A stretch of 64,000 nucleotides of DNA, from assembly GCF_900182745.1 (NCBI RefSeq), contig NZ_FXTY01000005.1, forward strand, positions 124,001-188,000, in the 5' to 3' direction. This document shows positions 1-64,000 of this stretch, one piece after another. The DNA is from Shimia sagamensis. GTDB lineage: Bacteria; Pseudomonadota; Alphaproteobacteria; Rhodobacterales; Rhodobacteraceae. Both the position numbers and the translations under genes were made by a program. The notes under the pieces were generated by a model, which worked only from the letters and a program-made list of their open reading frames with translations, searched no databases and had not been told where the DNA came from. Within the stretch, counting starts at the first letter, position 1. The number at the start of each line of letters is the position of its first letter.

Positions 1-285
1 AGGCTTCAAAGCTGTGGCCTTTAAGGTCGAGCTGATGCCCGACAACACCTCTGGAAACACCGAAGAGTTCAAACTGGGGACGACCACGCCGACCAGGTTC
101 ACCGTTTTGGAAGCTAGCGCTCCGGCAATGCGATTCGGCACGTACCCAACGTCACGCGCAATCTGCTCAACTTTTTTTCGAGTGGATTCTGATACGTCCT
201 GCGCCCCTCGCATTGCGCGTGAGGCCGTCATTTCGCTTACACCTGCCAGTTTGGCGATGTCCTTGAGAAGAAGCTTTTTTCCCAT
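1..285 (-). CDS. LacI-family transcriptional regulator, N-terminal part (cut by window edge)
   Basis: Ninety-five codons are visible before the left edge. They open with MGKKLLLKDIAKLAGVSEMT and continue through a standard LacI helix-turn-helix (ASRAMRGAQDVSESTRKKVE), the hinge region (GYVPNRIAGALASK) and the start of the sugar-binding core (VNLVGVVVPSL). The family binds palindromic operators as dimers and is released or activated by a sugar effector. It diverges from gap-zwf-edd-eda, so control of that cluster is the simplest inference. The start is uncertain: the ATG at 285 has no clear ribosome site, and an in-frame GTG lies at 303. The effector-binding domain is outside the window. Confidence 0.9.
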   Translation of the reverse strand, partial: MGKKLLLKDIAKLAGVSEMTASRAMRGAQDVSESTRKKVEQIARDVGYVPNRIAGALASKTVNLVGVVVPSLNSSVFPEVLSGISSTLKATALKP

Positions 286-384
286 GGGCGGATGGTCTGA
301 CACAACCCAAGCCAAAGCAACCCCGAAAGCGCGCTGTCCGGAAGTTAGTTCCTCCCCTTGATTCCCATCGCATTTCACTGTAGC

Positions 385-416
385 GATAGCGCTAACGGTG
401 GCGCTATCGGAGCGCT
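385..416. promoter_or_regulatory. candidate LacI-type operator cluster
   Basis: GATAGCGC (385-392) and GCGCTATC (401-408) are exact inverted arms. Within the stretch, three AGCGCT/GGCGCT cores start at 388, 400 and 411, so they sit about one helical turn apart. LacI-family operators are usually palindromes with a central CG, which fits. The site lies between the divergent LacI gene and gap, just ahead of the gap ribosome site. Confidence 0.65.
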
Positions 417-439
417 GATTTGCATGTTGGGAGAATGAC

Positions 440-1447
440 ATGACCATCAAAATTGCCATCAACGGATTTGGCCGCATTGGCCGCGGTGTTCTGCGCGCCC
501 TCATCGAAAGCGGCAAAAACGACATTCAAGTCGTTGCAATCAATGACCTGTCCCCGAATGATCACCTTGTTCATCTACTCAAATACGACAGCGTTCACGG
601 CCGCTTGAACTGCGATGTCACGTTGGACGGCGACATCATGAAAGTTGCTGATCAAGAAATCCGCCTCACGGCCATTCGCGATCCTCAGGATCTGCCTTGG
701 TCCGATGTTGATGTGGCGTACGAATGCACCGGTATCTTCACTTCAAAAGACAAAGCAGAGCTGCTTTTGAAGTCTGGCGCAAAACGTGTTTTGATTTCCG
801 CTCCGGGCAAAGACGCTGATAAGACAGTGGTTTATGGCGTGAATGATGCAGAACTAACTCCAAAGGACATCATTGTGTCCAACGCGTCCTGTACCACCAA
901 CTGCCTTGCGCCTATTGCAAAGGTACTGGACGATGCTTTCGGCATTAAAACTGGCTACATGACCACGATCCACGCCTACACAGGCGATCAGCCAACACAC
1001 GACACCAACCACAGCGACCTCTACCGCGCCCGAGCTGCCGCGCTGTCGATGATCCCGACGTCTACAGGTGCTGCCCGCGCAATTTCCCTTGTGCTTCCGC
1101 ACCTTAAAGGCAAGCTGGAAGGATCCGCTGTGCGAGTTCCAACCGCAAACGTTTCCATGGTAGACTTGGTGATCAACACCAATAAACCGGCCTGCGTTGA
1201 CGCCATCCACGCAGCAGTCAAAGCCGCGGCGGAAGGTCCTCTAAATGGAGTGCTTGGCTACGAGGAAGCTCCCTTGGTTTCCGCTGATTTCAACCACGAT
1301 CCACATTCCTCAATTTTTGCCCCCGCCCAGACCAGTGTGACGGAAGAAGGTCTCGTTCGTGTGGTAAGTTGGTATGATAATGAGTGGGGATTCTCCAACC
1401 GCATGCTCGACACTGGCCGCCGTATGGGCGCCCTTTTGAAAGGCTAA
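440..1447 (+). CDS. gap: type I glyceraldehyde-3-phosphate dehydrogenase
   Basis: A 335-residue protein of normal family length. The N-terminal Rossmann motif is INGFGRIGRGVLRAL, and VVAINDL supplies the acidic residue typical of NAD use. The catalytic cysteine is in SNASCTTNCLAP, and SWYDNEWGFSNRM is the conserved C-terminal helix. It oxidises glyceraldehyde-3-phosphate to 1,3-bisphosphoglycerate in the cytoplasm. The ribosome site GGGAGA lies about five bases before the ATG. It is first in a tight cluster with zwf (6-base gap), edd and eda, so it probably handles the triose phosphate that Eda releases. A second housekeeping gap elsewhere is possible but cannot be seen here. Confidence 0.95.
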   Translation: MTIKIAINGFGRIGRGVLRALIESGKNDIQVVAINDLSPNDHLVHLLKYDSVHGRLNCDVTLDGDIMKVADQEIRLTAIRDPQDLPWSDVDVAYECTGIFTSKDKAELLLKSGAKRVLISAPGKDADKTVVYGVNDAELTPKDIIVSNASCTTNCLAPIAKVLDDAFGIKTGYMTTIHAYTGDQPTHDTNHSDLYRARAAALSMIPTSTGAARAISLVLPHLKGKLEGSAVRVPTANVSMVDLVINTNKPACVDAIHAAVKAAAEGPLNGVLGYEEAPLVSADFNHDPHSSIFAPAQTSVTEEGLVRVVSWYDNEWGFSNRMLDTGRRMGALLKG

Positions 1448-1453
1448 GTTGTT

Positions 1454-2908
1454 ATGGTTGCGCGCGTAATTCCGGTTGAACCGTTTGATCTTGTGATTTT
1501 TGGCGCTACTGGCGATCTCGCCCGGCGCAAAATTTTGCCGGGCCTGTTTCACCGGTTTCGCGCGGGCCAGATGCCGCCGGACGCTAAGATTATTGGTTCG
1601 GCACGTTCAGATATTGATAGCGCTGGATTTCGTGAGCTAATCGCAGCCGCGATAGGCGAGTTTATCCCAGAAGAATTACGGCCAGCTGAGCTGGTATCGG
1701 AATTTTTGAACCACTTAAGCTACGTACATATCGACGCGATGGGGGAGACTGGTTGGTCGGAGCTCAGAGGCATTTTGCGCCCAGAAGCCGTCCGTACATT
1801 CTATCTTTCTGTGTCTCCGTCGCTGTTTGGCGCCATCGCTGAACGCCTTAGCCACAATGATATTGCGACGCTGGAAAGCCGGATTGTGGTCGAAAAACCC
1901 TTTGGGCACGATCTGACAAGTGCACAGGCGCTTAACAAAGATCTGCTGCGCCACTTTGATGAGCAGCAAATCTACCGGATTGACCACTACCTCGGCAAAG
2001 AAACCGTTCAGAACTTGATGGCATTGCGCTTCGCCAATTCTCTTTTTGAGCCCCTTTGGAACTCAACACATATTGACCATGTACAAATCACGGTTGCTGA
2101 AAGCATCGGTGTCGCCGGTCGCGGCGGGTATTATGATCAATCAGGCGCCATGCGAGATATGGTGCAAAACCACTTGATGCAGCTGCTTTGCCTGATCGCA
2201 ATGGAGCCTCCCAGCAAATTCACGTCGAATTCTGTGCGCGACGAAAAAGTCAAGGTTATCGAGGCTTTGGAGCCTGTCGCCTTGGACGACATTGTGCGCG
2301 GCCAATATCGGTCGGGCCGGGACAATCAGAGCTATTTCGACGACGTCGAAAACGCAAACAGCCGCACCGAAAGCTATATTGCGCTAAAATTAGCGGTTGG
2401 AAACTGGCGATGGGCGGGTACGCCGTTTTATCTGCGCACGGGCAAACAGCTGCGCGATCGCGCGTCCGAAATCGCTGTAGTTTTCAAGGATCCTCCCCAC
2501 AATATCTTTCCAAACAAAATGGAAGGTCGCAAAGGCAATGCATTGATCATTCGTCTGCAACCGGACGAAGGCATCACCCTGCGAACAACCATCAAAGAAC
2601 CCGGCCCTGGTGGCATGCGGCTCACAGAAGTTGACATGGATATGTCCTTCGCCGACGCCCTCGGTGACAGTCTGATGTCTCAGGATGCCTACGAACGTTT
2701 GATCATGGATGTGATCCGAGGCGACCAAACGCTGTTTATGCGTGGCGACGAGGTCGAGGCTGCCTGGGCTTGGGCAGACCCTCTGATCGCAGCTTGGGAA
2801 GACGCAAACCAACGTCCAGTCCCTTATGATCCGGGCAGCTCCGGCCCCGAAGAAGCCCTGATGCTGATGCATAGAGGTGGCCGCCGCTGGCGCCCCATCG
2901 GCGACTAA
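1454..2908 (+). CDS. zwf: glucose-6-phosphate 1-dehydrogenase
   Basis: A 484-residue protein of normal length. The nucleotide-binding motif FGATGDLARRKILPGL is near the N-terminus, and the catalytic signature RIDHYLGKETVQNL sits around residue 175. It oxidises glucose-6-phosphate to 6-phosphogluconolactone with NADP+ (or NAD+). It starts six bases after gap and is followed by edd, so its product feeds the Entner-Doudoroff dehydratase. No 6-phosphogluconolactonase gene (pgl) lies in this cluster, so the lactone must be hydrolysed by an enzyme encoded elsewhere or spontaneously. Confidence 0.96.
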   Translation: MVARVIPVEPFDLVIFGATGDLARRKILPGLFHRFRAGQMPPDAKIIGSARSDIDSAGFRELIAAAIGEFIPEELRPAELVSEFLNHLSYVHIDAMGETGWSELRGILRPEAVRTFYLSVSPSLFGAIAERLSHNDIATLESRIVVEKPFGHDLTSAQALNKDLLRHFDEQQIYRIDHYLGKETVQNLMALRFANSLFEPLWNSTHIDHVQITVAESIGVAGRGGYYDQSGAMRDMVQNHLMQLLCLIAMEPPSKFTSNSVRDEKVKVIEALEPVALDDIVRGQYRSGRDNQSYFDDVENANSRTESYIALKLAVGNWRWAGTPFYLRTGKQLRDRASEIAVVFKDPPHNIFPNKMEGRKGNALIIRLQPDEGITLRTTIKEPGPGGMRLTEVDMDMSFADALGDSLMSQDAYERLIMDVIRGDQTLFMRGDEVEAAWAWADPLIAAWEDANQRPVPYDPGSSGPEEALMLMHRGGRRWRPIGD

Positions 2909-2947
2909 ATCCCACAAACACGCCCCCAATTAGGAAGGATGGTTCTA

Positions 2948-4756
2948 ATGCCACTCCACCCAACCGTTAAAAAAGTCACTGATCGTATTATCGCGCGCTC
3001 CAAACCGCATCGTGACACCTATTTGGAACGTATGGCACAAGCAGCGAGCCAAGGCCCCGCCCGGGCGCATTTGAGCTGTTCCGGACAAGCCCATGCCTAC
3101 GCCGGTGCTGGCGACGACCAATCAACTCTGGCCACCGGCACCGCAGGCAACCTTGGCATTGTCACTGCTTACAACGACATGTTGTCCGCACACCAACCGT
3201 TTGAACGTTACCCAGCTCTCTTGCGTGACGCCGCTCGCACTGCCGGTGGAACTGCACAAGTCGCAGGTGGTGTGCCATCCATGTGTGACGGCGTCACCCA
3301 AGGCGAAGCCGGTATGGAACTTTCGCTGTTTTCGCGCGACGTCATTGCGCTAGCGGCGGGTGTCGCGCTCAGCCACAACACTTTTGATGCCTCCGTTTAC
3401 CTTGGCGTCTGCGACAAGATTGTCCCAGGTTTGGTGATTGCGGCGCAGAGCTTTGGCCATCTTCCAGCTGTGTTCTTACCAGCCGGTCCCATGAGCACAG
3501 GTATCTCCAACGACGAAAAAGCCATGGTCCGACAGCGCTTTGCCGCAGGCGAAGCAGATCGCGCGGAACTGATGGCTTCGGAAATGGCCGCCTACCACGG
3601 CCCTGGCACCTGCACATTTTACGGCACCGCGAACACCAACCAAATGCTGATGGAATTCATGGGGCTGCACCTGCCCGGCTCCAGCTTTGTCTCCCCCAAC
3701 ACGGACCTGCGCGATGCTTTGACCGAAGAAGGCGCCCGGCGCGCGCTTTCGTTATCTGCGCTCGGGAACAACTATACACCGACGTGCGACATCTTAGATG
3801 AAAAAGCCTTTGTGAACGGTATTGTCGGCCTCAACGCCACAGGTGGATCCACCAACTTGCTGATACACCTGATTGCAATGGCTCGTGCTGGCGGTATCGT
3901 GTTGACTTGGGAAGACTTCGCTGAACTTTCCGACATCACACCGCTCTTGGCGCGTGTTTACCCAAATGGTCTGGCGGATGTGAACCACTTCCACGCAGCG
4001 GGCGGCCTTGGCTACATGATTGGCGAACTGCTGTCTGCCGACTTGCTGCACCCCGATACTAAAACTGTCGCGGGCGAAGGCCTTGAGAACTACACGCTTG
4101 AGCCAAAACTGCTCGACGGAGCCCTTACCTGGCAACCAGGGACCAAAACCTCGCTCAATGACAAGATTGTGCGCCCAGCTACAGATCCGTTTGCCCCCAC
4201 CGGGGGGCTCGCCCGGCTGTCAGGCAACCTCGGCACGTCTGTGATGAAGATCTCCGCGGTAGCGGAGAAGCATCGCCTGGTTGAAGCGCCCGCGCGGGTG
4301 TTCCATGATCAGGACGAAGTCAAAGCTGCGTTCAAGGCAGGCAAACTGACCGAAGATGCGGTGATTGTCGTGCGGTTCCAAGGTCCCAGAGCCAATGGCA
4401 TGCCGGAGTTGCACAGTTTGACTCCGCTGATGTCGATCATGCAAGGCAAAGGGCTCAAAGTTGCTTTTGTCACCGATGGACGCATGTCCGGTGCCTCTGG
4501 GAAAATTCCGGCAGCTATTCATGTCTCCCCAGAAGCGCTGGATGGTGGACCAATTGCCAAACTGCGTGACGGAGATTTGGTTCGCGTAGATGCCGAGGAG
4601 GGCACGCTTGAAGTGCTGGCTGACGACTTCGACAGTCGTCCACTGGCCACAGCCGACCTGAGCTCTTATCAACACGGAACTGGCCGCGATCTCTTTTCTG
4701 CCTTCCGCAACGCGGTGGGGCCAGCCACCACCGGCGCATCTATTTTTGAAGGATAA
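2948..4756 (+). CDS. edd: phosphogluconate dehydratase
   Basis: About 602 residues, matching Edd. IlvD/Edd-family landmarks include the iron-sulfur region around [50 protein letters not shown] and [14 protein letters not shown]. It dehydrates 6-phosphogluconate to 2-keto-3-deoxy-6-phosphogluconate. I chose the ATG at 2948 because AGGAAGG (2932-2938) is nine bases upstream of it. The in-frame ATG at 2939 directly abuts that ribosome site and is less likely. The enzyme family carries an oxygen-sensitive Fe-S cluster. Confidence 0.95.
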
Positions 4757-4762
4757 AACTTG

Positions 4763-5410
4763 ATGTCGATCACTCCGCAAACCGCCAGCGAAAAAGCCCG
4801 TGAAATTTGCAACGCGGCTCCGATTGTTCCCGTACTAGTGGTCGAAGACGTCGCCCACGCAAAACCACTCGCGGAAGCCCTGGTTGCAGGCGGGCTGCCC
4901 GCTCTGGAAGTGACCCTACGCACCCCAGCCGCATTGGACGTGATACGCGCAATGGCCGACGTTCCTGGCGGTATGGTCGGCGCGGGTACGTTATTAACAC
5001 CTGACGATGTTAAAGCTGCAAAAGACGCAGGGGCCACCTTCGGTGTCTCTCCGGGTGCAACCGACACATTGCTGGAAGCCTGCGAAACCGAAGGCCTACC
5101 TCTGCTCCCAGGAGCCGCATCCGCGTCAGAAGCCATGGCTCTACTGGAGCGCGGCTACAACATGCTTAAATTCTTCCCGGCCGAGGCCGCGGGCGGCGCC
5201 AAGTTTATTGGGTCCCTCGCCAGCCCCCTGCCCCAGATCAGTTTTTGCCCAACAGGTGGCGTGAGCCCTCAGAACGCCGCCGACTATCTGTCATTGTCTA
5301 ACGTGGTTTGTGCGGGCGGAAGTTGGGTCGCTCCGTCCCAATTAGTCAAACAAGGCGCCTGGGACAAAATAGAGTCCCTGGCTCGCGAGGCCTCTCAACT
5401 CCCACGCTGA
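4763..5410 (+). CDS. eda: KDPG aldolase (2-dehydro-3-deoxy-phosphogluconate aldolase)
   Basis: A 215-residue TIM-barrel aldolase. Recognisable parts are PIVPVLVVEDVAHAKPLAEA, EVTLRTPAALDVI with its catalytic glutamate region, VGAGTLLTPDDV, and LKFFPAEAAGGAKFIGSLASP containing the Schiff-base lysine. It cleaves KDPG to pyruvate and glyceraldehyde-3-phosphate. It begins six bases after edd, with GAAGGA of the edd tail serving as ribosome site, so the two are clearly co-transcribed. It is the last gene of the cluster. The next gene converges on it with a one-base gap. Confidence 0.95.
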   Translation: MSITPQTASEKAREICNAAPIVPVLVVEDVAHAKPLAEALVAGGLPALEVTLRTPAALDVIRAMADVPGGMVGAGTLLTPDDVKAAKDAGATFGVSPGATDTLLEACETEGLPLLPGAASASEAMALLERGYNMLKFFPAEAAGGAKFIGSLASPLPQISFCPTGGVSPQNAADYLSLSNVVCAGGSWVAPSQLVKQGAWDKIESLAREASQLPR

Positions 5411-5411
5411 G

Positions 5412-6800
5412 CTACCAATTGCGGCGCCCGCTGATGTGATGTAGCGCGCTTTCTTCGGCAAATGGATCAACCGGTTCAGGACGGCTGAGCCGGTTGATAG
5501 ATTTTATGGCCATCATCACCGCAAGCACGGCAAAGAACGCCCCGCCGATGGCTTGCCCCATCAACACGCCTGACGCGCCCCAATAGAGCCCGCCCAAAAG
5601 CGCGAGAGGCAGGGTTCCAACCGTATGCCGCCCCCAATTCACATAGGTTGAGTAAATCGGGTGCCCAAGATTGTTAAAGCAGGCGTTGCACACAAAGATC
5701 ACGCCGTTGAAGAACTGCAAAAGCGCAATTGGCCCGCAAAAAAGATAAATTAAGGTCCGCATCTCACCTTCCGCATCAAACGTGTCCGCAATCAGCCCAC
5801 GCGCCAGAAACAAGATCAGTGCAGACAGCAGTGTGTAGGCAAGCAGGAACTGTAACCCGGCTTTGAAGGTACCACGTACACGATCAAACAGGCCTGCCCC
5901 AAAGTTCTGTCCCACAATTGGACCAATGGCTCCAGACAAAGCAAAAACCACGGCAAACGCGACAGGCATCAATCGACCAATCACCGCCATCGCAGCCACG
6001 GCATCGGTGCCGTATCGCGCCATCTCTCGTGTGACAATTGCCGCGCCAACTGGCGAGGCCACATTTGTAAGGATCGCCGGCCCGGCAATGCCACTGATCG
6101 CCTTGGCATCCCGTTTGAGTTGACCTATTGCAGGGGCCGCATATCCTTTGTGAATCCGAATGACACACAGGACGGCGTAGCCACACATGATAAGCCGCGC
6201 CGTGACAGACGCATAGGCCGCTCCGTCCAAGCCCAAATCCAACCCAAAGATCAACACCGGGTCTAGCGCCGCATTGACTGCGCCGCCAAGAACCGTGCCC
6301 ATCATGGATCTGCGCGCATCTCCATGAGCCCGCAGAACCGCCATACTGACCATGGCGAGGGACATAAAGGGCATGGTTGGGATCACAATCCACACATACC
6401 GTTTTGCGAGTGCCAATGTGTCGCCTTCAGCCCCCAGCCAAGACAAGATCGGATCAAGAAACACCAGAACACCAATTGGAATGGCCACACCAGTGAGCAA
6501 TCCCAAAATAGCAACAGACGTCGCGGTCTCACGGGCCTTCTGCGGGTTTTCAGCGCCAATGGAACGCGCGGCCAACGATCCCGCCGAGATCGACAGACCG
6601 ATGTTGATTGCATTGGTGAAGAACAACAACGTTCCGGCATAGCCAACCGCTGCGGCAAGCGCCTTATTTCCAAGCATAGAGATGAAAATCATGTCGACAA
6701 AGTCGACTGCAAAAATCGCCATCAACCCCACCGAAGATGTCAGCGACATCACTGCAACATGGCGCATCAACGCGCCTTGCAAGAACACAGCTTTGGCCAT
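5412..6800 (-). CDS. MATE-family efflux transporter
   Basis: About 462 residues with some twelve hydrophobic segments and two related halves, as in MATE (multidrug and toxic compound extrusion) proteins. Examples are FVDMIFISMLGNKALAAAVG in the first half and VGQNFGAGLFDRVRGTFKAG in the second. The family exports cationic compounds across the inner membrane by Na+ or H+ antiport. The ATG at 6800 (MAKAVFLQGALMRHV) fits the family N-terminus; an upstream start at 6839 would add 13 unlikely residues. A Na+-coupled exporter beside a Na+-NQR operon is suggestive, but the substrate cannot be told from sequence. Confidence 0.88.
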   Translation of the reverse strand: MAKAVFLQGALMRHVAVMSLTSSVGLMAIFAVDFVDMIFISMLGNKALAAAVGYAGTLLFFTNAINIGLSISAGSLAARSIGAENPQKARETATSVAILGLLTGVAIPIGVLVFLDPILSWLGAEGDTLALAKRYVWIVIPTMPFMSLAMVSMAVLRAHGDARRSMMGTVLGGAVNAALDPVLIFGLDLGLDGAAYASVTARLIMCGYAVLCVIRIHKGYAAPAIGQLKRDAKAISGIAGPAILTNVASPVGAAIVTREMARYGTDAVAAMAVIGRLMPVAFAVVFALSGAIGPIVGQNFGAGLFDRVRGTFKAGLQFLLAYTLLSALILFLARGLIADTFDAEGEMRTLIYLFCGPIALLQFFNGVIFVCNACFNNLGHPIYSTYVNWGRHTVGTLPLALLGGLYWGASGVLMGQAIGGAFFAVLAVMMAIKSINRLSRPEPVDPFAEESALHHISGRRNW

Positions 6801-6890
6801 CAGGTTACCTGTTCGCTTTTGGTTTCCAGAGACGCGCACACTGCCACTGTGTCAAAGCAAGGCCAACCCGATTTCACACATCCTCAAAAG

Positions 6891-6919
6891 AAAACGCCGC
6901 TCACGAAGAGCGGCGTTTT
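6891..6919 (-). terminator. rho-independent terminator of the nqr operon
   Basis: AAAACGCCGCTC and GAGCGGCGTTTT form a perfect 12-base stem with a five-base loop. A T-rich run follows on the minus strand. It sits 19 bases past the nqrF stop. Confidence 0.85.
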
Positions 6920-6937
6920 ATGGTTTTGTCTCAGCGG

Positions 6938-8161
6938 TTATCCGCCAAAGTCATCAAGCATGATGTCCTCACGGTCCACGCCCAAATCAAGCAGCATGTT
7001 GATCACAGACTGGTTCATGATGGGCGGACCACACATGTAGTACTCGCAGTCTTCTGGTGCCGGATGGTTCTTGAGGTATTCCTCAAACAGAACGTTATGG
7101 ATGAAGCCAGTGTAGCCTCCCCAATCGTCTTCTGGGAGGGCATCAGACAACGCCACATGCCAGTCGAAGTTGTCAAACTCTGCGGCCAAACCATCAAAAT
7201 CTTCGACAAAGAACATCTCACGCTTAGAGCGCGCGCCATACCAGAAGGAAATCTTCCTATCGCGGTTCTGCAAACGCTTAAGCTGATCAAAGATGTGCGA
7301 GCGCATCGGCGCCATACCTGCACCACCACCAATAAAAACCATCTCTTTGTTCGTGTCGCGTGCGAAAAACTCACCAAATGGCCCTGAGATTGTGACTTTG
7401 TCACCTGGCTTCAGGTTGAAGATGTAGGACGACATCAGGCCCGGGGGAATACCCTGACTGCCCGGAGGTGGCGAGGCGACACGCACGTTCAGCATGATCA
7501 AGCCTTTTTCATCCGGGTAGTTCGCCATGGAGTAAGCACGTTCAACAGGCTCCGTCACGGTGGACTCGTACTGCCACAGGTTAAACTTGTCCCAGTCTTC
7601 CTTGTATTCGTCCTCAATGGCAAAATCTTTGTAGCTCAGCTTGTGGGCGGGCGCTTCAATCTGAATGTACCCACCAGCGCGGAAGTTTACGTCCTCGCCT
7701 TCCGGCAACTCCAGAACCAAGTTTTTGATAAAAGTTGCAACGTTTTCGTTGGAGCGAACAGTGCACTCCCACTTCTTCACACCGAACACCTCTTCAGGCA
7801 CTTCGATGTCCATGTCCTGCTTTACAGCCACCTGACAAGACAACCGGTCGCCACACGCAGCCTCACGCTTGGTGATATGGCTTTCTTCGGTTGGAAGGAT
7901 CGAACCACCACCGGAGTGCACACGTACCTTACACTGCGCGCAGGTACCGCCCCCTCCGCAGGCAGACGGCACAAACAGTTTTTGCTCCGCCAAGGTTTGC
8001 AACAACTTGCCGCCAGCGGGCACTGAAATGGTTTTTTCGCCGTTGATGGTGATTTCGACGTTGCCCGTGCTCACCAGCTTGGAGCGCGCTGCCAGGATGA
8101 TGGTGACCAGCGCCAAAACGATCAAGGTGAGGAGAACAACACCTAGAGTAAATGTTTCCAA
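6938..8161 (-). CDS. nqrF: Na+-translocating NADH:quinone reductase subunit F
   Basis: A 407-residue protein of normal length. One N-terminal membrane helix ([20 protein letters not shown]) is followed by a 2Fe-2S ferredoxin domain with Cys68, 74, 77 and 109 ([10 protein letters not shown]). A ferredoxin-reductase-type FAD/NADH module follows ([39 protein letters not shown]). NqrF is the electron entry point: it oxidises NADH and passes electrons through FAD and the Fe-S centre to the membrane subunits. Last gene of the operon, 12 bases after nqrE. Confidence 0.97.
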
Positions 8162-8173
8162 CTCTTCTACTCC

Positions 8174-8782
8174 TTAAAGTTTTACGCCGGAGAAGGACAT
8201 GAAGGCCAACGCCATCAGACCTGCGGTGATAAAGGTGATGCCTAGGCCTTGAAGACCGTCGGGAATGTCGGAGTATTTGAGCTTTTCGCGTACACCGGCC
8301 ATTGCTGTGATCGCCAATGCCCAACCAAAGCCGGAACTTAGGCCGTAGGTCATGCTCTCAGGGAAGTTGTAGTCACGTTCCACCATCAAGAGAGAGCCAC
8401 CCAGGATGGCGCAGTTCACGGTGATCAATGGCAAGAACACACCCAGCGCGTTGTAAAGCGGCGGGAAGAACTTATCGAGCACCATCTCGAGGATCTGGAC
8501 CATCGCCGCAATCACGCCGATGTAGCAAATCAGACCAAGAAAGGTCAGGTCCACATTTGGAAAGCCCGCCCAAGCCAAGGCACCAGGCGCCAGCAGATAA
8601 GTGAGAAGCAGGTTGTTGGTCGGAACCGTAATGGCTTGCACAAGCATCACAGAGATACCAAGGCCAAGCGCGGTCGAGATCTTCTTGGACACGGCAATGA
8701 ACGTACACATGCCGAGGAAGAAGGAGAGCGCAAGGTTCTCAACAAAGACAGCCTTTACGGCCAGAGAGAGAAGCCCTTCCAT
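8174..8782 (-). CDS. nqrE: Na+-translocating NADH:quinone reductase subunit E
   Basis: A 202-residue integral membrane protein with about six hydrophobic segments, homologous to NqrD and to RnfA. Recognisable stretches are [19 protein letters not shown] and [20 protein letters not shown]. NqrD and NqrE together bind an iron centre in the membrane and line part of the Na+ path. The start codon overlaps the nqrD stop by one base, implying translational coupling. Confidence 0.96.
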
Positions 8783-9435
8783 TAGTGGCCCTCCACAACT
8801 TGAATTTTATATTCACGTTTTTCCACCTGCTCTGGTTTCCAGGCGCGAACCGCCCAGATCAGCAAGCCGATGATGAAGAACGCCGAAGGTGGCAAAAGCA
8901 ACATGCCGTTAGGCACATACCAGCCACCGTTGTTCACGGTTGGCAGGATCGTGACGCCAAACAAACTGCCAGCGCCAAACAGCTCACGAATGAAACCCAC
9001 AACCAGCAACAACGCGCCGTAACCAAGACCGTTGCCAACCCCATCAATGAAGCTGTCAATTGGCGGGTTCTTCATCGCAAAGGCCTCCGCACGGCCCATA
9101 ACGATACAATTGGTGATAATCAGGCCAACAAACACGGACAGAGTTTTGGAAATCTCATAGGCATAGGCCTTGAGCACTTGGTCCACGATGATCACGAGGC
9201 TAGCGATGATCACCATCTGCACGATAATGCGGATGGAACCGGGAATTTGGTTGCGCAACACTGAAATGAACATCGAGCTGAACCCGGTAACCGCTGTCAC
9301 TGCGAGTGCCATAACAAAGGCAACTTGCAGCGAAGATGTCACCGCCAGCGCAGAACAGATGCCCAACACTTGAAGCGTGATCGGGTTGTTGTCGACAAGC
9401 GGATCGACCAGAAGGTCTCGTTTTGTCTGGGCCAT
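8782..9435 (-). CDS. nqrD: Na+-translocating NADH:quinone reductase subunit D
   Basis: A 217-residue integral membrane subunit of the RnfE/NqrD type. It has several hydrophobic helices and the conserved segments [19 protein letters not shown] and [16 protein letters not shown]. It pairs with NqrE as two inverted-topology homologues around the membrane iron site. One-base stop/start overlaps link it to nqrC upstream and nqrE downstream. Confidence 0.96.
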
Positions 9436-10244
9436 CAGATGCCTCCCGACTTCAGATTTTCAAGGAACGGGCCAAATCCAGCTTCGCCCATCCAGAACCG
9501 CACAAGGTTGTCGACACCAACAGACGTCAACGTCGCGCCAGCAAGCGCATCAACATGGTAGTCAACGCCAGCAGGAGGCACGGATTTGGCAACAGTGATC
9601 TGCAAGCTGCCATCTTCATCTGCCAGCTTCTTACCACCCCAAAGAGTTTTCCAACGTGGGTTGTCCACTTCAGCACCCAGACCCGGTGTCTCGCCGTGGT
9701 CGTAGAACTGTAGGCCAAAGATGTCGTTGCCATTTTCTTCAAGTGCGATGAACCCATAAAGCGTTGACCAAAGGCCATAGCCATGGATCGGCAGGATCAC
9801 TTTATCCAGAGACCCGTCGTCATTGCGCAGCAAGTAGACCGTAGCGAATTTTGTCTGACGGCCAATGCCTGCCGGGTCGTCACTTAGACGCACGGAAAGC
9901 TCAGGGTCAGCCGCCGCGGCGCGGTCATCAAAGGTTGCCGCGTCAAACGCGTCGGTGAAGGTGCCAGTTTCCAGCTCAACCACCTGAGGTTCAAACACAC
10001 TGAACCCCTCCAGCACGTCCATGCCCGGCTCAAAAAGACCAGCCACCTGAAGAACGTTGGCCTGTTTATCCTTGAGCTTATTCTGCTCCTGCAACGGCCG
10101 TAGCGCCACAGACACAGCAGACACAATCATCGAGGCCACAAGACAGAGGCTTACGGCAATGAAGACCGTCTTACCAACGCTGTCCGGCGGAGCCGCCAGA
10201 AAGCGGGCAATGGGCCCTTTGTTTTGGTTGGGAGCGTCAGACAT
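9435..10244 (-). CDS. nqrC: Na+-translocating NADH:quinone reductase subunit C
   Basis: A 269-residue protein with one N-terminal membrane helix and a periplasmic FMN-binding domain. The covalent FMN site is [12 protein letters not shown], with the acceptor threonine near residue 238; the flavin is attached by the ApbE product encoded nearby. I place the start at the ATG at 10244 ([10 protein letters not shown]), which overlaps the nqrB stop as ATGTCTGA. A TTG 39 bases upstream would put the start well inside nqrB. Confidence 0.95.
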
Positions 10245-11436
10245 TACGACGGGCCCTCCGTTTGATATTTGCTTGCACAACAAAGTAGTCGATCAGCGGT
10301 GCAAAGACGTTACCGAAGAGGATCGCGAGCATCATGCCTTCTGGGAAGGCTGGGTTGATGACGCGGATCATGACAACCATGAACCCAATCAGTGCCCCGT
10401 AGATGTAGCGCCCCATGTTGGTATGGGAGGCAGACACCGGCTCGGTGACCATGAACACCATGCCAAAGGCGAAGCCCCCGACAACAAAGTGCCAGTACCA
10501 AGGCATTGCGAACATTGGGTTGGTGTCGGAACCAATCACGTTAAGCAACAATGAGAAGCCAATCATGCCGGCCATACATCCAACAACCAAGCGCCAGTTG
10601 GCGATCTTGGTGATCAGCAGGAATGCCAAACCGATCAGACAAGCCAGTGCGGACACTTCACCGATAGACCCTTGGACAGTCCCCACAAAGGAGTTCATCC
10701 AGTTCATGCCGTTTGCGGCCAGCTCCTGATAGCCCTGAGACGCGCCAATCGACAGAGCCGTAGCGCCAGAGAACCCGTCCACCGGCGTCCAGATTGTGTC
10801 ACCGGACATATTCGCCGGATATGCGAAATAGAGGAAGGCACGCCCTGTCAAAGCTGGGTTGAGGAAGTTTTTGCCGGTACCGCCAAAGACTTCCTTACCG
10901 ATAACCACGCCAAAGCTGATGCCCAATGCCACCTGCCACAATGGGGCCGCTGGAGGCATGATCAGTGCGAAGAGCATGGAGGTTACAAGGAAGCCTTCGT
11001 TGACTTCGTGGCCACGCACTGTGGCAAACAACACTTCCCAAATACCGCCAACAACCAGTGTGGTGATGTAGATGGGTAAGAAATACAGTAAGCCATGTGC
11101 AAAGTTTGCCAGCGGGTTTGAGGCGTCAAAGCCTATGCCCAGCAAGGAGATGATCCACGCTCGCCAGCCGGATGGGTCGATTGTCTCGTAAGCCGAGTTT
11201 ACCTGCAGACCGACATTATACAGCCCCATGATGATACAGGGGATGGTCGCGATCACGACGTAGGTCATGATCCGCTTCATATCGACGTAAGACCGTGCAT
11301 GTGGCGCGGCTTTGGTCACAGCCTTAGGCGTGTAGATAAAGCTCTCGACCATTTCATAGATCGGGAACAGTTTTTCGTATTTGCCACCTTTTACAAAGTG
11401 CGGCTCAATACGATCAAAGAAGTTGCGCAACCCCAT
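10237..11436 (-). CDS. nqrB: Na+-translocating NADH:quinone reductase subunit B
   Basis: A 399-residue polytopic membrane subunit related to RnfD. It carries the covalent FMN attachment motif [10 protein letters not shown], with threonine 226 as acceptor, and the conserved [17 protein letters not shown] just before it. In the known enzyme NqrB also binds riboflavin and the quinone. It starts two bases after the nqrA stop. Confidence 0.97.
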
Positions 11437-11438
11437 GG

Positions 11439-12788
11439 TTAACCCTCCCTCTCAATCTTAGTCAGGCTATCGCGGAGCGCTTCGCCATATTCATATTTTG
11501 CAGGACAAGAGAACCCCACGAGACCGAGGTCTTCTTCGTCCAGCTCCAGAGCGCCCAGCTTTTGCGCTTCGTCTGTGTCCATCACCAACAAAGCTCGCAG
11601 CAGTTGTGTTGGCAGGAAGTCCTGCGGCATTAGTTTTTCGAAGGTACCCAGCGGCACCATTGCCCGGCGACCGCCATTCAAATTGGTGCTTAGCGGGTAA
11701 AGCTTTTTAGAAAAAGCAGAACCCAAGACGGGCAAAAGGCTATACTTGGAAGACATCGGGCGGATCCAGCCCATCAGGATCTGCTTGTGATCCTCTTCCA
11801 TAATTGTCACCTGACGGGCGTAGCGCCCCAAGAAAGTGACAACATCTTCTCCTGCGTGGCCGCTCAAAACAGAGCCGGACACCAAGCGTACGGGTAGATC
11901 AGATGAAAATTCACCTTTGGTCAGTTCGAGGAGCGAGGCACCTTCAACAGTGCGAACTAATCGTGGCTTGTCACACAGTGGGCCGCTCAGCGCGACAACG
12001 CGACTGGCATCAATCTTGCCAGCCTCCAGTAAACGCCCAATGGCGATCACATCATGAAACCCGATGGTCCACACGGTTTTGGACGCCGAAGGTGGCTCCA
12101 AGAAATGCATGTGCGTACCAGCCAAGCCAGCAGGATGCGGACCAGAGAAGGTCGCCACTGTCACGCCATCAGCACTTGGCACATTGGCGCCCTGCGCATG
12201 GCACAGATACGTTGCGCCGTCGGTCAGTTTTGTGATTGCAACCAAGCCCTGAACAAAGGCATCGCCAGCGTCTGCGATCACAACCTCAGGATCCCCCGCC
12301 AAAGGCTCTGTGTCCATCGCGTTTACGTAGATCGCAGCAGGTGCAGCATCCGGTGTCGGAACCTTCGAATAAGGCCGCGTGCGGAACGACGTCCAAAGCC
12401 CTGCAGCGCAAAGCCGCTCCACCAGACCGCCCCGGGTAGACACATCGCCTACTGCCGCAAAGTCCTTTGGTTCGGCCGCCGAAGGATCAACTTCGATTTC
12501 CACACTAAGCAAAAGCCGCCGTGCGCCGCGGTTGATCGCCTTCACACGCCCAGACACAGGAGAGACGACTTTGACGTCCATCGTGTCCTTATGCGTAAGA
12601 ATTGGATCACCTGCGGCCACTACATCTCCTTCTGACACGGAGATACGCGGCTTCAGTCCTATATAGTCGCCTCCCAACACGGCCACGGTTTTCACCGGGG
12701 CGGCGTCGTGTATCTCTCCCGAGGCCGGCGCGCCGGTAATCGGAAGATTCAGGCCTTTTTTGAGCGCAAAATGCTGCACGTCAATCAC
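11439..12788 (-). CDS. nqrA: Na+-translocating NADH:quinone reductase subunit A
   Basis: A 449-residue, largely soluble subunit, first in the operon. The N-terminus ([15 protein letters not shown]) and the barrel-sandwich region ([36 protein letters not shown]) match NqrA, which contributes to the quinone site. Translation appears to begin at a GTG at 12788; the ATG two bases upstream is out of frame. The ribosome site is weak. The six genes nqrABCDEF are complete and in standard order. Confidence 0.95.
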
Positions 12789-13006
12789 ATCCCGTCGTTT
12801 CTGGTTCGTCTTCGATTTTCTGATCTGTCGCGCATGCCTATACGTGTTCCACGCGCGCGCAACCAGCCCTTAAACTGCCACTTTTCTATTGTTTCTCCCC
12901 CTTGAGAGCAATAAAGATCGTCAACAACAATGCGGATACCTCGCAGCCCTGAAAATCCAGGCCACGGCCTTGTTTTGTTCCCGCACCGCACAGAGAACTT
13001 CTTAGA
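12789..13006. promoter_or_regulatory. divergent promoter region between nqrA and apbE
   Basis: These 218 bases hold no gene. They must carry the promoters for both the nqr operon (leftward) and apbE-nqrM (rightward). I see no convincing sigma-70 boxes or strong palindrome, so only the arrangement supports the call. Confidence 0.5.
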
Positions 13007-14032
13007 ATGACCGCTCTCTCTCGACGCAGCTTTATCTTCATGACCTTGGCGCTTGCTGCCTGCAAGCGCGGCGCAGCGGATCTTTTGTTAAGCGGGCAGA
13101 CAATGGGCACCTCCTACACGGTGGTGGCCGTTGAGCCACCCGGCGGCTTGGATGAAGGTGGTCTCAAGGCCGCCATTGATGCTGTGCTGGCGGATATTGA
13201 TCAAAAGATGTCCAACTGGAATCCGGTCTCCGAGATTTCTCAGATCAACGCGCTCTCAGCCGACACCCCCCACACTTTGAGCGCCGACATGCTAACACTT
13301 TTGAACGCCGCCAATGGCGTACACAAAAACAGCGATGGTCAATTCGATCTGACTTTGGGGCCATTAATAGATCTCTGGGGGTTTGGAGCGCAAAAACCAA
13401 CCAGCCGCATTCCCAGCGACAGTGATGTGACCGAAGCCATGCATTCCGTGGGGCAGACGAACACTGTCTTGCTGGAAGGCAGCACCCTGACAAAATCCCG
13501 TGACGGCACACAGATGTATTTGTCCGCAATTGGAAAAGGCTATGGTGTGGACCGCCTCGGGGACGCGCTGCGCGCGTTGGGTGTCACTGACTTCATGGTG
13601 GAAATTGGCGGTGACATCATCACCTCAGGCCAGAATGCTGAAGGCATGCCATGGCAAATCGCCATTGAAACACCTGACGCACGACAGCGCAGCTTCCTCA
13701 AAGTACTCGGTGTTTCTAACCTTGGCATGGCCACATCGGGCGATTACAGAAACTACTTTGAGCAAGAGGGCGTCCGCTACAGTCACATCATTGATGCGCA
13801 AACAGGCCGCCCAGTGACGCACCCCACAGCCTCCGTGACCGTTTTGACGCAAAACGCTATGCTGGCGGACGCCTGGGCAACAGCCCTACTGGTGCTTGGC
13901 AAAGACCGCGGCATGGAAATTGCAGAGCGTCAAAATCTCGCGGCCTTGTTTATCGACCGTGAGGTCACATCTGGTAAGATGCACTTCAAAACCTACGCCA
14001 CCGATCAATTCGCCAGCATTCAACATAGCTAA
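13007..14032 (+). CDS. apbE: FAD:protein FMN transferase (ApbE)
   Basis: A 341-residue exported protein. The N-terminus has a twin-arginine pair (RRSFIFM) followed by a lipobox (LALAAC), suggesting a Tat-exported lipoprotein. The body matches ApbE: GQTMGTSYTVV, DGQFDLTLGPLIDLWGFG, LSAIGKGYGVDRLGDALR and VEIGGDIITSG. It transfers FMN from FAD to threonines in NqrB and NqrC in the periplasm. It diverges from nqrA and is followed 22 bases later by nqrM, which makes Nqr its obvious client. Confidence 0.95.
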   Translation: MTALSRRSFIFMTLALAACKRGAADLLLSGQTMGTSYTVVAVEPPGGLDEGGLKAAIDAVLADIDQKMSNWNPVSEISQINALSADTPHTLSADMLTLLNAANGVHKNSDGQFDLTLGPLIDLWGFGAQKPTSRIPSDSDVTEAMHSVGQTNTVLLEGSTLTKSRDGTQMYLSAIGKGYGVDRLGDALRALGVTDFMVEIGGDIITSGQNAEGMPWQIAIETPDARQRSFLKVLGVSNLGMATSGDYRNYFEQEGVRYSHIIDAQTGRPVTHPTASVTVLTQNAMLADAWATALLVLGKDRGMEIAERQNLAALFIDREVTSGKMHFKTYATDQFASIQHS

Positions 14033-14054
14033 CCTCTTCAAAGGACACTAAGCG

Positions 14055-14297
14055 ATGGAAACCTTTATGCTCACATTTGTATTGCTGCTTCTGGTCACGC
14101 TGGGAATGGCTGTTGGTGTGATGTTTCGTGGGCGCACGATTAAAGGCTCCTGTGGTGGCCTAAATGCCATAAGTGGTGCAGACAAATGTGTTGTGTGCAG
14201 CAAAGACATTGACCCGGACAGCCCTCTTCGCGAACGCCTGCAGTGCCCCCGTGCTAAGAAAATGCTGGAGCAGATGCAGGAAGAAGATCGCATCTAA
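14055..14297 (+). CDS. nqrM: Na+-NQR maturation protein NqrM
   Basis: Eighty residues with an N-terminal membrane helix (TFVLLLLVTLGMAVGVMF) and four cysteines in the order SCGG, KCVVC and QCPR, the DUF539/NqrM pattern. NqrM is needed to assemble active Na+-NQR, probably delivering iron to the NqrD/E site. The cysteines and the apbE-nqrM pairing support the assignment. It probably shares a transcript with apbE. Confidence 0.94.
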   Translation: METFMLTFVLLLLVTLGMAVGVMFRGRTIKGSCGGLNAISGADKCVVCSKDIDPDSPLRERLQCPRAKKMLEQMQEEDRI

Positions 14298-14321
14298 CCC
14301 CGTTCAATCTGTGGAATTCCG

Positions 14322-14344
14322 AAGGCGTCTCTTTGAGGCGCCTT
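14322..14344 (+). terminator. possible terminator after nqrM
   Basis: AAGGCGTCTC and GAGGCGCCTT pair with one G-U wobble around a three-base loop. Only a short T stretch follows, so termination may be weak. It overlaps the end of the small minus-strand frame by two bases. Confidence 0.5.
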
Positions 14345-14555
14345 ATCCATTTGTTGCGATGGGCATCAAGCCCACGCTCAAAAGACACAGCGCAGCTGTC
14401 AATCCAAACAGCCAAAGCTGCCAACGCGGCCCCTCCTCTTTCCACACACAGCGATAGCGATGGCCCGCCAAGCAAGCCAAAACAAAAAGCACAGTGGCTA
14501 GCCACGGCGAAAGCACAACGTCAGGCAAAAGAAAAATCCCCAAAAGCAGATTCAA
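14343..14555 (-). CDS. putative small membrane protein
   Basis: A 70-residue frame with two hydrophobic segments (VVLSPWLATVLFVLACLAG and LWLFGLTAALCLLSVGLM) joined by a charged loop (HRYRCVWKEEGPRWQ). That is a credible two-helix hairpin, unlike the competing plus-strand frame, which is low-complexity and serine/lysine-rich. I do not recognise a family. It fills the gap between nqrM and the CBS gene and converges on nqrM. It could be spurious; homologues in related genomes would settle it. Confidence 0.5.
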   Translation of the reverse strand: MNLLLGIFLLPDVVLSPWLATVLFVLACLAGHRYRCVWKEEGPRWQLWLFGLTAALCLLSVGLMPIATNG

Positions 14556-14607
14556 CAGTTAGGCTGGACACATAGAGACAGAGAATTTTCTACGCAAGGA
14601 GCCTTAA

Positions 14608-15129
14608 ATGCCCAGTTCCTATCAAGCCCCGAATCGCAAGTCGGAGGCCAAAACCAAATCCAGGAGCCAAACCACGGACACAAACACGGCCTCCGATGTC
14701 GCCACGGTCAAAAATATTCTGGACCAGAAAGGCGACAGTGTTTTTTCGATTCGCCCCCAAGATACGCTCGGAGACGCCGTCAAAGTGCTAAAGGAACGCG
14801 GGATTGGGGCCCTTTTGGTCACGGACGCAAACGGAGCGCTTCAGGGCATTTTGTCAGAGCGTGATATCGTTCGAAAACTCGCCGAAACCCCCGGCCAAAC
14901 GCTTCCAAAACAAGTATCAGAAGTGATGACCACATCAGTGCAGACTTGCACGCCTGATGAACCAATGGTGTCAGTTTTACGCCGCATGACAGAGGGTCGG
15001 TTCCGGCACATGCCAATCGCCGATGCCTCGGGGCTTGTCGGGATGGTCACAATTGGAGATCTGGTCAATTATCGCCTTATGGAGCTTGAACATGAGGCGC
15101 TGCAGCTTAAGCAACTGATTGTTGGCTAA
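14608..15129 (+). CDS. CBS-domain protein
   Basis: A 173-residue soluble protein. The first 35 residues are basic, polar and probably disordered. They are followed by two CBS motifs (roughly residues 40-95 and 105-165; TLGDAVKVLKERGIGALLV, SERDIVRKLAE, MTEGRFRHMPIADASGLVGM). Paired CBS motifs bind adenine nucleotides and act as energy sensors. AAGGAG lies six bases before the start. No enzymatic domain is attached, so its target is unknown. Confidence 0.88.
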   Translation: MPSSYQAPNRKSEAKTKSRSQTTDTNTASDVATVKNILDQKGDSVFSIRPQDTLGDAVKVLKERGIGALLVTDANGALQGILSERDIVRKLAETPGQTLPKQVSEVMTTSVQTCTPDEPMVSVLRRMTEGRFRHMPIADASGLVGMVTIGDLVNYRLMELEHEALQLKQLIVG

Positions 15130-15156
15130 CCCCTGTACAGCCGCCGCGAAAAAACA

Positions 15157-15178
15157 AAGGGCCGAGTGATCGGCCCTT
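15157..15178 (-). terminator. terminator downstream of tRNA-Leu
   Basis: AAGGGCCGA and TCGGCCCTT form a nine-base stem with a four-base loop. On the minus strand a T-rich tract (TTTGTTTTTT) follows, so it ends the tRNA-Leu transcript. The plus side lacks a T-run. Confidence 0.8.
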
Positions 15179-15202
15179 GAAAATCAAATCATTTGAGAGA
15201 TT

Positions 15203-15289
15203 TGGTGCGGTCGAGAAGACTCGAACTTCCACGGGTGTTACCCCACAGCGACCTCAACGCTGCGCGTCTACCAATTCCGCCACGACCGC
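15203..15289 (-). tRNA. tRNA-Leu (anticodon GAG)
   Basis: An 87-base class II tRNA with a 7-base acceptor stem (GCGGTCG pairing with CGACCGC), a long variable arm, the T-loop GTTCGAGTC and an encoded CCA end. The anticodon loop TTGAGGT reads GAG, decoding CUC and CUU leucine codons. Confidence 0.97.
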
Positions 15290-15489
15290 ACTTGCCCTGG
15301 TGGGTGAGGGGCTAATACCGCCGCTGGTTGGGGATGTGAAGCGAAAAATGACGGGCACTGATTTTTTTTCCGGTTGGCTGAAGTCAGGTCAAAATTTCCT
15401 CATTTCAAACGCTCGACTCGCTACAAAGATTGCACCGTTCCGAAGAGAAGCTTAGGTGGGACTGTGACGGCAGCGGAACGAGGCTTAAA

Positions 15490-16140
15490 ATGGTGGAATG
15501 GATTCACTCCGACACTCTGGTCGACTATGACCAAGCACTTTCATTCATGGAAAATCGCGCAGAAGCCATCGCGCGTGGCGACGCAGACGAATGTATCTGG
15601 TTTCTGGAGCACCCGCCGCTCTACACCGCAGGAACTTCTGCCAAACGGGAAGATTTGACGGATCCGAATAGATTTCCAGTGTTTGAGGCAAAACGCGGTG
15701 GTCAATACACTTACCACGGGCCAGGACAACGGGTGGTCTATGTCATGCTGGATCTCAACAAACGTGGCAAAGACATCCGCGCATTTGTGAAAAATCTCGA
15801 AGCCTGGGTAATCGCGACATTGGCCGACTTCAACCTCTCAGGCGAAATTCGTGACGGCCGCGTTGGGGTCTGGATTGCGCGGGACGACAAACCCTTACAG
15901 GCCAACGGTCACAAAGCCGAAGACAAGATCGCAGCCATAGGTATTCGGCTCAAACGGTGGGTGAGTTTTCACGGCATTTCGGTAAATGTGGAACCCGACC
16001 TCTCCCATTTTGATGGCATTGTCCCGTGTGGCATTACCGAACACGGCGTCACGTCCCTCGTCGATCTGGGACTTCCGGTTACAATGGATGACGTCGACGT
16101 TGCGCTCAAACGCCAATTTGGAGAAATCTTTGGCAGCTAG
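15490..16140 (+). CDS. lipB: octanoyl-[acyl carrier protein]:protein octanoyltransferase
   Basis: A 216-residue protein with LipB hallmarks: [35 protein letters not shown], the catalytic lysine in [19 protein letters not shown] and the catalytic cysteine in [14 protein letters not shown]. It moves the octanoyl group from acyl carrier protein onto lipoyl domains, the first step of lipoate assembly for the 2-oxoacid dehydrogenases. I start at 15490 ([10 protein letters not shown]), where the homology begins; the frame stays open 20 codons upstream without family-like sequence. Confidence 0.95.
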
Positions 16141-16308
16141 ACTCCGTCTCAGAGCAACCTTCCAACTGAGACCACACGCAGCACGCGAACCGTTTGTTAA
16201 CTATCTCAGAGCTAATCTCAGGATTAGAAACGCTGTCTGTGATGTTGCCTAGCCTGTGTGATTCTCACGTTTCACAATGCGTTTTATGGAAAAAAGGTGG
16301 AACACCTT

Positions 16309-16794
16309 ATGCTGCTGCGTACCGTATTCACGTCTGTGTATCTTGGAATAACGGTCCTATCTGGTGCTGCTATTGCCCAGGAAACTGTTGCCAAAATGGA
16401 CACATCCGTCCTTGGAGAATTGGGCAATTTTGCCGGCCAATCCACGGGCGTTTTGACCCTCCCTTCCCCCAGTCTTTCCCGCACAATCGAAAACAATCGT
16501 GCTTTGGAACTTTCGGAGTCTACGTCACCGCAGCACGCCACAAGGCCCGCACGCCGGGGGTCACTAAAGGATAGGATTCGCTTTGAGGTGCAAAACACTG
16601 CCATTTACGGTGTATTTTCTGGTGGGGGACAGCCTGGCGCAACCGATGGAGTTGTGGGGGTCGGCGTGGAACGGCCGCTTGACCGTGGATTGGCGCTTAA
16701 CTTGGAGCTGTTCCAACACACCTCCAAAGCAAGACGCACCGGCAATGCGGAAGATGACACCAAAGCAACCCTGAAACTGCTCTTCCGCTTCTAA
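16309..16794 (+). CDS. small exported protein with outer-membrane-like C-terminus, unknown function
   Basis: A 161-residue protein preceded by AGGTGG. Residues 1-24 form a Sec-type signal peptide ending AAIAQ. The middle is serine/threonine-rich and low in hydrophobicity. The last 60 residues alternate polar and hydrophobic (VFSGGG, VVGVGVERPL, LALNLELFQH, ATLKLLFRF) and finish on phenylalanine, as many outer-membrane beta-barrel proteins do. It is too short for a normal barrel, so it may be a small barrel, a subunit, or a periplasmic beta protein. No family recognised. Confidence 0.72.
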   Translation: MLLRTVFTSVYLGITVLSGAAIAQETVAKMDTSVLGELGNFAGQSTGVLTLPSPSLSRTIENNRALELSESTSPQHATRPARRGSLKDRIRFEVQNTAIYGVFSGGGQPGATDGVVGVGVERPLDRGLALNLELFQHTSKARRTGNAEDDTKATLKLLFRF

Positions 16795-16959
16795 ACAATT
16801 CGCCCCCACCACAGCAGATTCCCCCGCGCCCGATCGTCGCGGCTGCTGTCCATTGGTCCTATTCCGGCGTAAATTGATTTGCACATCGCGCCTCATTGAC
16901 CGAAACTCCAGTCAAGGAAATACGCGCCAATTTTTTGAACATCTAACGAGGAATCTCTC

Positions 16960-17397
16960 ATGAAGTTTGTTGTTGCAGCAGCCACGGCGGCTCTACTCGT
17001 CGCTTCGCCCGCCACTGCCGAAGGCGACGTTGAAGCCGGTGAAAAGGCATTCAAGAGGTGCAAAGCATGCCACTCGGTTGTGAACCCGGACGGTGACGTG
17101 CTGTACAAAGGTGGAAAAACCGGACCAAACCTCTACGGCATTGTTGGTCGGACCATTGGCTCTGAAGACTTCAAATACGGCGCAGGCCTCTTGGAAGCCA
17201 ATGAAGCCGGTGTGACTTGGACTGAAGAGGCTCTGGCGGCTTATGTTGTCGATCCCAAAGCGTGGCTGGGCGATAACGGCTACGCCACGAAGTCCAAAAT
17301 GTCCTTCAAGCTGAAAAAGGGTGGCGACGATGTTTTTGCCTACCTCGCATCTCTAGCTCCAGCTGCCGAAGCAGAAGTCGAAGAAAAATCAGAATAA
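16960..17397 (+). CDS. cycA: cytochrome c2-type monoheme protein
   Basis: A 145-residue periplasmic protein. A signal peptide ends SPATA near residue 20. The heme attachment site is CKACH, KTGPNLYGIVGRTIGS follows it, and the axial methionine is in KSKMSFKL. The acidic tail (AEAEVEEKSE) is variable in the family. It carries electrons between the bc1 complex and terminal oxidases, which fits with ctaD in this window. Monocistronic, with a terminator 20 bases downstream. Confidence 0.9.
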   Translation: MKFVVAAATAALLVASPATAEGDVEAGEKAFKRCKACHSVVNPDGDVLYKGGKTGPNLYGIVGRTIGSEDFKYGAGLLEANEAGVTWTEEALAAYVVDPKAWLGDNGYATKSKMSFKLKKGGDDVFAYLASLAPAAEAEVEEKSE

Positions 17398-17417
17398 GAC
17401 ATACGCATCTTAGCAAA

Positions 17418-17454
17418 AGAGCCCCACGCAGCGAACACTGCATGGGGCTCTTTT
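17418..17454 (+). terminator. terminator after cytochrome c2
   Basis: AGAGCCCCACGCAG and CTGCATGGGGCTCT pair across 14 bases with one mismatch and a six-base loop. TTTT follows on the plus strand. Confidence 0.85.
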
Positions 17455-17496
17455 CAACTGGATTGAGCATGCGCCTTAACGCAAAGCACTCAACTG

Positions 17497-20400
17497 TTAT
17501 TCCAGCTCAATCAACAGGTCCTTGGCATCGATCTGGCCACCTGCTGAGGTATGAACAGCCTTAATGGTTGCATCACGTTCCGCATGAATACCGGTTTCCA
17601 TTTTCATGGCCTCAATGGTCAAGAGGAGATCGCCCTCTTTCACTTGCGCCCCCACCGAGACTGCCACAGAGGCCACAACACCTGGCATTGGTGCGCCGAT
17701 ATGATTGGCGTTTCCAACTTCCGCTTTGGGCCGCGACGCTGTTGACGCTTTCACCAAACGGTTGGGAACACGGATAACTCGAGGTTGACCATTGAGCTCA
17801 AAGAAGACTTTCACTTCGCCGTTCTCATCGGTTTCACCGATCGCTTGAAGACGAATTTCAAGCGTTTTGCCCGGATCAATTTCAGCTGCGATTTCTTCAC
17901 CTGGCTCCATACCGTAGAAGAAGGTTTTGGTTGGAAGCGCACGCACTGGGCCATATTGGCGGTGACGCCCCATGTAGTCGAGGAAGACTTTTGGATACAT
18001 GAGGTAGCCGTTGAGATCCTCATCATCCACCTCAAACCCGTTGAGTTCGTTTGAGGCTTCGGCGCGACTGGCCTCAAGGTCAATTGGCTCGAGGTGTTTT
18101 CCAGGGCGTTCGAGGTTCGGTTTCTCGCCTTTAAGAACTTTGTCTATGATGGCTGATGGAAAACCGCCATGCGGTTGACCAAGGTTGCCGCGCAACATGT
18201 CGACAACCGAGTCTGGGAAGGACAGATCTGTGCTTGGGTCTTCCACCTCATCACGAGTCAAACCCTGCGACACCATCATAAGTGCCATGTCACCCACCAC
18301 CTTGGATGACGGTGTCACTTTAACAATGTCACCAAACATTTGGTTTACGTCAGCATAGGTCTGCGCAACTTCGTGCCAGCGTTCTTCAAGCCCAAGACTG
18401 CGCGCCTGTGCCTTAAGGTTGGTGAACTGGCCACCAGGCATTTCGTGCAAGTAAACCTCAGACGCAGGGGCTGCCAGACCGCTTTCAAAAGCGGTGTACT
18501 GCGCGCGGACGCCTTCCCAATAGTCGCTGATTTCACGCACAGCCTTAATGTCCAAACCGGTGTCGCGATCCGTATTGCGCGTGGCCTCGACAATCGATCC
18601 CAAGCATGGCTGCGATGTGCCGCCAGAGAATGCATCCATAGCGGCATCCACTGCATCCACACCAGCATCTGCCGCTGCGAGGATTGTCGCCGCAGCAATG
18701 CCAGACGTGTCGTGGGTGTGGAAGTGAATTGGCAAACCCACTTCCTCTTTCAACGCCTTAATCAACACACGCGCGGAGGCTGGTTTCAACAGGCCAGCCA
18801 TATCCTTGAGGCCAAGCACATGTGCGCCCGCGGCTTCGAGGTCTTTCGCCATATTGACGTAGTAGCTGATGTCATACTTGGCGCGGTTCGGATCGAGGAT
18901 GTCACCAGTGTAGCAAATTGTGCCCTCACAAATTTTGCCGCTGTCAATGACCGCGTCCATGGCCACGCGCATGTTCTCAACCCAATTCAGGCTGTCAAAC
19001 ACACGGAACACATCAACACCGGTTTCGGCGGCCTGCTTCACAAAAGCTTCAACCACGTTGTCTGGATAGTTAGTGTAGCCCACACCATTGGAAGCGCGCA
19101 GCAACATCTGGGTCAACACATTTGGCATAGCCACACGCAGATCACGCAAACGCTGCCATGGGCATTCCTGCAAGAAACGATACGCCACATCAAAGGTCGC
19201 GCCGCCCCAGCATTCCACAGAGAACAGATCAGAAAGATTGGCGGCATAAGACGGCGCCACTTTGATCATGTCGATAGACCGCATACGAGTTGCGAGTAAG
19301 GACTGATGCCCGTCACGCATGGTTGTGTCTGTCAGAAGCAGCCTTTTCTGATCTTTCATCCAATTGGCAACAGCCTGTGCACCATGCTCGTCCAGCAAGT
19401 TACGCGTGCCAGGTTTGATGTCACCATGTTTGGCCGGAGGCACGGGTTCTTTTAGGTCCGCAGCCGGCATCGGGCGATCAGTGGTTTCCGGATGCCCGTT
19501 TACAGAGATATCGGCGATATAGGTGAGTACTTTGGTGCCCCGGTCGCGACGCTTTTCAAAGTTAAACAATTCCTCAGTCTCATCAATAAACGTGGTCGTG
19601 TACTGATTGTTGAGAAACGTCGGGTGCTTCAGCAGGTTTTCGACAAAAGCGATGTTGGTGGACACGCCCCGCACACGAAATTCGCGCAAAGCACGATCCA
19701 TACGGGCGATAGCCTTCTCCGGGGTTGGGGCCCATGCGGTAACTTTGGTCAGCAATGAGTCGTAGTAGCGCGTGATCACGCCACCTGCGTATGCAGTGCC
19801 GCCATCCAAACGGATGCCCATTCCGGTTGCGGATCGGTACGCTGTGATGCGGCCGTAGTCCGGAATGAAGTTGTTTTGTGGATCTTCCGTGGTCACACGG
19901 GTTTGCAATGCGTGACCATTCAACCGGATGTCGTATTGGCTGGACTTTCCGGTGGCTTCCGCCAGAGATTTGCCTTCCGCAATCAGGATTTGCGCCTGAA
20001 CGATGTCGATACCAGTGACTTCCTCAGTCACAGTATGCTCGACCTGCACCCGCGGGTTCACTTCGATGAAGTAGAACTTGCCGCTTTCCATATCCATTAG
20101 GAATTCGACGGTCCCGGCACATTCATAGTTCACATGGGCGCAGATTTTTCGACCCAACTCACAAATCTCTTCGCGCTGCGCTTCAGACAAGTAGGGCGCA
20201 GGGGCCCGTTCCACCACTTTCTGATTGCGGCGCTGCACGGAACAGTCACGTTCATACAGGTGGTAGATGTTGCCTTTGGTGTCGCCAAGTATCTGAACTT
20301 CCACGTGGCGCGCACGCGTGATCATCTTCTCTAGGTAACCTTCACCATTGCCAAAGGCGGCTTCGGCTTCCCGGCGACCTTCCAAAACCTTCTCTTCAAG

Positions 20401-20937
20401 TTCGTCTTCACTAAAAATCGGGCGCATACCGCGACCGCCGCCGCCCCAGGATGCTTTTAACATCAGGGGATAGCCAACGTCAGCGGCTTCATTCTTTACC
20501 GCATCCATTTCGTCACCGAGCACATCCGTTGCGGGAATGACTGGCACGCCTGCTTCAACGGCAACCTTACGAGCGGAGGCTTTGTCGCCCAGCGCACGCA
20601 TGGTTTCCGCCTTCGGGCCAATGAAAGTGATGCCATTGGCCGTACAGGCATCCACAAAATCCGGGTTCTCAGACAGCAGACCGTAGCCCGGGTGGATCGC
20701 ATCTGCGCCACACTCCTTGGCCACGCGAATGATTTCATCAATACTCAGATAGGCAGCTACCGGCCCTAACCCCTCACCGATGCGGTAAGCTTCGTCCGCT
20801 TTAAAGCGATGAAGACCAAGTTTGTCTTCCTCAGCAAAGACCGCCACGGTCTTCTTACCCATCTCGTTGGCAGCGCGCATCACACGAATCGCAATTTCGC
20901 CACGGTTGGCAATCAGGATTTTGGAAAATTCAGGCAT
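17497..20937 (-). CDS. pyc: pyruvate carboxylase
   Basis: An 1146-residue single-chain enzyme. Domains in order: biotin carboxylase (1-450; FSKILIANRGEIAIRVMRAA, EVNPRVQVEHTVTEEVTGID), carboxyltransferase (about 525-820; LLLTDTTMRDGHQSLLATRM), a linker, and biotin carrier (about 1075-1146; EAMKMETG, biotin on lysine 1112). It makes oxaloacetate from pyruvate and bicarbonate with ATP, refilling the TCA cycle. It complements the Entner-Doudoroff route, which yields much pyruvate. I start at MPEFSKILIANRG with GAGGGGA upstream; the frame stays open 63 codons further without homology. Confidence 0.96.
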   Translation of the reverse strand: MPEFSKILIANRGEIAIRVMRAANEMGKKTVAVFAEEDKLGLHRFKADEAYRIGEGLGPVAAYLSIDEIIRVAKECGADAIHPGYGLLSENPDFVDACTANGITFIGPKAETMRALGDKASARKVAVEAGVPVIPATDVLGDEMDAVKNEAADVGYPLMLKASWGGGGRGMRPIFSEDELEEKVLEGRREAEAAFGNGEGYLEKMITRARHVEVQILGDTKGNIYHLYERDCSVQRRNQKVVERAPAPYLSEAQREEICELGRKICAHVNYECAGTVEFLMDMESGKFYFIEVNPRVQVEHTVTEEVTGIDIVQAQILIAEGKSLAEATGKSSQYDIRLNGHALQTRVTTEDPQNNFIPDYGRITAYRSATGMGIRLDGGTAYAGGVITRYYDSLLTKVTAWAPTPEKAIARMDRALREFRVRGVSTNIAFVENLLKHPTFLNNQYTTTFIDETEELFNFEKRRDRGTKVLTYIADISVNGHPETTDRPMPAADLKEPVPPAKHGDIKPGTRNLLDEHGAQAVANWMKDQKRLLLTDTTMRDGHQSLLATRMRSIDMIKVAPSYAANLSDLFSVECWGGATFDVAYRFLQECPWQRLRDLRVAMPNVLTQMLLRASNGVGYTNYPDNVVEAFVKQAAETGVDVFRVFDSLNWVENMRVAMDAVIDSGKICEGTICYTGDILDPNRAKYDISYYVNMAKDLEAAGAHVLGLKDMAGLLKPASARVLIKALKEEVGLPIHFHTHDTSGIAAATILAAADAGVDAVDAAMDAFSGGTSQPCLGSIVEATRNTDRDTGLDIKAVREISDYWEGVRAQYTAFESGLAAPASEVYLHEMPGGQFTNLKAQARSLGLEERWHEVAQTYADVNQMFGDIVKVTPSSKVVGDMALMMVSQGLTRDEVEDPSTDLSFPDSVVDMLRGNLGQPHGGFPSAIIDKVLKGEKPNLERPGKHLEPIDLEASRAEASNELNGFEVDDEDLNGYLMYPKVFLDYMGRHRQYGPVRALPTKTFFYGMEPGEEIAAEIDPGKTLEIRLQAIGETDENGEVKVFFELNGQPRVIRVPNRLVKASTASRPKAEVGNANHIGAPMPGVVASVAVSVGAQVKEGDLLLTIEAMKMETGIHAERDATIKAVHTSAGGQIDAKDLLIELE

Positions 20938-21162
20938 CGGCAGGGTCCCCTCTATGGCACTGTCGGTGTTTGACCGAATTGCTACAAGCTCGCCGCACCG
21001 CAGCGCAATACCCACTGACCCTGATTCTGAAATATTTCTGTTACATTTTGCGCTCGAGTTGTTTCCGAACGGAATAAAACTACCGTGAACAGCGTTTCTG
21101 CGCAGTTGAATTGCGCAAACTCTCACGCCATGTGCTTAATAATCAAAATATGGAATGTAAAA

Positions 21163-21624
21163 ATGCTGACCCGTCGTCGCTTTTCTCTGACCCTTGGCTT
21201 GCTCACCCTGATCCCAGCTGGCGCCTTTGCAGATTCAAAAACACTCACCGCTGAGGAGGCCTATGCCCGCGTGCAATCTGGCGAACTGATCCTGATTGAC
21301 GTGCGCACCCCGCAAGAATGGCAGGACAGTGGCGTGGCCGAAGGGGCCTGGCCGCTTGACATGCGGGAACAGGACTTTGGCCGTTGGATCATGGCGACAC
21401 TGAAACGAAACCCAAACCGCGATGTGGCAGTCATCTGTCGATCCGGCAACCGAAGCGGCCGCTTGATGGAGCTGTTTGCACAAAATGGCATCAACGGTGT
21501 GCTGGACGTTACCGAGGGCATGCTTGGCGGCCCGCGTGGCAAAGGTTGGATTCCATCTGGATTGCCTATCGTCAGTGCCAATGAGGCTTATGAGGCCATG
21601 CCCAAAGACCTGACCGCTAACTGA
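21163..21624 (+). CDS. Tat-exported rhodanese-like protein
   Basis: A 153-residue protein. Residues 1-24 are a twin-arginine signal (TRRRFSLTLGLLTLIPAGAFA) with an Ala-Phe-Ala cleavage site. The rest is one rhodanese domain: LILIDVRTPQEWQDSGVAEG and the active-site loop CRSGNRSG with its catalytic cysteine. Periplasmic rhodaneses transfer or bind sulfane sulfur; the acceptor is unknown. It diverges from pyruvate carboxylase. The ATG at 21163 was chosen because the twin-arginine signal starts there. Confidence 0.86.
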   Translation: MLTRRRFSLTLGLLTLIPAGAFADSKTLTAEEAYARVQSGELILIDVRTPQEWQDSGVAEGAWPLDMREQDFGRWIMATLKRNPNRDVAVICRSGNRSGRLMELFAQNGINGVLDVTEGMLGGPRGKGWIPSGLPIVSANEAYEAMPKDLTAN

Positions 21625-21628
21625 TCCG

Positions 21629-22765
21629 TTAGAAAGGTTGAAGTCCGTTTGGAACGTCGCAAAAGTGTTCCAGGCCAAGTTGCCCCATATTGGCACGCAG
21701 GTCTTGCTGGAGAATATCAACCAAATGCGCTGGACCGCCTGCACCTAACGCCGCAATCGCGTAGTGGAACGGGCGTCCCATCATCACAAAATTTGCCCCC
21801 AGGGCCAAAGCCCGCAGGATATCCAGGCCGGTTTCAAAGCCGCTGTCGACGATCAACGGCAGTCTCGTCGCCGCACGGATATTAGGCAGCACCTCAATTG
21901 GCGTTGGCGCCGCATCGAACTGCCGGCCCGCATGATTGGAGAGCCAAAGCGCATCCACGCCCATGGCTTCAAGCTTTGCGCCATCTGCCTGGCGCAACAC
22001 GCCTTTCACAACAAAAGCCCCCTCCCAATTATCACGCAACCACTGCACATAGTCCCAATCCGGAGAAGTGCGCAGCAGGTAACCCGCGTGGGCAGTAGAG
22101 CTCAAACCAGACATCTGCCCGGCGTAGTCATCAATCAGTTTCATACGCGGCATGCCTGACTGTGCTGTTGCCAAAGCCCAGGCCGGTCGCATGGCAACCT
22201 GCGCAAGTAAGCGGGGCGTGAGTTTGGGCGGCGTTGTCAGGCCGGACCGCACTTGCCGTTCGCGCCGACTTGCGGAAGGGACATCCACCGTCAACACCAG
22301 TGTCGAGAAGCCAGCTGCTTTGACCCGCTGCAACAAGTCTTTGCGAATGTCTTCGTCGCGAGGTGGGTAGAGCTGAAACCATCCATTTTGCCCAATATCC
22401 GGTGCCAAATCTTCTGGCGTCTGTGTCGCAACGGTACTGAGCGTATAGGGAATATTGGCGGCGACAGCAGCCCGCGCCAAGGTCTTCTCTGCGTTGGGCC
22501 ATATGAGCCCCGACATGCCTACAGGCGCAATTCCCACCGGAAGATCATAAACTTGCCCCATGAGAGACCCAGACACCTCTGGTGCGCTCTCGCCATGCAA
22601 GATGGACGGTACAAACAAGACCTCATCCAGCTTTTGACGATTACGCGCCTTTGTGTGTTCTTCCCCTGTAGCGCTATCCAAATATTCCCAAACAAACTTG
22701 GGAACGCGCTTTTGGGCGCGACTGCGCAAGTCGCTCAAGGCGGGGTATTGGGCATGAAAATCCAT
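21629..22765 (-). CDS. lldD: FMN-dependent alpha-hydroxy-acid dehydrogenase, probably L-lactate dehydrogenase
   Basis: About 378 residues of the LldD/glycolate oxidase family. Visible FMN and active-site elements are VGIAPVGMSGLIWPNAEKT, FQLYPPRDEDI, LVLTVDVPSASRRERQVRSG, FVVKGVLRQADGAKL (lysine on the flavin), LSNHAGRQFDAAP (catalytic histidine) and VDSGFETGLDILRALALGA. The family oxidises L-lactate, mandelate or glycolate; lactate is the likeliest but not proven. The start is placed at MDFHAQYPALSDLR; a frame start at 22813 is also possible. Confidence 0.88.
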   Translation of the reverse strand: MDFHAQYPALSDLRSRAQKRVPKFVWEYLDSATGEEHTKARNRQKLDEVLFVPSILHGESAPEVSGSLMGQVYDLPVGIAPVGMSGLIWPNAEKTLARAAVAANIPYTLSTVATQTPEDLAPDIGQNGWFQLYPPRDEDIRKDLLQRVKAAGFSTLVLTVDVPSASRRERQVRSGLTTPPKLTPRLLAQVAMRPAWALATAQSGMPRMKLIDDYAGQMSGLSSTAHAGYLLRTSPDWDYVQWLRDNWEGAFVVKGVLRQADGAKLEAMGVDALWLSNHAGRQFDAAPTPIEVLPNIRAATRLPLIVDSGFETGLDILRALALGANFVMMGRPFHYAIAALGAGGPAHLVDILQQDLRANMGQLGLEHFCDVPNGLQPF

Positions 22766-22890
22766 ATGGGGACCGTCATACGCCCTATGAAAAATGTCCA
22801 GCGCGACTTGCATTTTGGCCGCTCAACCTTCAATGGAACATAAGAAGAACAGGCTTTTGCCTCTCCGTGGTTTGCGATAGGGTGACGTCC

Positions 22891-25332
22891 ATGAGCAGTT
22901 TTGACGAATTTGACGCCTTCGAAGGTGCCTCCCTGTCGGCGCGGGCCATGGCTCCACGCCCGATGCCTTATCTTGACCAACTCAACCCCGCCCAACGCGA
23001 AGCGGTTGAGAAACTGGACGGTCCGGTTTTGATGTTGGCTGGTGCTGGCACCGGCAAAACCAAAGCCCTGACTGCGCGGATTGTGCATCTACTCAACACC
23101 AATCGCGCACGGCCAAACGAGATTCTGGCAGTGACCTTCACCAACAAAGCTGCGCGGGAAATGAAAAACCGTGTTGGCAACATGTTGGGGCATCAGATCG
23201 AAGGCGTGCCGTGGCTGGGCACTTTTCACGCGATCTGCGTGAAACTTTTGCGCCGCCATGCCGAACTGGTGGGACTGAAGAGCAATTTCACGATTCTGGA
23301 CACCGATGATCAATTGCGTTTGCTCAAGCAATTGGTGGCCGCAGCCAATATCGATGACAAACGTTGGCCCGCGCGACAGCTGGCCTCACTGATTGATGGC
23401 TGGAAGAACCGGGCGCTGACGCCCGAAAAACTGCCTGCCGCTGATGCAGGGGCTTACAATCACATGGGCGGGCAGCTCTACGCGCAATATCAAACCCGCC
23501 TGAAAGAACTCAACGCGGTGGATTTTGGTGATCTGCTTTTGCATATGGTCACGATTTTTCAGGACCACCCGGATGTGCTGGCCAACTATCAACGCTGGTT
23601 CCGCTATATTCTTGTGGACGAATATCAGGATACCAACGTGGCGCAGTATCTGTGGCTGCGGCTTCTGGCCTCGGCGCACAAGAACATCTGTTGCGTGGGG
23701 GATGATGATCAGTCGATTTATGGTTGGCGCGGGGCTGAGGTGGGCAACATCCTGCGGTTCGAAAAGGATTTTCCCGGTGCGCATGTGGTGCGGCTGGAAC
23801 AAAACTACCGCTCCACTGGCAATATTCTGGCCGCAGCCTCCAATGTTATTCGCGGCAATGAAAACCGGCTTGGTAAGGAGCTTTGGACCGAGGCTGACAT
23901 GGGCGAGAAAGTACGTCTGATTGGTCATTGGGACGGAGATGAAGAAGCCCGTTGGGTAGGCGAAGAAGTTGAGGCCATGCAGCGTGGCACGCGTGGCAGT
24001 GACCCCAAGTCCCTAGAAGACATGGCGATTCTGGTGCGAGCCTCCCACCAAATGCGCGCGTTTGAGGATCGGTTCCTCACCATCGGACTGCCCTATCGCG
24101 TGATTGGCGGGCCACGATTCTATGAGCGTTTGGAAATCCGCGACGCGATGGCCTACTTCCGCGTGGTGGTCAGCCCGGACGACGATCTGGCATTTGAGCG
24201 CATCGTGAACACACCCAAGCGCGGGTTAGGCAATGTGGCACAACAGAAAATTCAGACCTCTGCGCGTGCCAACGGCGTGAGCCTTGTAGAAGGCGCTCGT
24301 ATCCTGCTTGAAGAAAAGGGCATTGGCGGCAAAGGCGCTAAAGAGCTGGGCATCTTGATTGACGGAATAGACCGTTGGCGCAAGCAAGGCACCGCGCCTG
24401 TTATCGAGGTGCCGTTGGATGACGACGACGTCATTGATGATGGCGTCACACAAACCACCATGCGGCTTCAGGAAGGTCATGCCGAGTTGAACCATGTTGA
24501 ACTGGCGCAGGTGATTCTGGACGAGGCGGGTTACACGGCCATGTGGCAGAATGACAAAACACCGGAAGCACCGGGGCGGCTGGAAAACCTAAAGGAACTG
24601 GTCAAAGCCTTGGAAGGGTTCGACAACCTTCAAGGCTTCCTAGAGCACGTCAGCCTAATCATGGACAATGAAAGCGAGGATGCGGAGCAGAAGATTTCAA
24701 TCATGACGCTGCATGCCGCCAAAGGGTTGGAGTTCCCTGCGGTGTTCCTGCCCGGGTGGGAAGATGGGCTATTTCCATCTCAGCGCTCTATGGATGAGAC
24801 CGGCATCAAGGGCCTCGAGGAGGAACGGCGGTTGGCTTACGTGGGCATCACGCGGGCCGAAGAGATTTGCACAATTTCCTTTGCTGGGAACCGCCGTGTG
24901 TTTGGCCAATGGCAGAATCAAATGCCAAGTCGGTTTATTGATGAACTCTCTGACGAAAATGTCGAAGTCCTCACCCCGCCCGGCCTGTATGGTCACAGCG
25001 GAGGGTCACGTGATTCTGGCGGAGGCTTTGGCCAGTCAGGGTTGGAAAGCTCTGCCATGAAAGCAGATGGATACAACTCTCCAGGCTGGAAACGTCTGCA
25101 ATCCCGCGCAGGACAATATGGCACAAGCCAACCAAAAGAAAGCAAGGCCGCCGCAATTGACCTCACAGCAGTGAGCAGCTTTACCGTTGGCGACCGCGTA
25201 TTCCATCAAAAGTTTGGCTATGGCGCTGTGACCGGAATTGAGGGTGACAAGCTGACCATCAACTTTGAAAAAGCGGGAGAAAAGAAGGTTGTCGCGCGCT
25301 TCATCAGCGCGACTGATGACATTCCGTTCTGA
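22891..25332 (+). CDS. ATP-dependent DNA helicase, UvrD/PcrA family
   Basis: About 813 residues of a superfamily 1A 3'-5' helicase. Motifs in order: QLNPAQREAV (Q motif), AGAGTGKTKAL (Walker A), GTFHAICVKLLRR, VDEYQDTN (Walker B), GDDDQSIYGWRGAE, LEQNYRST, IMTLHAAKGLEF and RRLAYVGITRAEE. A C-terminal Tudor-like segment near residue 760 (VGDRVFHQKFGYGAV) is typical of PcrA/UvrD. It serves nucleotide-excision and mismatch repair and removes recombinase from DNA. The start at 22891 (MSSFDEFDAF) suits the disordered family N-terminus. Confidence 0.94.
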   Translation: MSSFDEFDAFEGASLSARAMAPRPMPYLDQLNPAQREAVEKLDGPVLMLAGAGTGKTKALTARIVHLLNTNRARPNEILAVTFTNKAAREMKNRVGNMLGHQIEGVPWLGTFHAICVKLLRRHAELVGLKSNFTILDTDDQLRLLKQLVAAANIDDKRWPARQLASLIDGWKNRALTPEKLPAADAGAYNHMGGQLYAQYQTRLKELNAVDFGDLLLHMVTIFQDHPDVLANYQRWFRYILVDEYQDTNVAQYLWLRLLASAHKNICCVGDDDQSIYGWRGAEVGNILRFEKDFPGAHVVRLEQNYRSTGNILAAASNVIRGNENRLGKELWTEADMGEKVRLIGHWDGDEEARWVGEEVEAMQRGTRGSDPKSLEDMAILVRASHQMRAFEDRFLTIGLPYRVIGGPRFYERLEIRDAMAYFRVVVSPDDDLAFERIVNTPKRGLGNVAQQKIQTSARANGVSLVEGARILLEEKGIGGKGAKELGILIDGIDRWRKQGTAPVIEVPLDDDDVIDDGVTQTTMRLQEGHAELNHVELAQVILDEAGYTAMWQNDKTPEAPGRLENLKELVKALEGFDNLQGFLEHVSLIMDNESEDAEQKISIMTLHAAKGLEFPAVFLPGWEDGLFPSQRSMDETGIKGLEEERRLAYVGITRAEEICTISFAGNRRVFGQWQNQMPSRFIDELSDENVEVLTPPGLYGHSGGSRDSGGGFGQSGLESSAMKADGYNSPGWKRLQSRAGQYGTSQPKESKAAAIDLTAVSSFTVGDRVFHQKFGYGAVTGIEGDKLTINFEKAGEKKVVARFISATDDIPF

Positions 25333-25410
25333 CCTTGCGTCGATGCCTGGGCGCGCAGTTGACAGTTTTCCGCCAGCTTCGTTGACTGGAGGTCCAGACA
25401 GGAGGACCTC

Positions 25411-26040
25411 ATGATTTTCTATGATTGCGCGACAGCGCCCAGCCCACGGCGGGCGCGCATGTTCCTTGCTGAAAAAGGGCTAGAGATAGAAACGCGGCAG
25501 GTCGATCTGCGCAATGATGGCCACCGCGCGCCGGAGTTTTTGGCGCTGAATCAACACGGTACGGTGCCGGTTCTCACCACTGACGAAGGGCTGAACCTCA
25601 CTGAGAACATAGCGATTGCTGGCTATCTTGAGGCCTTTCAACCCGAGCCGCCGTTGATGGGCGCCACGCCAGACGAAAAGGGTTCAGTGCTGATGTGGAA
25701 CGCGATTTGTGAGTTTCATGGCGGCATGTCGATTGCCGAAACGCTGCGCAATGCCTCCCCTGCCCTCAAAGGCCGCGCGCTGCCTGGGGCTGTCAACTAT
25801 GACCAAATCCCGGTGCTGGCCGAACGTGGAGTCAAGCGCTTGCAACTGTTTTACACCACATTGGAGAAACGCTTGCAGGAGCGCCCCTGGCTGGCCGGCG
25901 ACAGTTTCACTATGGCGGATATCACCGGTTACGTGTTTTGCGACTTTGCGCGAATCGTGAAGATGACCCCACCCGAGGAAAACACGGCCACCCAGGCCTG
26001 GCTCGACAAGATTTCCTCCCGCCCCAGCGCAAAAGCGTAA
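25411..26040 (+). CDS. glutathione S-transferase family protein
   Basis: A 209-residue protein with the two-domain GST fold. The N-terminal thioredoxin-like domain runs from MIFYDCATAPSPRRARMFL through the cis-proline of GTVPVL and the glutathione-binding LTENIAIAGYL. The all-alpha C-terminal domain holds RPWLAGDSFTMADITGYVFC. Family members conjugate glutathione to electrophiles or reduce peroxides; the substrate is unknown. Strong ribosome site AGGAGG lies just ahead of the ATG, and a terminator follows. Confidence 0.92.
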   Translation: MIFYDCATAPSPRRARMFLAEKGLEIETRQVDLRNDGHRAPEFLALNQHGTVPVLTTDEGLNLTENIAIAGYLEAFQPEPPLMGATPDEKGSVLMWNAICEFHGGMSIAETLRNASPALKGRALPGAVNYDQIPVLAERGVKRLQLFYTTLEKRLQERPWLAGDSFTMADITGYVFCDFARIVKMTPPEENTATQAWLDKISSRPSAKA

Positions 26041-26061
26041 GGCCACCATCAACCCACTCTT

Positions 26062-26088
26062 AGGGCGCTCTTCGGGGCGCCTTTTTTT
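26062..26088 (+). terminator. terminator after the GST gene
   Basis: AGGGCGCTC, a TTCG loop and GGGCGCCT form a stem with one bulged G, followed by seven T residues on the plus strand. Confidence 0.85.
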
Positions 26089-26120
26089 GTTGTGCGTCAG
26101 TGTTTTGGGGAGAGAAGGCA

Positions 26121-26196
26121 GCGGCGACATCAGGGAGGAGGAGAGATGTCGCCGCGCTTCACACAAAGCGCTCAGGGAGGAGGAGAGAGCGCCTTG
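26121..26196 (-). ncRNA. CcsR-like small RNA, fourth (promoter-distal) unit
   Basis: Two hairpins. The first in transcript order (26196-26164) has a nine-base stem with one G-U pair. The second (26155-26121) has a perfect ten-base stem. Both loops read CUCUCCUCCUCCCUG on the minus strand, containing the anti-Shine-Dalgarno motif CCUCCUCCC. In Rhodobacter sphaeroides, CcsR RNAs are stress-induced, have two such hairpins each, and are cut from a transcript that also carries the DUF1127 gene ccaF1. I see no T-run after this unit, so ends probably come from processing. Confidence 0.82.
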
Positions 26197-26232
26197 ATGC
26201 CGGTGACCCCGCGACGGGATCGAATTTCAAGT

Positions 26233-26307
26233 GCGACGGTGCCAGGGAGGAGGAGAGGCACCGTCGCTCTAGTTTCAAGTGCCCTCAGGGAGGAGCGAGG
26301 GCGCTTG
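26233..26307 (-). ncRNA. CcsR-like small RNA, third unit
   Basis: Two hairpins. The promoter-proximal one (26307-26276) has a ten-base stem and a 12-base loop CGCUCCUCCCUG, one repeat shorter than the others and with one C-A mismatch on this strand. The distal one (26267-26233) has a perfect ten-base stem and the standard 15-base CCUCCUCCC loop. The shortened loop suggests this unit is diverging. Confidence 0.82.
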
Positions 26308-26338
26308 ATACCGTTGGGCCAATGGGCCCGAATTTTGT

Positions 26339-26413
26339 GCGACGACACCAGGGAGGAGGAGAGGTGCCGTCGCTATTTCAAGTCACTCCAGGGAGGAGGA
26401 GAGGAGCAACTTG
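26339..26413 (-). ncRNA. CcsR-like small RNA, second unit
   Basis: Two hairpins, 26413-26379 and 26373-26339, each with a ten-base stem and a 15-base loop holding CCUCCUCCC. Every non-Watson-Crick pair (two in the first stem, one in the second) is a G-U wobble when read on the minus strand but an A-C mismatch on the plus strand. This supports minus-strand transcription. Confidence 0.85.
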
Positions 26414-26446
26414 AGCTCATTGGACCGTTCTGGTCCTGTGTTCGCT

Positions 26447-26515
26447 ACGACGACACCAGGGAGGAGGAGAGGTATCGTCGCAGTAGTGGAAGGCCTGAGG
26501 GAGGAGCGGCCTTCC
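26447..26515 (-). ncRNA. CcsR-like small RNA, first (promoter-proximal) unit
   Basis: Two hairpins. The first (26515-26488) has a perfect eight-base stem and a short loop GCUCCUCCCUCA, and begins only six bases after the DUF1127 stop codon. The second (26481-26447) has a ten-base stem with two G-U pairs and the full 15-base CCUCCUCCC loop. The closeness to the DUF1127 stop implies one transcript that is then processed. Confidence 0.82.
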
Positions 26516-26521
26516 GAATTC

Positions 26522-26737
26522 TTATGCCTCGCGGCTTGCTTCAATCGCCAAGCGGCGGATCATCGAGCGGCTCAAACCCAAGTCGGCCAGTTCGCGGTCA
26601 GAGAGCTGATTCAGCTCATTGTACGTCGCGCGGTAAACGCGGTACTGACGGAAGCGTTCTGCTGCGTTGGCGAAAAAAACCGAAAGGCCGGAGGCTTTAG
26701 GTGCTGCCAAGGAGGTATGGTTTGCTACATATGCCAT
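26522..26737 (-). CDS. DUF1127 small protein, CcaF1-like
   Basis: Seventy-one residues. The C-terminal half is the DUF1127 helix pair with the arginine-rich lead (FRQYRVYRATYNELNQLSD) and the signature RELADLGLSRSMIRRL. The Rhodobacter homologue CcaF1 sits in front of the CcsR RNAs, binds RNA and affects small-RNA maturation and turnover. The same gene order here supports equating the two. A second DUF1127 gene at 39695 lacks the RNA array. Confidence 0.92.
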   Translation of the reverse strand: MAYVANHTSLAAPKASGLSVFFANAAERFRQYRVYRATYNELNQLSDRELADLGLSRSMIRRLAIEASREA

Positions 26738-26786
26738 TGTCGTTTCTTTCAGTCTGGTAGAGTGTCTGTTCGCTGTTGTGTTGGTG

Positions 26787-26815
26787 ATATAGGCTGATGC
26801 TGCATCTGCACAATA
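26787..26815 (-). promoter_or_regulatory. candidate RpoH-type promoter for the DUF1127-CcsR transcript
   Basis: On the minus strand, TATTG (26815-26811) and CCTATAT (26793-26787) are separated by 17 bases. The start codon lies about 50 bases downstream. The -10 resembles those used by the alternative heat-shock sigma factors RpoHI/RpoHII of Rhodobacter, which drive the homologous locus. The -35 is a weak match. Confidence 0.55.
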
Positions 26816-26983
26816 GCTGCCTTGGCAAAGCAGTTATGCATTCAGCGAATACCAGACGTTACGTCAAGGTAAACTAGAGAGAAATTAACCAAGGTGCGGA
26901 ATTGGTTGAAGAAATGTAAACGAATTCTTACATCCAAAATGAGAAAGTGCCGCAATTGTGCACTTGCAGCATAGGAGTTGTGC

Positions 26984-28060
26984 ATGTCCGTCAGCAAAGA
27001 AGAAGTACAGGCCGTTTTGCAAAAAATTGCGCTGCCAGACGGTGGCGATCTGATGTCCCGCGATTTTGTTCGCGCGTTGAGCATTCGCGAAAGTTCTGTG
27101 CAGTTTGTTATTGAAGCGCCCAACCCTGATATAGCACGGCTGATGGAGCCGTTGCGTAAAATGGCGGAAGCGGCCGTTGCCGCGCTGGACGGGGTCGACT
27201 CGGTGCAGGTGGCATTGACGGCGCATGAGAGCGCCCCTGCCCCCAAACAACCGGCACCCAGTCTAAAAATTGGCGGACATCCAAAACCCCAATCCGGACC
27301 GATGAAAGTCGCTGGCGTGGATCGCATACTTGCGGTGGGCTCCGGCAAAGGGGGCGTGGGCAAATCCACCGTGTCGTCCAACCTCGCTGTGGCGTTGGCC
27401 AAGCAAGGCCGCAAAGTGGGTTTGCTGGATGCGGACATCTATGGTCCAAGTCAGCCACGTATGATGGGTGTCAACAAACGGCCCGCAAGTCCCGATGGGA
27501 AAACCATTATTCCGCTTGAGGCCCATGGCGTTACCATCATGTCGCTGGGCTTCATGCTGGACGACGACAAGCCGGTTGTCTGGCGGGGACCGATGCTAAT
27601 GGGCGCGTTGCAGCAGATGTTAACCCAGGTGCAATGGGGTGATCTGGATGTGTTGATTGTGGACTTGCCGCCCGGAACTGGCGACGTGCAATTGACGCTG
27701 TGTCAGAAGACGGAACTGACCGGTGCCATTGTGGTGAGCACACCGCAGGATGTGGCTTTGCTCGACGCGCGCAAGGCGCTTGGCATGTTTGATCAACTGA
27801 AGACGCCAGTGCTGGGACTCATTGAAAACATGAGTCTTTTCCACTGTCCAAAGTGTGGACATGAGGCGCATATCTTTGGTCACGGCGGCGTGGCGGCGGA
27901 GGCTGAAAAGCTTGGCGTGCCGCTGCTTGGGGCGCTGCCAATAGATCTGGACACGCGGCTTGCTGGAGATGGCGGCACGCCAATTGCCGCTGGGGACAGC
28001 GACATGGCGCAGGCCTATGCGCAGATTGCCAGCGGCCTGGTGCGGGGTGGGATGGCCTAA
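26984..28060 (+). CDS. mrp: Mrp/ApbC/NBP35-family iron-sulfur cluster carrier ATPase
   Basis: A 358-residue protein. Residues 1-75 form a DUF59/MIP18-like domain. A proline-rich linker leads to the P-loop ATPase with the deviant Walker A GKGGVGKS at about 121-128, then LLDADIYGPSQPRMMG and VDLPPGTGDVQLTL. The CPKCG pair near residue 283 is the Fe-S-bridging CxxC. It carries Fe-S clusters to apoproteins in the cytoplasm. AGGAG lies a few bases upstream of the ATG. It diverges from the DUF1127 gene. Confidence 0.95.
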   Translation: MSVSKEEVQAVLQKIALPDGGDLMSRDFVRALSIRESSVQFVIEAPNPDIARLMEPLRKMAEAAVAALDGVDSVQVALTAHESAPAPKQPAPSLKIGGHPKPQSGPMKVAGVDRILAVGSGKGGVGKSTVSSNLAVALAKQGRKVGLLDADIYGPSQPRMMGVNKRPASPDGKTIIPLEAHGVTIMSLGFMLDDDKPVVWRGPMLMGALQQMLTQVQWGDLDVLIVDLPPGTGDVQLTLCQKTELTGAIVVSTPQDVALLDARKALGMFDQLKTPVLGLIENMSLFHCPKCGHEAHIFGHGGVAAEAEKLGVPLLGALPIDLDTRLAGDGGTPIAAGDSDMAQAYAQIASGLVRGGMA

Positions 28061-28078
28061 GCCATCCCTGCCTTATAG

Positions 28079-28387
28079 TCAGCCGTAGATCTCGCCAATT
28101 AGGATCTGCGGCTGAATGTTGGTGAAATTGGCAATGTCCGCCATCACGGGACCGGCCGCCTTCATCGCGACATCCATAGCCTCTTGATTTGCAAAGGTAA
28201 TTGTTGCAATCGCGTGAAACGGCGCAGGCACGTCCGGGCCACCAGCGAGCCCTTTGGACGCCTGAGCGCTGGCGATGTGGGCCCCCATATGCTCTCCAAC
28301 CAAGTCCATGTGGGTGGTGGCGTAATACGCGTGATCAAAAGTGGTGCCCTCGCCCACTGGGTACAGCACTTGTAGTGTGACAGCCAT
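28079..28387 (-). CDS. EthD-family protein
   Basis: A 102-residue ferredoxin-like alpha/beta barrel of the EthD type: VTLQVLYPVGEGTTFDHAYY, then a conserved HMDLVGEHMG segment and the C-terminal PQILIGEIYG. The family forms small dimers; EthD itself is tied to ether breakdown, but most members have no known role. The start at MAVTLQVLYP has GAGGGA upstream. It converges on mrp. Confidence 0.82.
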   Translation of the reverse strand: MAVTLQVLYPVGEGTTFDHAYYATTHMDLVGEHMGAHIASAQASKGLAGGPDVPAPFHAIATITFANQEAMDVAMKAAGPVMADIANFTNIQPQILIGEIYG

Positions 28388-28474
28388 GATATTTCCCTCC
28401 TCTGACGGTGTGGAAGGCAGCCTAGCAGTGGATCGCATTTGGCGCAAAATTCGGGGGAATTAACCTGCTGTTGC

Positions 28475-28534
28475 CCCGCAAAAGCCTCCAAAAATCACGT
28501 CGGTAAAACGTCTGTATTACGACAGTTTTGCGGG
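28475..28534. other. nested inverted repeat in an intergenic gap
   Basis: CCCGCAAAA (28475-28483) and TTTTGCGGG (28526-28534) are exact inverted arms. Inside them GTCGGTAA and TTACGAC pair with one bulge. GCGTTTTTG follows on the plus strand. The rest of the 235-base gap (28388-28622) shows nothing else. It could be a structured RNA end, a terminator or a protein site. Confidence 0.4.
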
Positions 28535-28622
28535 AGTGCGTTTTTGAGCGCCCTGGAATGGATCGAATCAGGAAAAGCGTGACAGCACCGCGCGGGCAAC
28601 AGCCCCTTCCGGCAACGCGCGT

Positions 28623-29123
28623 TCAGTGTTGCGGTGAAACCTTGTCACGCAGGAAATCATCAAGGTCGGCATAGAGTTGCTTGCGCTCCTCCTCTGACAG
28701 GAAGCTGCCAATCTCCACACTGCGCCCATTGCCTGAGAGTGTCACATAGTCCGCCACGGGTCCGCCGTGGGCATGTAGCTCAACCCGGACCCAATAGACG
28801 TTACAGGCCCACTCTTGGGCAGCGCCACGCGCCGGGACATGACGCAGGTGCAGTATATCGCCTTGCAAGCTAAGCTCTTCCAGGATCTCGCCGTCTTTGT
28901 AAGAGCGCTCCAGCCCCCACCAGAGCCCGCCCACCATGATCAGGGTAAACGGTAGGATGCCCCAGAGCGCCACCGACCCCAAGAGGCCATATAGCGGGAG
29001 CGTTCCCATGATGAATGCAAACAGAATCATCGCGGCGAACCCGCGGCGCGGCAAAGAGCGGTGTGGCCAAAGCGTTAGGACAGGTTGATCGGGGGATCGA
29101 GGCTTGGTCCAGCGATACGGCAT
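28623..29123 (-). CDS. DUF2244 membrane protein
   Basis: A 166-residue protein. Two membrane helices lie at about residues 28-70 (FAAMILFAFIMGTLPLYGLL and LWGILPFTLIMVGGLWWGLE). A soluble C-terminal domain follows (WVRVELHAHGGPVADYVTLS, SVEIGSFLSEEERKQLYADL). This is the DUF2244 layout; function unknown. The frame runs upstream through the 64-base repeat, so I start at MPYRWTKPRSPDQP, where family-like sequence begins. In alphaproteobacteria this family often lies near cytochrome oxidase genes, which holds here with ctaD close by. Confidence 0.85.
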   Translation of the reverse strand: MPYRWTKPRSPDQPVLTLWPHRSLPRRGFAAMILFAFIMGTLPLYGLLGSVALWGILPFTLIMVGGLWWGLERSYKDGEILEELSLQGDILHLRHVPARGAAQEWACNVYWVRVELHAHGGPVADYVTLSGNGRSVEIGSFLSEEERKQLYADLDDFLRDKVSPQH

Positions 29124-29143
29124 TTGGGGAACCTTGTGACAGG

Positions 29144-29207
29144 GAGGGGCCAGCCCCTCTAGCGCGCAGGCGCGCAATTCACCCCGGGATATTTGGGGAA
29201 TGAGAAA
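29144..29207. repeat. 64-base intergenic palindromic repeat, copy A
   Basis: A near-identical copy (two differences) lies at 46954-47017. The unit contains GAGGGGC/GCCCCTC, GCGCGC/GCGCGC and CACCCC/GGGG dyads, so it can fold into three small hairpins. It separates the DUF2244 gene from the methyltransferase gene. It looks like a REP-type dispersed element. Confidence 0.85.
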
Positions 29208-29229
29208 GCGAAGATGTCGCGAGTGCAGC

Positions 29230-29859
29230 TCATGCCGTGCCTTTGCCGCGCGCAAGCAAAACATAGCGGCCCAAAACCGATGGGTCGTTGGGCGTATAGG
29301 TGATGTCAGCAAACCCCTCGGCTTGCAAAATGTTGAGGTATTCAGCCGGAGACAGGCTGCCGTGGTAGACCGGCTCTCCGGCAACGATACCTGTGACTTC
29401 GCCTTCATCGTCTCCCACCGTCAGAAGCAGGTGACCGCCGGGTTTGAGGTGGTTGAGAATCACCGGCAACGCCGCGCGTTGCTCACCGGGGCTGAGGTGG
29501 AAAAACGCATCCCAGCTGAGGATAGCATCAAAGGTATGGCCAAGGTCGAACTGGCGCATGTCAGCGACCTGAAACGCGCCGCGTGGCACGTTGGATTGTG
29601 CCCGGTCGATCATGGCGGCGCTGGCATCAACACCGGTGAGGCCGTGACCTAGGTTTGTGAGGTAAGCCGCCAGCGGGCGCCCGGACCCGCAGCCCAGATC
29701 AAGCAGTGCGGATGGCGTTGGTAAGCCCTCCAGCCAGCGGGAAAGCCAGTCGCGCTCGCGCAGAGTGGTGTCACGCCCGATGTCCCATGCTTCGGCCTGA
29801 CGCTCATAAACGTCTGCCATGCCCGCTTTGATCGTTGCGAAGTCCGGAGTGGATGACAT
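29230..29859 (-). CDS. class I SAM-dependent methyltransferase
   Basis: About 209 residues. The SAM-binding motif I is LLDLGCGSGRPLAAYL, followed by GVDASAAMIDRAQSN (motif II), FQVADMRQFDLG, DAILSWDAFFHLS (motif IV) and LKPGGHLLLTVG. The substrate cannot be predicted. It is on the same strand as ctaD but behind a terminator, so probably transcribed separately. The ATG at 29859 has GAGG nine bases upstream. Confidence 0.88.
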   Translation of the reverse strand: MSSTPDFATIKAGMADVYERQAEAWDIGRDTTLRERDWLSRWLEGLPTPSALLDLGCGSGRPLAAYLTNLGHGLTGVDASAAMIDRAQSNVPRGAFQVADMRQFDLGHTFDAILSWDAFFHLSPGEQRAALPVILNHLKPGGHLLLTVGDDEGEVTGIVAGEPVYHGSLSPAEYLNILQAEGFADITYTPNDPSVLGRYVLLARGKGTA

Positions 29860-29883
29860 TGAAATCACCTCAATTGAAAAGAA

Positions 29884-29916
29884 AGAGGCCCCGGGCAGTG
29901 CTGCGCCGGGGCCTCT
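29884..29916 (-). terminator. terminator after ctaD
   Basis: AGAGGCCCCGG and CCGGGGCCTCT form a perfect 11-base stem with an 11-base loop; TTTCTTTTC follows on the minus strand. It lies 28 bases beyond the ctaD stop. Confidence 0.85.
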
Positions 29917-29943
29917 TAGATCTGTTAACTGAGAGGCCTCACA

Positions 29944-31617
29944 TTAGTGAGAGTGGCCTTTGTCCCAGTCTTCCTGCTTTGGCAGGATTTCGAAGGTGTG
30001 CTCTGGTGGTGGGCATGGGAGTGTCCATTCCAGAGTGTCCGCGTACTCGTTCCAGTAGTTGTTCTCGGTCACTTTCGCGCCGCGCAGCAGCGAGTAGATC
30101 ACAATGCCGAAGAAGAACAGGAAGGAAGCAAAGGACAGGAACGCGCCGTAGGAGCTGATCTTGTTCCAGTATGCGAAGGCTTCCGGATAATCGATGTAGC
30201 GACGTGGCATGCCCTGACGACCCAAGAAGTGCTGTGGGAAGAAGGTCAGGTTGGCGCCAATGAAGAATGTCCAGAAGTGCAGCTTGCCCGCCCATTCAGG
30301 GTAATGACGACCAGTCATTTTGCCGAAGTAGAAGTAGATACCGGCAAAGATGGCAAACACAGCACCGAGGCTCATCACGTAGTGGAAGTGCGCAACCACA
30401 TAGTATGTGTCGTGGTAGTAGCGGTCCACAGAGGCTTGGCTCAGAACGATCCCGGTCACACCACCTGCGGTGAAGAGGAACAGGAAGCCAAAGGCCCAGA
30501 GCATTGGGGTTTTGAACTCGATGGAGCCGCCCCACATGGTGGCGATCCAAGAGAAGATCTTAACGCCCGTTGGCACCGCGATGACCATGGTGGCCAGCAT
30601 GAAGTAGGACTGCTGCGTCAGTGACATGCCCACGGTGTACATGTGGTGCGCCCAAACAACGAAGCCCAGCGCGCCAATCGCGATGATCGCCCAAACCATA
30701 GGCAAGTAACCGAAGACCGGCTTACGCGCGAAGGTCGCAATCACGTGGGAGATGATGCCGAAGCCTGGCAGGATCACGATGTACACTTCCGGGTGGCCGA
30801 AGAACCACAGGATGTGCTGATACAGGATCGGGTCGCCGCCGCCAGCAGGGTCAAAGAAGGTGGTGCCGAAGTTTCGGTCGGTCAGCAACATGGTGATTGC
30901 GCCGGCCAGAACTGGCAGGGCCAGAAGGATCAGCCACGCGGTCACAAAGATGGACCAAGCAAACAGAGGCACTTTAAACAGGGTCATGCCAGGGGCACGC
31001 ATGTTCAGGAAGGTGGTGATGATGTTGATCGCACCCAGGATCGATGAGGCACCGGAGACGTGCACCGCAAAGATCGCGAGGTCCATCGACATGCCGCCTT
31101 CGTTGGTGGAAAGCGGCGGATAGAGCACCCACCCCACACCAGAGCCAAGCTGGTCATTGCCGCCAGGCGCCAACATCGAAGCGACACCCAACAGAGTACC
31201 CGCCACATACAGCCACAAAGACAGGTTGTTCATCCGTGGGAACGCCATATCCGGCGCACCAATTTGCAGCGGCATGAAGTAGTTGCCAAAGCCGCCAAAC
31301 AGCGCCGGGATGACCACAAAGAACATCATCAGGACGCCGTGATAGGTGATCAAAACGTTCCACAGGTGGCCGTTTGGCGTACAGGGACCGTCGCCGCCGC
31401 CCAAGAAGCGCGCGCCTTCCAGGCACATGTATTGAACACCCGGATCCATCAGCTCCAAGCGCATCAGCACTGTGAAGAAAACGGAGATCAGACCGGCAAG
31501 CGCCGAAATGATCAAATAAAGGATGCCAATGTCCTTATGGTTTGTGGACATGAACCAGCGGGTGAAAAAACCGCGCTCGTCGTGATGGTCCTGGCCTTGA
31601 ATGGCTGCGTCTGCCAT
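29944..31617 (-). CDS. ctaD: cytochrome c oxidase subunit I (aa3 type)
   Basis: A 557-residue protein with twelve membrane helices. It has the low-spin heme histidine in [11 protein letters not shown], the H-x3-Y crosslinked pair in [15 protein letters not shown], the CuB histidines in [10 protein letters not shown], and the heme ligands in [14 protein letters not shown]. It reduces oxygen to water and pumps protons, fed by cytochrome c. The gene stands alone here; subunits II and III are not in the window. An FNR-type box lies about 100 bases upstream. Confidence 0.97.
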
Positions 31618-31718
31618 GCGTTGCCTCCTGTTGAATTATATCTGGGCGGGCGGAATCCCGCTTACGCCTGGTTCCCGGCCGTTTTAGGGTGCTGAGCGCG
31701 GCGTCGCAATCACAGTAT

Positions 31719-31732
31719 TTGATATAGATCAA
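31719..31732. promoter_or_regulatory. FNR/FnrL-type binding site
   Basis: TTGATATAGATCAA matches the TTGAT-N4-ATCAA consensus exactly and is palindromic. It lies about 100 bases upstream of ctaD and about 110 upstream of the divergent PEP-mutase-family gene, so it could act on either. FnrL is the oxygen-responsive regulator of this family of bacteria. Confidence 0.85.
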
Positions 31733-31838
31733 AAAAATTGTCGCAGGGGGGCGTGTTTGGTGCTGGGATCGAGGCGATTTGTTCAACCTTTGTTCCAAAT
31801 TCACGCTAAGGTGGTGAGGGTCACGGAGGAATCAGGAC

Positions 31839-32675
31839 ATGCGCAGAGATCAGAAATACACGGCATTTTTGGGCCTGCACACCGGTGACAGCGCCTTTGT
31901 CATGCCAAACCCCTGGGATGCGGGCAGCGCGCGGGTGCTGGCGGCGGAAGGTTTTGGCGCTTTGGCAACCACCAGTGCAGGGGCGGCGGTGACTCAAGGG
32001 TTGCGAGATGGCGCGGAGAGCATGACCCGGGCGGCGATTCTCTCTAATGCGGCGGAGATTGTGACTGCAACTGACTTGCCAGTCTCGGCAGATCTGGAAG
32101 ATGGGTTTGGTTTGGCGCCTGAGACATGTGCCAAAACCATCGCCATGGCGGCAGAGGTTGGCCTGATTGGCGGCTCGCTTGAAGATGCGACCGGCGGCGA
32201 GGATGGCGGCATCATGGACATGGGGCTGGCGGTAGAGCGAATAGCGGCCGCGGCGGAAGCGGCCAAAGCACATCAGTTTGTGTTGACCGCACGGGCAGAG
32301 AACTATCTGCACGGGCGGCCGGACCTGAAAGACACCATTGCGCGATTGCAAGCATTTGAGGCGGCGGGCGCGGATGTGCTCTATGCGCCGGGGTTGCCTG
32401 ATCTCGACGCAATTCGGGCGGTGTGTTCCGAAGTCGGTAAACCAGTGAATGTGGTAATGGGGCTGCGGCCGCCCTTTTTCACGGTTCAGGAATTGTCTGA
32501 AGCGGGCGTAAAGCGAGTCAGCGTTGGTGGCTCTCTCGCGCGATTGGCGTATGGCGCGGTGCAACAGGCGATGCGGGCGGTTTTGCAAGACGGCGAGTTT
32601 GCTTATGCGGACAAAGCCATGCCGGGAACCGAACTTATGGGGCTGATGCGCGCGGCGCCCACCACACGTGCCTAA
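31839..32675 (+). CDS. isocitrate lyase/PEP mutase family enzyme
   Basis: A 278-residue TIM-barrel protein. Family landmarks are FVMPNPWDAGSARVLAAEGF, TTSAGAAVTQGLRDG, PVSADLEDGFG (metal-binding acidic residues), GLIGGSLEDATGG and FVLTARAENYLHG. It lacks the KKCGH loop of true isocitrate lyase, so it is a PEP mutase/oxaloacetase-type or carboxyvinyl-lyase relative; the substrate is open. Ribosome site GGAGGAA. Monocistronic, followed by a terminator. Confidence 0.88.
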   Translation: MRRDQKYTAFLGLHTGDSAFVMPNPWDAGSARVLAAEGFGALATTSAGAAVTQGLRDGAESMTRAAILSNAAEIVTATDLPVSADLEDGFGLAPETCAKTIAMAAEVGLIGGSLEDATGGEDGGIMDMGLAVERIAAAAEAAKAHQFVLTARAENYLHGRPDLKDTIARLQAFEAAGADVLYAPGLPDLDAIRAVCSEVGKPVNVVMGLRPPFFTVQELSEAGVKRVSVGGSLARLAYGAVQQAMRAVLQDGEFAYADKAMPGTELMGLMRAAPTTRA

Positions 32676-32679
32676 CAAA

Positions 32680-32711
32680 GAAACGCCCGCGTTGGGGGGC
32701 GCGGGCGTTTC
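32680..32711 (+). terminator. terminator after the PEP-mutase-family gene
   Basis: GAAACGCCCGCG and CGCGGGCGTTTC form a perfect 12-base stem with an eight-base loop, five bases past the stop codon. Confidence 0.8.
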
Positions 32712-32790
32712 AGGTGCTCCAAGACATGCGGCGCCGGGACACTGGCGCCGGGTTGTCACATCTCGAAGACATTCGTGAACCGGACACCTA

Positions 32791-33687
32791 TCATGGACGG
32801 CGTTTCTGAAAGCTGCTGTCTGGCGTGCCTTTGTGACAGCGGGGGATCACCGGGAAAGTGTCCGTCAGGAAGTAAGCATAAGTGCCTCTTGGATAATCAG
32901 TGGTTTTTACAAAAGCGCCGTTGCACGCGTCTAAACTGCCAGCGCCTGAAACATACATATAGTCCTGCACAAAAGCGCCGTCGTGGCGGCCGGAGGGTCC
33001 GTTGCCAGTGCGATTGCCGGATTTGAGACGGTAGGAGCTGGTCATGTGCGTGACGCGGCCTTTCACCGTGGCGGTGATGGCGTAGATTGGGAAGCCGTCA
33101 GCCGCGTAGCCAATCAACGGCGACTCAGCGTGGCGTGACCACCCCAGTTTCTGCATCAAGCCCACGGGCAGACCGTGATAGTGATACGCACCGGTTGGTT
33201 GCACATGGGCGTAGTTGGCATCCAAGCCAAGCGGCACCGCGCCCCCGAGAGCCTCATATTGCCAGCCGGAGCGCGGGTTGCCGCGCCAGAACTCCGCCGC
33301 ACCGGGATCAAACGGCACGCCGTTAACTGCGACGCCAAACGTGCCAAGGTGGCCTTGCACACTACGCGCCGCTTTTTTAGGGCTGAGCGGTACGGTGAAC
33401 TGATAATTCTGCGCCTCGATGCGATGGGGATTGCCGCTGTTGGGGAAGCGACCAACTTTATGGGATGGGATCCCATTGGACCTGATCACCCGCTTGGTGC
33501 CTTTCTTGGAAATGCTGACCTTACTGCGGCCGGCATTTTTGCTGGCTTTCACCAATTGCAACGGTTCCGTTTCTGTGGCCGTGTGTTGCCGCATGGGTGG
33601 GCGGCCTTGTGCGTCGCTGCTGGCGGCGGCGCCCACCACAATGGCCACGGCCAAGAGGCCGAGTTTTACGTTCTCCAACAAAGTCAT
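32791..33687 (-). CDS. YHYH-domain exported protein
   Basis: A 298-residue protein with a signal peptide cleaved near residue 26 (ASSDA). The diagnostic GAYHYHGLP lies at 166-174. Around it are conserved FGVAVNGVPFDPGAAEFW, LIGYAADGFPIYA and SYRLKSGNRTGNGPSGRHDG. The histidine-rich YHYH core suggests metal binding, but no activity is established. It starts 19 bases after the preceding gene, so the two probably form an operon of exported proteins. Confidence 0.87.
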   Translation of the reverse strand: MTLLENVKLGLLAVAIVVGAAASSDAQGRPPMRQHTATETEPLQLVKASKNAGRSKVSISKKGTKRVIRSNGIPSHKVGRFPNSGNPHRIEAQNYQFTVPLSPKKAARSVQGHLGTFGVAVNGVPFDPGAAEFWRGNPRSGWQYEALGGAVPLGLDANYAHVQPTGAYHYHGLPVGLMQKLGWSRHAESPLIGYAADGFPIYAITATVKGRVTHMTSSYRLKSGNRTGNGPSGRHDGAFVQDYMYVSGAGSLDACNGAFVKTTDYPRGTYAYFLTDTFPVIPRCHKGTPDSSFQKRRP

Positions 33688-33706
33688 GTGCTTCCCTCCA
33701 GAAACC

Positions 33707-34081
33707 CTACGGCATGACGGTCACAGGCCCCTGCCCGTCTTCGCCAAAATCCAACAACAGGGTGAAAATGCCAGGCACCGCATCGTCAAAACGCAAAGTC
33801 AGCTTTTGCTCTTCAAGTCCGCCAGCGGGGATTTCGAAGGGCAGTTTCAATCCTGACAGCTGGGCCACATCGGTTGAAAGGGCTTCAAGCGTCATTGCGG
33901 CGGTTCCGGCGTTGTAAAATGTCAGCACCAAATCCAGACGGTGCTTGCGGCGCCGTGTGACCGTTGTGGTCACCGTCAGGTGGCCCATACCATGGCCAGA
34001 ATGCGCAAGTGCACCTACAGGTGCCATCAATAGGGTGGCCAGAACACTGCGGCGCGTGAATGTCAGTTTGGTGTCTGTCAT
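33707..34081 (-). CDS. Tat-exported small protein with His-rich N-terminus
   Basis: A 124-residue protein. A twin-arginine signal (FTRRSVLATLLMAPVGALA) is followed directly by HSGHGMGH. A beta-rich domain comes next (LDLVLTFYNAGTAAMTLEAL, FTLLLDFGEDGQGPVTV). The histidine/methionine cluster at the mature N-terminus could bind copper, and the fold resembles small periplasmic copper-handling domains, but I do not recognise the family. Upstream partner of the YHYH gene. Confidence 0.78.
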   Translation of the reverse strand: MTDTKLTFTRRSVLATLLMAPVGALAHSGHGMGHLTVTTTVTRRRKHRLDLVLTFYNAGTAAMTLEALSTDVAQLSGLKLPFEIPAGGLEEQKLTLRFDDAVPGIFTLLLDFGEDGQGPVTVMP

Positions 34082-34209
34082 GGGAGGTAATACGCGCTCT
34101 CTTTTGGGTTCCGTCGGTGAAAAATCAAAAACACATTTTTTTCTGTGAGGCGACATTTTCCTCTTGCAGCCCGCCGAGACTCTTTATATTCCACGCCTCA
34201 CCCAAGGAA

Positions 34210-34284
34210 GCGGGCGTAGCTCAGGGGTAGAGCATAACCTTGCCAAGGTTAGGGTCGGGCGTTCGAATCGCCTCGCCCGCTCCA
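34210..34284 (+). tRNA. tRNA-Gly (anticodon GCC), copy 1
   Basis: Seventy-five bases with a full cloverleaf: acceptor GCGGGCG/CGCCCGC, D-arm AGCTCAGGGGTAGAGC, anticodon loop TTGCCAA reading GCC, T-arm GTTCGAATC and an encoded CCA. The sequence is identical to copy 2. Confidence 0.98.
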
Positions 34285-34310
34285 ATATCTCCCTCGCGGA
34301 GAGAGTGAAC

Positions 34311-34336
34311 AAGGCGCGGATTTATCCGCGCCTTTT
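34311..34336 (+). terminator. terminator after tRNA-Gly copy 1
   Basis: AAGGCGCGGA, a TTTA loop and TCCGCGCCTT form a perfect ten-base stem, followed by TT and a T-rich stretch. Confidence 0.8.
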
Positions 34337-34452
34337 CGCGTTTCTGGGTGTTTCTTCAGTCTTGAAAAATTCTACCCGATTGAAGGGATTTCTTTCGAAT
34401 TGGGGGTTGCGGTCTGCCATGGGGGGCGCTAAATCACGGCCATCCAAACGGT

Positions 34453-34527
34453 GCGGGCGTAGCTCAGGGGTAGAGCATAACCTTGCCAAGGTTAGGGTCG
34501 GGCGTTCGAATCGCCTCGCCCGCTCCA
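34453..34527 (+). tRNA. tRNA-Gly (anticodon GCC), copy 2
   Basis: Identical to copy 1 over all 75 bases, including the CCA end. The flanks differ, so this is a gene duplication rather than a longer repeat. It has its own terminator downstream. Confidence 0.98.
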
Positions 34528-34542
34528 TTTGGATCAAACGCT

Positions 34543-34572
34543 AAAAGGCGCCAGGACTTTCCGGCGCCTTTT
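34543..34572 (+). terminator. terminator after tRNA-Gly copy 2
   Basis: AAAAGGCGCC and GGCGCCTTTT pair around a ten-base loop. Further T-rich sequence follows on the plus strand. Confidence 0.8.
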
Positions 34573-34640
34573 GCTTTTCTCACATAATCTGAATGGGTTG
34601 CGGTGACGGGCGCAATAAGTACGCCCGCCGGATCTTTGCC

Positions 34641-35990
34641 TCAGATCGCTTCGGCCAACTGCGTTGCCAAGGCATTCTGCCGCTGAACCACTGAGGCCAG
34701 GTTGATGCTGGTCATATGACCGTCGCGCACGATTTGGCGCCCTTCGACAAAAAGATCGCGCACGGTGGTTGGCCCGGCCAGAAGAATCGCCGCCTGATCC
34801 CAGCTGCCAGCGCTGTGTACGCCGGTCACGTCCCAGATCGCGATATCGGCCCGTTTACCCACGGCGATCTGACCACAATCATGACGGCCCAGCACCTCTG
34901 CCCCGCCCCGCGTGGCAATTTCAAGTGCTTCGCGGGGGGACATGGCATCCGCGCCCAAAGCGACTCGCTGCAGCAACATAGCCTGACGCGCCTCAGCTAC
35001 CAGATTACCTGCATCATTAGAGGCGGATCCGTCGACACCAAGACCTACCGGTACTTTGGCGTCGCGCATGGCGCGCACGGGCGCGATGCCGCTGCCAAGG
35101 CGGCAGTTGGAGCACGGACAATGCGCCACGCCGGTTTTGGTGCGGGCAAAGAGGTCTATTTCGCTTTGATCCAACTTCACACAATGCGCGTGCCAGACGT
35201 CTTCGCCCACCCAGCCAAGTTCTTCGGCGTATTGGCCGGGGCGGCAGCCGAAGTTTTCCAGTGAATAGGCAATGTCCTCGTCATTCTCAGCGAGGTGGGT
35301 GTGCAACATCACGCCTTTGTCCCGCGCCAAGATGGCAGCTTCGCGCATCAGGTCTCGGGTCACGGAGAACGGCGAACAAGGCGCCACGCCAACACGCACC
35401 ATGCTGCCGTCGCGGGCGTCGTGGTGGGTGTCGATCAGGCGAATGGCGTCTTTCAGAATGGCGTCTTCTTTTTCAACCAATGAGTCCGGCGGCAAGCCAC
35501 CGTCACTCTCGCCAATGCTCATGGCGCCACGGGTGGGATGAAAGCGCATACCCACCTCTTTGGCAGCCTCGATGGAGTCATCCAGACGCGAACCGTTGGG
35601 ATAGAGGTAAAGATGGTCAGAGGTCAGCGTGCAGCCAGAGAGCGCCAGCTCTGCCAAGCCAATTTGCGCTGAGATGTTCATCTCTTCCGGGCCAAAGCGC
35701 GACCAGATCGGATAAAGCCGTTGCAGCCACCCAAAGAGTAAGGCGTCCTGGCCACCCGGCACCGCGCGAGTCAGGGTTTGATAAAGATGGTGGTGGGTGT
35801 TCACCAAGCCAGGTGTGACCACGCAGCCATTGGCAAAGACGGTCTCGCCGTCGGTGGCGAGGTTCTCACCAATCTCGGTGATCACACCGCCTTTGATGCG
35901 AATATCATGCTTCGCCAGTTCGCGGCGGTTGTCATCCATGGTCAGAACGGTTTGAGCCGATTTGATCAGAGTTTCGGTGGCTTTTGCCAT
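34641..35990 (-). CDS. COG0402 amidohydrolase, probable 8-oxoguanine deaminase
   Basis: A 449-residue metal-dependent deaminase of the TrzA/AtzA/guanine-deaminase group. Metal ligands are seen in LVNTHHHLYQTLTR, MLHTHLAENDEDI, WHAHCVKLDQ and LGVDGSASND. The text VAHCPCSNCRLGSGIAPVRA and RVGVAPCSPFSV are typical of the 8-oxoguanine deaminase subgroup, but related chlorohydrolases and guanine deaminases look alike. It would deaminate an oxidised purine in the cytoplasm. Start placed at MAKATETLIKSAQT; the frame stays open 31 codons upstream. Confidence 0.82.
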   Translation of the reverse strand: MAKATETLIKSAQTVLTMDDNRRELAKHDIRIKGGVITEIGENLATDGETVFANGCVVTPGLVNTHHHLYQTLTRAVPGGQDALLFGWLQRLYPIWSRFGPEEMNISAQIGLAELALSGCTLTSDHLYLYPNGSRLDDSIEAAKEVGMRFHPTRGAMSIGESDGGLPPDSLVEKEDAILKDAIRLIDTHHDARDGSMVRVGVAPCSPFSVTRDLMREAAILARDKGVMLHTHLAENDEDIAYSLENFGCRPGQYAEELGWVGEDVWHAHCVKLDQSEIDLFARTKTGVAHCPCSNCRLGSGIAPVRAMRDAKVPVGLGVDGSASNDAGNLVAEARQAMLLQRVALGADAMSPREALEIATRGGAEVLGRHDCGQIAVGKRADIAIWDVTGVHSAGSWDQAAILLAGPTTVRDLFVEGRQIVRDGHMTSINLASVVQRQNALATQLAEAI

Positions 35991-36124
35991 ATGCGCATTC
36001 CTTGGGCCAAAAGAGGGCCCGATTCGGTTGCGATATGCGGCACAGCGACAGAATGCGGGCAAAGGACTCGCTGTGCCCGACAATCATAGCGAAACGTAGG
36101 GGCCGCAATCAAGGGTGGCGCAAG

Positions 36125-36916
36125 TTAGCCCTCTTGCAGAAGCGCCAGCGCTTGCGCGTGTAAACCTTTGTTGGCGGCGGCGAGCACTTGGCCACCGCCA
36201 TGCGCAGGGTCGCCTTGCCAGTTGGTGACCACACCGCCAGCAGCTTCAATCACGGCAATGGGGGCCTGGATATCGTAGGCGTTGAGGCCGGCCTCAATCA
36301 CCAGATCAATCTGGCCAGCCGCCAGAAGCGCATAGGCATAACAATCCATACCGTACCGGGTGAGTTTGGTTTGGGATGCGACACGCTCAAAACCTGCGCG
36401 TTCTGCTTCGGTGCCGACTTCGGGGAAAGTGGTGAAGATCACGGCCTCCGCCAAAGTCGCCGTGCCCCGTGTTTTCAGTGGCTTCATACCCTGCGGACCA
36501 TCAGCTTCAGCCACGCCAAAACCACCTCTGAAACGCTCGCCAATGTAAGGCTGGTCAATCACGCCGTAGATCGGGCCATTTTCATCAGACAAAGCAATTA
36601 GAACACCCCACGTTGGGGTGCCGGAGATAAACGCGCGGGTGCCGTCGATCGGATCCAACACCCAGGTCAGCCCGCTGCAGCCTTCGGATTTGCCAAATTC
36701 CTCGCCAAAAATGCCGTCTTGCGGGCGATGCTCAGCCAGTACAGCCCGCATCGCCTGCTCGGCAGCTCGATCTGCCACGGTCACAGGATCAAACCCGTCA
36801 GACAATTTGTTGTCTGCGGTCAGTGTGGAGCTGCGAAAGTGGGGAAGAATGGCCGCGCGGGCCGCATCTGCCATGGCATCTGCTACGACAATCAAGTCAT
36901 TCTGTTCTGATGTCAT
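36125..36916 (-). CDS. hisN: inositol-monophosphatase-family phosphatase, probably histidinol-phosphatase
   Basis: A 263-residue protein. The metal-binding signatures are GIFGEEFG, WVLDPIDGTRAFISGTPTWG and the C-terminal AYDIQAPIAVIEAAGG. The long variant IDGTRAFISG is common in the HisN-type histidinol-phosphatases of alphaproteobacteria rather than in inositol phosphatases. It would complete the phosphatase step of histidine synthesis. Substrate is inferred. No other his genes are in the window. Confidence 0.82.
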   Translation of the reverse strand: MTSEQNDLIVVADAMADAARAAILPHFRSSTLTADNKLSDGFDPVTVADRAAEQAMRAVLAEHRPQDGIFGEEFGKSEGCSGLTWVLDPIDGTRAFISGTPTWGVLIALSDENGPIYGVIDQPYIGERFRGGFGVAEADGPQGMKPLKTRGTATLAEAVIFTTFPEVGTEAERAGFERVASQTKLTRYGMDCYAYALLAAGQIDLVIEAGLNAYDIQAPIAVIEAAGGVVTNWQGDPAHGGGQVLAAANKGLHAQALALLQEG

Positions 36917-36973
36917 CGGTCACAGTCTCCGCTCTGGCGCTCGCGCCATGGCTAGACCAGAGCGGGAGTGGAC

Positions 36974-37342
36974 TCAAGCGACGTCAGACAACACGCGGGC
37001 GAGTTCAAACAAACGCCTGCGTTGGTTTTCCGGAATGGCGTAGTAGCTGCGGATCAGATCCAACGCTTCTTTGTCCGCCATGATGTCAGCCGGCACGCTG
37101 CCGGAGCTTGCGCCATCGCTGTCGCTTTCCAGACCCTCAAAGAAAAAGCTCACAGGCACGTCAAGCGCGTCAGAAATGTCCCAAAGCCGAGAGGCGCTGA
37201 CACGGTTGGCACCCGTTTCATACTTTTGAATTTGTTGAAACTTTATGCCGACTTGCTCTGCCAATTGTTGCTGAGTCATCCCTGTCAGCCACCGGCGTTG
37301 GCGGATTCTTTTGCCAACATGCACGTCCACTGGATGTGTCAT
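36974..37342 (-). CDS. XRE-family helix-turn-helix regulator
   Basis: A 122-residue protein. A Cro/C1-type helix-turn-helix lies at about residues 10-65 (VGKRIRQRRWLTGMTQQQLA, FQQIQKYETGANRVSASRLW), followed by an acidic serine-rich linker and a helical C-terminus. The GGAGGAG ribosome site supports the ATG at 37342. It precedes hisN by 57 bases on the same strand. An inverted repeat lies 78 bases upstream and could be an autoregulatory site. Confidence 0.9.
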   Translation of the reverse strand: MTHPVDVHVGKRIRQRRWLTGMTQQQLAEQVGIKFQQIQKYETGANRVSASRLWDISDALDVPVSFFFEGLESDSDGASSGSVPADIMADKEALDLIRSYYAIPENQRRRLFELARVLSDVA

Positions 37343-37419
37343 CACACGTCTCCTCCGAATGAAATATCGGGGCGCAGCCAACAACCATGCAGTCGCCCAG
37401 CAGCGTCACCAACTCGTTT

Positions 37420-37457
37420 AGTGAAGTAATCGCGCATCCCTTTCGCGATAATTCACT
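37420..37457. promoter_or_regulatory. inverted repeat upstream of the XRE regulator
   Basis: AGTGAAGTAATCGCG and CGCGATAATTCACT are near-perfect inverted arms (one extra base) around a nine-base centre. The gap 37343-37675 between the XRE and quinone oxidoreductase genes is 333 bases and holds no gene; this dyad is its main feature. Confidence 0.5.
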
Positions 37458-37675
37458 CTAGCAGTTTTCGCCTTATAATCAAGGGAAAGAATGTGTCTTA
37501 CCCCTTCTGGATAGAGTGGGCCATACAATCGGGGATTGTCATTTTTGCATTTTTAGGTCTAGGGAAATGTTCTGCCGCAGGGTGACGTCGTGTCGCAATC
37601 CTCTGTTTTCAAGGGATCAGCTTTGACTTGAACACTGAGCGCTGTGTATTCGATTCCCAGATGAGGAGAATTTAG

Positions 37676-38638
37676 ATGCGCGCCTTTCAAGTTACATCCC
37701 ACGACGCCCCCCCAAGCCTTGTAGACATTGCCAAGCCGGAACCTGGCCCTGGCGAGGTCCGCATAAAGATCAAAGCCTGCGCGTTGAACTTTGGTGATTT
37801 GCTGATGATCAAGGGCACTTATCAAGCCACCCCGCCAGTGCCGTTCACGCTGGGCATGGAAGTGGCCGGGGTTGTGGACGCCTTGGGGCCGGATACAAAC
37901 GGGCCAGAAGTGGGCTCTGATGTGCTGGTTTTTGGGGGTAGCGGCGGCTTGGCCGACTATGGCGTTTATCCCGCAGAGAGCATCGTCCCTCTGCCAAACG
38001 GCATGAGCTATGAGGACGCTGCGGCCTTTCCTGTGGCCTATGGCACAAGCCACGTCGCGTTGGATCATCGTGCTAGATTGCAGCCAGGAGAGAACCTCTT
38101 GGTGCTTGGCGCGGCAGGTGGTGTCGGCCTCGCAGCCGTGGAACTCGGCAAGCTGATGGGTGCCAATGTGATTGCCTGCGCGCGCGGAGCTGACAAGCTG
38201 AAGGTCGCGCAGGCGGCGGGCGCGGACCACCTGATTGACGCCACAGCCGCAGACATCCGCGCAGAAGTGAAAGCCTTGGGCGGCGCCGATGTGGTTTATG
38301 ATCCAGTTGGCGGCGACCAATTCAAAGCCGCCTTTCGTGCCTGCAACCCTGAAGCGCGCCTCTTGCCTTTGGGATTTGCCAGTGGAGAGGTCCCACAAAT
38401 TCCTGCCAACCACCTGCTGGTGAAAAACCTGACGGTGATTGGTCTCTATTGGGGCGGGTATCTGTCATTCAAGCCAGAGGTGTTGACCGGCAGCATGCGC
38501 ACGCTGTTTGGCTGGTACGGCGAAGGTAAACTGAAACCACATGTCAGCCATGCCTTGCCGTTGGCGCAGGCCGCAGACGCCTATGAGCTTCTACGCAGCC
38601 GTAAATCCACCGGTAAGGTGGTCGTCACACTCGACTAG
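37676..38638 (+). CDS. NADPH:quinone oxidoreductase, medium-chain reductase family
   Basis: A 320-residue zinc-independent MDR. GroES-like domain 1-125 (ALNFGDLLMIKGTYQ, PFTLGMEVAGVVDALGPD), then a Rossmann domain (NLLVLGAAGGVGLAAVELGK, GADVVYDPVGGDQF) and the C-terminal signature STGKVVVTL. No catalytic zinc cysteines are present, as expected for quinone reductases. It reduces quinones or enones with NADPH. It starts right after GAGGAGA and ends three bases before the convergent LysR gene. Confidence 0.92.
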   Translation: MRAFQVTSHDAPPSLVDIAKPEPGPGEVRIKIKACALNFGDLLMIKGTYQATPPVPFTLGMEVAGVVDALGPDTNGPEVGSDVLVFGGSGGLADYGVYPAESIVPLPNGMSYEDAAAFPVAYGTSHVALDHRARLQPGENLLVLGAAGGVGLAAVELGKLMGANVIACARGADKLKVAQAAGADHLIDATAADIRAEVKALGGADVVYDPVGGDQFKAAFRACNPEARLLPLGFASGEVPQIPANHLLVKNLTVIGLYWGGYLSFKPEVLTGSMRTLFGWYGEGKLKPHVSHALPLAQAADAYELLRSRKSTGKVVVTLD

Positions 38639-38641
38639 AGG

Positions 38642-39535
38642 CTAGCCCACCACTCCAAGCCGCGGCGGGCTTTCGACCGGCGCGTGCATGGACAGGAAAC
38701 TCTTGCGGATCAGCTCGGCCAGATGGGCGATGACATCGCCTTTGGCCTGCTCCGCGCCATACATATTGATGTGCTGCTCACCCAATTCGGGCAGGGCTCC
38801 GCCGTGATCAATGACCTCCAGATGGCGTGGCTCTGTGCCAAGCAACATCTCCCCAACCCCCAGATCAGCTGCAATTGTCGCCTCAACTGTGCGATCAGAT
38901 TCGGTCTCCAGCGCGGAATCCCATTCGATGCCAGCGCGATCCAGTGCCGCAATCGCCCGTTGCCGGAACAGGCATTGACGTGCAGAGGCAAAGGGGAACG
39001 GCCGACGGCGCCAACTCGCCCCACCCGGCGCACCAATCCACACCAAAGGCAAAGTGCACAGCCCTTCGGCCCCGTCTGGTGTGTTGGTTTCCGTGGTCAA
39101 AATGAGGTCAATCTCACCTTTGTCAAACAGCTGCTTCAGCTCAAGCGTATAAGACGAACACAAATTGACTTTCACGCGTGGAAAGGCGGCGGCGAACTGC
39201 TGCATGACACGCGGGATTGTTGGATAGACAATATCATGTGGCACACCAAGAGTGACCGACCCTTCAAATTCGTCGTGGCTTAAGCGGCGCATGATTTCAT
39301 CGTTGAGCGTGACCATGCGACGGGCATACCCCAGCATTTGCTCCCCGGCCGGCGTGAGGGCGATACCGCGGCCCGTGCGATCCAGGAGCGCAACGCCAAT
39401 CAGCTCCTCAAGCCGTTTGAGCTGCATGGAAACCGCTGATTGCGTGAGATGCAGGAAACCGGCTGCTTTGGTCACACCCCCCATATCGGCAACAGCGACA
39501 AAGCTTCGGAGCGTGGTTACATCAAGATTGCGCAT
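38642..39535 (-). CDS. LysR-family transcriptional regulator
   Basis: A 297-residue protein. The winged helix-turn-helix is at 5-65 (TLRSFVAVADMGGVTKAAGF, LTQSAVSMQLKRLEELIG), and a periplasmic-binding-like effector domain follows (GSVTLGVPHDIVYPTIPRVM). LysR proteins usually control a divergent gene; here that is the DUF1127 gene at 39695, with two palindromes in the gap. The effector is unknown. Confidence 0.92.
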   Translation of the reverse strand: MRNLDVTTLRSFVAVADMGGVTKAAGFLHLTQSAVSMQLKRLEELIGVALLDRTGRGIALTPAGEQMLGYARRMVTLNDEIMRRLSHDEFEGSVTLGVPHDIVYPTIPRVMQQFAAAFPRVKVNLCSSYTLELKQLFDKGEIDLILTTETNTPDGAEGLCTLPLVWIGAPGGASWRRRPFPFASARQCLFRQRAIAALDRAGIEWDSALETESDRTVEATIAADLGVGEMLLGTEPRHLEVIDHGGALPELGEQHINMYGAEQAKGDVIAHLAELIRKSFLSMHAPVESPPRLGVVG

Positions 39536-39568
39536 AGCTTTCCCTCTTTAGATCACTGTTTTTGAACA

Positions 39569-39653
39569 TTCATCATGAAATGTGATGAAGTCCGTCACAA
39601 ACATTCGCTTTCTAAATACACACACTCCCCGATATACATCAAGTAATTTGATG
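39569..39653. promoter_or_regulatory. two palindromes between LysR and DUF1127 genes
   Basis: TTCATCA-N7-TGATGAA (39569-39589) contains a T-N11-A type dyad as bound by LysR proteins. CATCAA-N5-TTGATG (39637-39653) is a second dyad with a related half-site (CATCA/TGATG). Both lie in the 159-base divergent gap. Confidence 0.6.
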
Positions 39654-39694
39654 CACACGCCAAGATCAATCACAATTCAGGAAAGGAACGACCC

Positions 39695-39904
39695 ATGGCC
39701 TTCATCACCACTTCTTCCGCGAGCTCCCGTGGTTCCAAGTTTTCCCTGTCCCGCCTGACGCAAGCCTTTGCCGTCCTACGTCAGCGCCGCCAGCTGTCAC
39801 AGCTGGATGCCACTGCCCTGCGCGACATGGGTTTGACCCAAACAGATGTGGACTGCGAGTTGAGTCGCTCCGCGTGGGACGTTCCCGCACATTGGCGCGG
39901 CTGA
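39695..39904 (+). CDS. DUF1127 small protein
   Basis: Sixty-nine residues. The serine-rich N-terminus is followed by the arginine-rich DUF1127 core (FAVLRQRRQLSQLDATALRD) and MGLTQTDVDCELSRS. It resembles the other DUF1127 protein at 26522, but no hairpin array follows it. Ribosome site GGAAAGGA. Related proteins are RNA-binding or modulate phosphate and stress responses; the specific role here is unknown. Confidence 0.9.
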   Translation: MAFITTSSASSRGSKFSLSRLTQAFAVLRQRRQLSQLDATALRDMGLTQTDVDCELSRSAWDVPAHWRG

Positions 39905-40045
39905 GACAACCATTAACACTGATGCGGATTTTCGCCGGTTAAACGGCGGAAATCCTTGAATTCACGCCCCCCGTCACCGATATTCAACGTTGAAACCCTC
40001 TGAACGTCAGGTTCTGGGGGCAATAAAGTAAACTCGGAGGCTTTG

Positions 40046-40822
40046 ATGGCTGAATTTGACACGATCCGCGGCACGGCTACGGCCAGCGCGGCTCATATTG
40101 ACGTGGGCCTGCGCGCCCACATGAACAAAGTCTACGGCAACATGTCCGTGGGCATGTTGATCACCTTTGCTGCCGCTTGGGCGCTGTCCGGCCTGGCCGT
40201 GACCTCTGATCCATCTGGTGCCGTTGCTCAGATTGGCGCAGACAAATACCTCACATCGCTCGGCCACACGCTGTATGCGTCCCCTCTGAAGTGGGTGCTC
40301 ATGTTTGCTCCACTGGCGATGGTGTTTGGCTTTGGCGCCGCAATCAACCGCCTGTCTGCCGCTGGTGCACAGCTGTTCTTCTTTGTCTTTGCGGCCCTGA
40401 TGGGCGCATCGATCAGCTCGATCTTCCTGGTGTTCACCGGTGAGTCGATCATCCACACCTTCCTGATCACCGCGATCGCCTTTGCGGGTCTGTCGCTCTA
40501 CGGCTACACCACCAAGAAGAACCTGTCCGGTCTGGGCACCTTCCTGATGATGGGTCTGATCGGCCTGATCGTGGCATCGATTGTGAACATCTTCCTGCAG
40601 TCTTCTGCGATGGCGTTTGCGATTTCTGCAATTGGTGTTCTGATCTTTGCCGCGCTGACCGCATATGACACCCAGAAGATCAAAAACGACTATATCGCAC
40701 ACGCCCAGCACGGCGACAGCGAATGGTTGGGCAAAGCCGCCATCATGGGTGCGCTGACCCTGTATCTGGACTTCATCAACCTGTTCATGTTCCTGCTGCA
40801 GTTCCTCGGCAACCGCGAGTGA
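40046..40822 (+). CDS. Bax inhibitor-1/YccA family membrane protein
   Basis: A 258-residue protein with seven membrane helices. The soluble N-terminus (DVGLRAHMNKVYGNMSVGML) precedes helix 1, and the conserved acidic segment AALTAYDTQKIKNDY lies near residue 210, where the family's calcium- or pH-sensing aspartates reside. In bacteria YccA-type members interact with the FtsH protease; hflK and hflC, its modulators, lie in this same window. CGGAGG sits five bases before the ATG. Confidence 0.93.
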   Translation: MAEFDTIRGTATASAAHIDVGLRAHMNKVYGNMSVGMLITFAAAWALSGLAVTSDPSGAVAQIGADKYLTSLGHTLYASPLKWVLMFAPLAMVFGFGAAINRLSAAGAQLFFFVFAALMGASISSIFLVFTGESIIHTFLITAIAFAGLSLYGYTTKKNLSGLGTFLMMGLIGLIVASIVNIFLQSSAMAFAISAIGVLIFAALTAYDTQKIKNDYIAHAQHGDSEWLGKAAIMGALTLYLDFINLFMFLLQFLGNRE

Positions 40823-40842
40823 TCTGAATAGAATAGCAATTG

Positions 40843-40873
40843 AAAAGGCCGGTCATTGCGACCGGCCTTTTTT
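40843..40873. terminator. bidirectional terminator between Bax-inhibitor and GNAT genes
   Basis: AAAAGGCCGGTC and GACCGGCCTTTT form a 12-base stem around a short loop, with T-runs in both directions. It serves both convergent genes. Confidence 0.88.
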
Positions 40874-40876
40874 GTT

Positions 40877-41404
40877 TCAGGCGTATTCCGGAGCGCTGAG
40901 GCTGCGCCGCATTTGGATCGCCGGAAAGTGCACGCCAGGGGCCAAGGTGAGCTCCACCTCCGAGGTTTCCTCAAACCCCATAGCTTCATAGAACGGCCGT
41001 GCGGTGTATGTGCTCATGCAGCTCATCTGGCGCATCCCATGTGCCTCAGCAGAGGCAAGAGACACGTCAATCAACGACCGCGCAACCCCACGGCGCAGCC
41101 AGTCAGGGCGTGTCGCCACATGGCGCACATGACCGAGATCGGTGCCACTTACACCGCGAGACGGGCTGAGATCCGTCCAGCCCCCTGCCCCAACAATGGC
41201 ATCAGTTTCCGCACATTCAGCAACAAAATAGGTGCCGCAGGCCAAGAGCGACGCCCGTGCTTTGGTAATCAACGGCAGCGCATCCTCAAGCACAGCGTCT
41301 TCATAGTCCTGCGGCAGCAAATCCGGGTAGGATTGTGCAAACAGGTCAGAAACGGCCTGACGATCATCAAGCGAAGCGGGGCGGATAAAAAAGGGGTGGG
41401 GCAT
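40877..41404 (-). CDS. GNAT-family N-acetyltransferase
   Basis: A 175-residue protein. The acetyl-CoA-binding core includes GHVRHVATRPDWLRRGVARS, and the late strand-helix is ARPFYEAMGFEE. Substrate unknown. The ATG at 41404 (MPHPFFIRPASLDD) has GGAGGG upstream; the frame runs 20 codons further into rpmG's terminator, which argues against the longer form. Confidence 0.9.
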   Translation of the reverse strand: MPHPFFIRPASLDDRQAVSDLFAQSYPDLLPQDYEDAVLEDALPLITKARASLLACGTYFVAECAETDAIVGAGGWTDLSPSRGVSGTDLGHVRHVATRPDWLRRGVARSLIDVSLASAEAHGMRQMSCMSTYTARPFYEAMGFEETSEVELTLAPGVHFPAIQMRRSLSAPEYA

Positions 41405-41460
41405 TTGGAACCCTCCTGAAGAAAACGTTTTTTGTTTTTCAGGCGCGGGTTTTTTAAAAA

Positions 41461-41496
41461 GCAAAAAGCCGCGCCTTGGTGCGGCGCGGCTTTTGC
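41461..41496 (-). terminator. terminator after rpmG
   Basis: AAAAGCCGCGCC and GGCGCGGCTTTT form a perfect stem; TTTTT follows on the minus strand. It lies 20 bases past the rpmG stop. Confidence 0.88.
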
Positions 41497-41516
41497 ATGT
41501 GTCTCAGAAAGCGATC

Positions 41517-41684
41517 TTACTTGATCTTGCCTTCTTTGTACTCGACATGCTTGCGCACCACCGGGTCGTATTTACGGACGACCATTTTTTCGGTCATCGT
41601 GCGTGCGTTTTTCTTGGTCACGTAGAAATGGCCCGTGCCCGCGGTCGAGTTCAGACGGATCTTGATGGTCGTCGGCTTCGCCAT
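41517..41684 (-). CDS. rpmG: 50S ribosomal protein L33
   Basis: Fifty-five residues, normal for L33: [20 protein letters not shown], then [20 protein letters not shown] and the tail [12 protein letters not shown]. The CxxC zinc pairs are absent, so this is the zinc-free (C-minus) form. GGAGAAG lies just upstream of the ATG. The frame stays open far upstream, but only these 55 codons match. Monocistronic with its own terminator. Confidence 0.96.
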
Positions 41685-41902
41685 TGTACTTCTCCTGCGC
41701 CGGGGCACAGATACCCCGTGTAAATCTCTTGAAGCCCGCCTTTTAATGATGGCTGGAGCCGAGTCAATGGGGTTGGCGCGGGATTCCCCAAGAAAAGTAC
41801 AATCCCGCCAAAATAACTCCACGTCGTGGCTTTGCAGGCCGGAAACGAAGCGGTAATTTTGCCCAACTACAAAGAGGACAACCTCTTTGAAAGGGAAAAC
41901 AC

Positions 41903-42934
41903 ATGGCTTGGTTCTGGATCGCAACAACGATTCCCGTCGCGCTTTTGGCGCTTGGCGGGCTGTTGGGCGGCTTATGGGCGGTGGCCGCTCTGATTTACAT
42001 GACCAGCCTGATCCATGTGATGGATCGCCTGGTGCAAGGTGCTGCGGTCAAAACTGGTGAGGGTGGAGAGTTTCCAAGCGGGATGCGACTGTCGCTGGTG
42101 CTGGGTCTTGCGCATTTTCCGTTGATGATCGTTGCGGTGTTGGCGCTGGCGGGTGTCACAGGGATCAGCCTTGGCGCCAAGGTTTGCTGTTTCATCGCGT
42201 TTGGACTGTTCTTTGGACAGGTGAGCAATGCCAATGCCCATGAGTTGATCCACAAGGCGGCGCGATTTCCGCGCAGGCTGGGCATGTGGGTCTATATCTC
42301 GCTGCTGTTTGGGCATCACACCTCTGCCCATCCCAAGGTGCATCATATCTGGGTGGCCACGGAGAAGGACCCAAACAGCCCAAGAGAAGGGGAGAATTTC
42401 TATCAGTTCTGGCCGCGAGCCTGGGTTGGGTCGTTTAAGGCCGGATGGCAGGCCGAAAATGCCATGCGCGCGCGCGCCGGTGGCCGCAAGTCTCTACTGC
42501 ATCCCTATGTGATCTATATCGGCGGCGCGGTGCTTTGCCTTGCGGTGGCGGTGTGGTTGGCGGGGTTGGGCGGCGTGCTGGCCTATGTGGCACTGGCAAG
42601 CTACGGCAGCATGCAGCTTTTGTTGTCAGACTATGTGCAGCACTACGGGTTGCATCGGCTTTTGCGTGAGAACGGCAAGCCGGAACCGGTGGGGCCAGAG
42701 CACAGCTGGAACGCGCCGCAGCTCTTTACGTCTGCGTTGATGCTGAACGCCCCGCGTCATTCAGACCACCATATGGCGCCAACGCGGGATTATCCCGCGC
42801 TTCGCCTAGACCCGGAGGTTATGCCAATCCTACCGCAGTCCTTGCCGCTGATGGCAATTCTGGCACTCTGGCCGCGCCTTTGGCGGCAGGTGATGGACCC
42901 ACGGGTGGCAAAACTGCGCGCATCACAGCAATGA
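41903..42934 (+). CDS. AlkB-like alkane/fatty-acyl monooxygenase
   Basis: A 343-residue membrane protein with about six helices. The eight-histidine di-iron pattern of the AlkB family is complete: HELIHK (113-118), [12 protein letters not shown] (137-148) and RHSDHH (285-290). [10 protein letters not shown] (243-252) is the AlkB signature variant. AlkB enzymes hydroxylate alkanes or related chains using rubredoxin as electron donor. No rubredoxin or rubredoxin reductase gene lies nearby, so the partner is encoded elsewhere. The chain is shorter than classical AlkB (about 400), so substrate range is uncertain. Confidence 0.87.
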
Positions 42935-42964
42935 GACTGGATTGACCGCCCCGGCTGGGGCAGC

Positions 42965-43372
42965 ATGTGGCACATGAAATATTTGAGCATAATATGTGCG
43001 TTGCTGGGCAGCGCAGCAGCGGCACAGGACGCCATGTCTGCGGCAGAATTTGAAGCTTACGTAGCAGGTAAAACACTGTTCTATGAAGCTGATGGGCGGC
43101 GTTACGGCGTTGAAGAATACCTGTCTGACCGAAGGGTGCGATGGGCGTTCCTGGATGGCAGCGGCCAATGCAAAGACGGCTATTGGTACGAAGAGGCCGG
43201 TCAGATTTGTTTTGTCTACGAGGACAGTCCCGGGGCTCAGTGCTGGAGTTTTTATGAAGATCCACGTGGCCTGAGCGCCAAATTCGAAAACGAACCGGAC
43301 GGGCGACTGCTCTACGAAATTGAGGACACCAACGACGAAATGCTGTGCCTTGGGCCCGATGTTGGCGTCTAA
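42965..43372 (+). CDS. small exported protein of unknown function
   Basis: A 135-residue protein. The signal peptide (LSIICALLGSAAAAQD) is cleaved near residue 21. The mature part is acidic and aromatic, with four cysteines (GQCKDGYW, GQICFVYED, AQCWSFYED, MLCLG) that could form two disulfides. I do not recognise the family by name; similar small periplasmic proteins are common in Rhodobacteraceae. The ATG at 42965 has a better ribosome site than the one at 42974. Confidence 0.75.
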   Translation: MWHMKYLSIICALLGSAAAAQDAMSAAEFEAYVAGKTLFYEADGRRYGVEEYLSDRRVRWAFLDGSGQCKDGYWYEEAGQICFVYEDSPGAQCWSFYEDPRGLSAKFENEPDGRLLYEIEDTNDEMLCLGPDVGV

Positions 43373-43381
43373 CACCCAACC

Positions 43382-44908
43382 TTAAAAGAGGTTACCCTGC
43401 TCAGGCGGGGGCGCCTTTTTGGGTTTTGGCTTGGCAGCAGGTTTTGGCTTGACTGGGGCCGGTGAGGCCGCAGCGGTGCTTGCGCCCTGCCCCACAGCCA
43501 TACGGCCATCGGCGAATTGGATTTCTATCGCGCTTGCCTGCGCAGCAGCCTCCACAGTTTTCACAACAGCCCCATCGCCACGCACAACCGCGTAGCCACG
43601 TTCCAACGTGGCCTCATAGCCCAATGACCCGCGCATCCGTTCGAGCGATGCAATCTGATTGCGCAGCGTTTGGTTGCGATGTTCCCCCAAAGATTTCAGG
43701 CGCTGAACCATGTTTTCCAAACGCTCTCGACGGCGCAAGATGTCTCGCGTCAGTCCGTCTGCAGACAAGCGATCTGCATGACGACCCAGCTTTTGGCGCC
43801 GAATTTCAATCATGCGATTGAGAGTTTCGCCACTTAAGCCACCACTGGATTTAGCCAAGGCGACGCGGCGGGTTTGTACTCCGGATTGCAAGGCACGTGG
43901 CAATGCATCAGCAGCCGTGTCTAACCGCTGGCGCGGGGTTTGCAGCAGAGTGTCGGCACGCGGCAGCGCACGGGCCAAATCACGCAAACGCTGATCTCGT
44001 TGGCGCAGTCCCTGCTCCAGGCCACGTGTGAGGCGCGCGCCTTGCTCTTCAACCCAGGCCAACATGTCGAGCCGCACGGGCACGGCCAGTTCAGCTGCAG
44101 CGGTTGGGGTTGGCGCTCGTTTGTCGGAGACAAAGTCGATCAGTGTTGTATCGGTTTCGTGGCCGACGGCAGAGATCAGCGGAATGTCAGACGCTGCCGC
44201 CGCACGGGCGACCACCTCTTCGTTGAAGCCCCAAAGGTCTTCGATGCTGCCACCGCCACGGGCGACAATGATCAGATCGGGACGCGGCATGGAGCCGCCG
44301 GGGGTCATTTGGTTAAAGCCATCAATGGCGTTGGCGACTTGCTTGGCACATTGTTCGCCTTGCACTGCAACAGGCCACAGCAGCACCTTGCGTGGGAAGC
44401 GATCCCGCAATCGGTGCAGGATATCGCGGATCACAGCCCCGCTGGGAGAGGTGACCACGCCAATGATTTCCGGCAGATAGGGCAGCGGCTTTTTGAGCTC
44501 CTGCGCAAACAGGCCTTCGGCCTGCAACATGGTTTTGCGCTTTTCCAGCATCGCCATCAGCGCGCCGACACCTGCCGGCTTCAGGTCTTCGATCACCAGT
44601 TGGTATTTGGATTGTCCCGGAAAGGTGGTGAGGCGCCCGGTGGCAACCACTTCCATGCCTTCTTCGGGACGGGTGGAAACACGTGCAGCGACGCCTTTCC
44701 ACATCACACCCGCAATCACAGAGCGGTCGTCTTTCAAATCGAGATAGACGTGGCCCGAGCGCGGAAACGACACCCGACCAATTTCACCTTTGATGCGCAC
44801 ATGAGAGAACTCGCCCTCGATCATGCGCTTGATGGCACCGGAAAGTTCGGTGACGCTGAATTCCGGGGCGTTTTCGCCCTCTCGTGGGTCGTCGATCAGA
44901 TCAGACAT
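43382..44908 (-). CDS. xseA: exodeoxyribonuclease VII large subunit
   Basis: A 508-residue protein. An N-terminal OB-fold (VTELSGAIKRMIEGEFSHVR, GEIGRVSFPRSGHVYLDLKD) precedes the catalytic region (GVVTSPSGAVIRDILHRLRD, IIVARGGGSIEDLWGFNEE, ISAVGHETDTTLIDFVSDKR). A long coiled-coil follows, and the tail is proline/lysine-rich. With XseB it degrades single-stranded DNA into oligonucleotides. The xseB gene is not adjacent. It diverges from purD. Confidence 0.96.
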   Translation of the reverse strand: MSDLIDDPREGENAPEFSVTELSGAIKRMIEGEFSHVRIKGEIGRVSFPRSGHVYLDLKDDRSVIAGVMWKGVAARVSTRPEEGMEVVATGRLTTFPGQSKYQLVIEDLKPAGVGALMAMLEKRKTMLQAEGLFAQELKKPLPYLPEIIGVVTSPSGAVIRDILHRLRDRFPRKVLLWPVAVQGEQCAKQVANAIDGFNQMTPGGSMPRPDLIIVARGGGSIEDLWGFNEEVVARAAAASDIPLISAVGHETDTTLIDFVSDKRAPTPTAAAELAVPVRLDMLAWVEEQGARLTRGLEQGLRQRDQRLRDLARALPRADTLLQTPRQRLDTAADALPRALQSGVQTRRVALAKSSGGLSGETLNRMIEIRRQKLGRHADRLSADGLTRDILRRRERLENMVQRLKSLGEHRNQTLRNQIASLERMRGSLGYEATLERGYAVVRGDGAVVKTVEAAAQASAIEIQFADGRMAVGQGASTAAASPAPVKPKPAAKPKPKKAPPPEQGNLF

Positions 44909-44991
44909 GGGTGCGCTGCTCAGTTCCCTTGTTTCCTGTGCCCGGCCACCTTAGAACGCCGCTAAGCGGAGGCCAAGCGGAAGGCGGCAAC

Positions 44992-46254
44992 ATGAACATT
45001 CTTATTCTCGGCAGCGGTGGACGTGAGCATGCATTGGCATGGGCGGTGATGCAGAACCCGAAATGCGACAAGCTGATTGTGGCACCGGGCAATGCGGGCA
45101 TCGCGCAGATCGCGGAATGTGCCAGCTTTGACATCGAGGATGGCGGCGAGGTTGTGACCTTTGTGGCAGCCAATGCAATTGACTTTGTCATCGTCGGCCC
45201 AGAAGCCCCTCTGGCAAACGGCGTCGCGGATCGCCTGCGTGAGGCGGGCGTGCTGGTGTTTGGCCCATCCAAAGCCGCGGCACGGCTGGAAGCCTCCAAG
45301 AGCTTCACCAAAGAGATTTGTGATGCAGCCAACGCACCCACAGCGGGCTACGGCCATTTCACCGATGCAGAAGCCGCCAAGGCCTACATCCGCGAACAGG
45401 GCGCGCCCATTGTGGTGAAAGCCGACGGTTTGGCCGCGGGCAAAGGCGTGATTGTGGCGATGGATTTGCAAACCGCCTTGGATGCGGTGGACGACATGTT
45501 TGGCGGTGCCTTTGGTGGCGCGGGCGCTGAAGTGGTTGTCGAAGAGTTCATGGAAGGCGAAGAGGCCTCCTTCTTTATCCTATGTGACGGCAAGACCGCT
45601 TTGCCGGTTGGCACCGCGCAAGACCACAAGCGGGTGGGCGAAGGTGACACCGGGCCAAACACCGGCGGCATGGGTGCTTATTCCCCTGCGCCAGTGCTGT
45701 CTGATGAGATTGCACAGAAAGCGCTGGATGAGATTGTGCAGCCGACCATTGATGAGATGGCCAAGCGCGGCACGCCGTACCAAGGTGTGCTGTACGTCGG
45801 TCTGATGATCAAAGACGGCCAGCCACGTCTGGTGGAATACAACGTGCGCTTTGGCGATCCGGAATGTCAGGTGCTGATGATGCGCCTCGGCGCGCAGGCG
45901 ATGGACCTGATGCATTCCGCCGCCGAAGAGCGTCTTCATGAGACGCAGGTAAACTGGGCGGATGATCACGCGATCACAGTGGTGATGGCGGCCAATGGCT
46001 ATCCTGGGTCGTATGAGAAGGGCTCCGTGATTGACGGGCTCGATGCGATCGCAGCGGACAGCAAGAACATGGTGTTCCACGCTGGCACCACTGCGAAAGA
46101 CGGGCAGATCACTGCGACAGGCGGTCGTGTGCTGAACGTGACCGCAAGGGGCGCGAGCCTGCAGGAAGCGCGGGATCGGGCCTATGCCATGGTGGATGCG
46201 ATTGATTGGCCTGGCGGGTTTTATCGCCGAGATATTGGCTGGCGTGCGCTTTGA
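44992..46254 (+). CDS. purD: phosphoribosylamine-glycine ligase
   Basis: A 420-residue ATP-grasp enzyme. MNILILGSGGREHALAWAVM is the N-terminal domain start, with VVKADGLAAGKGVIVAMD and EEFMEGEEASFFILCDG in the ATP-grasp fold. GPNTGGMGAYSPAP and EYNVRFGDPECQVLM are further GARS signatures. It adds glycine to phosphoribosylamine in purine synthesis. The frame opens 36 codons earlier, inside xseA; the true start is at 44992. Confidence 0.97.
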   Translation: MNILILGSGGREHALAWAVMQNPKCDKLIVAPGNAGIAQIAECASFDIEDGGEVVTFVAANAIDFVIVGPEAPLANGVADRLREAGVLVFGPSKAAARLEASKSFTKEICDAANAPTAGYGHFTDAEAAKAYIREQGAPIVVKADGLAAGKGVIVAMDLQTALDAVDDMFGGAFGGAGAEVVVEEFMEGEEASFFILCDGKTALPVGTAQDHKRVGEGDTGPNTGGMGAYSPAPVLSDEIAQKALDEIVQPTIDEMAKRGTPYQGVLYVGLMIKDGQPRLVEYNVRFGDPECQVLMMRLGAQAMDLMHSAAEERLHETQVNWADDHAITVVMAANGYPGSYEKGSVIDGLDAIAADSKNMVFHAGTTAKDGQITATGGRVLNVTARGASLQEARDRAYAMVDAIDWPGGFYRRDIGWRAL

Positions 46255-46335
46255 GCCACACCTGACACGTAGTTCTGCGGGCGTTGCGCCAAGGTGTGCA
46301 GCGCCCTATTCTCCGCCTGAATTGGGGGAGATGAC

Positions 46336-46947
46336 ATGACCATTTCGGTGGAAGACGCCTTTGCCACGGGCGATTTTGTGGAACTGGCGTTCAGCTTTGC
46401 GCCGGTGGGCATTGTGGTGACTGAAAACCGCGTGATCCGCGATTGCAATCAGACCTTTGCCGACATGTTCCGCTATGAGCGTGCAGCGCTCAAAGACAGC
46501 ACTTTTGCGATCCTTTATCCCACACAGGAAGAGTTCACTAATATTCGCAATCGCGGTGTGCAGGAGCTGCGCGAGGGCAATTTTTATTGGGATGAACGCG
46601 TGATGATGCGGCGCGGCGGCGAGATGTTCTGGTGCCGCGTGCGCGGGCATACATTTACGCCGGAAGACCCGCTGCAACGCGCGGTATGGAGCTTTGCGGA
46701 TATTTCTGGCTCTCGCCCCTATCATCCGCTGACTCGGCGTGAACGGGAGGTGTTTTCGCTTCTGGCCGAGGGGCTGACCAGCAAAGAAATTGCCATCAAA
46801 CTGGAGATGAGCAATCGCACGGTGGAGGTGCATCGCGGCAAGTTGCTCAAGAAATTTGGCGTGTCCAACACCGCGAGCCTGTTCCAGTCATTGGGAGCGA
46901 TTGGCACGCGGCATATTTATTCCGCCAGCGACGGGACTGTGCGATAG
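46336..46947 (+). CDS. PAS-domain LuxR-type response regulator
   Basis: A 203-residue protein. Residues 12-125 form a PAS domain (FSFAPVGIVVTENRVIRDCN, YWDERVMMRRGGEMFWCRVR). Residues 135-195 form a LuxR helix-turn-helix (LTRREREVFSLLAEGLTSKE, MSNRTVEVHRGKLLKKFGV). There is neither an acyl-homoserine-lactone domain nor a receiver domain, so it probably senses a small ligand or redox state directly. Good ribosome site GGGGGAGA. Possible targets are unknown; no LuxI-type gene is visible. Confidence 0.88.
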   Translation: MTISVEDAFATGDFVELAFSFAPVGIVVTENRVIRDCNQTFADMFRYERAALKDSTFAILYPTQEEFTNIRNRGVQELREGNFYWDERVMMRRGGEMFWCRVRGHTFTPEDPLQRAVWSFADISGSRPYHPLTRREREVFSLLAEGLTSKEIAIKLEMSNRTVEVHRGKLLKKFGVSNTASLFQSLGAIGTRHIYSASDGTVR

Positions 46948-46953
46948 CTGCTT

Positions 46954-47017
46954 GAGGGGCCAGCCCCTCTAGCGCGCAGGCGCGCAATTCACCCCGGGAT
47001 ACTTTGGGAATGAGAAA
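46954..47017. repeat. 64-base intergenic palindromic repeat, copy B
   Basis: Matches copy A (29144-29207) at 62 of 64 positions; the two differences fall in the ATATTTGGGG/ATACTTTGGG stretch. It fills the gap between convergent genes exactly, starting seven bases after the luxR-type stop and ending one base before the next gene. Confidence 0.85.
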
Positions 47018-47018
47018 C

Positions 47019-47764
47019 CTAAGGCGTTTTGCACTCCAGCGCATGCTTTAGGGACGTCTGGTTTTTGAAGGGGCCAAGGGGGCGGGGTGATAAGGTATTA
47101 CCATCAAAGCGGGTTGCCATGACCTCTGTCCAGTTGGCATTGACCGTGATCATCTCCGGGCCTTGGCCACAGTCGCGGATGCCACCGGAGATGAAGTCTT
47201 CGCCGATGCGGTGATTGGTCAGGCCGGTTTCTGAGGCCACTTGGGTCAGTTTGTTGTCCTGAAACCGCCAGACACGCAGGGTTTTGGCCAAATGCGGCCG
47301 GTCAATATAGGCCACCTCGATAAAACCGTCGCCATCCAGATCTGCGACCCCGATGGGCGCGAGCCAGCGGTTGCGCTGGCCGATGTGGGGTGTCGCGGCG
47401 CGCAGGCCGCTTTCGTCGTAAATGACGAGGCGAGCGCCGCCAGTTTGGCTGCTTTCAACCACAATCACTTCAGGCGCGCCATCCCCATCCATATCCACCA
47501 GACGCGGCGCGATGTCTTCAAAAACGCGGTCCTGGGGCAAGCTCAAGGCGAGGCGTTTGCCATCTATCAGGGTCAGTTCAAGGGTGCCATATTCGATGGC
47601 ATCTCCAAGCACCCCATGGGCATAGCGCGTTGTCGGCGCGGAGTAACGGGCGGCGGTGATCTCCGCCACCACAGGCGCCGCCATCAGCGCCAAGCCCACC
47701 GCAAGCGTTGCGCGACGCGCGGAACAGCGCAGCGTGTGTAACAGAAGACGCTGCGCCATAATCA

Positions 47765-47765
<1 letters not shown>
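47019..47765 (-). CDS. exported FG-GAP/VCBS repeat protein
   Basis: A 248-residue protein with an N-terminal signal (LAVGLALMAAPVVAE). Two FG-GAP/VCBS-type repeats with calcium-binding-like loops are visible: DMDGDGAPEVIVVE and DLDGDGFIEVAYID. The family forms beta-propeller-like folds, often in adhesion or carbohydrate binding. Four to seven repeats are usual, so this is a short form. Its start overlaps the ferredoxin stop by one base, so the two are translationally linked; why is unclear. Confidence 0.85.
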
Positions 47766-48190
<425 letters not shown>

Positions 48191-48213
48191 TCAAATGTTC
48201 TATATTTGTTCTC

Positions 48214-48615
48214 ATGCATATTGCGACATCCCACTCAATATCGCCACGGCGTGGCCACCCCCGGCATGTGGATTGGCCGCGCCCACCGGCAGCCCTGACC
48301 GCCAGCCGATTGACGGAACCGCCCAACGGGGCACGTATCGCTGTGGCGGGTCTCGTGATTCTGCGCCAACGGCCCGGCACTGCCAAAGGGGTGATCTTTC
48401 TCACCCTGGAGGATGAGACCGGCGTGATAAATATTATTGTCTGGCGCAGCCTGTATGAGCATTTCCGCCGGGCGGTGATTGCCGGGCGGCTGTTGCGCGT
48501 GACGGGGCGCATTCAGCGGGAGAACAATGTCACCCATGTGATTGCCGAGCGCATCGAGGACCTCTCCCCCCTGTTGGACAGTTTGGTCACACCGCCAGCA
48601 CCCTCGGATACATGA
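48214..48615 (+). pseudogene. dnaE2: relic of the C-terminal end of error-prone DNA polymerase DnaE2
   Basis: A frame of about 133 codons. From residue 40 on it matches the C-terminal OB-fold of DnaE2 (ImuC): ARIAVAGLVILRQRPGTAKG, VIFLTLEDETGVINIIVW, LLRVTGRIQRENNVTHVIAE and RIEDLSPLL. Full DnaE2 is over 1000 residues; nothing of the polymerase body precedes it, only a 125-base gap to the ferredoxin. No imuA or imuB is near. It is probably a leftover after deletion, although a standalone OB protein cannot be excluded. Confidence 0.8.
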
Positions 48616-48673
48616 CGAGTTTCGCTGCGGCGCAAAACGCGGTATGACAGGGCAAAACACATGAGGCGCGAGC

Positions 48674-49234
48674 ATGCCCGCAGATTTTGCCGCACGATCG
48701 GTACTTGCCGCCACGGCGCTTTTGGCGCTGGGGAGCCTGACCGCATGTGAAGAGCAAATTGCCTCTGCACCCTATCTCGCAGCGTTCAACGAGCCGGAAA
48801 TATTGCGCGCAGAAGACGCCGGCGCGCCGCCCAACGCGCGGCCTGGCAGTTGTTGGGGACGTCACGTGACGCCAGCGGTGGTGGAAACGGTCAGCGAACA
48901 GATCATGGTGCAGCCTCCAGAAGTTTTGGCGGATGGGACTGTCATTGCGCCGGGAATTTTCCGCACAGAAACGCAGCAACGCATTGTGCAGGAACGGCGG
49001 GAATTATGGTTTGAGACACCCTGTGCAGAGGTTTGGACCGAAGACTTCACCGCCTCTTTACAACGCGCCCTGAAGGTGCGCGGCCTGTTTTACGGCAGCA
49101 TCACGGCAGCGCCGGATGCCCGCACCCGCGCCGCCATTCGCCGCTATCAAAGTGCCGAGGGGCTGGACAGTGCGATCCTGTCTTTGGAAAGCGCACGACG
49201 GCTTGGATTGGTCGCGGTGCCACGCGAAGAATAA
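48674..49234 (+). CDS. peptidoglycan-binding lipoprotein
   Basis: A 186-residue protein. The signal ends in the lipobox LTAC, with cysteine 25 as the lipid site. The C-terminal third is a PG_binding_1 domain (FTASLQRALKVRGLFYGSIT, RTRAAIRRYQSAEGLDSAIL). The middle part (roughly 50-120) is family-specific with one cysteine pair (SCWGRH and TPCAEVW). It would tether to a membrane and hold peptidoglycan. It precedes the class D beta-lactamase gene by 40 bases on the same strand. Confidence 0.85.
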   Translation: MPADFAARSVLAATALLALGSLTACEEQIASAPYLAAFNEPEILRAEDAGAPPNARPGSCWGRHVTPAVVETVSEQIMVQPPEVLADGTVIAPGIFRTETQQRIVQERRELWFETPCAEVWTEDFTASLQRALKVRGLFYGSITAAPDARTRAAIRRYQSAEGLDSAILSLESARRLGLVAVPREE

Positions 49235-49274
49235 GGCATAAGCAAAACGCTCTTTAACCGCTGAGGACATATCC

Positions 49275-50081
49275 ATGTGGCACAAACTCGCTCCGCTGAT
49301 GCTCTCTGTTTTGTGTTTGACAAGCGCAGCGCCAGCACAGGCAGATATTGCCTGCACGTTGGTTCACAAGGTCGGAGACAAAAATCCGGTTTTCCAACAA
49401 GGACAGCACTGCGATACCGCATTTTCCCCGGCCTCCACCTTCAAACTTCCCTTGGCGCTGATAGGGTTTGAAGAGGGAATATTACAATCCCCTGACACGC
49501 CCGCGGTCACCTATGACCCGGACCTAAACGCACCGTTCAAGAGTTGGCGGCAAACCACCACACCGCGCACTTGGCTAAAGTTCTCCGTTGTGTGGTACTC
49601 TCAATGGCTCACCCGCCGATTGGGCGCCAGCGCGTTTCAGCACCATGTCGACAGGTTGAACTACGGCAACAGGGATCTGAGAGGCACGCCGGGAAAAGAC
49701 GAAGGGCTTACACATGCCTGGCTGAGCAGCTCATTAAAGATAACCCCAACACAGCAGGCCGAATTCTTGCAGAGGCTGGTGTTACAAGATCTGCCTTACA
49801 CACAACGCGCCATGGAGCAAACCCTTGCCACCAGCCAGTCGTTTTCGGCATCCACAGGCCACAGGCTTAAAGGCAAAACCGGAAATGCATGGGCGGTGGA
49901 TTCACAATCCAAACGCCTAAAGGAACAACATGGCTGGTTTGTCGGTTGGCTAACGCACCAGGAGGCACAATATGTGTTTGTACACCTGATCGTCGAAGAC
50001 GGTGCCGCAAGCGGTTTTGCCAGCAACCGCGCCCGAAAATATGTCTTGTTCCGCCTTCCGGAGTGGCTGGAGGGCCAATAA
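49275..50081 (+). CDS. class D (OXA-type) beta-lactamase
   Basis: A 268-residue protein with a signal peptide ending APAQA near residue 23. All class D motifs are present: STFK (54-57), with the serine nucleophile and carboxylatable lysine; SVV (104-106); YGN (130-132); KTG (201-203); and WFVGW (221-225). It should hydrolyse beta-lactams in the periplasm or act in wall turnover. The gene fits its surroundings with no mobile element nearby, so it looks like a native chromosomal gene. The spectrum cannot be predicted. Confidence 0.92.
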   Translation: MWHKLAPLMLSVLCLTSAAPAQADIACTLVHKVGDKNPVFQQGQHCDTAFSPASTFKLPLALIGFEEGILQSPDTPAVTYDPDLNAPFKSWRQTTTPRTWLKFSVVWYSQWLTRRLGASAFQHHVDRLNYGNRDLRGTPGKDEGLTHAWLSSSLKITPTQQAEFLQRLVLQDLPYTQRAMEQTLATSQSFSASTGHRLKGKTGNAWAVDSQSKRLKEQHGWFVGWLTHQEAQYVFVHLIVEDGAASGFASNRARKYVLFRLPEWLEGQ

Positions 50082-50110
50082 GAGGCTCTGAAGATCTCTC
50101 CATATCAGCA

Positions 50111-50136
50111 AAAAGGGCGCCACACCGGGCGCCCTT
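50111..50136 (-). terminator. terminator after the Do protease gene
   Basis: AAGGGCGCC and GGCGCCCTT pair around a six-base loop; TTTTT follows on the minus strand. It lies 24 bases past the stop codon, between convergent genes. Confidence 0.8.
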
Positions 50137-50159
50137 CTCAATTTCATTTGAAGTGACGG

Positions 50160-51629
50160 TCACTCTTCGATGTTGAGCGCCACAAAACGGGGTTCCCCAG
50201 CGCGGCGCACCAGAAGCAACAGAGACTTGCGGCCCGCTTCTGTGGCCTCCGTGATCCGATCTTCCAGATCCGCGATGGAGGTCAATTTCTGCTGGCCTGC
50301 CTCAGTCAGCACATCACCAGCCCGCAGGCCTTTTTCATAAGCTTTGGACAGCTCATCTACATTGCTCACCACCAGGCCATCGGTACCTTCAGACACACCC
50401 AGCTCTTCGCGCATCTCGTCGGTAAGTTCCGTCACAGTCAGGCCGAGGATTTCTTTCTCCACCGGTTCACTAGAAGGAGCAGGCTGGCTCGCAGGAACCG
50501 CACCTTCGGCTTCTTCACGGCGACCAAGCGTGATCTGAAGCGTCACTTCACCACCTTCGCGCAACACAACCATGTCAACAGTTTTGCCCACATTGGTGTT
50601 GCCAACCGTGCGCACAAGACCACGCACATCCTTCACGGCTTGCCCATCAAAGCTCAGAATCACATCACCAGACAGGACCCCGCCTTCGAGAGCAGGCCCC
50701 TCCGGCACATCGGTGACCATGGCCCCCGCGGCGGATTTTAGTCCGTCAACCGCATCAACCATGTCTTCGGTCACGTCCTGAATACGCACACCCAGCCAAC
50801 CGCGGCGGGTTTCGCCAAACTCTTTGAGCTGGTCGACCACTTTGGTGACCACGTTGGAGGCCATAGAGAAGCCAATACCAATGGAGCCGCCGTTAGGGGA
50901 CAGAATTGCGGTGTTCACGCCAATCACATCGCCGTCCATGTTGAACAGGGGACCGCCAGAGTTGCCGCGGTTAATGGCAGCATCTGTTTGGATGTAGTCG
51001 TCATAGGCCCCGGACAAAGACCGGCCACGCTGGGACACGATACCAGCAGACACCGAGAAGCCTTGGCCCAATGGATTGCCCATCGCCATGACCCAATCGC
51101 CCACACGGGCCGTGTCGCTGTTGCCAAATTTTACAAAATCAAGCGGTTCATCCGACTCGACCTTCAACAGCGCGATGTCGGTGTTTTTATCAGTGCCAAT
51201 GACCTTGGCAGGCAACTCGCCGCCTTCAAAAAACTCGATTAGGATCTCGTCTGCGCCTTCGATCACGTGGTTGTTGGTGACCACAAACCCATCAGCGGAG
51301 ATCACAAAACCGGAGCCCAAGGCGGAAGTACGGCGTGGCTGGTCGCCCTCATTGCCTTGCCGATCCTGAAACTCCCGGAAGAAATCCTCAAAGGGGGAGC
51401 CTTCGGGCACAATGCCCTGTGGGCCGCCGGTGCGACCGGCAACAACTGTGGATGTGGTGATGTTGACAACGGCTGGGCTGATGTCTTCAGCCAGCTCAGC
51501 AAAACTGTCTGGGCGCGCTTGGGCAATCAGCGTTTGCGCCATGACAAACAACATCGCCAGAAACGTCAGCCCCGCGATGCGCCAGCTGCGCTGTTGTGCG
51601 TCGGGGTACGTAAGGGTGTCAGAAAACAC
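50160..51629 (-). CDS. periplasmic serine endoprotease DegP/Do-like
   Basis: A 489-residue protein with an N-terminal signal or anchor (IAGLTFLAMLFVMAQTLIAQ). The catalytic triad is in VVTNNHVIEGAD (His), KNTDIALLKV (Asp) and NRGNSGGPLF (Ser). Two PDZ domains follow (about 275-365 and 400-489; RRGWLGVRIQDVTEDM, LGLTVTELTDEMREEL). It degrades or chaperones misfolded envelope proteins. Best start is the GTG at 51629, seven bases after AGGAG; an upstream start at 51704 lacks a ribosome site. Confidence 0.94.
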   Translation of the reverse strand: MFSDTLTYPDAQQRSWRIAGLTFLAMLFVMAQTLIAQARPDSFAELAEDISPAVVNITTSTVVAGRTGGPQGIVPEGSPFEDFFREFQDRQGNEGDQPRRTSALGSGFVISADGFVVTNNHVIEGADEILIEFFEGGELPAKVIGTDKNTDIALLKVESDEPLDFVKFGNSDTARVGDWVMAMGNPLGQGFSVSAGIVSQRGRSLSGAYDDYIQTDAAINRGNSGGPLFNMDGDVIGVNTAILSPNGGSIGIGFSMASNVVTKVVDQLKEFGETRRGWLGVRIQDVTEDMVDAVDGLKSAAGAMVTDVPEGPALEGGVLSGDVILSFDGQAVKDVRGLVRTVGNTNVGKTVDMVVLREGGEVTLQITLGRREEAEGAVPASQPAPSSEPVEKEILGLTVTELTDEMREELGVSEGTDGLVVSNVDELSKAYEKGLRAGDVLTEAGQQKLTSIADLEDRITEATEAGRKSLLLLVRRAGEPRFVALNIEE

Positions 51630-51800
51630 TTTGGGTTCTCCTTTGGTGTACTTGAAACCTGCCGGGTGGTTCCCGGCGTCTGAGGAGAAGTGTGGGCATT
51701 TCACGCAGCGAAGGCAACCGCATGCGCGTCGCGTCGCCTAACATACGTGTGATCGTCCTGTGAAAAAAGTGAACAATCCGCCACGGTCTGGCCACAGTGA

Positions 51801-52277
51801 TTAATGTACTGTGGCCAAAACCTGTGTCGAGACCTGAGGGCGCGCAGGTGCGGCGCGGGCTACTTTGTTCAGAGCCATGCCAAATTCGGCCGCAAGACCG
51901 GCAAAGCACATGGCCATATCAGGGCGCACAACAAGCGACGCCAACAGCGCGGCATCTTCCTGTTCGCCACATGCACCAGCTTCGATCAGATGGGCAAACA
52001 CCGCCTCATCCGCACCAAGGCAGCGACAATGACATCCGTGACGACAGAGCGCGCGGCGCCCATACTGGCGGCCAACTTCCATCAGGTCTTCAAAAACACC
52101 TTTGATATTGCGCGCTTGGTCCGCGCCCAAGCCCACTGTCAGCGTGGCCTCTAAATGGGCAATCCCAACCGGATCCCGATCCCAGGACCGCAGCCAGCGC
52201 ACCGCAAGACGCTCAACATCGCCCAGATCGTCAAGCAGCCCAACGCGCTGTGCCCCTCTGTTGTGGGCGCCGCTCAT
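51801..52277 (-). CDS. cysteine-rich protein of unknown function, coupled to hemP
   Basis: A 158-residue soluble protein. Its ATG overlaps the hemP stop codon (ATGA), so translation is coupled. A cysteine/histidine-rich stretch (RRALCRHGCHCRCLGADEAV) near residue 80 could bind metal or heme. Helices on either side are ordinary. I do not recognise the family. The coupling to hemP suggests a role in iron or heme use. Confidence 0.78.
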   Translation of the reverse strand: MSGAHNRGAQRVGLLDDLGDVERLAVRWLRSWDRDPVGIAHLEATLTVGLGADQARNIKGVFEDLMEVGRQYGRRALCRHGCHCRCLGADEAVFAHLIEAGACGEQEDAALLASLVVRPDMAMCFAGLAAEFGMALNKVARAAPARPQVSTQVLATVH

Positions 52278-52432
52278 TTTGTCAGGATCAATTTGCCAGC
52301 GCGGGTGATGCGCAGCGTGTAGAGCTGATCGTTCAGACGAATATGGGCCAGTCCGTTGTCACCGGTCAGTTGGTTGGCGTCATGGACGGGCAGCGCGTTT
52401 GCCATTTCGGGAGCTTGCATTTGCAGGGTCAT
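52274..52432 (-). CDS. hemP: hemin uptake protein HemP
   Basis: A 52-codon gene. The C-terminus IRLNDQLYTLRITRAGKLIL followed by TK is the HemP signature (YxLRxTRxGKLILTK). HemP proteins are tied to heme utilisation and in some bacteria activate heme receptor genes. GGAGA lies six bases before the ATG. A TTGACA box sits at 52522-52517, though its -10 is poor. It starts a two-gene unit with the cysteine-rich gene. Confidence 0.88.
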   Translation of the reverse strand: MTLQMQAPEMANALPVHDANQLTGDNGLAHIRLNDQLYTLRITRAGKLILTK

Positions 52433-52614
52433 GGGACTCTCCGTTGGTCCGTATCAATGTATTGGCTTCCCTACTGGGTGGCTGCTGGCGTTATTTCTGA
52501 TTGTTTTAGTCGGAATTGTCAAGTGACGAATTTTCTCCTTTTGCGCGAGGTCTCCAAGCTCATATTCGCCTTAGTTACAGGCGCGCGCCCGACACTCTCA
52601 CCCTTGGTCCACGC

Positions 52615-52641
52615 AAAAGGCGCTCCAAATTAGGAGCGCCT
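52615..52641 (-). terminator. terminator after the transglycosylase gene
   Basis: AGGCGCTCC and GGAGCGCCT form a perfect nine-base stem; TTTTG follows on the minus strand. The stretch 52433-52614 upstream of hemP holds no gene. Confidence 0.82.
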
Positions 52642-52670
52642 CACAAAACCATCACAACATGGTGTGGGAA

Positions 52671-53258
52671 TCACCGAAGCCGTGAGCAACTTCTGAGCTG
52701 GGATTGGTATTTGGCAGATCGACTCGCGACATCGTCAGCCACTTTTACCAGCCAGGCTTTGTTACGATAGTTGCCGCGGGCATAGCCCGTGTGGCCTTCA
52801 TGGTAATTCAAATACTGCGCGCGTGCGTCACTCAGAGCCACACCATTGCGGTCCCGGGATTCATTAAAATACCAGCCCATAAAGTCGGCGGCATCTTTGA
52901 CGTTATCACGTTTTGCGCTGCGGTTTCCCGTTTCCCGGCGGTATTGGTCCCATGTACCATCCAGCGCTTGCGCATAGCCGTAAGCACTGCTTTGACGCCC
53001 CATAGGCAGGATGCCCAACGCATATTTATGGGGGGTGCGTGCATCGCCAATAAACTTACTCTCCTGATAGAGCACCGCCATCTGTACATGCACAGGCACG
53101 CCCCATTTGCGCTTGGCAGAGCTAAAGGCCCGCCTAAAATGCGGTTTTTCTTTCAGGATCGCACAGGCGTTTTCCAGGTTACGGGGCGCACTGGTATCCT
53201 TCTTGCCGCAAGACGCGACAACAAGCACAACCATCAGCGCGAAGAGAACTCTGCTCAT
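52671..53258 (-). CDS. lytic transglycosylase, SLT-type lipoprotein
   Basis: A 195-residue protein. The lipobox VASC puts the lipid cysteine at residue 17. The SLT domain shows the catalytic glutamate in AVLYQESKFIGDA, and SAYGYAQALDGTWDQYRRET and YLNYHEGHTGYARG complete it. It cleaves the glycan strand of peptidoglycan. Small size resembles EmtA-like or Slt-domain minimal enzymes. Membrane-anchored on the periplasmic side. Confidence 0.9.
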   Translation of the reverse strand: MSRVLFALMVVLVVASCGKKDTSAPRNLENACAILKEKPHFRRAFSSAKRKWGVPVHVQMAVLYQESKFIGDARTPHKYALGILPMGRQSSAYGYAQALDGTWDQYRRETGNRSAKRDNVKDAADFMGWYFNESRDRNGVALSDARAQYLNYHEGHTGYARGNYRNKAWLVKVADDVASRSAKYQSQLRSCSRLR

Positions 53259-53332
53259 TTGCCTCTCGCTCGTTCTTTGTTTTTTGGCACTTTAGCGGAT
53301 TTTCCAACAAAGGGTAAATCACAAAGCAGCAA

Positions 53333-54214
53333 TTAGAGCAGCAATGCTAAGAGAATTGGCAAACCAATCACTGACACCAGTGTGGACACAACCACGTAGC
53401 CGGCCACTGCGCTGCTGTCAGCCTCGTATTTTTCCGCCAAAAGGTAAGCCGTTACCGCCACTGGCATTGCCATTTGCAGAACCAATACGCCAAAGAGTGT
53501 GCCTGTAAGTCCAAAGGCCAGACCAATGCCCCACCCAATGGCGGCGCAAACCAGCAATTTAACCACCGAGAGCCAAATCGCGGTCACAACCCGCCCCGGT
53601 GTCAGTCGCGCCACCGCGACCCCAAGGGTGAGCAACATCATCGGGATCGCCATCTGGCCTATCAAATCCAATGTGTTGGTGAGAACCACGGGTGTTTCCC
53701 AATCCATAATAAGGAAAACCGCACCAAGCAGCGTGGCCCAGATCATCGGCTCTTTGATCATTTTGCCAAAAGCCCCTTCCCCGGCAACTATCCAGATGCC
53801 CCAGGTGAAAGAAAGGATGGCGGACACCGCCAACATGACAACAGCCGCCTCAAGACCCGGTTGACCAAAAGCAAACAGCGCAAGAGGAATCCCTAGATTG
53901 CCGGTGTTGCCAAAAATGACCGGGGCAAGATAGGTGCGCAGGCTCAGGCCGGTGGCTTTCAGAAGCCCCCAGCCAATCACACCGACCGCAAGGTAAGCTG
54001 TGGTTCCGGCCAGTGTCAGCTTGGCCAGATCTGCGAGATCCGCCTCGGTTTTCATCAACGCAGTGAAGATCAGGCACGGCACCGCAAGCGTCATCGCCAA
54101 GCGGGTGACAAACTGAATGCGGTATTCAAACCCTGCCTTCACCCAGGCAAAACCAACGCCAGCTACAAGAAACACCGGCGCGACAATTTCCAGAACTGTT
54201 AAGATTAAGTTCAC
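53333..54214 (-). CDS. AEC-family (auxin efflux carrier-like) transporter
   Basis: A 293-residue protein with about ten membrane helices in two inverted halves. Typical parts are FLVAGVGFAWVKAGF, LRTYLAPVIFGNTGNLGIPL and MLLTLGVAVARLTPG. The family exports small organic acids such as malate or malonate; the substrate here is unknown. The start is a GTG with AGGAAA eight bases upstream. Confidence 0.88.
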   Translation of the reverse strand: MNLILTVLEIVAPVFLVAGVGFAWVKAGFEYRIQFVTRLAMTLAVPCLIFTALMKTEADLADLAKLTLAGTTAYLAVGVIGWGLLKATGLSLRTYLAPVIFGNTGNLGIPLALFAFGQPGLEAAVVMLAVSAILSFTWGIWIVAGEGAFGKMIKEPMIWATLLGAVFLIMDWETPVVLTNTLDLIGQMAIPMMLLTLGVAVARLTPGRVVTAIWLSVVKLLVCAAIGWGIGLAFGLTGTLFGVLVLQMAMPVAVTAYLLAEKYEADSSAVAGYVVVSTLVSVIGLPILLALLL

Positions 54215-54297
54215 AGACTGTTTCCTGTTAAATTTCGCCTAAAGTTGGACAAAGCCCCCTTGCAGCGTCTACCCTTGGGATGTAGGGGCTGCAATAC

Positions 54298-54624
54298 ATG
54301 CTAAAAACACGCGCAAAATATTACCTCGGTCAAGTTGTCCGTCACAGAAAGCACCCGTTCCGGGGTGTTGTTTTTGATGTCGACCCTGAGTTCTCAAATA
54401 CAGACGAGTGGTACGAAGCCATTCCCGAAGACAGCCGTCCGATCAAGGACCAGCCGTTTTACCACCTGCTCGCAGAGAATGATCAGAGCTACTATGTCGC
54501 GTATGTCTCTGAGCAAAACCTGATTGCCGACTATTCCGGTGAACCGGTGAGCCACCCCGATTTGGACGATATGTTTGGGCCTTTTGAAGATGGGGCCTAT
54601 CCACTGCATTACGCGCTGAACTAA
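54298..54624 (+). CDS. hspQ: heat-shock protein HspQ
   Basis: A 108-residue protein matching HspQ (YccV-like): KYYLGQVVRHRKHPFRGVVF, DEWYEAIPEDSRPIKDQPFY and HLLAENDQSYYVAYVSEQNL. HspQ binds hemimethylated DNA in vitro and enhances proteolysis by Lon in Yersinia. Heat-shock sigma control is expected, but I see no clear RpoH box in the 83-base upstream gap. Confidence 0.93.
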   Translation: MLKTRAKYYLGQVVRHRKHPFRGVVFDVDPEFSNTDEWYEAIPEDSRPIKDQPFYHLLAENDQSYYVAYVSEQNLIADYSGEPVSHPDLDDMFGPFEDGAYPLHYALN

Positions 54625-54646
54625 GCGCACATCCAGAACGGATGGG

Positions 54647-54678
54647 AAACGCCGGGCGGCAAGGGTCCGGCGTTTTTT
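54647..54678. terminator. terminator between hspQ and rhodanese genes
   Basis: AAACGCCGG and CCGGCGTTT pair around a longer loop, followed by further T residues on the plus strand. It can also serve the convergent rhodanese gene. Confidence 0.8.
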
Positions 54679-54683
54679 GACGT

Positions 54684-55070
54684 CTAGTCGATCACAATCG
54701 GCGCACCGCGCTTTTTCCAGCTGGAAAATCCCCCCTCCATCTCAGCGATGTTGTCCACGCCCATATCCTGCAGTGCCTTCACGGACAAAGCCGAGCGCCA
54801 CGCGCTGGCGCAGAACAGGATCAGGGTTTTGTCGGTGGCCAGCGCGCCTTTGTGATAGGGGCTATCCGGCGCGATCCAGAACTCCAACATGCCGCGCGGC
54901 GCATGAAAGGCGCCCTCGATGCGGCCCTCGCGGGTCAACTCACGTGGGTCGCGGATGTCGACAAACAGCGCTTCCCCTGCTGCAACTTTGGCTTCAGCCT
55001 CTTCTTGGTCGAGACTGGTGATCTCCGACTTTGCGGCGGAAACCAGTTCTTTGATTGGCGTAATGCCCAT
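54684..55070 (-). CDS. cytoplasmic rhodanese-domain protein
   Basis: A 128-residue single rhodanese domain without a signal peptide. LFVDIRDPRELTREGRIEGA opens the fold, and LILFCASAWRSALSVKAL carries the active-site loop, with catalytic cysteine followed by ASAWRS (a six-residue loop fit for sulfur transfer). It starts three bases after the ggt stop, so co-transcription with ggt is likely. This pairs glutathione breakdown with sulfur handling, but the link is inference. Confidence 0.9.
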   Translation of the reverse strand: MGITPIKELVSAAKSEITSLDQEEAEAKVAAGEALFVDIRDPRELTREGRIEGAFHAPRGMLEFWIAPDSPYHKGALATDKTLILFCASAWRSALSVKALQDMGVDNIAEMEGGFSSWKKRGAPIVID

Positions 55071-55073
55071 GGG

Positions 55074-56651
55074 TCAATATCCTATGGCTGCGCCGTCTTT
55101 GCGCGGATCAGAGGCGCCCTCAAGAACGCCGTTTTTGTGAATACGGATCGCCTGCGCTCCGCCAATGGGCATGTCCGGCACCACAATTTTGTGGCCTATG
55201 TCCGCCAACTCCTGTTTCACGGCATCGCTATAGCCGCGTTCCAGCTTAAGCTCTCCGTCCTCCACAAATGACCGTGGCGAATCCAACGCAGTCTGAGGAT
55301 CCATGCCAAAGTCTTCCATATTGGTCAGCACACGGGCGTGACCGTTGGGCTGATAGTGACCACCCATGACACCAAAGGGCATCTCCACACGCCCCTCGCG
55401 GCGGATCATGCCGGGAATGATGGTGTGCATGGGGCGTTTGCCGCCCTGCATTTCGTTGGGATGGCCTTCTTGGAGTGTGAAGCCTCCACCGCGGTTTTGC
55501 ATCAAGATGCCAAACTTGTCCGACGCAATGCCGGAGCCAAACGCATGGAAGACCGAGTAGATCATCGAGACCGCCATGCCGTCTTTGTCCACCACCGACA
55601 GATATACTGTGTCTTTGTGGACCGCTTCGGTCAGCGGTGCAGGCGCGGCCATGGCACGTTTTGGATCAATCAACGCCGCCAGTTTGTCCGCTGTGGCCTG
55701 AGACAACATATGGGCGGTGCGCGCGGTGTGATCCGGATCGGCAATCAAGCGATCCCGCGCATCATAGGCCAGTTTGGCGGCCTCGGCCTCGATGTGGGTG
55801 CGCTGCACGCCAAACGGATCCATCGAGGCGAGATCAAAGTGCTTCAGTATGTTCAGCAGCAAAATGGCGGTTGCACCCTGCCCGTTGGGCGGATGCTCCA
55901 ACAGCTCCGCGCCTTTGTAAGTGCCGCTGATTGGCGTAGCTTCGTTGCCTTCGGTCGCGGCAAAATCTTCCAGGGTGTGCACGCCGCCCATGGCGCGCAA
56001 AGTGGTGACCATGTCTTCCGCTATTTCACCTGTGTAAAAGGCGTCTCGACCTTTTGCAGCCACACGGCGCAGCACCTCGGCCTGACCGGGTGCACGGAAT
56101 ATGTCACCTTGTTTAAGTGGCTTGCCGTCCCGCAAGTAGTGACGCCTGCCGTGACCTTGCAAATTGCTTTGAGTTTGCTGCCAATCAAAAGCGGACCGTG
56201 GTCCCACCGGAATACCGTCTTCTGCATAGTGGATCACCGGAGCGAGGCTGTCAGCGATACCAAGTTTTCCGAACTTTTCAGACAGAGCGCAGAAGCCATC
56301 AATGGCGCCAGGCAGCGTCACGGCCTCCACGCCAAAGAGCGGCACAGCGTCCAACCCTCGGGCACGCAAGTCGGCCGCGCTCGCGGCGGCGGGCGCGCGG
56401 CCAGAGCCGTTGAAGGCAAAAACCTCTTCGCTACCCGCAGGCGACACCAACGTGAAACAGTCACCACCGATGCCTGTTGAGGCTGGTTCACAAATGCCCA
56501 GCAGAACAGATCCGGCAATCGCCGCGTCCATGGCATTGCCGCCCTGGCGCAGGATGTCGACCGCCACTTGTGCAGCCAAGGGCGTAGACGTGGCGCACAT
56601 ACCATTGGTCGCCATCACTGGTGACCGGCCCGGAAAATGAAAATCTCGCAT
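55074..56651 (-). CDS. ggt: gamma-glutamyltransferase family protein
   Basis: A 525-residue Ntn-hydrolase. The GGT fold is visible from MATNGMCATSTPLAAQVAVD and GGNAMDAAIAGSVLLGICEP to SGRAPAAASAADLRARG. The nucleophile that autocleavage would expose is threonine 348 in AVHKDTVYLSVVDKDG, followed by MPFGVMGGHYQPNGHARVL. There is no signal peptide, so it is probably cytoplasmic, unlike E. coli GGT; related members act on cephalosporin side chains or gamma-glutamyl compounds. GGGAGGC lies before the ATG. Confidence 0.9.
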   Translation of the reverse strand: MRDFHFPGRSPVMATNGMCATSTPLAAQVAVDILRQGGNAMDAAIAGSVLLGICEPASTGIGGDCFTLVSPAGSEEVFAFNGSGRAPAAASAADLRARGLDAVPLFGVEAVTLPGAIDGFCALSEKFGKLGIADSLAPVIHYAEDGIPVGPRSAFDWQQTQSNLQGHGRRHYLRDGKPLKQGDIFRAPGQAEVLRRVAAKGRDAFYTGEIAEDMVTTLRAMGGVHTLEDFAATEGNEATPISGTYKGAELLEHPPNGQGATAILLLNILKHFDLASMDPFGVQRTHIEAEAAKLAYDARDRLIADPDHTARTAHMLSQATADKLAALIDPKRAMAAPAPLTEAVHKDTVYLSVVDKDGMAVSMIYSVFHAFGSGIASDKFGILMQNRGGGFTLQEGHPNEMQGGKRPMHTIIPGMIRREGRVEMPFGVMGGHYQPNGHARVLTNMEDFGMDPQTALDSPRSFVEDGELKLERGYSDAVKQELADIGHKIVVPDMPIGGAQAIRIHKNGVLEGASDPRKDGAAIGY

Positions 56652-56735
56652 GATGCCTCCCTACTTCACATGTGAAGTTTATCGGGAGTTACGCTTTATG
56701 CAACCAGTTGGCCCACGCAGACCCAAAAACGTTGC

Positions 56736-57191
56736 TCAGTCAGGGACACGAAAGCTGAGTTCATTGTGCCCAGTTGCGTGGCGATTGTAGCCAATGTCCT
56801 GTGCCAAGGACCGCACAAGCCCCCAGCCAAACCCACCTTCAGGCATGTCCAGCAGGTCGCGATCCAAATCAGGCATAACCCCATCCGGAAGTTGGCTGTC
56901 AGGCATTTCGGCACCGTTGTCACGCACTTCCACAAACCAACATTGGTCCGCGTAGTTGCAGGCAATCACAATTTGGCCATCACTGCGCCCGGCAAGCGCG
57001 TGTTCCACAACATTGTTCAACACTTCGGCCAGCACAATTTCGAGCACACCCGCATTGCAGGCTGCAAACTCTTGTGCCGTCAACTTGTGACGCAGAGTCT
57101 CGAGCGCGTTGCGCACCTCCGTAGGAGTGCCCTTAAGCTCGATGTGGATATCAGCCTTAGGTTTAATCAATCTGGGGTGTGTCCCTAACAT
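56736..57191 (-). CDS. RsbW-type anti-sigma factor kinase
   Basis: A 151-residue GHKL ATPase of the serine-kinase/anti-sigma class. The N box is LAEVLNNVVEHAL, the G1 box is VEVRDNGAEMPDS, and the G2 region is EGGFGWGLVRSLAQDIGYNR. It lies 11 bases after the STAS gene. Such proteins bind and inhibit a sigma factor and phosphorylate their STAS antagonist. No sigma factor or phosphatase gene lies nearby. Confidence 0.9.
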   Translation of the reverse strand: MLGTHPRLIKPKADIHIELKGTPTEVRNALETLRHKLTAQEFAACNAGVLEIVLAEVLNNVVEHALAGRSDGQIVIACNYADQCWFVEVRDNGAEMPDSQLPDGVMPDLDRDLLDMPEGGFGWGLVRSLAQDIGYNRHATGHNELSFRVPD

Positions 57192-57202
57192 CAGACCAAA
57201 AG

Positions 57203-57532
57203 TCAGACGACAATCGCGTCATCTAAAGAATTGTGAATACGGAACACAGTGTCCATACGGGTCAACCGGAAAACTTTATCAACATTTTCGTTAAGTCCAG
57301 CCAGTTCCAACGGATTTTTCCCGCCCAGCTGCTTCATGGCCGCCACAATAGCGCCGAGGCCACTGGAGTCGATGAAATCCACCTCGGACAGGTTTAGGAC
57401 CACGCGACCATCTGCCGCGTCGGTTTCTTCGCGCATGCGATCTTTGAATTGAATGGCCACGGATGCATCAATCCGTGTTTCGTGAACAGATACCACCAGG
57501 GCATCACCCTCTGCCTTACTCGACAGATTCAT
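57203..57532 (-). CDS. STAS-domain anti-sigma factor antagonist (RsbV-like)
   Basis: A 109-residue STAS protein. The phosphorylatable serine is in VDFIDSSGLGAIVAAM, preceded by GRVVLNLSE. In partner switching the unphosphorylated form binds the RsbW-type kinase and frees the sigma factor. It is first in a two-gene operon with that kinase. Confidence 0.92.
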   Translation of the reverse strand: MNLSSKAEGDALVVSVHETRIDASVAIQFKDRMREETDAADGRVVLNLSEVDFIDSSGLGAIVAAMKQLGGKNPLELAGLNENVDKVFRLTRMDTVFRIHNSLDDAIVV

Positions 57533-57727
57533 ATGACGTCTCCTTCACCTTTCGTCCTTGGCACAGTCTAGGCCGCAATGGTTACCAATGTATGAGCACG
57601 CCCCGTGGATCTACGGAATTGCGCACCCGCCCCAATTGGCGCAAAGAACTTTGTAACATCCTTGCAAAGATTTTCGGGCAAGGCCAAGAGCAATTGATTG
57701 TGACGAGGCTGCGGAGGAGCAAAAACC

Positions 57728-58900
57728 ATGAAAAAAGTAGTGATTGCAGGGGCGTCCAGGACGCCCATGGGTGGTTTCCAAGGAGCGTTTGACGGCGTGG
57801 AAGCGGCCGAGCTTGGCGGCACCGCGATTCGCGCAGCGCTTGCGGACGCCGGGACCACCACGGCAGACGAAGTGCTGATGGGCTGTGTTTTGCCCGCAGG
57901 TCAGGGGCAAGCGCCAGCACGGCAAGCGGGCTTCAAAGGTGGTCTGGGTGAGGACGTGCCTGCCACAACTCTTAACAAGATGTGCGGCTCTGGCATGAAG
58001 GCGGCGATGATGGCGTTTGACAGCGTCGCGCTTGGCGATCGCGACGTGATGATTGCGGGTGGTATGGAGAGCATGACCAACGCGCCTTATGTTTTGCCAA
58101 AGATGCGTGGCGGGGCGCGTATTGGGCACCAGCAAGTGGTGGACCACATGTTCCTCGATGGCCTGGAAGATGCTTACGACAAAGGCCGCCTGATGGGCAC
58201 TTTTGCCGAAGATTGCGCCGAGAGTTTCCAATTCACCCGTGAAGCGCAGGACGAATATGCGCTGAAATCCCTGGCAAACGCTCTGGAAGCACAAAAATCC
58301 GGTGCCTTTGAGGGCGAGATTGCGACGGTGACACTAAAAACCCGCAAGGGTGAGCTCGAGATTGCCACGGACGAACAGCCGGGTAATGCGCGTCCGGAGA
58401 AAATCCCGCAACTGAAACCGGCCTTCCGCAAAGATGGCACAGTGACGGCTGCAAACAGCTCGTCCATCTCTGACGGTGCTGCCGCGCTTGTAGTGGCTTC
58501 CGCAGAGGCTGCTGAAGCGCAGGGTCTGAAAGTGCGCGCAGAGATTGTCGGCCATGCCAGCCACGCGCAAGCCCCCGGCCTGTTCACCACAGCGCCGGTG
58601 CCTGCCGCGCAGAAGCTGCTCGCGAAGATCGGCTGGAAGAAAGAAGACGTAGACCTTTGGGAGGTCAACGAAGCCTTTGCCGTGGTGCCCATGGCGTTCA
58701 TGCATGAGATGGGCCTGAGCCGCGACATTGTAAATGTGAACGGTGGGGCCTGTGCGCTGGGTCACCCAATCGGGGCTTCTGGCGCGCGGATCATGGTCAC
58801 CTTGCTGAACGCGCTGGAGAAGCGTGGCTTAAAGCGCGGCATTGCCGCGATTTGCATTGGCGGCGGCGAAGGCACCGCTATTGCCATCGAGCGGTCCTAA
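57728..58900 (+). CDS. acetyl-CoA acetyltransferase (thiolase)
   Basis: A 390-residue thiolase. The nucleophile is Cys86 in NKMCGSGMKAAMMAFD, with WEVNEAFAVVPMAFMHEMG, the histidine of GGACALGHPIGASGARIM, and the second cysteine in AAICIGGGEGTA. It condenses two acetyl-CoA (or degrades acetoacetyl-CoA), feeding polyhydroxybutyrate or ketone metabolism. GGAGGAG supports the start. No PHB gene is adjacent. Confidence 0.94.
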   Translation: MKKVVIAGASRTPMGGFQGAFDGVEAAELGGTAIRAALADAGTTTADEVLMGCVLPAGQGQAPARQAGFKGGLGEDVPATTLNKMCGSGMKAAMMAFDSVALGDRDVMIAGGMESMTNAPYVLPKMRGGARIGHQQVVDHMFLDGLEDAYDKGRLMGTFAEDCAESFQFTREAQDEYALKSLANALEAQKSGAFEGEIATVTLKTRKGELEIATDEQPGNARPEKIPQLKPAFRKDGTVTAANSSSISDGAAALVVASAEAAEAQGLKVRAEIVGHASHAQAPGLFTTAPVPAAQKLLAKIGWKKEDVDLWEVNEAFAVVPMAFMHEMGLSRDIVNVNGGACALGHPIGASGARIMVTLLNALEKRGLKRGIAAICIGGGEGTAIAIERS

Positions 58901-58923
58901 GCGTCACCACATTTTATCAATAC

Positions 58924-58955
58924 AAAACGCCGCGAGACATTCTCGCGGCGTTTTT
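58924..58955. terminator. bidirectional terminator between thiolase and DUF2065 genes
   Basis: AAAACGCCGCGAG and CTCGCGGCGTTTT form a perfect 13-base stem around ACATT, with T-runs both ways. Confidence 0.9.
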
Positions 58956-58965
58956 GTTTTGTGTC

Positions 58966-59163
58966 TTAGGCACCCAGCGCTTTGGCGATCCAAACCACCA
59001 AGACGCCCAGCGCCACTGCCATCAAGCCCATTGTACGGCGTTGGCCCTCGCTAAAGCTGCGCAGCATTTCCAACAGCTCTTCAACGATAGAAGGGGCCAG
59101 TGCGTACACCAGCCCCTCCAATACCAAGACCAGCCCGAAAGCCAGAAGTGCGGTCTCAACCAT
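58966..59163 (-). CDS. DUF2065 small membrane protein
   Basis: Sixty-five residues with two helices (LLAFGLVLVLEGLVYALAPS and MGLMAVALGVLVVWIAKALG). DUF2065 genes commonly follow hflC, as this one does with a one-base overlap (TGATG). Function unknown; co-translation with HflC hints at a part in the HflKC-FtsH complex. Confidence 0.9.
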   Translation of the reverse strand: MVETALLAFGLVLVLEGLVYALAPSIVEELLEMLRSFSEGQRRTMGLMAVALGVLVVWIAKALGA

Positions 59164-60032
59164 CAGCGACCTTGAGAGTCGCCGAAGTAGTTGAAAAATT
59201 CGCTGTTCGGAGACAGCACCATCGAAGAGGTGCCACCGGTCAACGAAGCACGGTAAGCATTCAGCGAGCGGTAGAATTCAAAGAACTCCGGATCCGCACC
59301 AAAGGCTTGCGCAAAGATGGCGTTGCGTTGCGCATCCGCTTCACCACGAGAGATCTCAGACTGACGTTTTGCATCAGACACAAGTTCTACCACGGTACGA
59401 TCGGCTTGCGCACGTTTACGCTGCGCGGCTTCTTCACCACGGGCAATCTCATCAGCAGCTTCCCGTTCACGTTCAGCGCGCATACGAGAGAAGGTGGCCT
59501 CCAAGTTGGCTTGTGGCAGGTCGGTACGCTTCAGACGCACATCGATCACCTCAAGGCCCAGCGAACGCGCTTCGGTGATGGCATTGTCACGGATACGGTT
59601 CATCAGGCTTTCACGCTCTGTGGAGAGCACCTGATCAGACCGTACTGAACCAAGAACTTCACGGGTTTGCGCCCGCAAGATGTTGTCCAGCCGACGTTCC
59701 GCCAGCTCGACACCACCAGCACCAACGGCCTGTCGGAACTGGGTTACATCAGCAATGCGGTAGCGCGCAAAAGCGTCCACAACCAGACGTCGGTCGTCCA
59801 GCGGTGTCACCTCAAGTGGGCCAACTTCTCGGCTCAGGATGCGGTCGTCATAGGTCACCACTTCCTGAATGAGCGGAATTTTGAAGGCCAGGCCAGGATC
59901 TTCTTTCACAGTGACCACACGGCCAAACTGCAGAACCAGCGCTTTTTCACGTTCATCCACGATGAAGACTGAGGACAGGACGCCAGCCACCACGATCACC
60001 AAGATTGGCAACAGATACGTTGTCTTTTTCAT
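59163..60032 (-). CDS. hflC: FtsH protease regulator HflC
   Basis: A 289-residue SPFH/Band 7 protein. One N-terminal helix (YLLPILVIVVAGVLSSVFIV) is followed by the SPFH domain (EREKALVLQFGRVVTVKEDP, ARYRIADVTQFRQAVG). The coiled-coil after it ends near the GTSSMVLSPNSEFFNYF tail. It forms a large ring with HflK around FtsH in the membrane. It starts one base past hflK. Confidence 0.96.
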   Translation of the reverse strand: MKKTTYLLPILVIVVAGVLSSVFIVDEREKALVLQFGRVVTVKEDPGLAFKIPLIQEVVTYDDRILSREVGPLEVTPLDDRRLVVDAFARYRIADVTQFRQAVGAGGVELAERRLDNILRAQTREVLGSVRSDQVLSTERESLMNRIRDNAITEARSLGLEVIDVRLKRTDLPQANLEATFSRMRAEREREAADEIARGEEAAQRKRAQADRTVVELVSDAKRQSEISRGEADAQRNAIFAQAFGADPEFFEFYRSLNAYRASLTGGTSSMVLSPNSEFFNYFGDSQGR

Positions 60033-60033
60033 A

Positions 60034-61176
60034 TCAGTTGCTCCCCTTGCGCAGCTCGTTCAGCGGCAGATACGGCACCACACCAGAGCCCCCGGATTGT
60101 TCGTCGATGATCACCTTGTCGATGTCACCAAGAACCTCTTCCATGGTCTCAAGATACAGACGCTTTCGTGTCACTTCAGGAGCCTTTTGATATTCGGTCA
60201 AAACCGCCGAGAAACGACTGGCTTCACCTTCGGCTTCGTTCACAACCCGCGCGCGGTAGGCTTCAGCTTCTTCCAGAATTTGCGCCGCTTCACCACGGGC
60301 ACCCGCGGTTACTTGGTTGGAATAGGCATCCGCCAGTTTCTCCAAACGGTCCCGTTGCTGAGAGGCCGATTGAACTTCGCGGAACGCGTCTTTTACTTCC
60401 TCGGGGGGATCGGCACCGTCAAAGTTCACCCGCACGATATTCACGCCAGAGTTATACGTGTCCAAGGTCACTTGGATGGATTCTTGCAGACGGTCGGTGA
60501 TCACACCACGGTCCCGGTTAAGGATCGGCGCAAGCTCAGACTGCGCAATGATTTCACGCATCGCGGATTCAGACACAGCGCGAATGGTCTCGCGTGGGTC
60601 ACGCAGGTTAAACAAGAACTGCGCTGGGTCAGAGATATTCCAAACCACCTGATAGTCGATGTCGACGATGTTCTCATCACCGGTCAGCATCAAACCGTCT
60701 GTGCCACGTCCAGGAATCTCTTCGGTCTGCTCGTTTGTGACTGGCAGCACTTCGGCGGTGACCAAAGGCCATGGCGCAAAGTTCAGACCGGGCTCACCCG
60801 TTGCGGAGTATTTTCCAAGGAACAGCTCAACAGATTTCTCTTCCGGTTTTACGGAATAGAAACTGGTGAAGCCCCAGGCCACTACGGCTAGCCCCAGGCC
60901 GGCCAGCACAGCGCCACGGCTGATGCCAGGGCCACCAGAGCCACCGGCGCCGCCGCCATTTTGACCGCCACCGCCTTGACCACCGCGACCGCCCATAAGC
61001 ACGCGCAGTTGATCCTGACCTTTTTTCATCAGGTCATCGATATCGGGGATCTGTGGGCCATCGCCCTCAGGGGGACGTTGTCCACCGCCGTTGTTGCCGC
61101 GATTGCCACCACCTTGGTTGCCTCCGCCTTGGTTGTTGCCGCCCCCTCCCCAGGGGCCGCCGCTGTTTCCTGCCAT
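60034..61176 (-). CDS. hflK: FtsH protease regulator HflK
   Basis: A 380-residue protein. The first 60 residues are glycine/asparagine-rich (GGPWGGGGNNQGGGNQGG), a typical HflK feature. One helix (AVLAGLGLAVVAWGFTSFYS) precedes the SPFH domain (VELFLGKYSATGEPGLNFAP, ITDRLQESIQVTLDTYNSGV). Start placed at MAGNSGGPWGGGG; the frame opens 23 codons earlier. First in the operon hflK-hflC-DUF2065. Confidence 0.94.
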   Translation of the reverse strand: MAGNSGGPWGGGGNNQGGGNQGGGNRGNNGGGQRPPEGDGPQIPDIDDLMKKGQDQLRVLMGGRGGQGGGGQNGGGAGGSGGPGISRGAVLAGLGLAVVAWGFTSFYSVKPEEKSVELFLGKYSATGEPGLNFAPWPLVTAEVLPVTNEQTEEIPGRGTDGLMLTGDENIVDIDYQVVWNISDPAQFLFNLRDPRETIRAVSESAMREIIAQSELAPILNRDRGVITDRLQESIQVTLDTYNSGVNIVRVNFDGADPPEEVKDAFREVQSASQQRDRLEKLADAYSNQVTAGARGEAAQILEEAEAYRARVVNEAEGEASRFSAVLTEYQKAPEVTRKRLYLETMEEVLGDIDKVIIDEQSGGSGVVPYLPLNELRKGSN

Positions 61177-61257
61177 TCGGGATCTTCCCTTTCTAAATCG
61201 TATGTGGCGCTCCCCTAAACCTGAGGGTTGCGCCAAAAAAATCAACCCATGTACAGC

Positions 61258-62613
61258 CTATAGGCTGCGCACAGGGGCTTTCATAGTGACCAACTCTTCC
61301 GACATGGTCGGATGCACCGCGACCGTCCGGTCGAAATCCTCTTTGGTGGCACCCATTTTCACGGCAATGCCCGCCAGCTGGATCATCTCACCGGCACCCG
61401 GTGCCACGATGTGACAGCCCAGCACCTTGCGCGTGGCTTTGCTGACAATCAGCTTCATCAGCACGCGCTCTGCACGGCCAGCAAAAGCTTGCTGCATCGG
61501 TTTGAAGCTGGTGGAGTATACCTCAATGGGCTCCTGCTCCGCGGCTTCCTCTTCGGAGAGGCCCACAGTGCCCATTTCCGGCTGTGTGAAAATCGCGGTT
61601 GGGATCAGCTCGTGATCCACGCGCGTCGGGTTGCCTTTGAACACAGTTTCCACAAAGGCCATGCCTTCACGGATTGCCACAGGGGTCAGGTTCACACGAT
61701 CGGTGACATCGCCCACAGCATAAACAGATGGCACGCCAGTCTGGCTGTAATCATCCACAACCACTTCGCCTTTGCGGCCAAGCTTCACGCCAATCTCTTC
61801 GAGGCCCATGTCATCTGTGTTGGGTGTACGACCGGTGGCAAACATGACCTGATCAAACAGACGCTCTTCGCCGTTGGTTGCTTTCACCCAGATCTTGTCG
61901 CCCTCTTTGCGCATCTCCAGCACGTTGGTGCCACAGTGGATATCGACACCGCGCTGCTTCATCTCTTCCGCAACCAGCCCACGCGCCTCATCGTCAAAGC
62001 CCCGTAGAATTTGCGCGCCGCGATAGAATTGCGTGGTTTTCACACCAAGACCGTTCATGATGCCCGCAAACTCTGAGGCGATGTAGCCGCCGCCGACAAT
62101 CAGAATGCTCTCAGGCAGCGTCTCAAGGTGGAAAATCTCATTGGAACTGATGCCCAGCTCTGCCCCAGGCATATCCGGCCAGACCGGACGCCCACCCATC
62201 GCCAACAAAATGTGCTTGGCGGTCTTCTGCGTGCCATCAGACAGCTCAACCGTGTGCGCGTCCACCATCTTGGCCCGCAGATCAAAGCTTTCGACACCGC
62301 TGTTCTTCAGCAGATTGCGATAGATGCCTTCGAGGCGGTCCAATTCGGCGTGCAATTTGCCTTTGAATGCATCCCAGTCAAACGCGCCCGGCTTGATGTC
62401 CCAGCCATAGGCCTGTGCATCCTCAACCATGCCCGCGTACTCAGAGGCAAACACCATCAGCTTCTTGGGCACACAACCGCGGATCACACAGGTGCCGCCA
62501 TAACGGTCTTCTTCCGCCAGTGCGACTTTTACACCTTCGGCTGCCGCAACACGCGCAGCCCGTACACCACCGGAACCACCGCCGATGACAAAGAGATCAT
62601 AATCAAAGGACAT
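61258..62613 (-). CDS. gor: glutathione-disulfide reductase
   Basis: A 451-residue flavoprotein. FAD binding: LFVIGGGSGGVRAARVAAAE. The redox-active pair is GGTCVIRGCVPKKLMVF, with two cysteines four residues apart. The second Rossmann fold is ILIVGGGYIASEFAGIMNGL, and the C-terminal histidine is in VAVHPTMSEELV. It regenerates reduced glutathione with NADPH. It lies 14 bases after the rpiA stop, so an rpiA-gor operon is likely. Confidence 0.95.
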   Translation of the reverse strand: MSFDYDLFVIGGGSGGVRAARVAAAEGVKVALAEEDRYGGTCVIRGCVPKKLMVFASEYAGMVEDAQAYGWDIKPGAFDWDAFKGKLHAELDRLEGIYRNLLKNSGVESFDLRAKMVDAHTVELSDGTQKTAKHILLAMGGRPVWPDMPGAELGISSNEIFHLETLPESILIVGGGYIASEFAGIMNGLGVKTTQFYRGAQILRGFDDEARGLVAEEMKQRGVDIHCGTNVLEMRKEGDKIWVKATNGEERLFDQVMFATGRTPNTDDMGLEEIGVKLGRKGEVVVDDYSQTGVPSVYAVGDVTDRVNLTPVAIREGMAFVETVFKGNPTRVDHELIPTAIFTQPEMGTVGLSEEEAAEQEPIEVYSTSFKPMQQAFAGRAERVLMKLIVSKATRKVLGCHIVAPGAGEMIQLAGIAVKMGATKEDFDRTVAVHPTMSEELVTMKAPVRSL

Positions 62614-62627
62614 GATGTGCCTTTTTG

Positions 62628-63416
62628 TTAGTCCACCAGATCGGTGAACAGATTGTCTGTTTCTGCGAAGTCGAGCATCGCCTCTTCGATTGTGCCGGCG
62701 TTGATGTCGCGTACTTCCACGCGCCCATCGCCATAGCCCACAACCACCGCATCACAAATATCGATGAACAATCCGTTTTCAACCACACCCGGCATCTGGT
62801 TGATCACAAGTGCGAGTTGGCGCGCATCACCAATGCGGTTGAGATGCAGATCAAGGATATGGTTGCCCTCATCCGTGACAAAGGGTGCATCACCATTCAT
62901 ACGCAACGTGCTGTTGCGGCCCAAAACATCCATGCTGACAAGGGTTTCTTCAATCAAGGCCTGCGTGGTCTGCCAGCCAAATGGCACCAACTCTACTGGC
63001 AGAGGAAACGCGCCCAGCGTTTCGACCTCTTTGCCCACATCAGCAATCACAACCATTTGATCTGATGCCGTCGCCACAATCTTCTCTTGCAGAAGAGCGC
63101 CACCGCCGCCTTTGATCAGGTTGAGGTCAGCATCAAACTCGTCAGCCCCGTCAATGGTCACGTCCAACCATTTGGCTTCGTCCAAGCTGATGACTTCAAT
63201 CCCGACGTCGCGGGCGAGTTGGGCCGTACGTGTGGAAGTTGGCACACCTTTGATGCGCAGACCCTGGTCACGCACCATTTCACCAAGGCAGCGTACCAGC
63301 CAAGCCGCGGTCGAGCCCGTGCCCAATCCCACGCGCATGCCATCTTCGACATAGTCGGTGGCGCGTTTGGCGGCGACAAATTTGGCCTTGTCGATGGGCG
63401 ACAACTCTCCGGTCAT
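62628..63416 (-). CDS. rpiA: ribose-5-phosphate isomerase A
   Basis: A 262-residue protein. Active-site segments are GLGTGSTAAWLVRCLGEM, DVTIDGADEFDADLNLIKGG, GGALLQEKIVATAS and the anion-binding KGGGGALLQEK. It interconverts ribose-5- and ribulose-5-phosphate. I start at MTGELSPIDKAKFVA with CAGGGAG upstream. It diverges from sdaA across a 257-base gap with no gene. Confidence 0.94.
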   Translation of the reverse strand: MTGELSPIDKAKFVAAKRATDYVEDGMRVGLGTGSTAAWLVRCLGEMVRDQGLRIKGVPTSTRTAQLARDVGIEVISLDEAKWLDVTIDGADEFDADLNLIKGGGGALLQEKIVATASDQMVVIADVGKEVETLGAFPLPVELVPFGWQTTQALIEETLVSMDVLGRNSTLRMNGDAPFVTDEGNHILDLHLNRIGDARQLALVINQMPGVVENGLFIDICDAVVVGYGDGRVEVRDINAGTIEEAMLDFAETDNLFTDLVD

Positions 63417-63673
63417 TGCGGCAACTCCCTGCATGCTTTGAGACTTTATAAGAAAGAAGGGCGTCGGGCGCGAGGGGAGAATGTCGGAAAATGCACGACC
63501 GGAGCGCCTGATTGCCCCGCCGCTTCACAAACAAGAGCACAGGACAGGCGGTTGACCCTTCCGCCCGCGCGTGTTTCCTATCGGAAACGTCGTTTTTGCA
63601 CTGCTGAAAACCCAAGAAGCAAACTAAAACGTCCCCAAGTACAGCGCGCGCAGGCCGAAGGACCACTTACCCT

Positions 63674-64000
63674 ATGTTTCTCTCTGTCTTTGATATGTTC
63701 AAAGTGGGCGTTGGCCCGTCGTCATCACACACCATGGGGCCAATGGTAGCAGCCGCGCGTTTCCTCGACACAATGCGTGCGTCGCCATTCGAATTCCATG
63801 GGCTGCGCGGTTCTCTCCACGGATCATTGGCTTTTACCGGCGTCGGCCACGCCACCGACCGCGCGACTATTCTTGGCCTCGCCGGGTTCCTGCCCGACAG
63901 CTATGACCATGAGCAAGCGGAGGCCGCTCTGGACCATATCCGCGAGACCGAAACGGTGCAGCCAGAAGGCTTACCGGTTCTGAAGTTCAATCCGCGCGAA
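63674..64000 (+). CDS. sdaA: L-serine ammonia-lyase, N-terminal part (cut by window edge)
   Basis: One hundred and nine codons run to the right edge. The N-terminus MFLSVFDMFKVGVGPSSSHT plus MGPMVAAARFLDTM is the SdaA beta-domain signature. GSLAFTGVGHATDRATILGL follows. The full enzyme carries a 4Fe-4S cluster in its C-terminal alpha domain and deaminates serine to pyruvate. That part lies beyond the window. Confidence 0.93.
   Translation, partial: MFLSVFDMFKVGVGPSSSHTMGPMVAAARFLDTMRASPFEFHGLRGSLHGSLAFTGVGHATDRATILGLAGFLPDSYDHEQAEAALDHIRETETVQPEGLPVLKFNPRE

Follow-up and report, generated by a model that had tools for sequence, protein, structure and literature searches.

Immediately behind a short gene of the DUF1127 type, on the minus strand of the 64,000-nucleotide stretch of the Shimia sagamensis genome analyzed here (contig NZ_FXTY01000005.1, positions 124,001 to 188,000; the window), lies an array of eight stem-loops that present anti-Shine-Dalgarno motifs. 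The gene (26522..26737, minus strand) encodes a ccaF1-like protein of 71 amino acids that matches PF06568 with 57.9 bits (cut-off 23.3), and 6 nt separate its stop codon from the array. The stem-loops occupy 395 bases (26121-26515), and every one of them scores at least 22 in a hairpin finder. In the order of the minus strand they are A1 (26488-26515), B1 (26445-26483), A2 (26378-26414), B2 (26339-26373), A3 (26275-26308), B3 (26230-26270), A4 (26164-26196) and B4 (26121-26155). Six of the eight carry the full 15-base sequence CUCUCCUCCUCCCUG; the loops of hairpins 1 and 5 (A1 and A3) are shorter and read GCTCCTCCCT. The anti-Shine-Dalgarno motif itself is CCTCCTCCC in six loops and CTCCTCCC in the remaining two. 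The initial annotation had placed exactly this arrangement here: eight minus-strand anti-Shine-Dalgarno hairpins in 395 bases, six of them with the full loop, directly behind a DUF1127 gene.

The minus strand of the window has six copies of the sequence CTCTCCTCCTCCCTG, all of them inside the array; the plus strand has none. The whole genome holds ten copies of CTCCTCCCTG: seven are in the array (the loop of hairpin 1 differs at its end) and three lie elsewhere (L001, L039 and L040), where the hairpin finder shows no such hairpin. A slightly looser version of the finder, applied to both strands of the rest of the window, lists two candidates, neither scoring 22 or more; within the array it lists seven hairpins, one of two neighbors being lost to overlap. 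The array region folds at -203.1 kcal/mol, compared with -129.2 +/- 5.9 for 100 shuffles (z -12.6). A TRF tandem-repeat search of the window returns nothing at score 30.

The array and its gene are flanked upstream by a divergent gene for an Mrp/NBP35-type ATPase (26978..28060, plus strand; PF10609) and downstream by a convergent gene of the glutathione S-transferase family (25411..26040, plus strand; PF13409 and others). The ORF list also contains a 202-amino-acid reading frame (26092..26700, plus strand) that is antisense to the array and judged spurious. A second DUF1127 gene of the window (39695-39904, plus strand; 27.4 bits against 23.3) has no anti-Shine-Dalgarno hairpins that could be found beside it; DUF1127 matches number seven in the genome as a whole, and three of these lie within ~1 kb on contig C3.

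At Rfam's gathering threshold the entire window returns three tRNAs only. (Two tRNA genes on the plus strand, 34210-34281 and 34453-34524, have equal scores and matching letters and lie 243 bases apart.) The RF02791 (CcsR1) model nevertheless matches four consecutive two-hairpin units on the minus strand: unit 1 (A1 and B1, 26442..26521, 46.4 bits, E 4.5e-10), unit 2 (A2 and B2, 26334..26418, 48.1 bits, E 1.4e-10), unit 3 (A3 and B3, 26228..26311, 50.2 bits, E 3.4e-11) and unit 4 (A4 and B4, 26116..26200, 50.4 bits, E 3e-11). With scores of 46.4-50.4 bits, no unit of the window reaches the RF02791 gathering score of 65.3, and the array is therefore not a member as Rfam itself defines one. The ar14 model (RF02344) finds two stretches, whose 55.4 and 52.7 bits likewise fall short of the cut-off (58.8). 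The initial annotation had called the locus CcsR/cuckoo-type and had offered a covariance-model run on the minus strand as its own check, with a score below threshold as the outcome that would tell against it. The four units directly behind the DUF1127 gene, at E 3e-11 to 4.5e-10, uphold the assignment; the scores remain below the gathering value.

That value cannot decide membership, because only 5 of 100 genomes of the family pass it while 79 of 100 match RF02791 at E<=1e-4 (own genome included in both counts; none of 14 control genomes matches). Among 394 family genomes, 17 pass the gathering score. At the more permissive E<=0.01, the Shimia sagamensis genome has four matches, all in the array; 36 of 60 genomes match and none of the 60 exceeds the gathering score (own genome included), and at this setting 1 of the 14 control genomes (Thermus composti) also matches. 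We identify the locus as the cuckoo/CIN1 locus of Alphaproteobacteria in its Shimia form, of the known ccaF1-CcsR1-4 kind.

The likeness to the Rhodobacter sphaeroides ccaF1-CcsR1-4 locus (PMC10253847) is one of overall design: a 71-aa DUF1127 gene followed by four two-hairpin anti-Shine-Dalgarno units. In the window each of the four RF02791 matches covers two hairpins, and four is the predicted number of RNAs. The R. sphaeroides operon is characterized by co-transcription, RNase E processing, Hfq binding and stress induction. CcsR1-4 are described as products of the ccaF1 3' UTR (PMC8625941), their homeostasis as dependent on RNase E and PNPase (PMC7866481); they target flhR and affect the glutathione pool (PMC8307010, PMC7074977) and are involved in downregulation of the pyruvate dehydrogenase complex (PMC7074977). 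CcaF1 is an RNA-binding protein with an effect on CcsR maturation (PMC10253847). The Shimia locus differs in that its RF02791 scores lie below the gathering cut-off; in its loops, six of 13 nt (UCUCCUCCUCCCU) and two short; in the spacer hairpins noted here (see below), which are also present in the spacers of the five loci with the top RF02791 scores (L053-L057); and in its array end, which lacks a T-run, whereas the R. sphaeroides locus has a Rho-independent terminator (PMC10253847), a feature that is not taken here as defining the RNA family. With the cuckoo family and CIN1 (a locus named in PMC10253847) the array shares CCUCCUCCC loops, variable stems and the adjoining short DUF1127 gene, the last identified by PF06568 at a distance of 6 nt. 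Anti-Shine-Dalgarno loops on variable stems are also shared with Sinorhizobium ar14/NfeR1 (RF02344), which differs in having three hairpins, its own sigma-70-type promoter and a role in nitrogen regulation (PMC10746234). NfeR1/ar14 silences ntrB, and mutations in its loops abolish silencing (PMC10746234); related Sinorhizobium RNAs have three and four hairpins (PMC3927594).

The stems around the 13-nt loop vary and yet stay paired, as they do in the cuckoo/CIN1 family. In 176 distinct 33-mers from the window and its relatives, 85% of the stem cells are paired, compared with 52% after shuffling, and cells in which both partners have changed number 598, compared with 206 (maximum 237) in 300 one-side shuffles. 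When the partner is shifted by one column, pairing falls to 0.38-0.68 per position in one direction and to 0.05-0.77 in the other. The shuffle test does not yield a probability, because the rows are related, but the effect is large; the covariation therefore indicates selection on RNA structure around a fixed loop. It also bears on the alternative that the 202-aa plus-strand ORF is a real gene, the hairpins merely reflecting the repetitive protein that it encodes. The warning in the initial annotation, that the array is easily misread as coding, was well placed: one antisense frame is open over more than 450 nt in the window and in six more of 12 Shimia-group loci, and in five of these seven the open frame has the same register with respect to the stop codon of the DUF1127 gene. 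However, L067 and L074 use another frame, stops interrupt all three antisense frames in 5 of the 12 loci, and the units are of unequal length. Taken with the stem covariation, these facts lead us to reject plus-strand coding, to which we give next to no credence.

To follow the conservation of the locus, the 80 best named loci were taken from at least 174 confirmed DUF1127 loci. At least two anti-Shine-Dalgarno hairpins lie downstream of the gene in 66 of these 80, which bears out the initial suggestion of a conserved gene order. Nine of the 14 array-less loci are from Rhizobiales (eight Microvirga and one MAG), two lie at a contig edge (L091 and L114) and three have one hairpin or none (L103, L104 and L133). 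The array-linked DUF1127 protein of the window is 97% identical to its homologue in an uncultured Shimia MAG, and the next-best loci are mostly from Shimia. In the same best 80 of at least 174 loci, a divergent mrp gene lies upstream of 49 of the 66 arrays (a count that includes L100 and L105, where it is more than 1 kb off, and L093, a weak partial match); a convergent GST gene lies downstream of 8 of the 66, all in the Shimia group.

Copy number, which had also been taken for conserved, is not: named arrays span 2 to 24 hairpins. Within the genus, 19 of 25 genomes show the usual four RF02791 matches (range 3 to 7, with the counts of 7, 6 and 6 in G002, G011 and G024 each one too high as unit counts); the second-locus matches of these three genomes (L041-L043) show no such hairpin in the hairpin finder. 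Across 72 named loci of more than 3.9 kb, the number of hairpins ranges from 0 to 24, with 6 and 8 the commonest values. Such counts are minimum values, since some hairpins escape the finder or are merged by it: 7 are listed in L065, although 8 were seen in L016, which is the same contig. The five top RF02791 loci (L053-L057) comprise clusters of 8, 14, 11, 8 and 8 hairpins. In L035, which has 12, the middle units score equally and recur every 109 bp; the array of Alexandriicola marinus (L109:2651-3850) contains 24 anti-Shine-Dalgarno hairpins and is built from copies of a 140-bp unit of three hairpins, which match one another at 97%. In most Shimia loci hairpin 1 retains the short-loop form and the middle units resemble each other. 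Since counts vary and middle units are repeated and alike, arrays appear to grow and shrink through unit duplication, and four is not a fixed number. Reinkensmeier and Giegerich in 2015 reportedly gave 2-4 hairpins as the cuckoo RNA consensus; the arrays of relatives collected here extend to the 24 of Alexandriicola marinus. The initial interpretation of the locus is thus essentially correct, except that copy number is not fixed.

A promoter-like element, TTGTGC-N4-GCAGCAT-N3-CCTATAT, lies ahead of the DUF1127 gene (26787..26813, minus strand), where it was recognized from the sequence and its relatives. Within the best 80 of at least 174 DUF1127 loci, the composite pattern is present at 37 of 66 array-linked loci and at none of the 14 others; its GTGC..GCAGCA core is present at 57 of 66 and at 4 of 14, two of these four (L091 and L114) being cut by the contig end. 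The -10 of the element is RpoH-like, and the variants in some relatives read CCCCATCT (e.g., L088, L106, L112 and L142), which resembles the RpoH consensus. Judged by these sequence features, a sigma-32-type stress promoter ahead of the DUF1127 gene is likely. A link to RpoHI/RpoHII promoters is known for the R. sphaeroides locus (PMC10253847). Between the two boxes of the element lies a conserved core of the TGCAnnnGCAGCA type, which is possibly the operator of some regulator. At the other end of the array, the last hairpin runs into, or precedes, at least four Ts in 49 of 67 arrays, and because of this T-run it could also serve as an intrinsic terminator that bears an anti-Shine-Dalgarno loop; in the window and L065-L071 four consecutive Ts are absent from this position.

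All three inter-unit spacers of the window contain a small hairpin that lacks the anti-Shine-Dalgarno motif: S1 (GGACC-AGAAC-GGTCC, 26422..26436), S2 (GGGCC-CATT-GGCCC, 26316..26329) and S3 (GATCCCG-TCG-CGGGGTC, 26205..26221), all on the minus strand. In 61 distinct Shimia-group spacers, 96% of the cells of these hairpins are paired, compared with 84% after shuffling, and double-change cells number 37, compared with 7.6 (maximum 14 in 500 shuffles); extra pair types number 12 compared with 8.5, a value of 12 being attained also by the best shuffle. The exceptions are a spacer of L020, which by a simple rule has no stem, and L038, in which a different stem is chosen. More generally, 177 distinct motif-free spacers of 24-60 nt from 131 loci fold with a mean z of -2.0, with z < -1 in 86%. 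Small hairpins, some of them larger than those of the window, are also held in the spacers of L053-L057; the spacers of L109 are without them. The spacer of the window is A-rich on the 5' side of the small hairpin (ACAAAATTC), and this A-rich stretch is plausibly, by inference from its composition, an RNase E region; the hairpin may steer cutting or halt 3' exonucleases.

The anatomy of the array, its covariation, conservation, gene linkage and complementarity are directly seen, and the transcription, processing, pairing and stress role of its relatives can be carried over to it by analogy. The locus very probably specifies one stress-activated transcript of DUF1127 gene and array that would be cut into about four anti-Shine-Dalgarno RNAs repressing selected mRNAs. 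Most likely a single stress-activated promoter yields gene and array as one RNA. RNase E would cleave within the A-rich single-stranded spacers, and trimming would leave about four RNAs of ~75-85 nt with two long hairpins each, the small inter-unit hairpin probably marking or protecting the cut ends. The DUF1127 protein would serve as an RNA-binding maturation factor. The hairpins of each RNA would display UCUCCUCCUCCCU or its short version, CUCCUCCC; these loops would pair with strong Shine-Dalgarno sequences, blocking translation and promoting decay of selected mRNAs.

The pattern GGAGGAG-N3-9-ATG has 69 matches in the genome, one of them on the array's own antisense strand, compared with 14 for the reversed pattern. 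Thirty of the 69 loci (28 distinct sites) were examined and 15 ORFs annotated, four without an NCBIfam match. Strong Shine-Dalgarno starts were found at pdhA (TIGR03182, above cut-off), at aceE (TIGR00759, a fragment below cut-off) and at genes for a P-II-like protein (below the equivalog cut-off), a DMSP demethylase (NF009133) and a methylmalonyl-CoA epimerase (TIGR03081). The excess over the reversed pattern is what one would also expect of a general translational brake, whose loops rival 16S rRNA for all strong-SD mRNAs and whose copy number sets the dose; that loop and 16S-tail pairing energies correlate (r 0.75 over 373 gene starts) and that array copy number varies widely point the same way. 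Nevertheless, the relatives are reported to act on particular pathways, flhR and pyruvate dehydrogenase in one case (PMC8307010, PMC7074977) and ntrBC in the other (PMC10746234), and pdhA stands out family-wide, as follows, so that an indiscriminate brake seems to us unlikely.

Because the pyruvate dehydrogenase complex is reported to be affected by CcsR RNAs, pdhA was tested across the family. Exact complementarity to the loop extends over at least 7 nt at 26 of 46 pdhA starts in array-bearing genomes and over at least 8 nt at 12 of 46, compared with at least 7 nt at 3 of 9 in genomes without an RF02791 match (Fisher p 0.18 for 3/9 against 26/46). The median pairing energy is -14.15 kcal/mol in the array-bearing genomes and -8.7 kcal/mol in those without a match (Mann-Whitney p 0.003, a test that ignores kinship and G+C). 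The set was derived from 57 of 61 genomes that matched, of which 55 were counted: G067 was excluded at 41% identity and the start was not found in G071. One genome, G027, was counted as array-bearing because of four hairpins in L047, though RF02791 finds nothing in it at E<=1e-4, and its inclusion weakens the contrast. By comparison, at least 7 nt of complementarity is found at 17 of 373 gene starts of the Shimia sagamensis genome and at least 8 nt at 4 of 373 (starts called by a simple script, the spurious antisense ORF included); the corresponding counts for mrp starts are 3 of 49 and 0 of 49. At pdhA of G099, which ranks second among the genomes by RF02791 score, complementarity is just 6 nt. 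The ranks of pdhA and aceE within the Shimia sagamensis genome are not independent evidence, because both genes were first spotted among the strong-SD matches; the comparison across the family is independent. A conserved target in aceE was considered and rejected: complementarity is 8 nt in the own genome, yet at least 7 nt in just 2 of 13 sequences (own included). Complementarity makes pyruvate dehydrogenase (pdhA) the best candidate target here.

The enrichment of loop complementarity at pdhA also weighs against reading the array as a CsrB-like sponge, in which the loops would titrate an RNA-binding protein and not mRNAs. Fixed loops on freely covarying stems in many tandem copies would suit such a sponge, and the linkage of the array to the gene of a small RNA-binding protein makes the DUF1127 protein the obvious candidate for the titrated partner (CcaF1 does bind RNA; PMC10253847). 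But a protein site has no need of the anti-Shine-Dalgarno core that the loop carries, and the loop mutations of NfeR1 abolish mRNA silencing (PMC10746234); we consider the sponge improbable, clearly more so than the brake, and retain repression of selected mRNAs as the preferred reading. Pairing between the loops and the start of the DUF1127 gene itself is weak: the median over 66 loci is -5.75 kcal/mol, and in 45 of 49 pairs the start of the neighboring mrp gene pairs more strongly. Self-immunity of the DUF1127 start is not claimed, since array-less DUF1127 genes often pair weakly too, in a comparison for which the search pattern missed 3 of 7 own-genome loci.

Units of the cuckoo type also occur on viral contigs. 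When these were scanned for two copies of the motif spaced as in a unit, at least 121 loci emerged. Among the matches listed, 41 of 121 have both copies in loops that are closed by perfect stems of 8 bp or more, compared with 0 of 69 reversed-pattern loci; 41/121 is not a rate for the collection, because it refers to matches listed from at least 121 loci. The 41 loci (among the matches listed) fall into 18 groups at 80% identity and 26 distinct strings. One of them, L321, consists of a simple tandem repeat and is probably no real unit. Pairs or triplets are seen in L271, L282, L289, L307, L322, L354, L356, L368 and L373, among others. In 25 inspected loci, the pair is outside any ORF of at least 70 aa in 12 (4 of them partly overlapped) and inside one, on either strand, in 13.

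Gene neighbors were scanned in 11 of the 41 loci and in five others outside the 41. An integrase, an annealing protein, a CI-like repressor and a helicase adjoin the pair of L271, which is the less sure because it overlaps a plausible coding start, and no relative of which was found in the phage collection. Repressors recur in L322 (with phrog_35370 and a helicase), L356 (CI-type, with phrog_35370 and a methyltransferase) and L368 (with a methyltransferase); L289 has phrog_35370 and a methyltransferase, L307 a RecT-like protein and L353 a tail fiber, while in L390 a ParB-like ORF extends over the hairpin pair. No PHROG match was found among the neighbors of L370 and, in a Pfam scan only, no Pfam match among those of L311. 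Units resembling ar14 lie beside helicase genes: a 574-aa ORF is 216-219 nt off in L326, L363, L367 and L372 (the phrog_16 helicase in L326; L363, L367 and L372 are grouped with it solely by the size and distance of the ORF). In L323 the neighbor is a 583-aa helicase (Pfam) at 72 nt. Of the ten papers listed among 65 matches of a literature search, none names prophage anti-Shine-Dalgarno small RNAs in its title or the opening of its abstract. It is tempting, though we would sooner doubt than assert it, to see cuckoo units as a portable, dose-tunable cassette for translation control: on the chromosome an array behind a DUF1127 gene, with a processing hairpin in its spacers and a repeat number set by unit duplication; in temperate phages the same unit near repressor and replication genes, where it might act on host Shine-Dalgarno sequences or on the phage's own.

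These findings extend the known stress-sRNA locus of R. sphaeroides to a marine Shimia and, by comparison, to most of the Rhodobacteraceae sampled (79 of 100 genomes), in which the Rfam cut-off hides it. The complementarity of pdhA offers a direct test of a target, and the conserved spacer hairpin is a concrete, testable processing signal for the precursors of tandem small RNAs. The units on viral contigs raise the question of whether phages use anti-Shine-Dalgarno RNAs; together with the spacer hairpin and the dynamics of the arrays, they are worth following.
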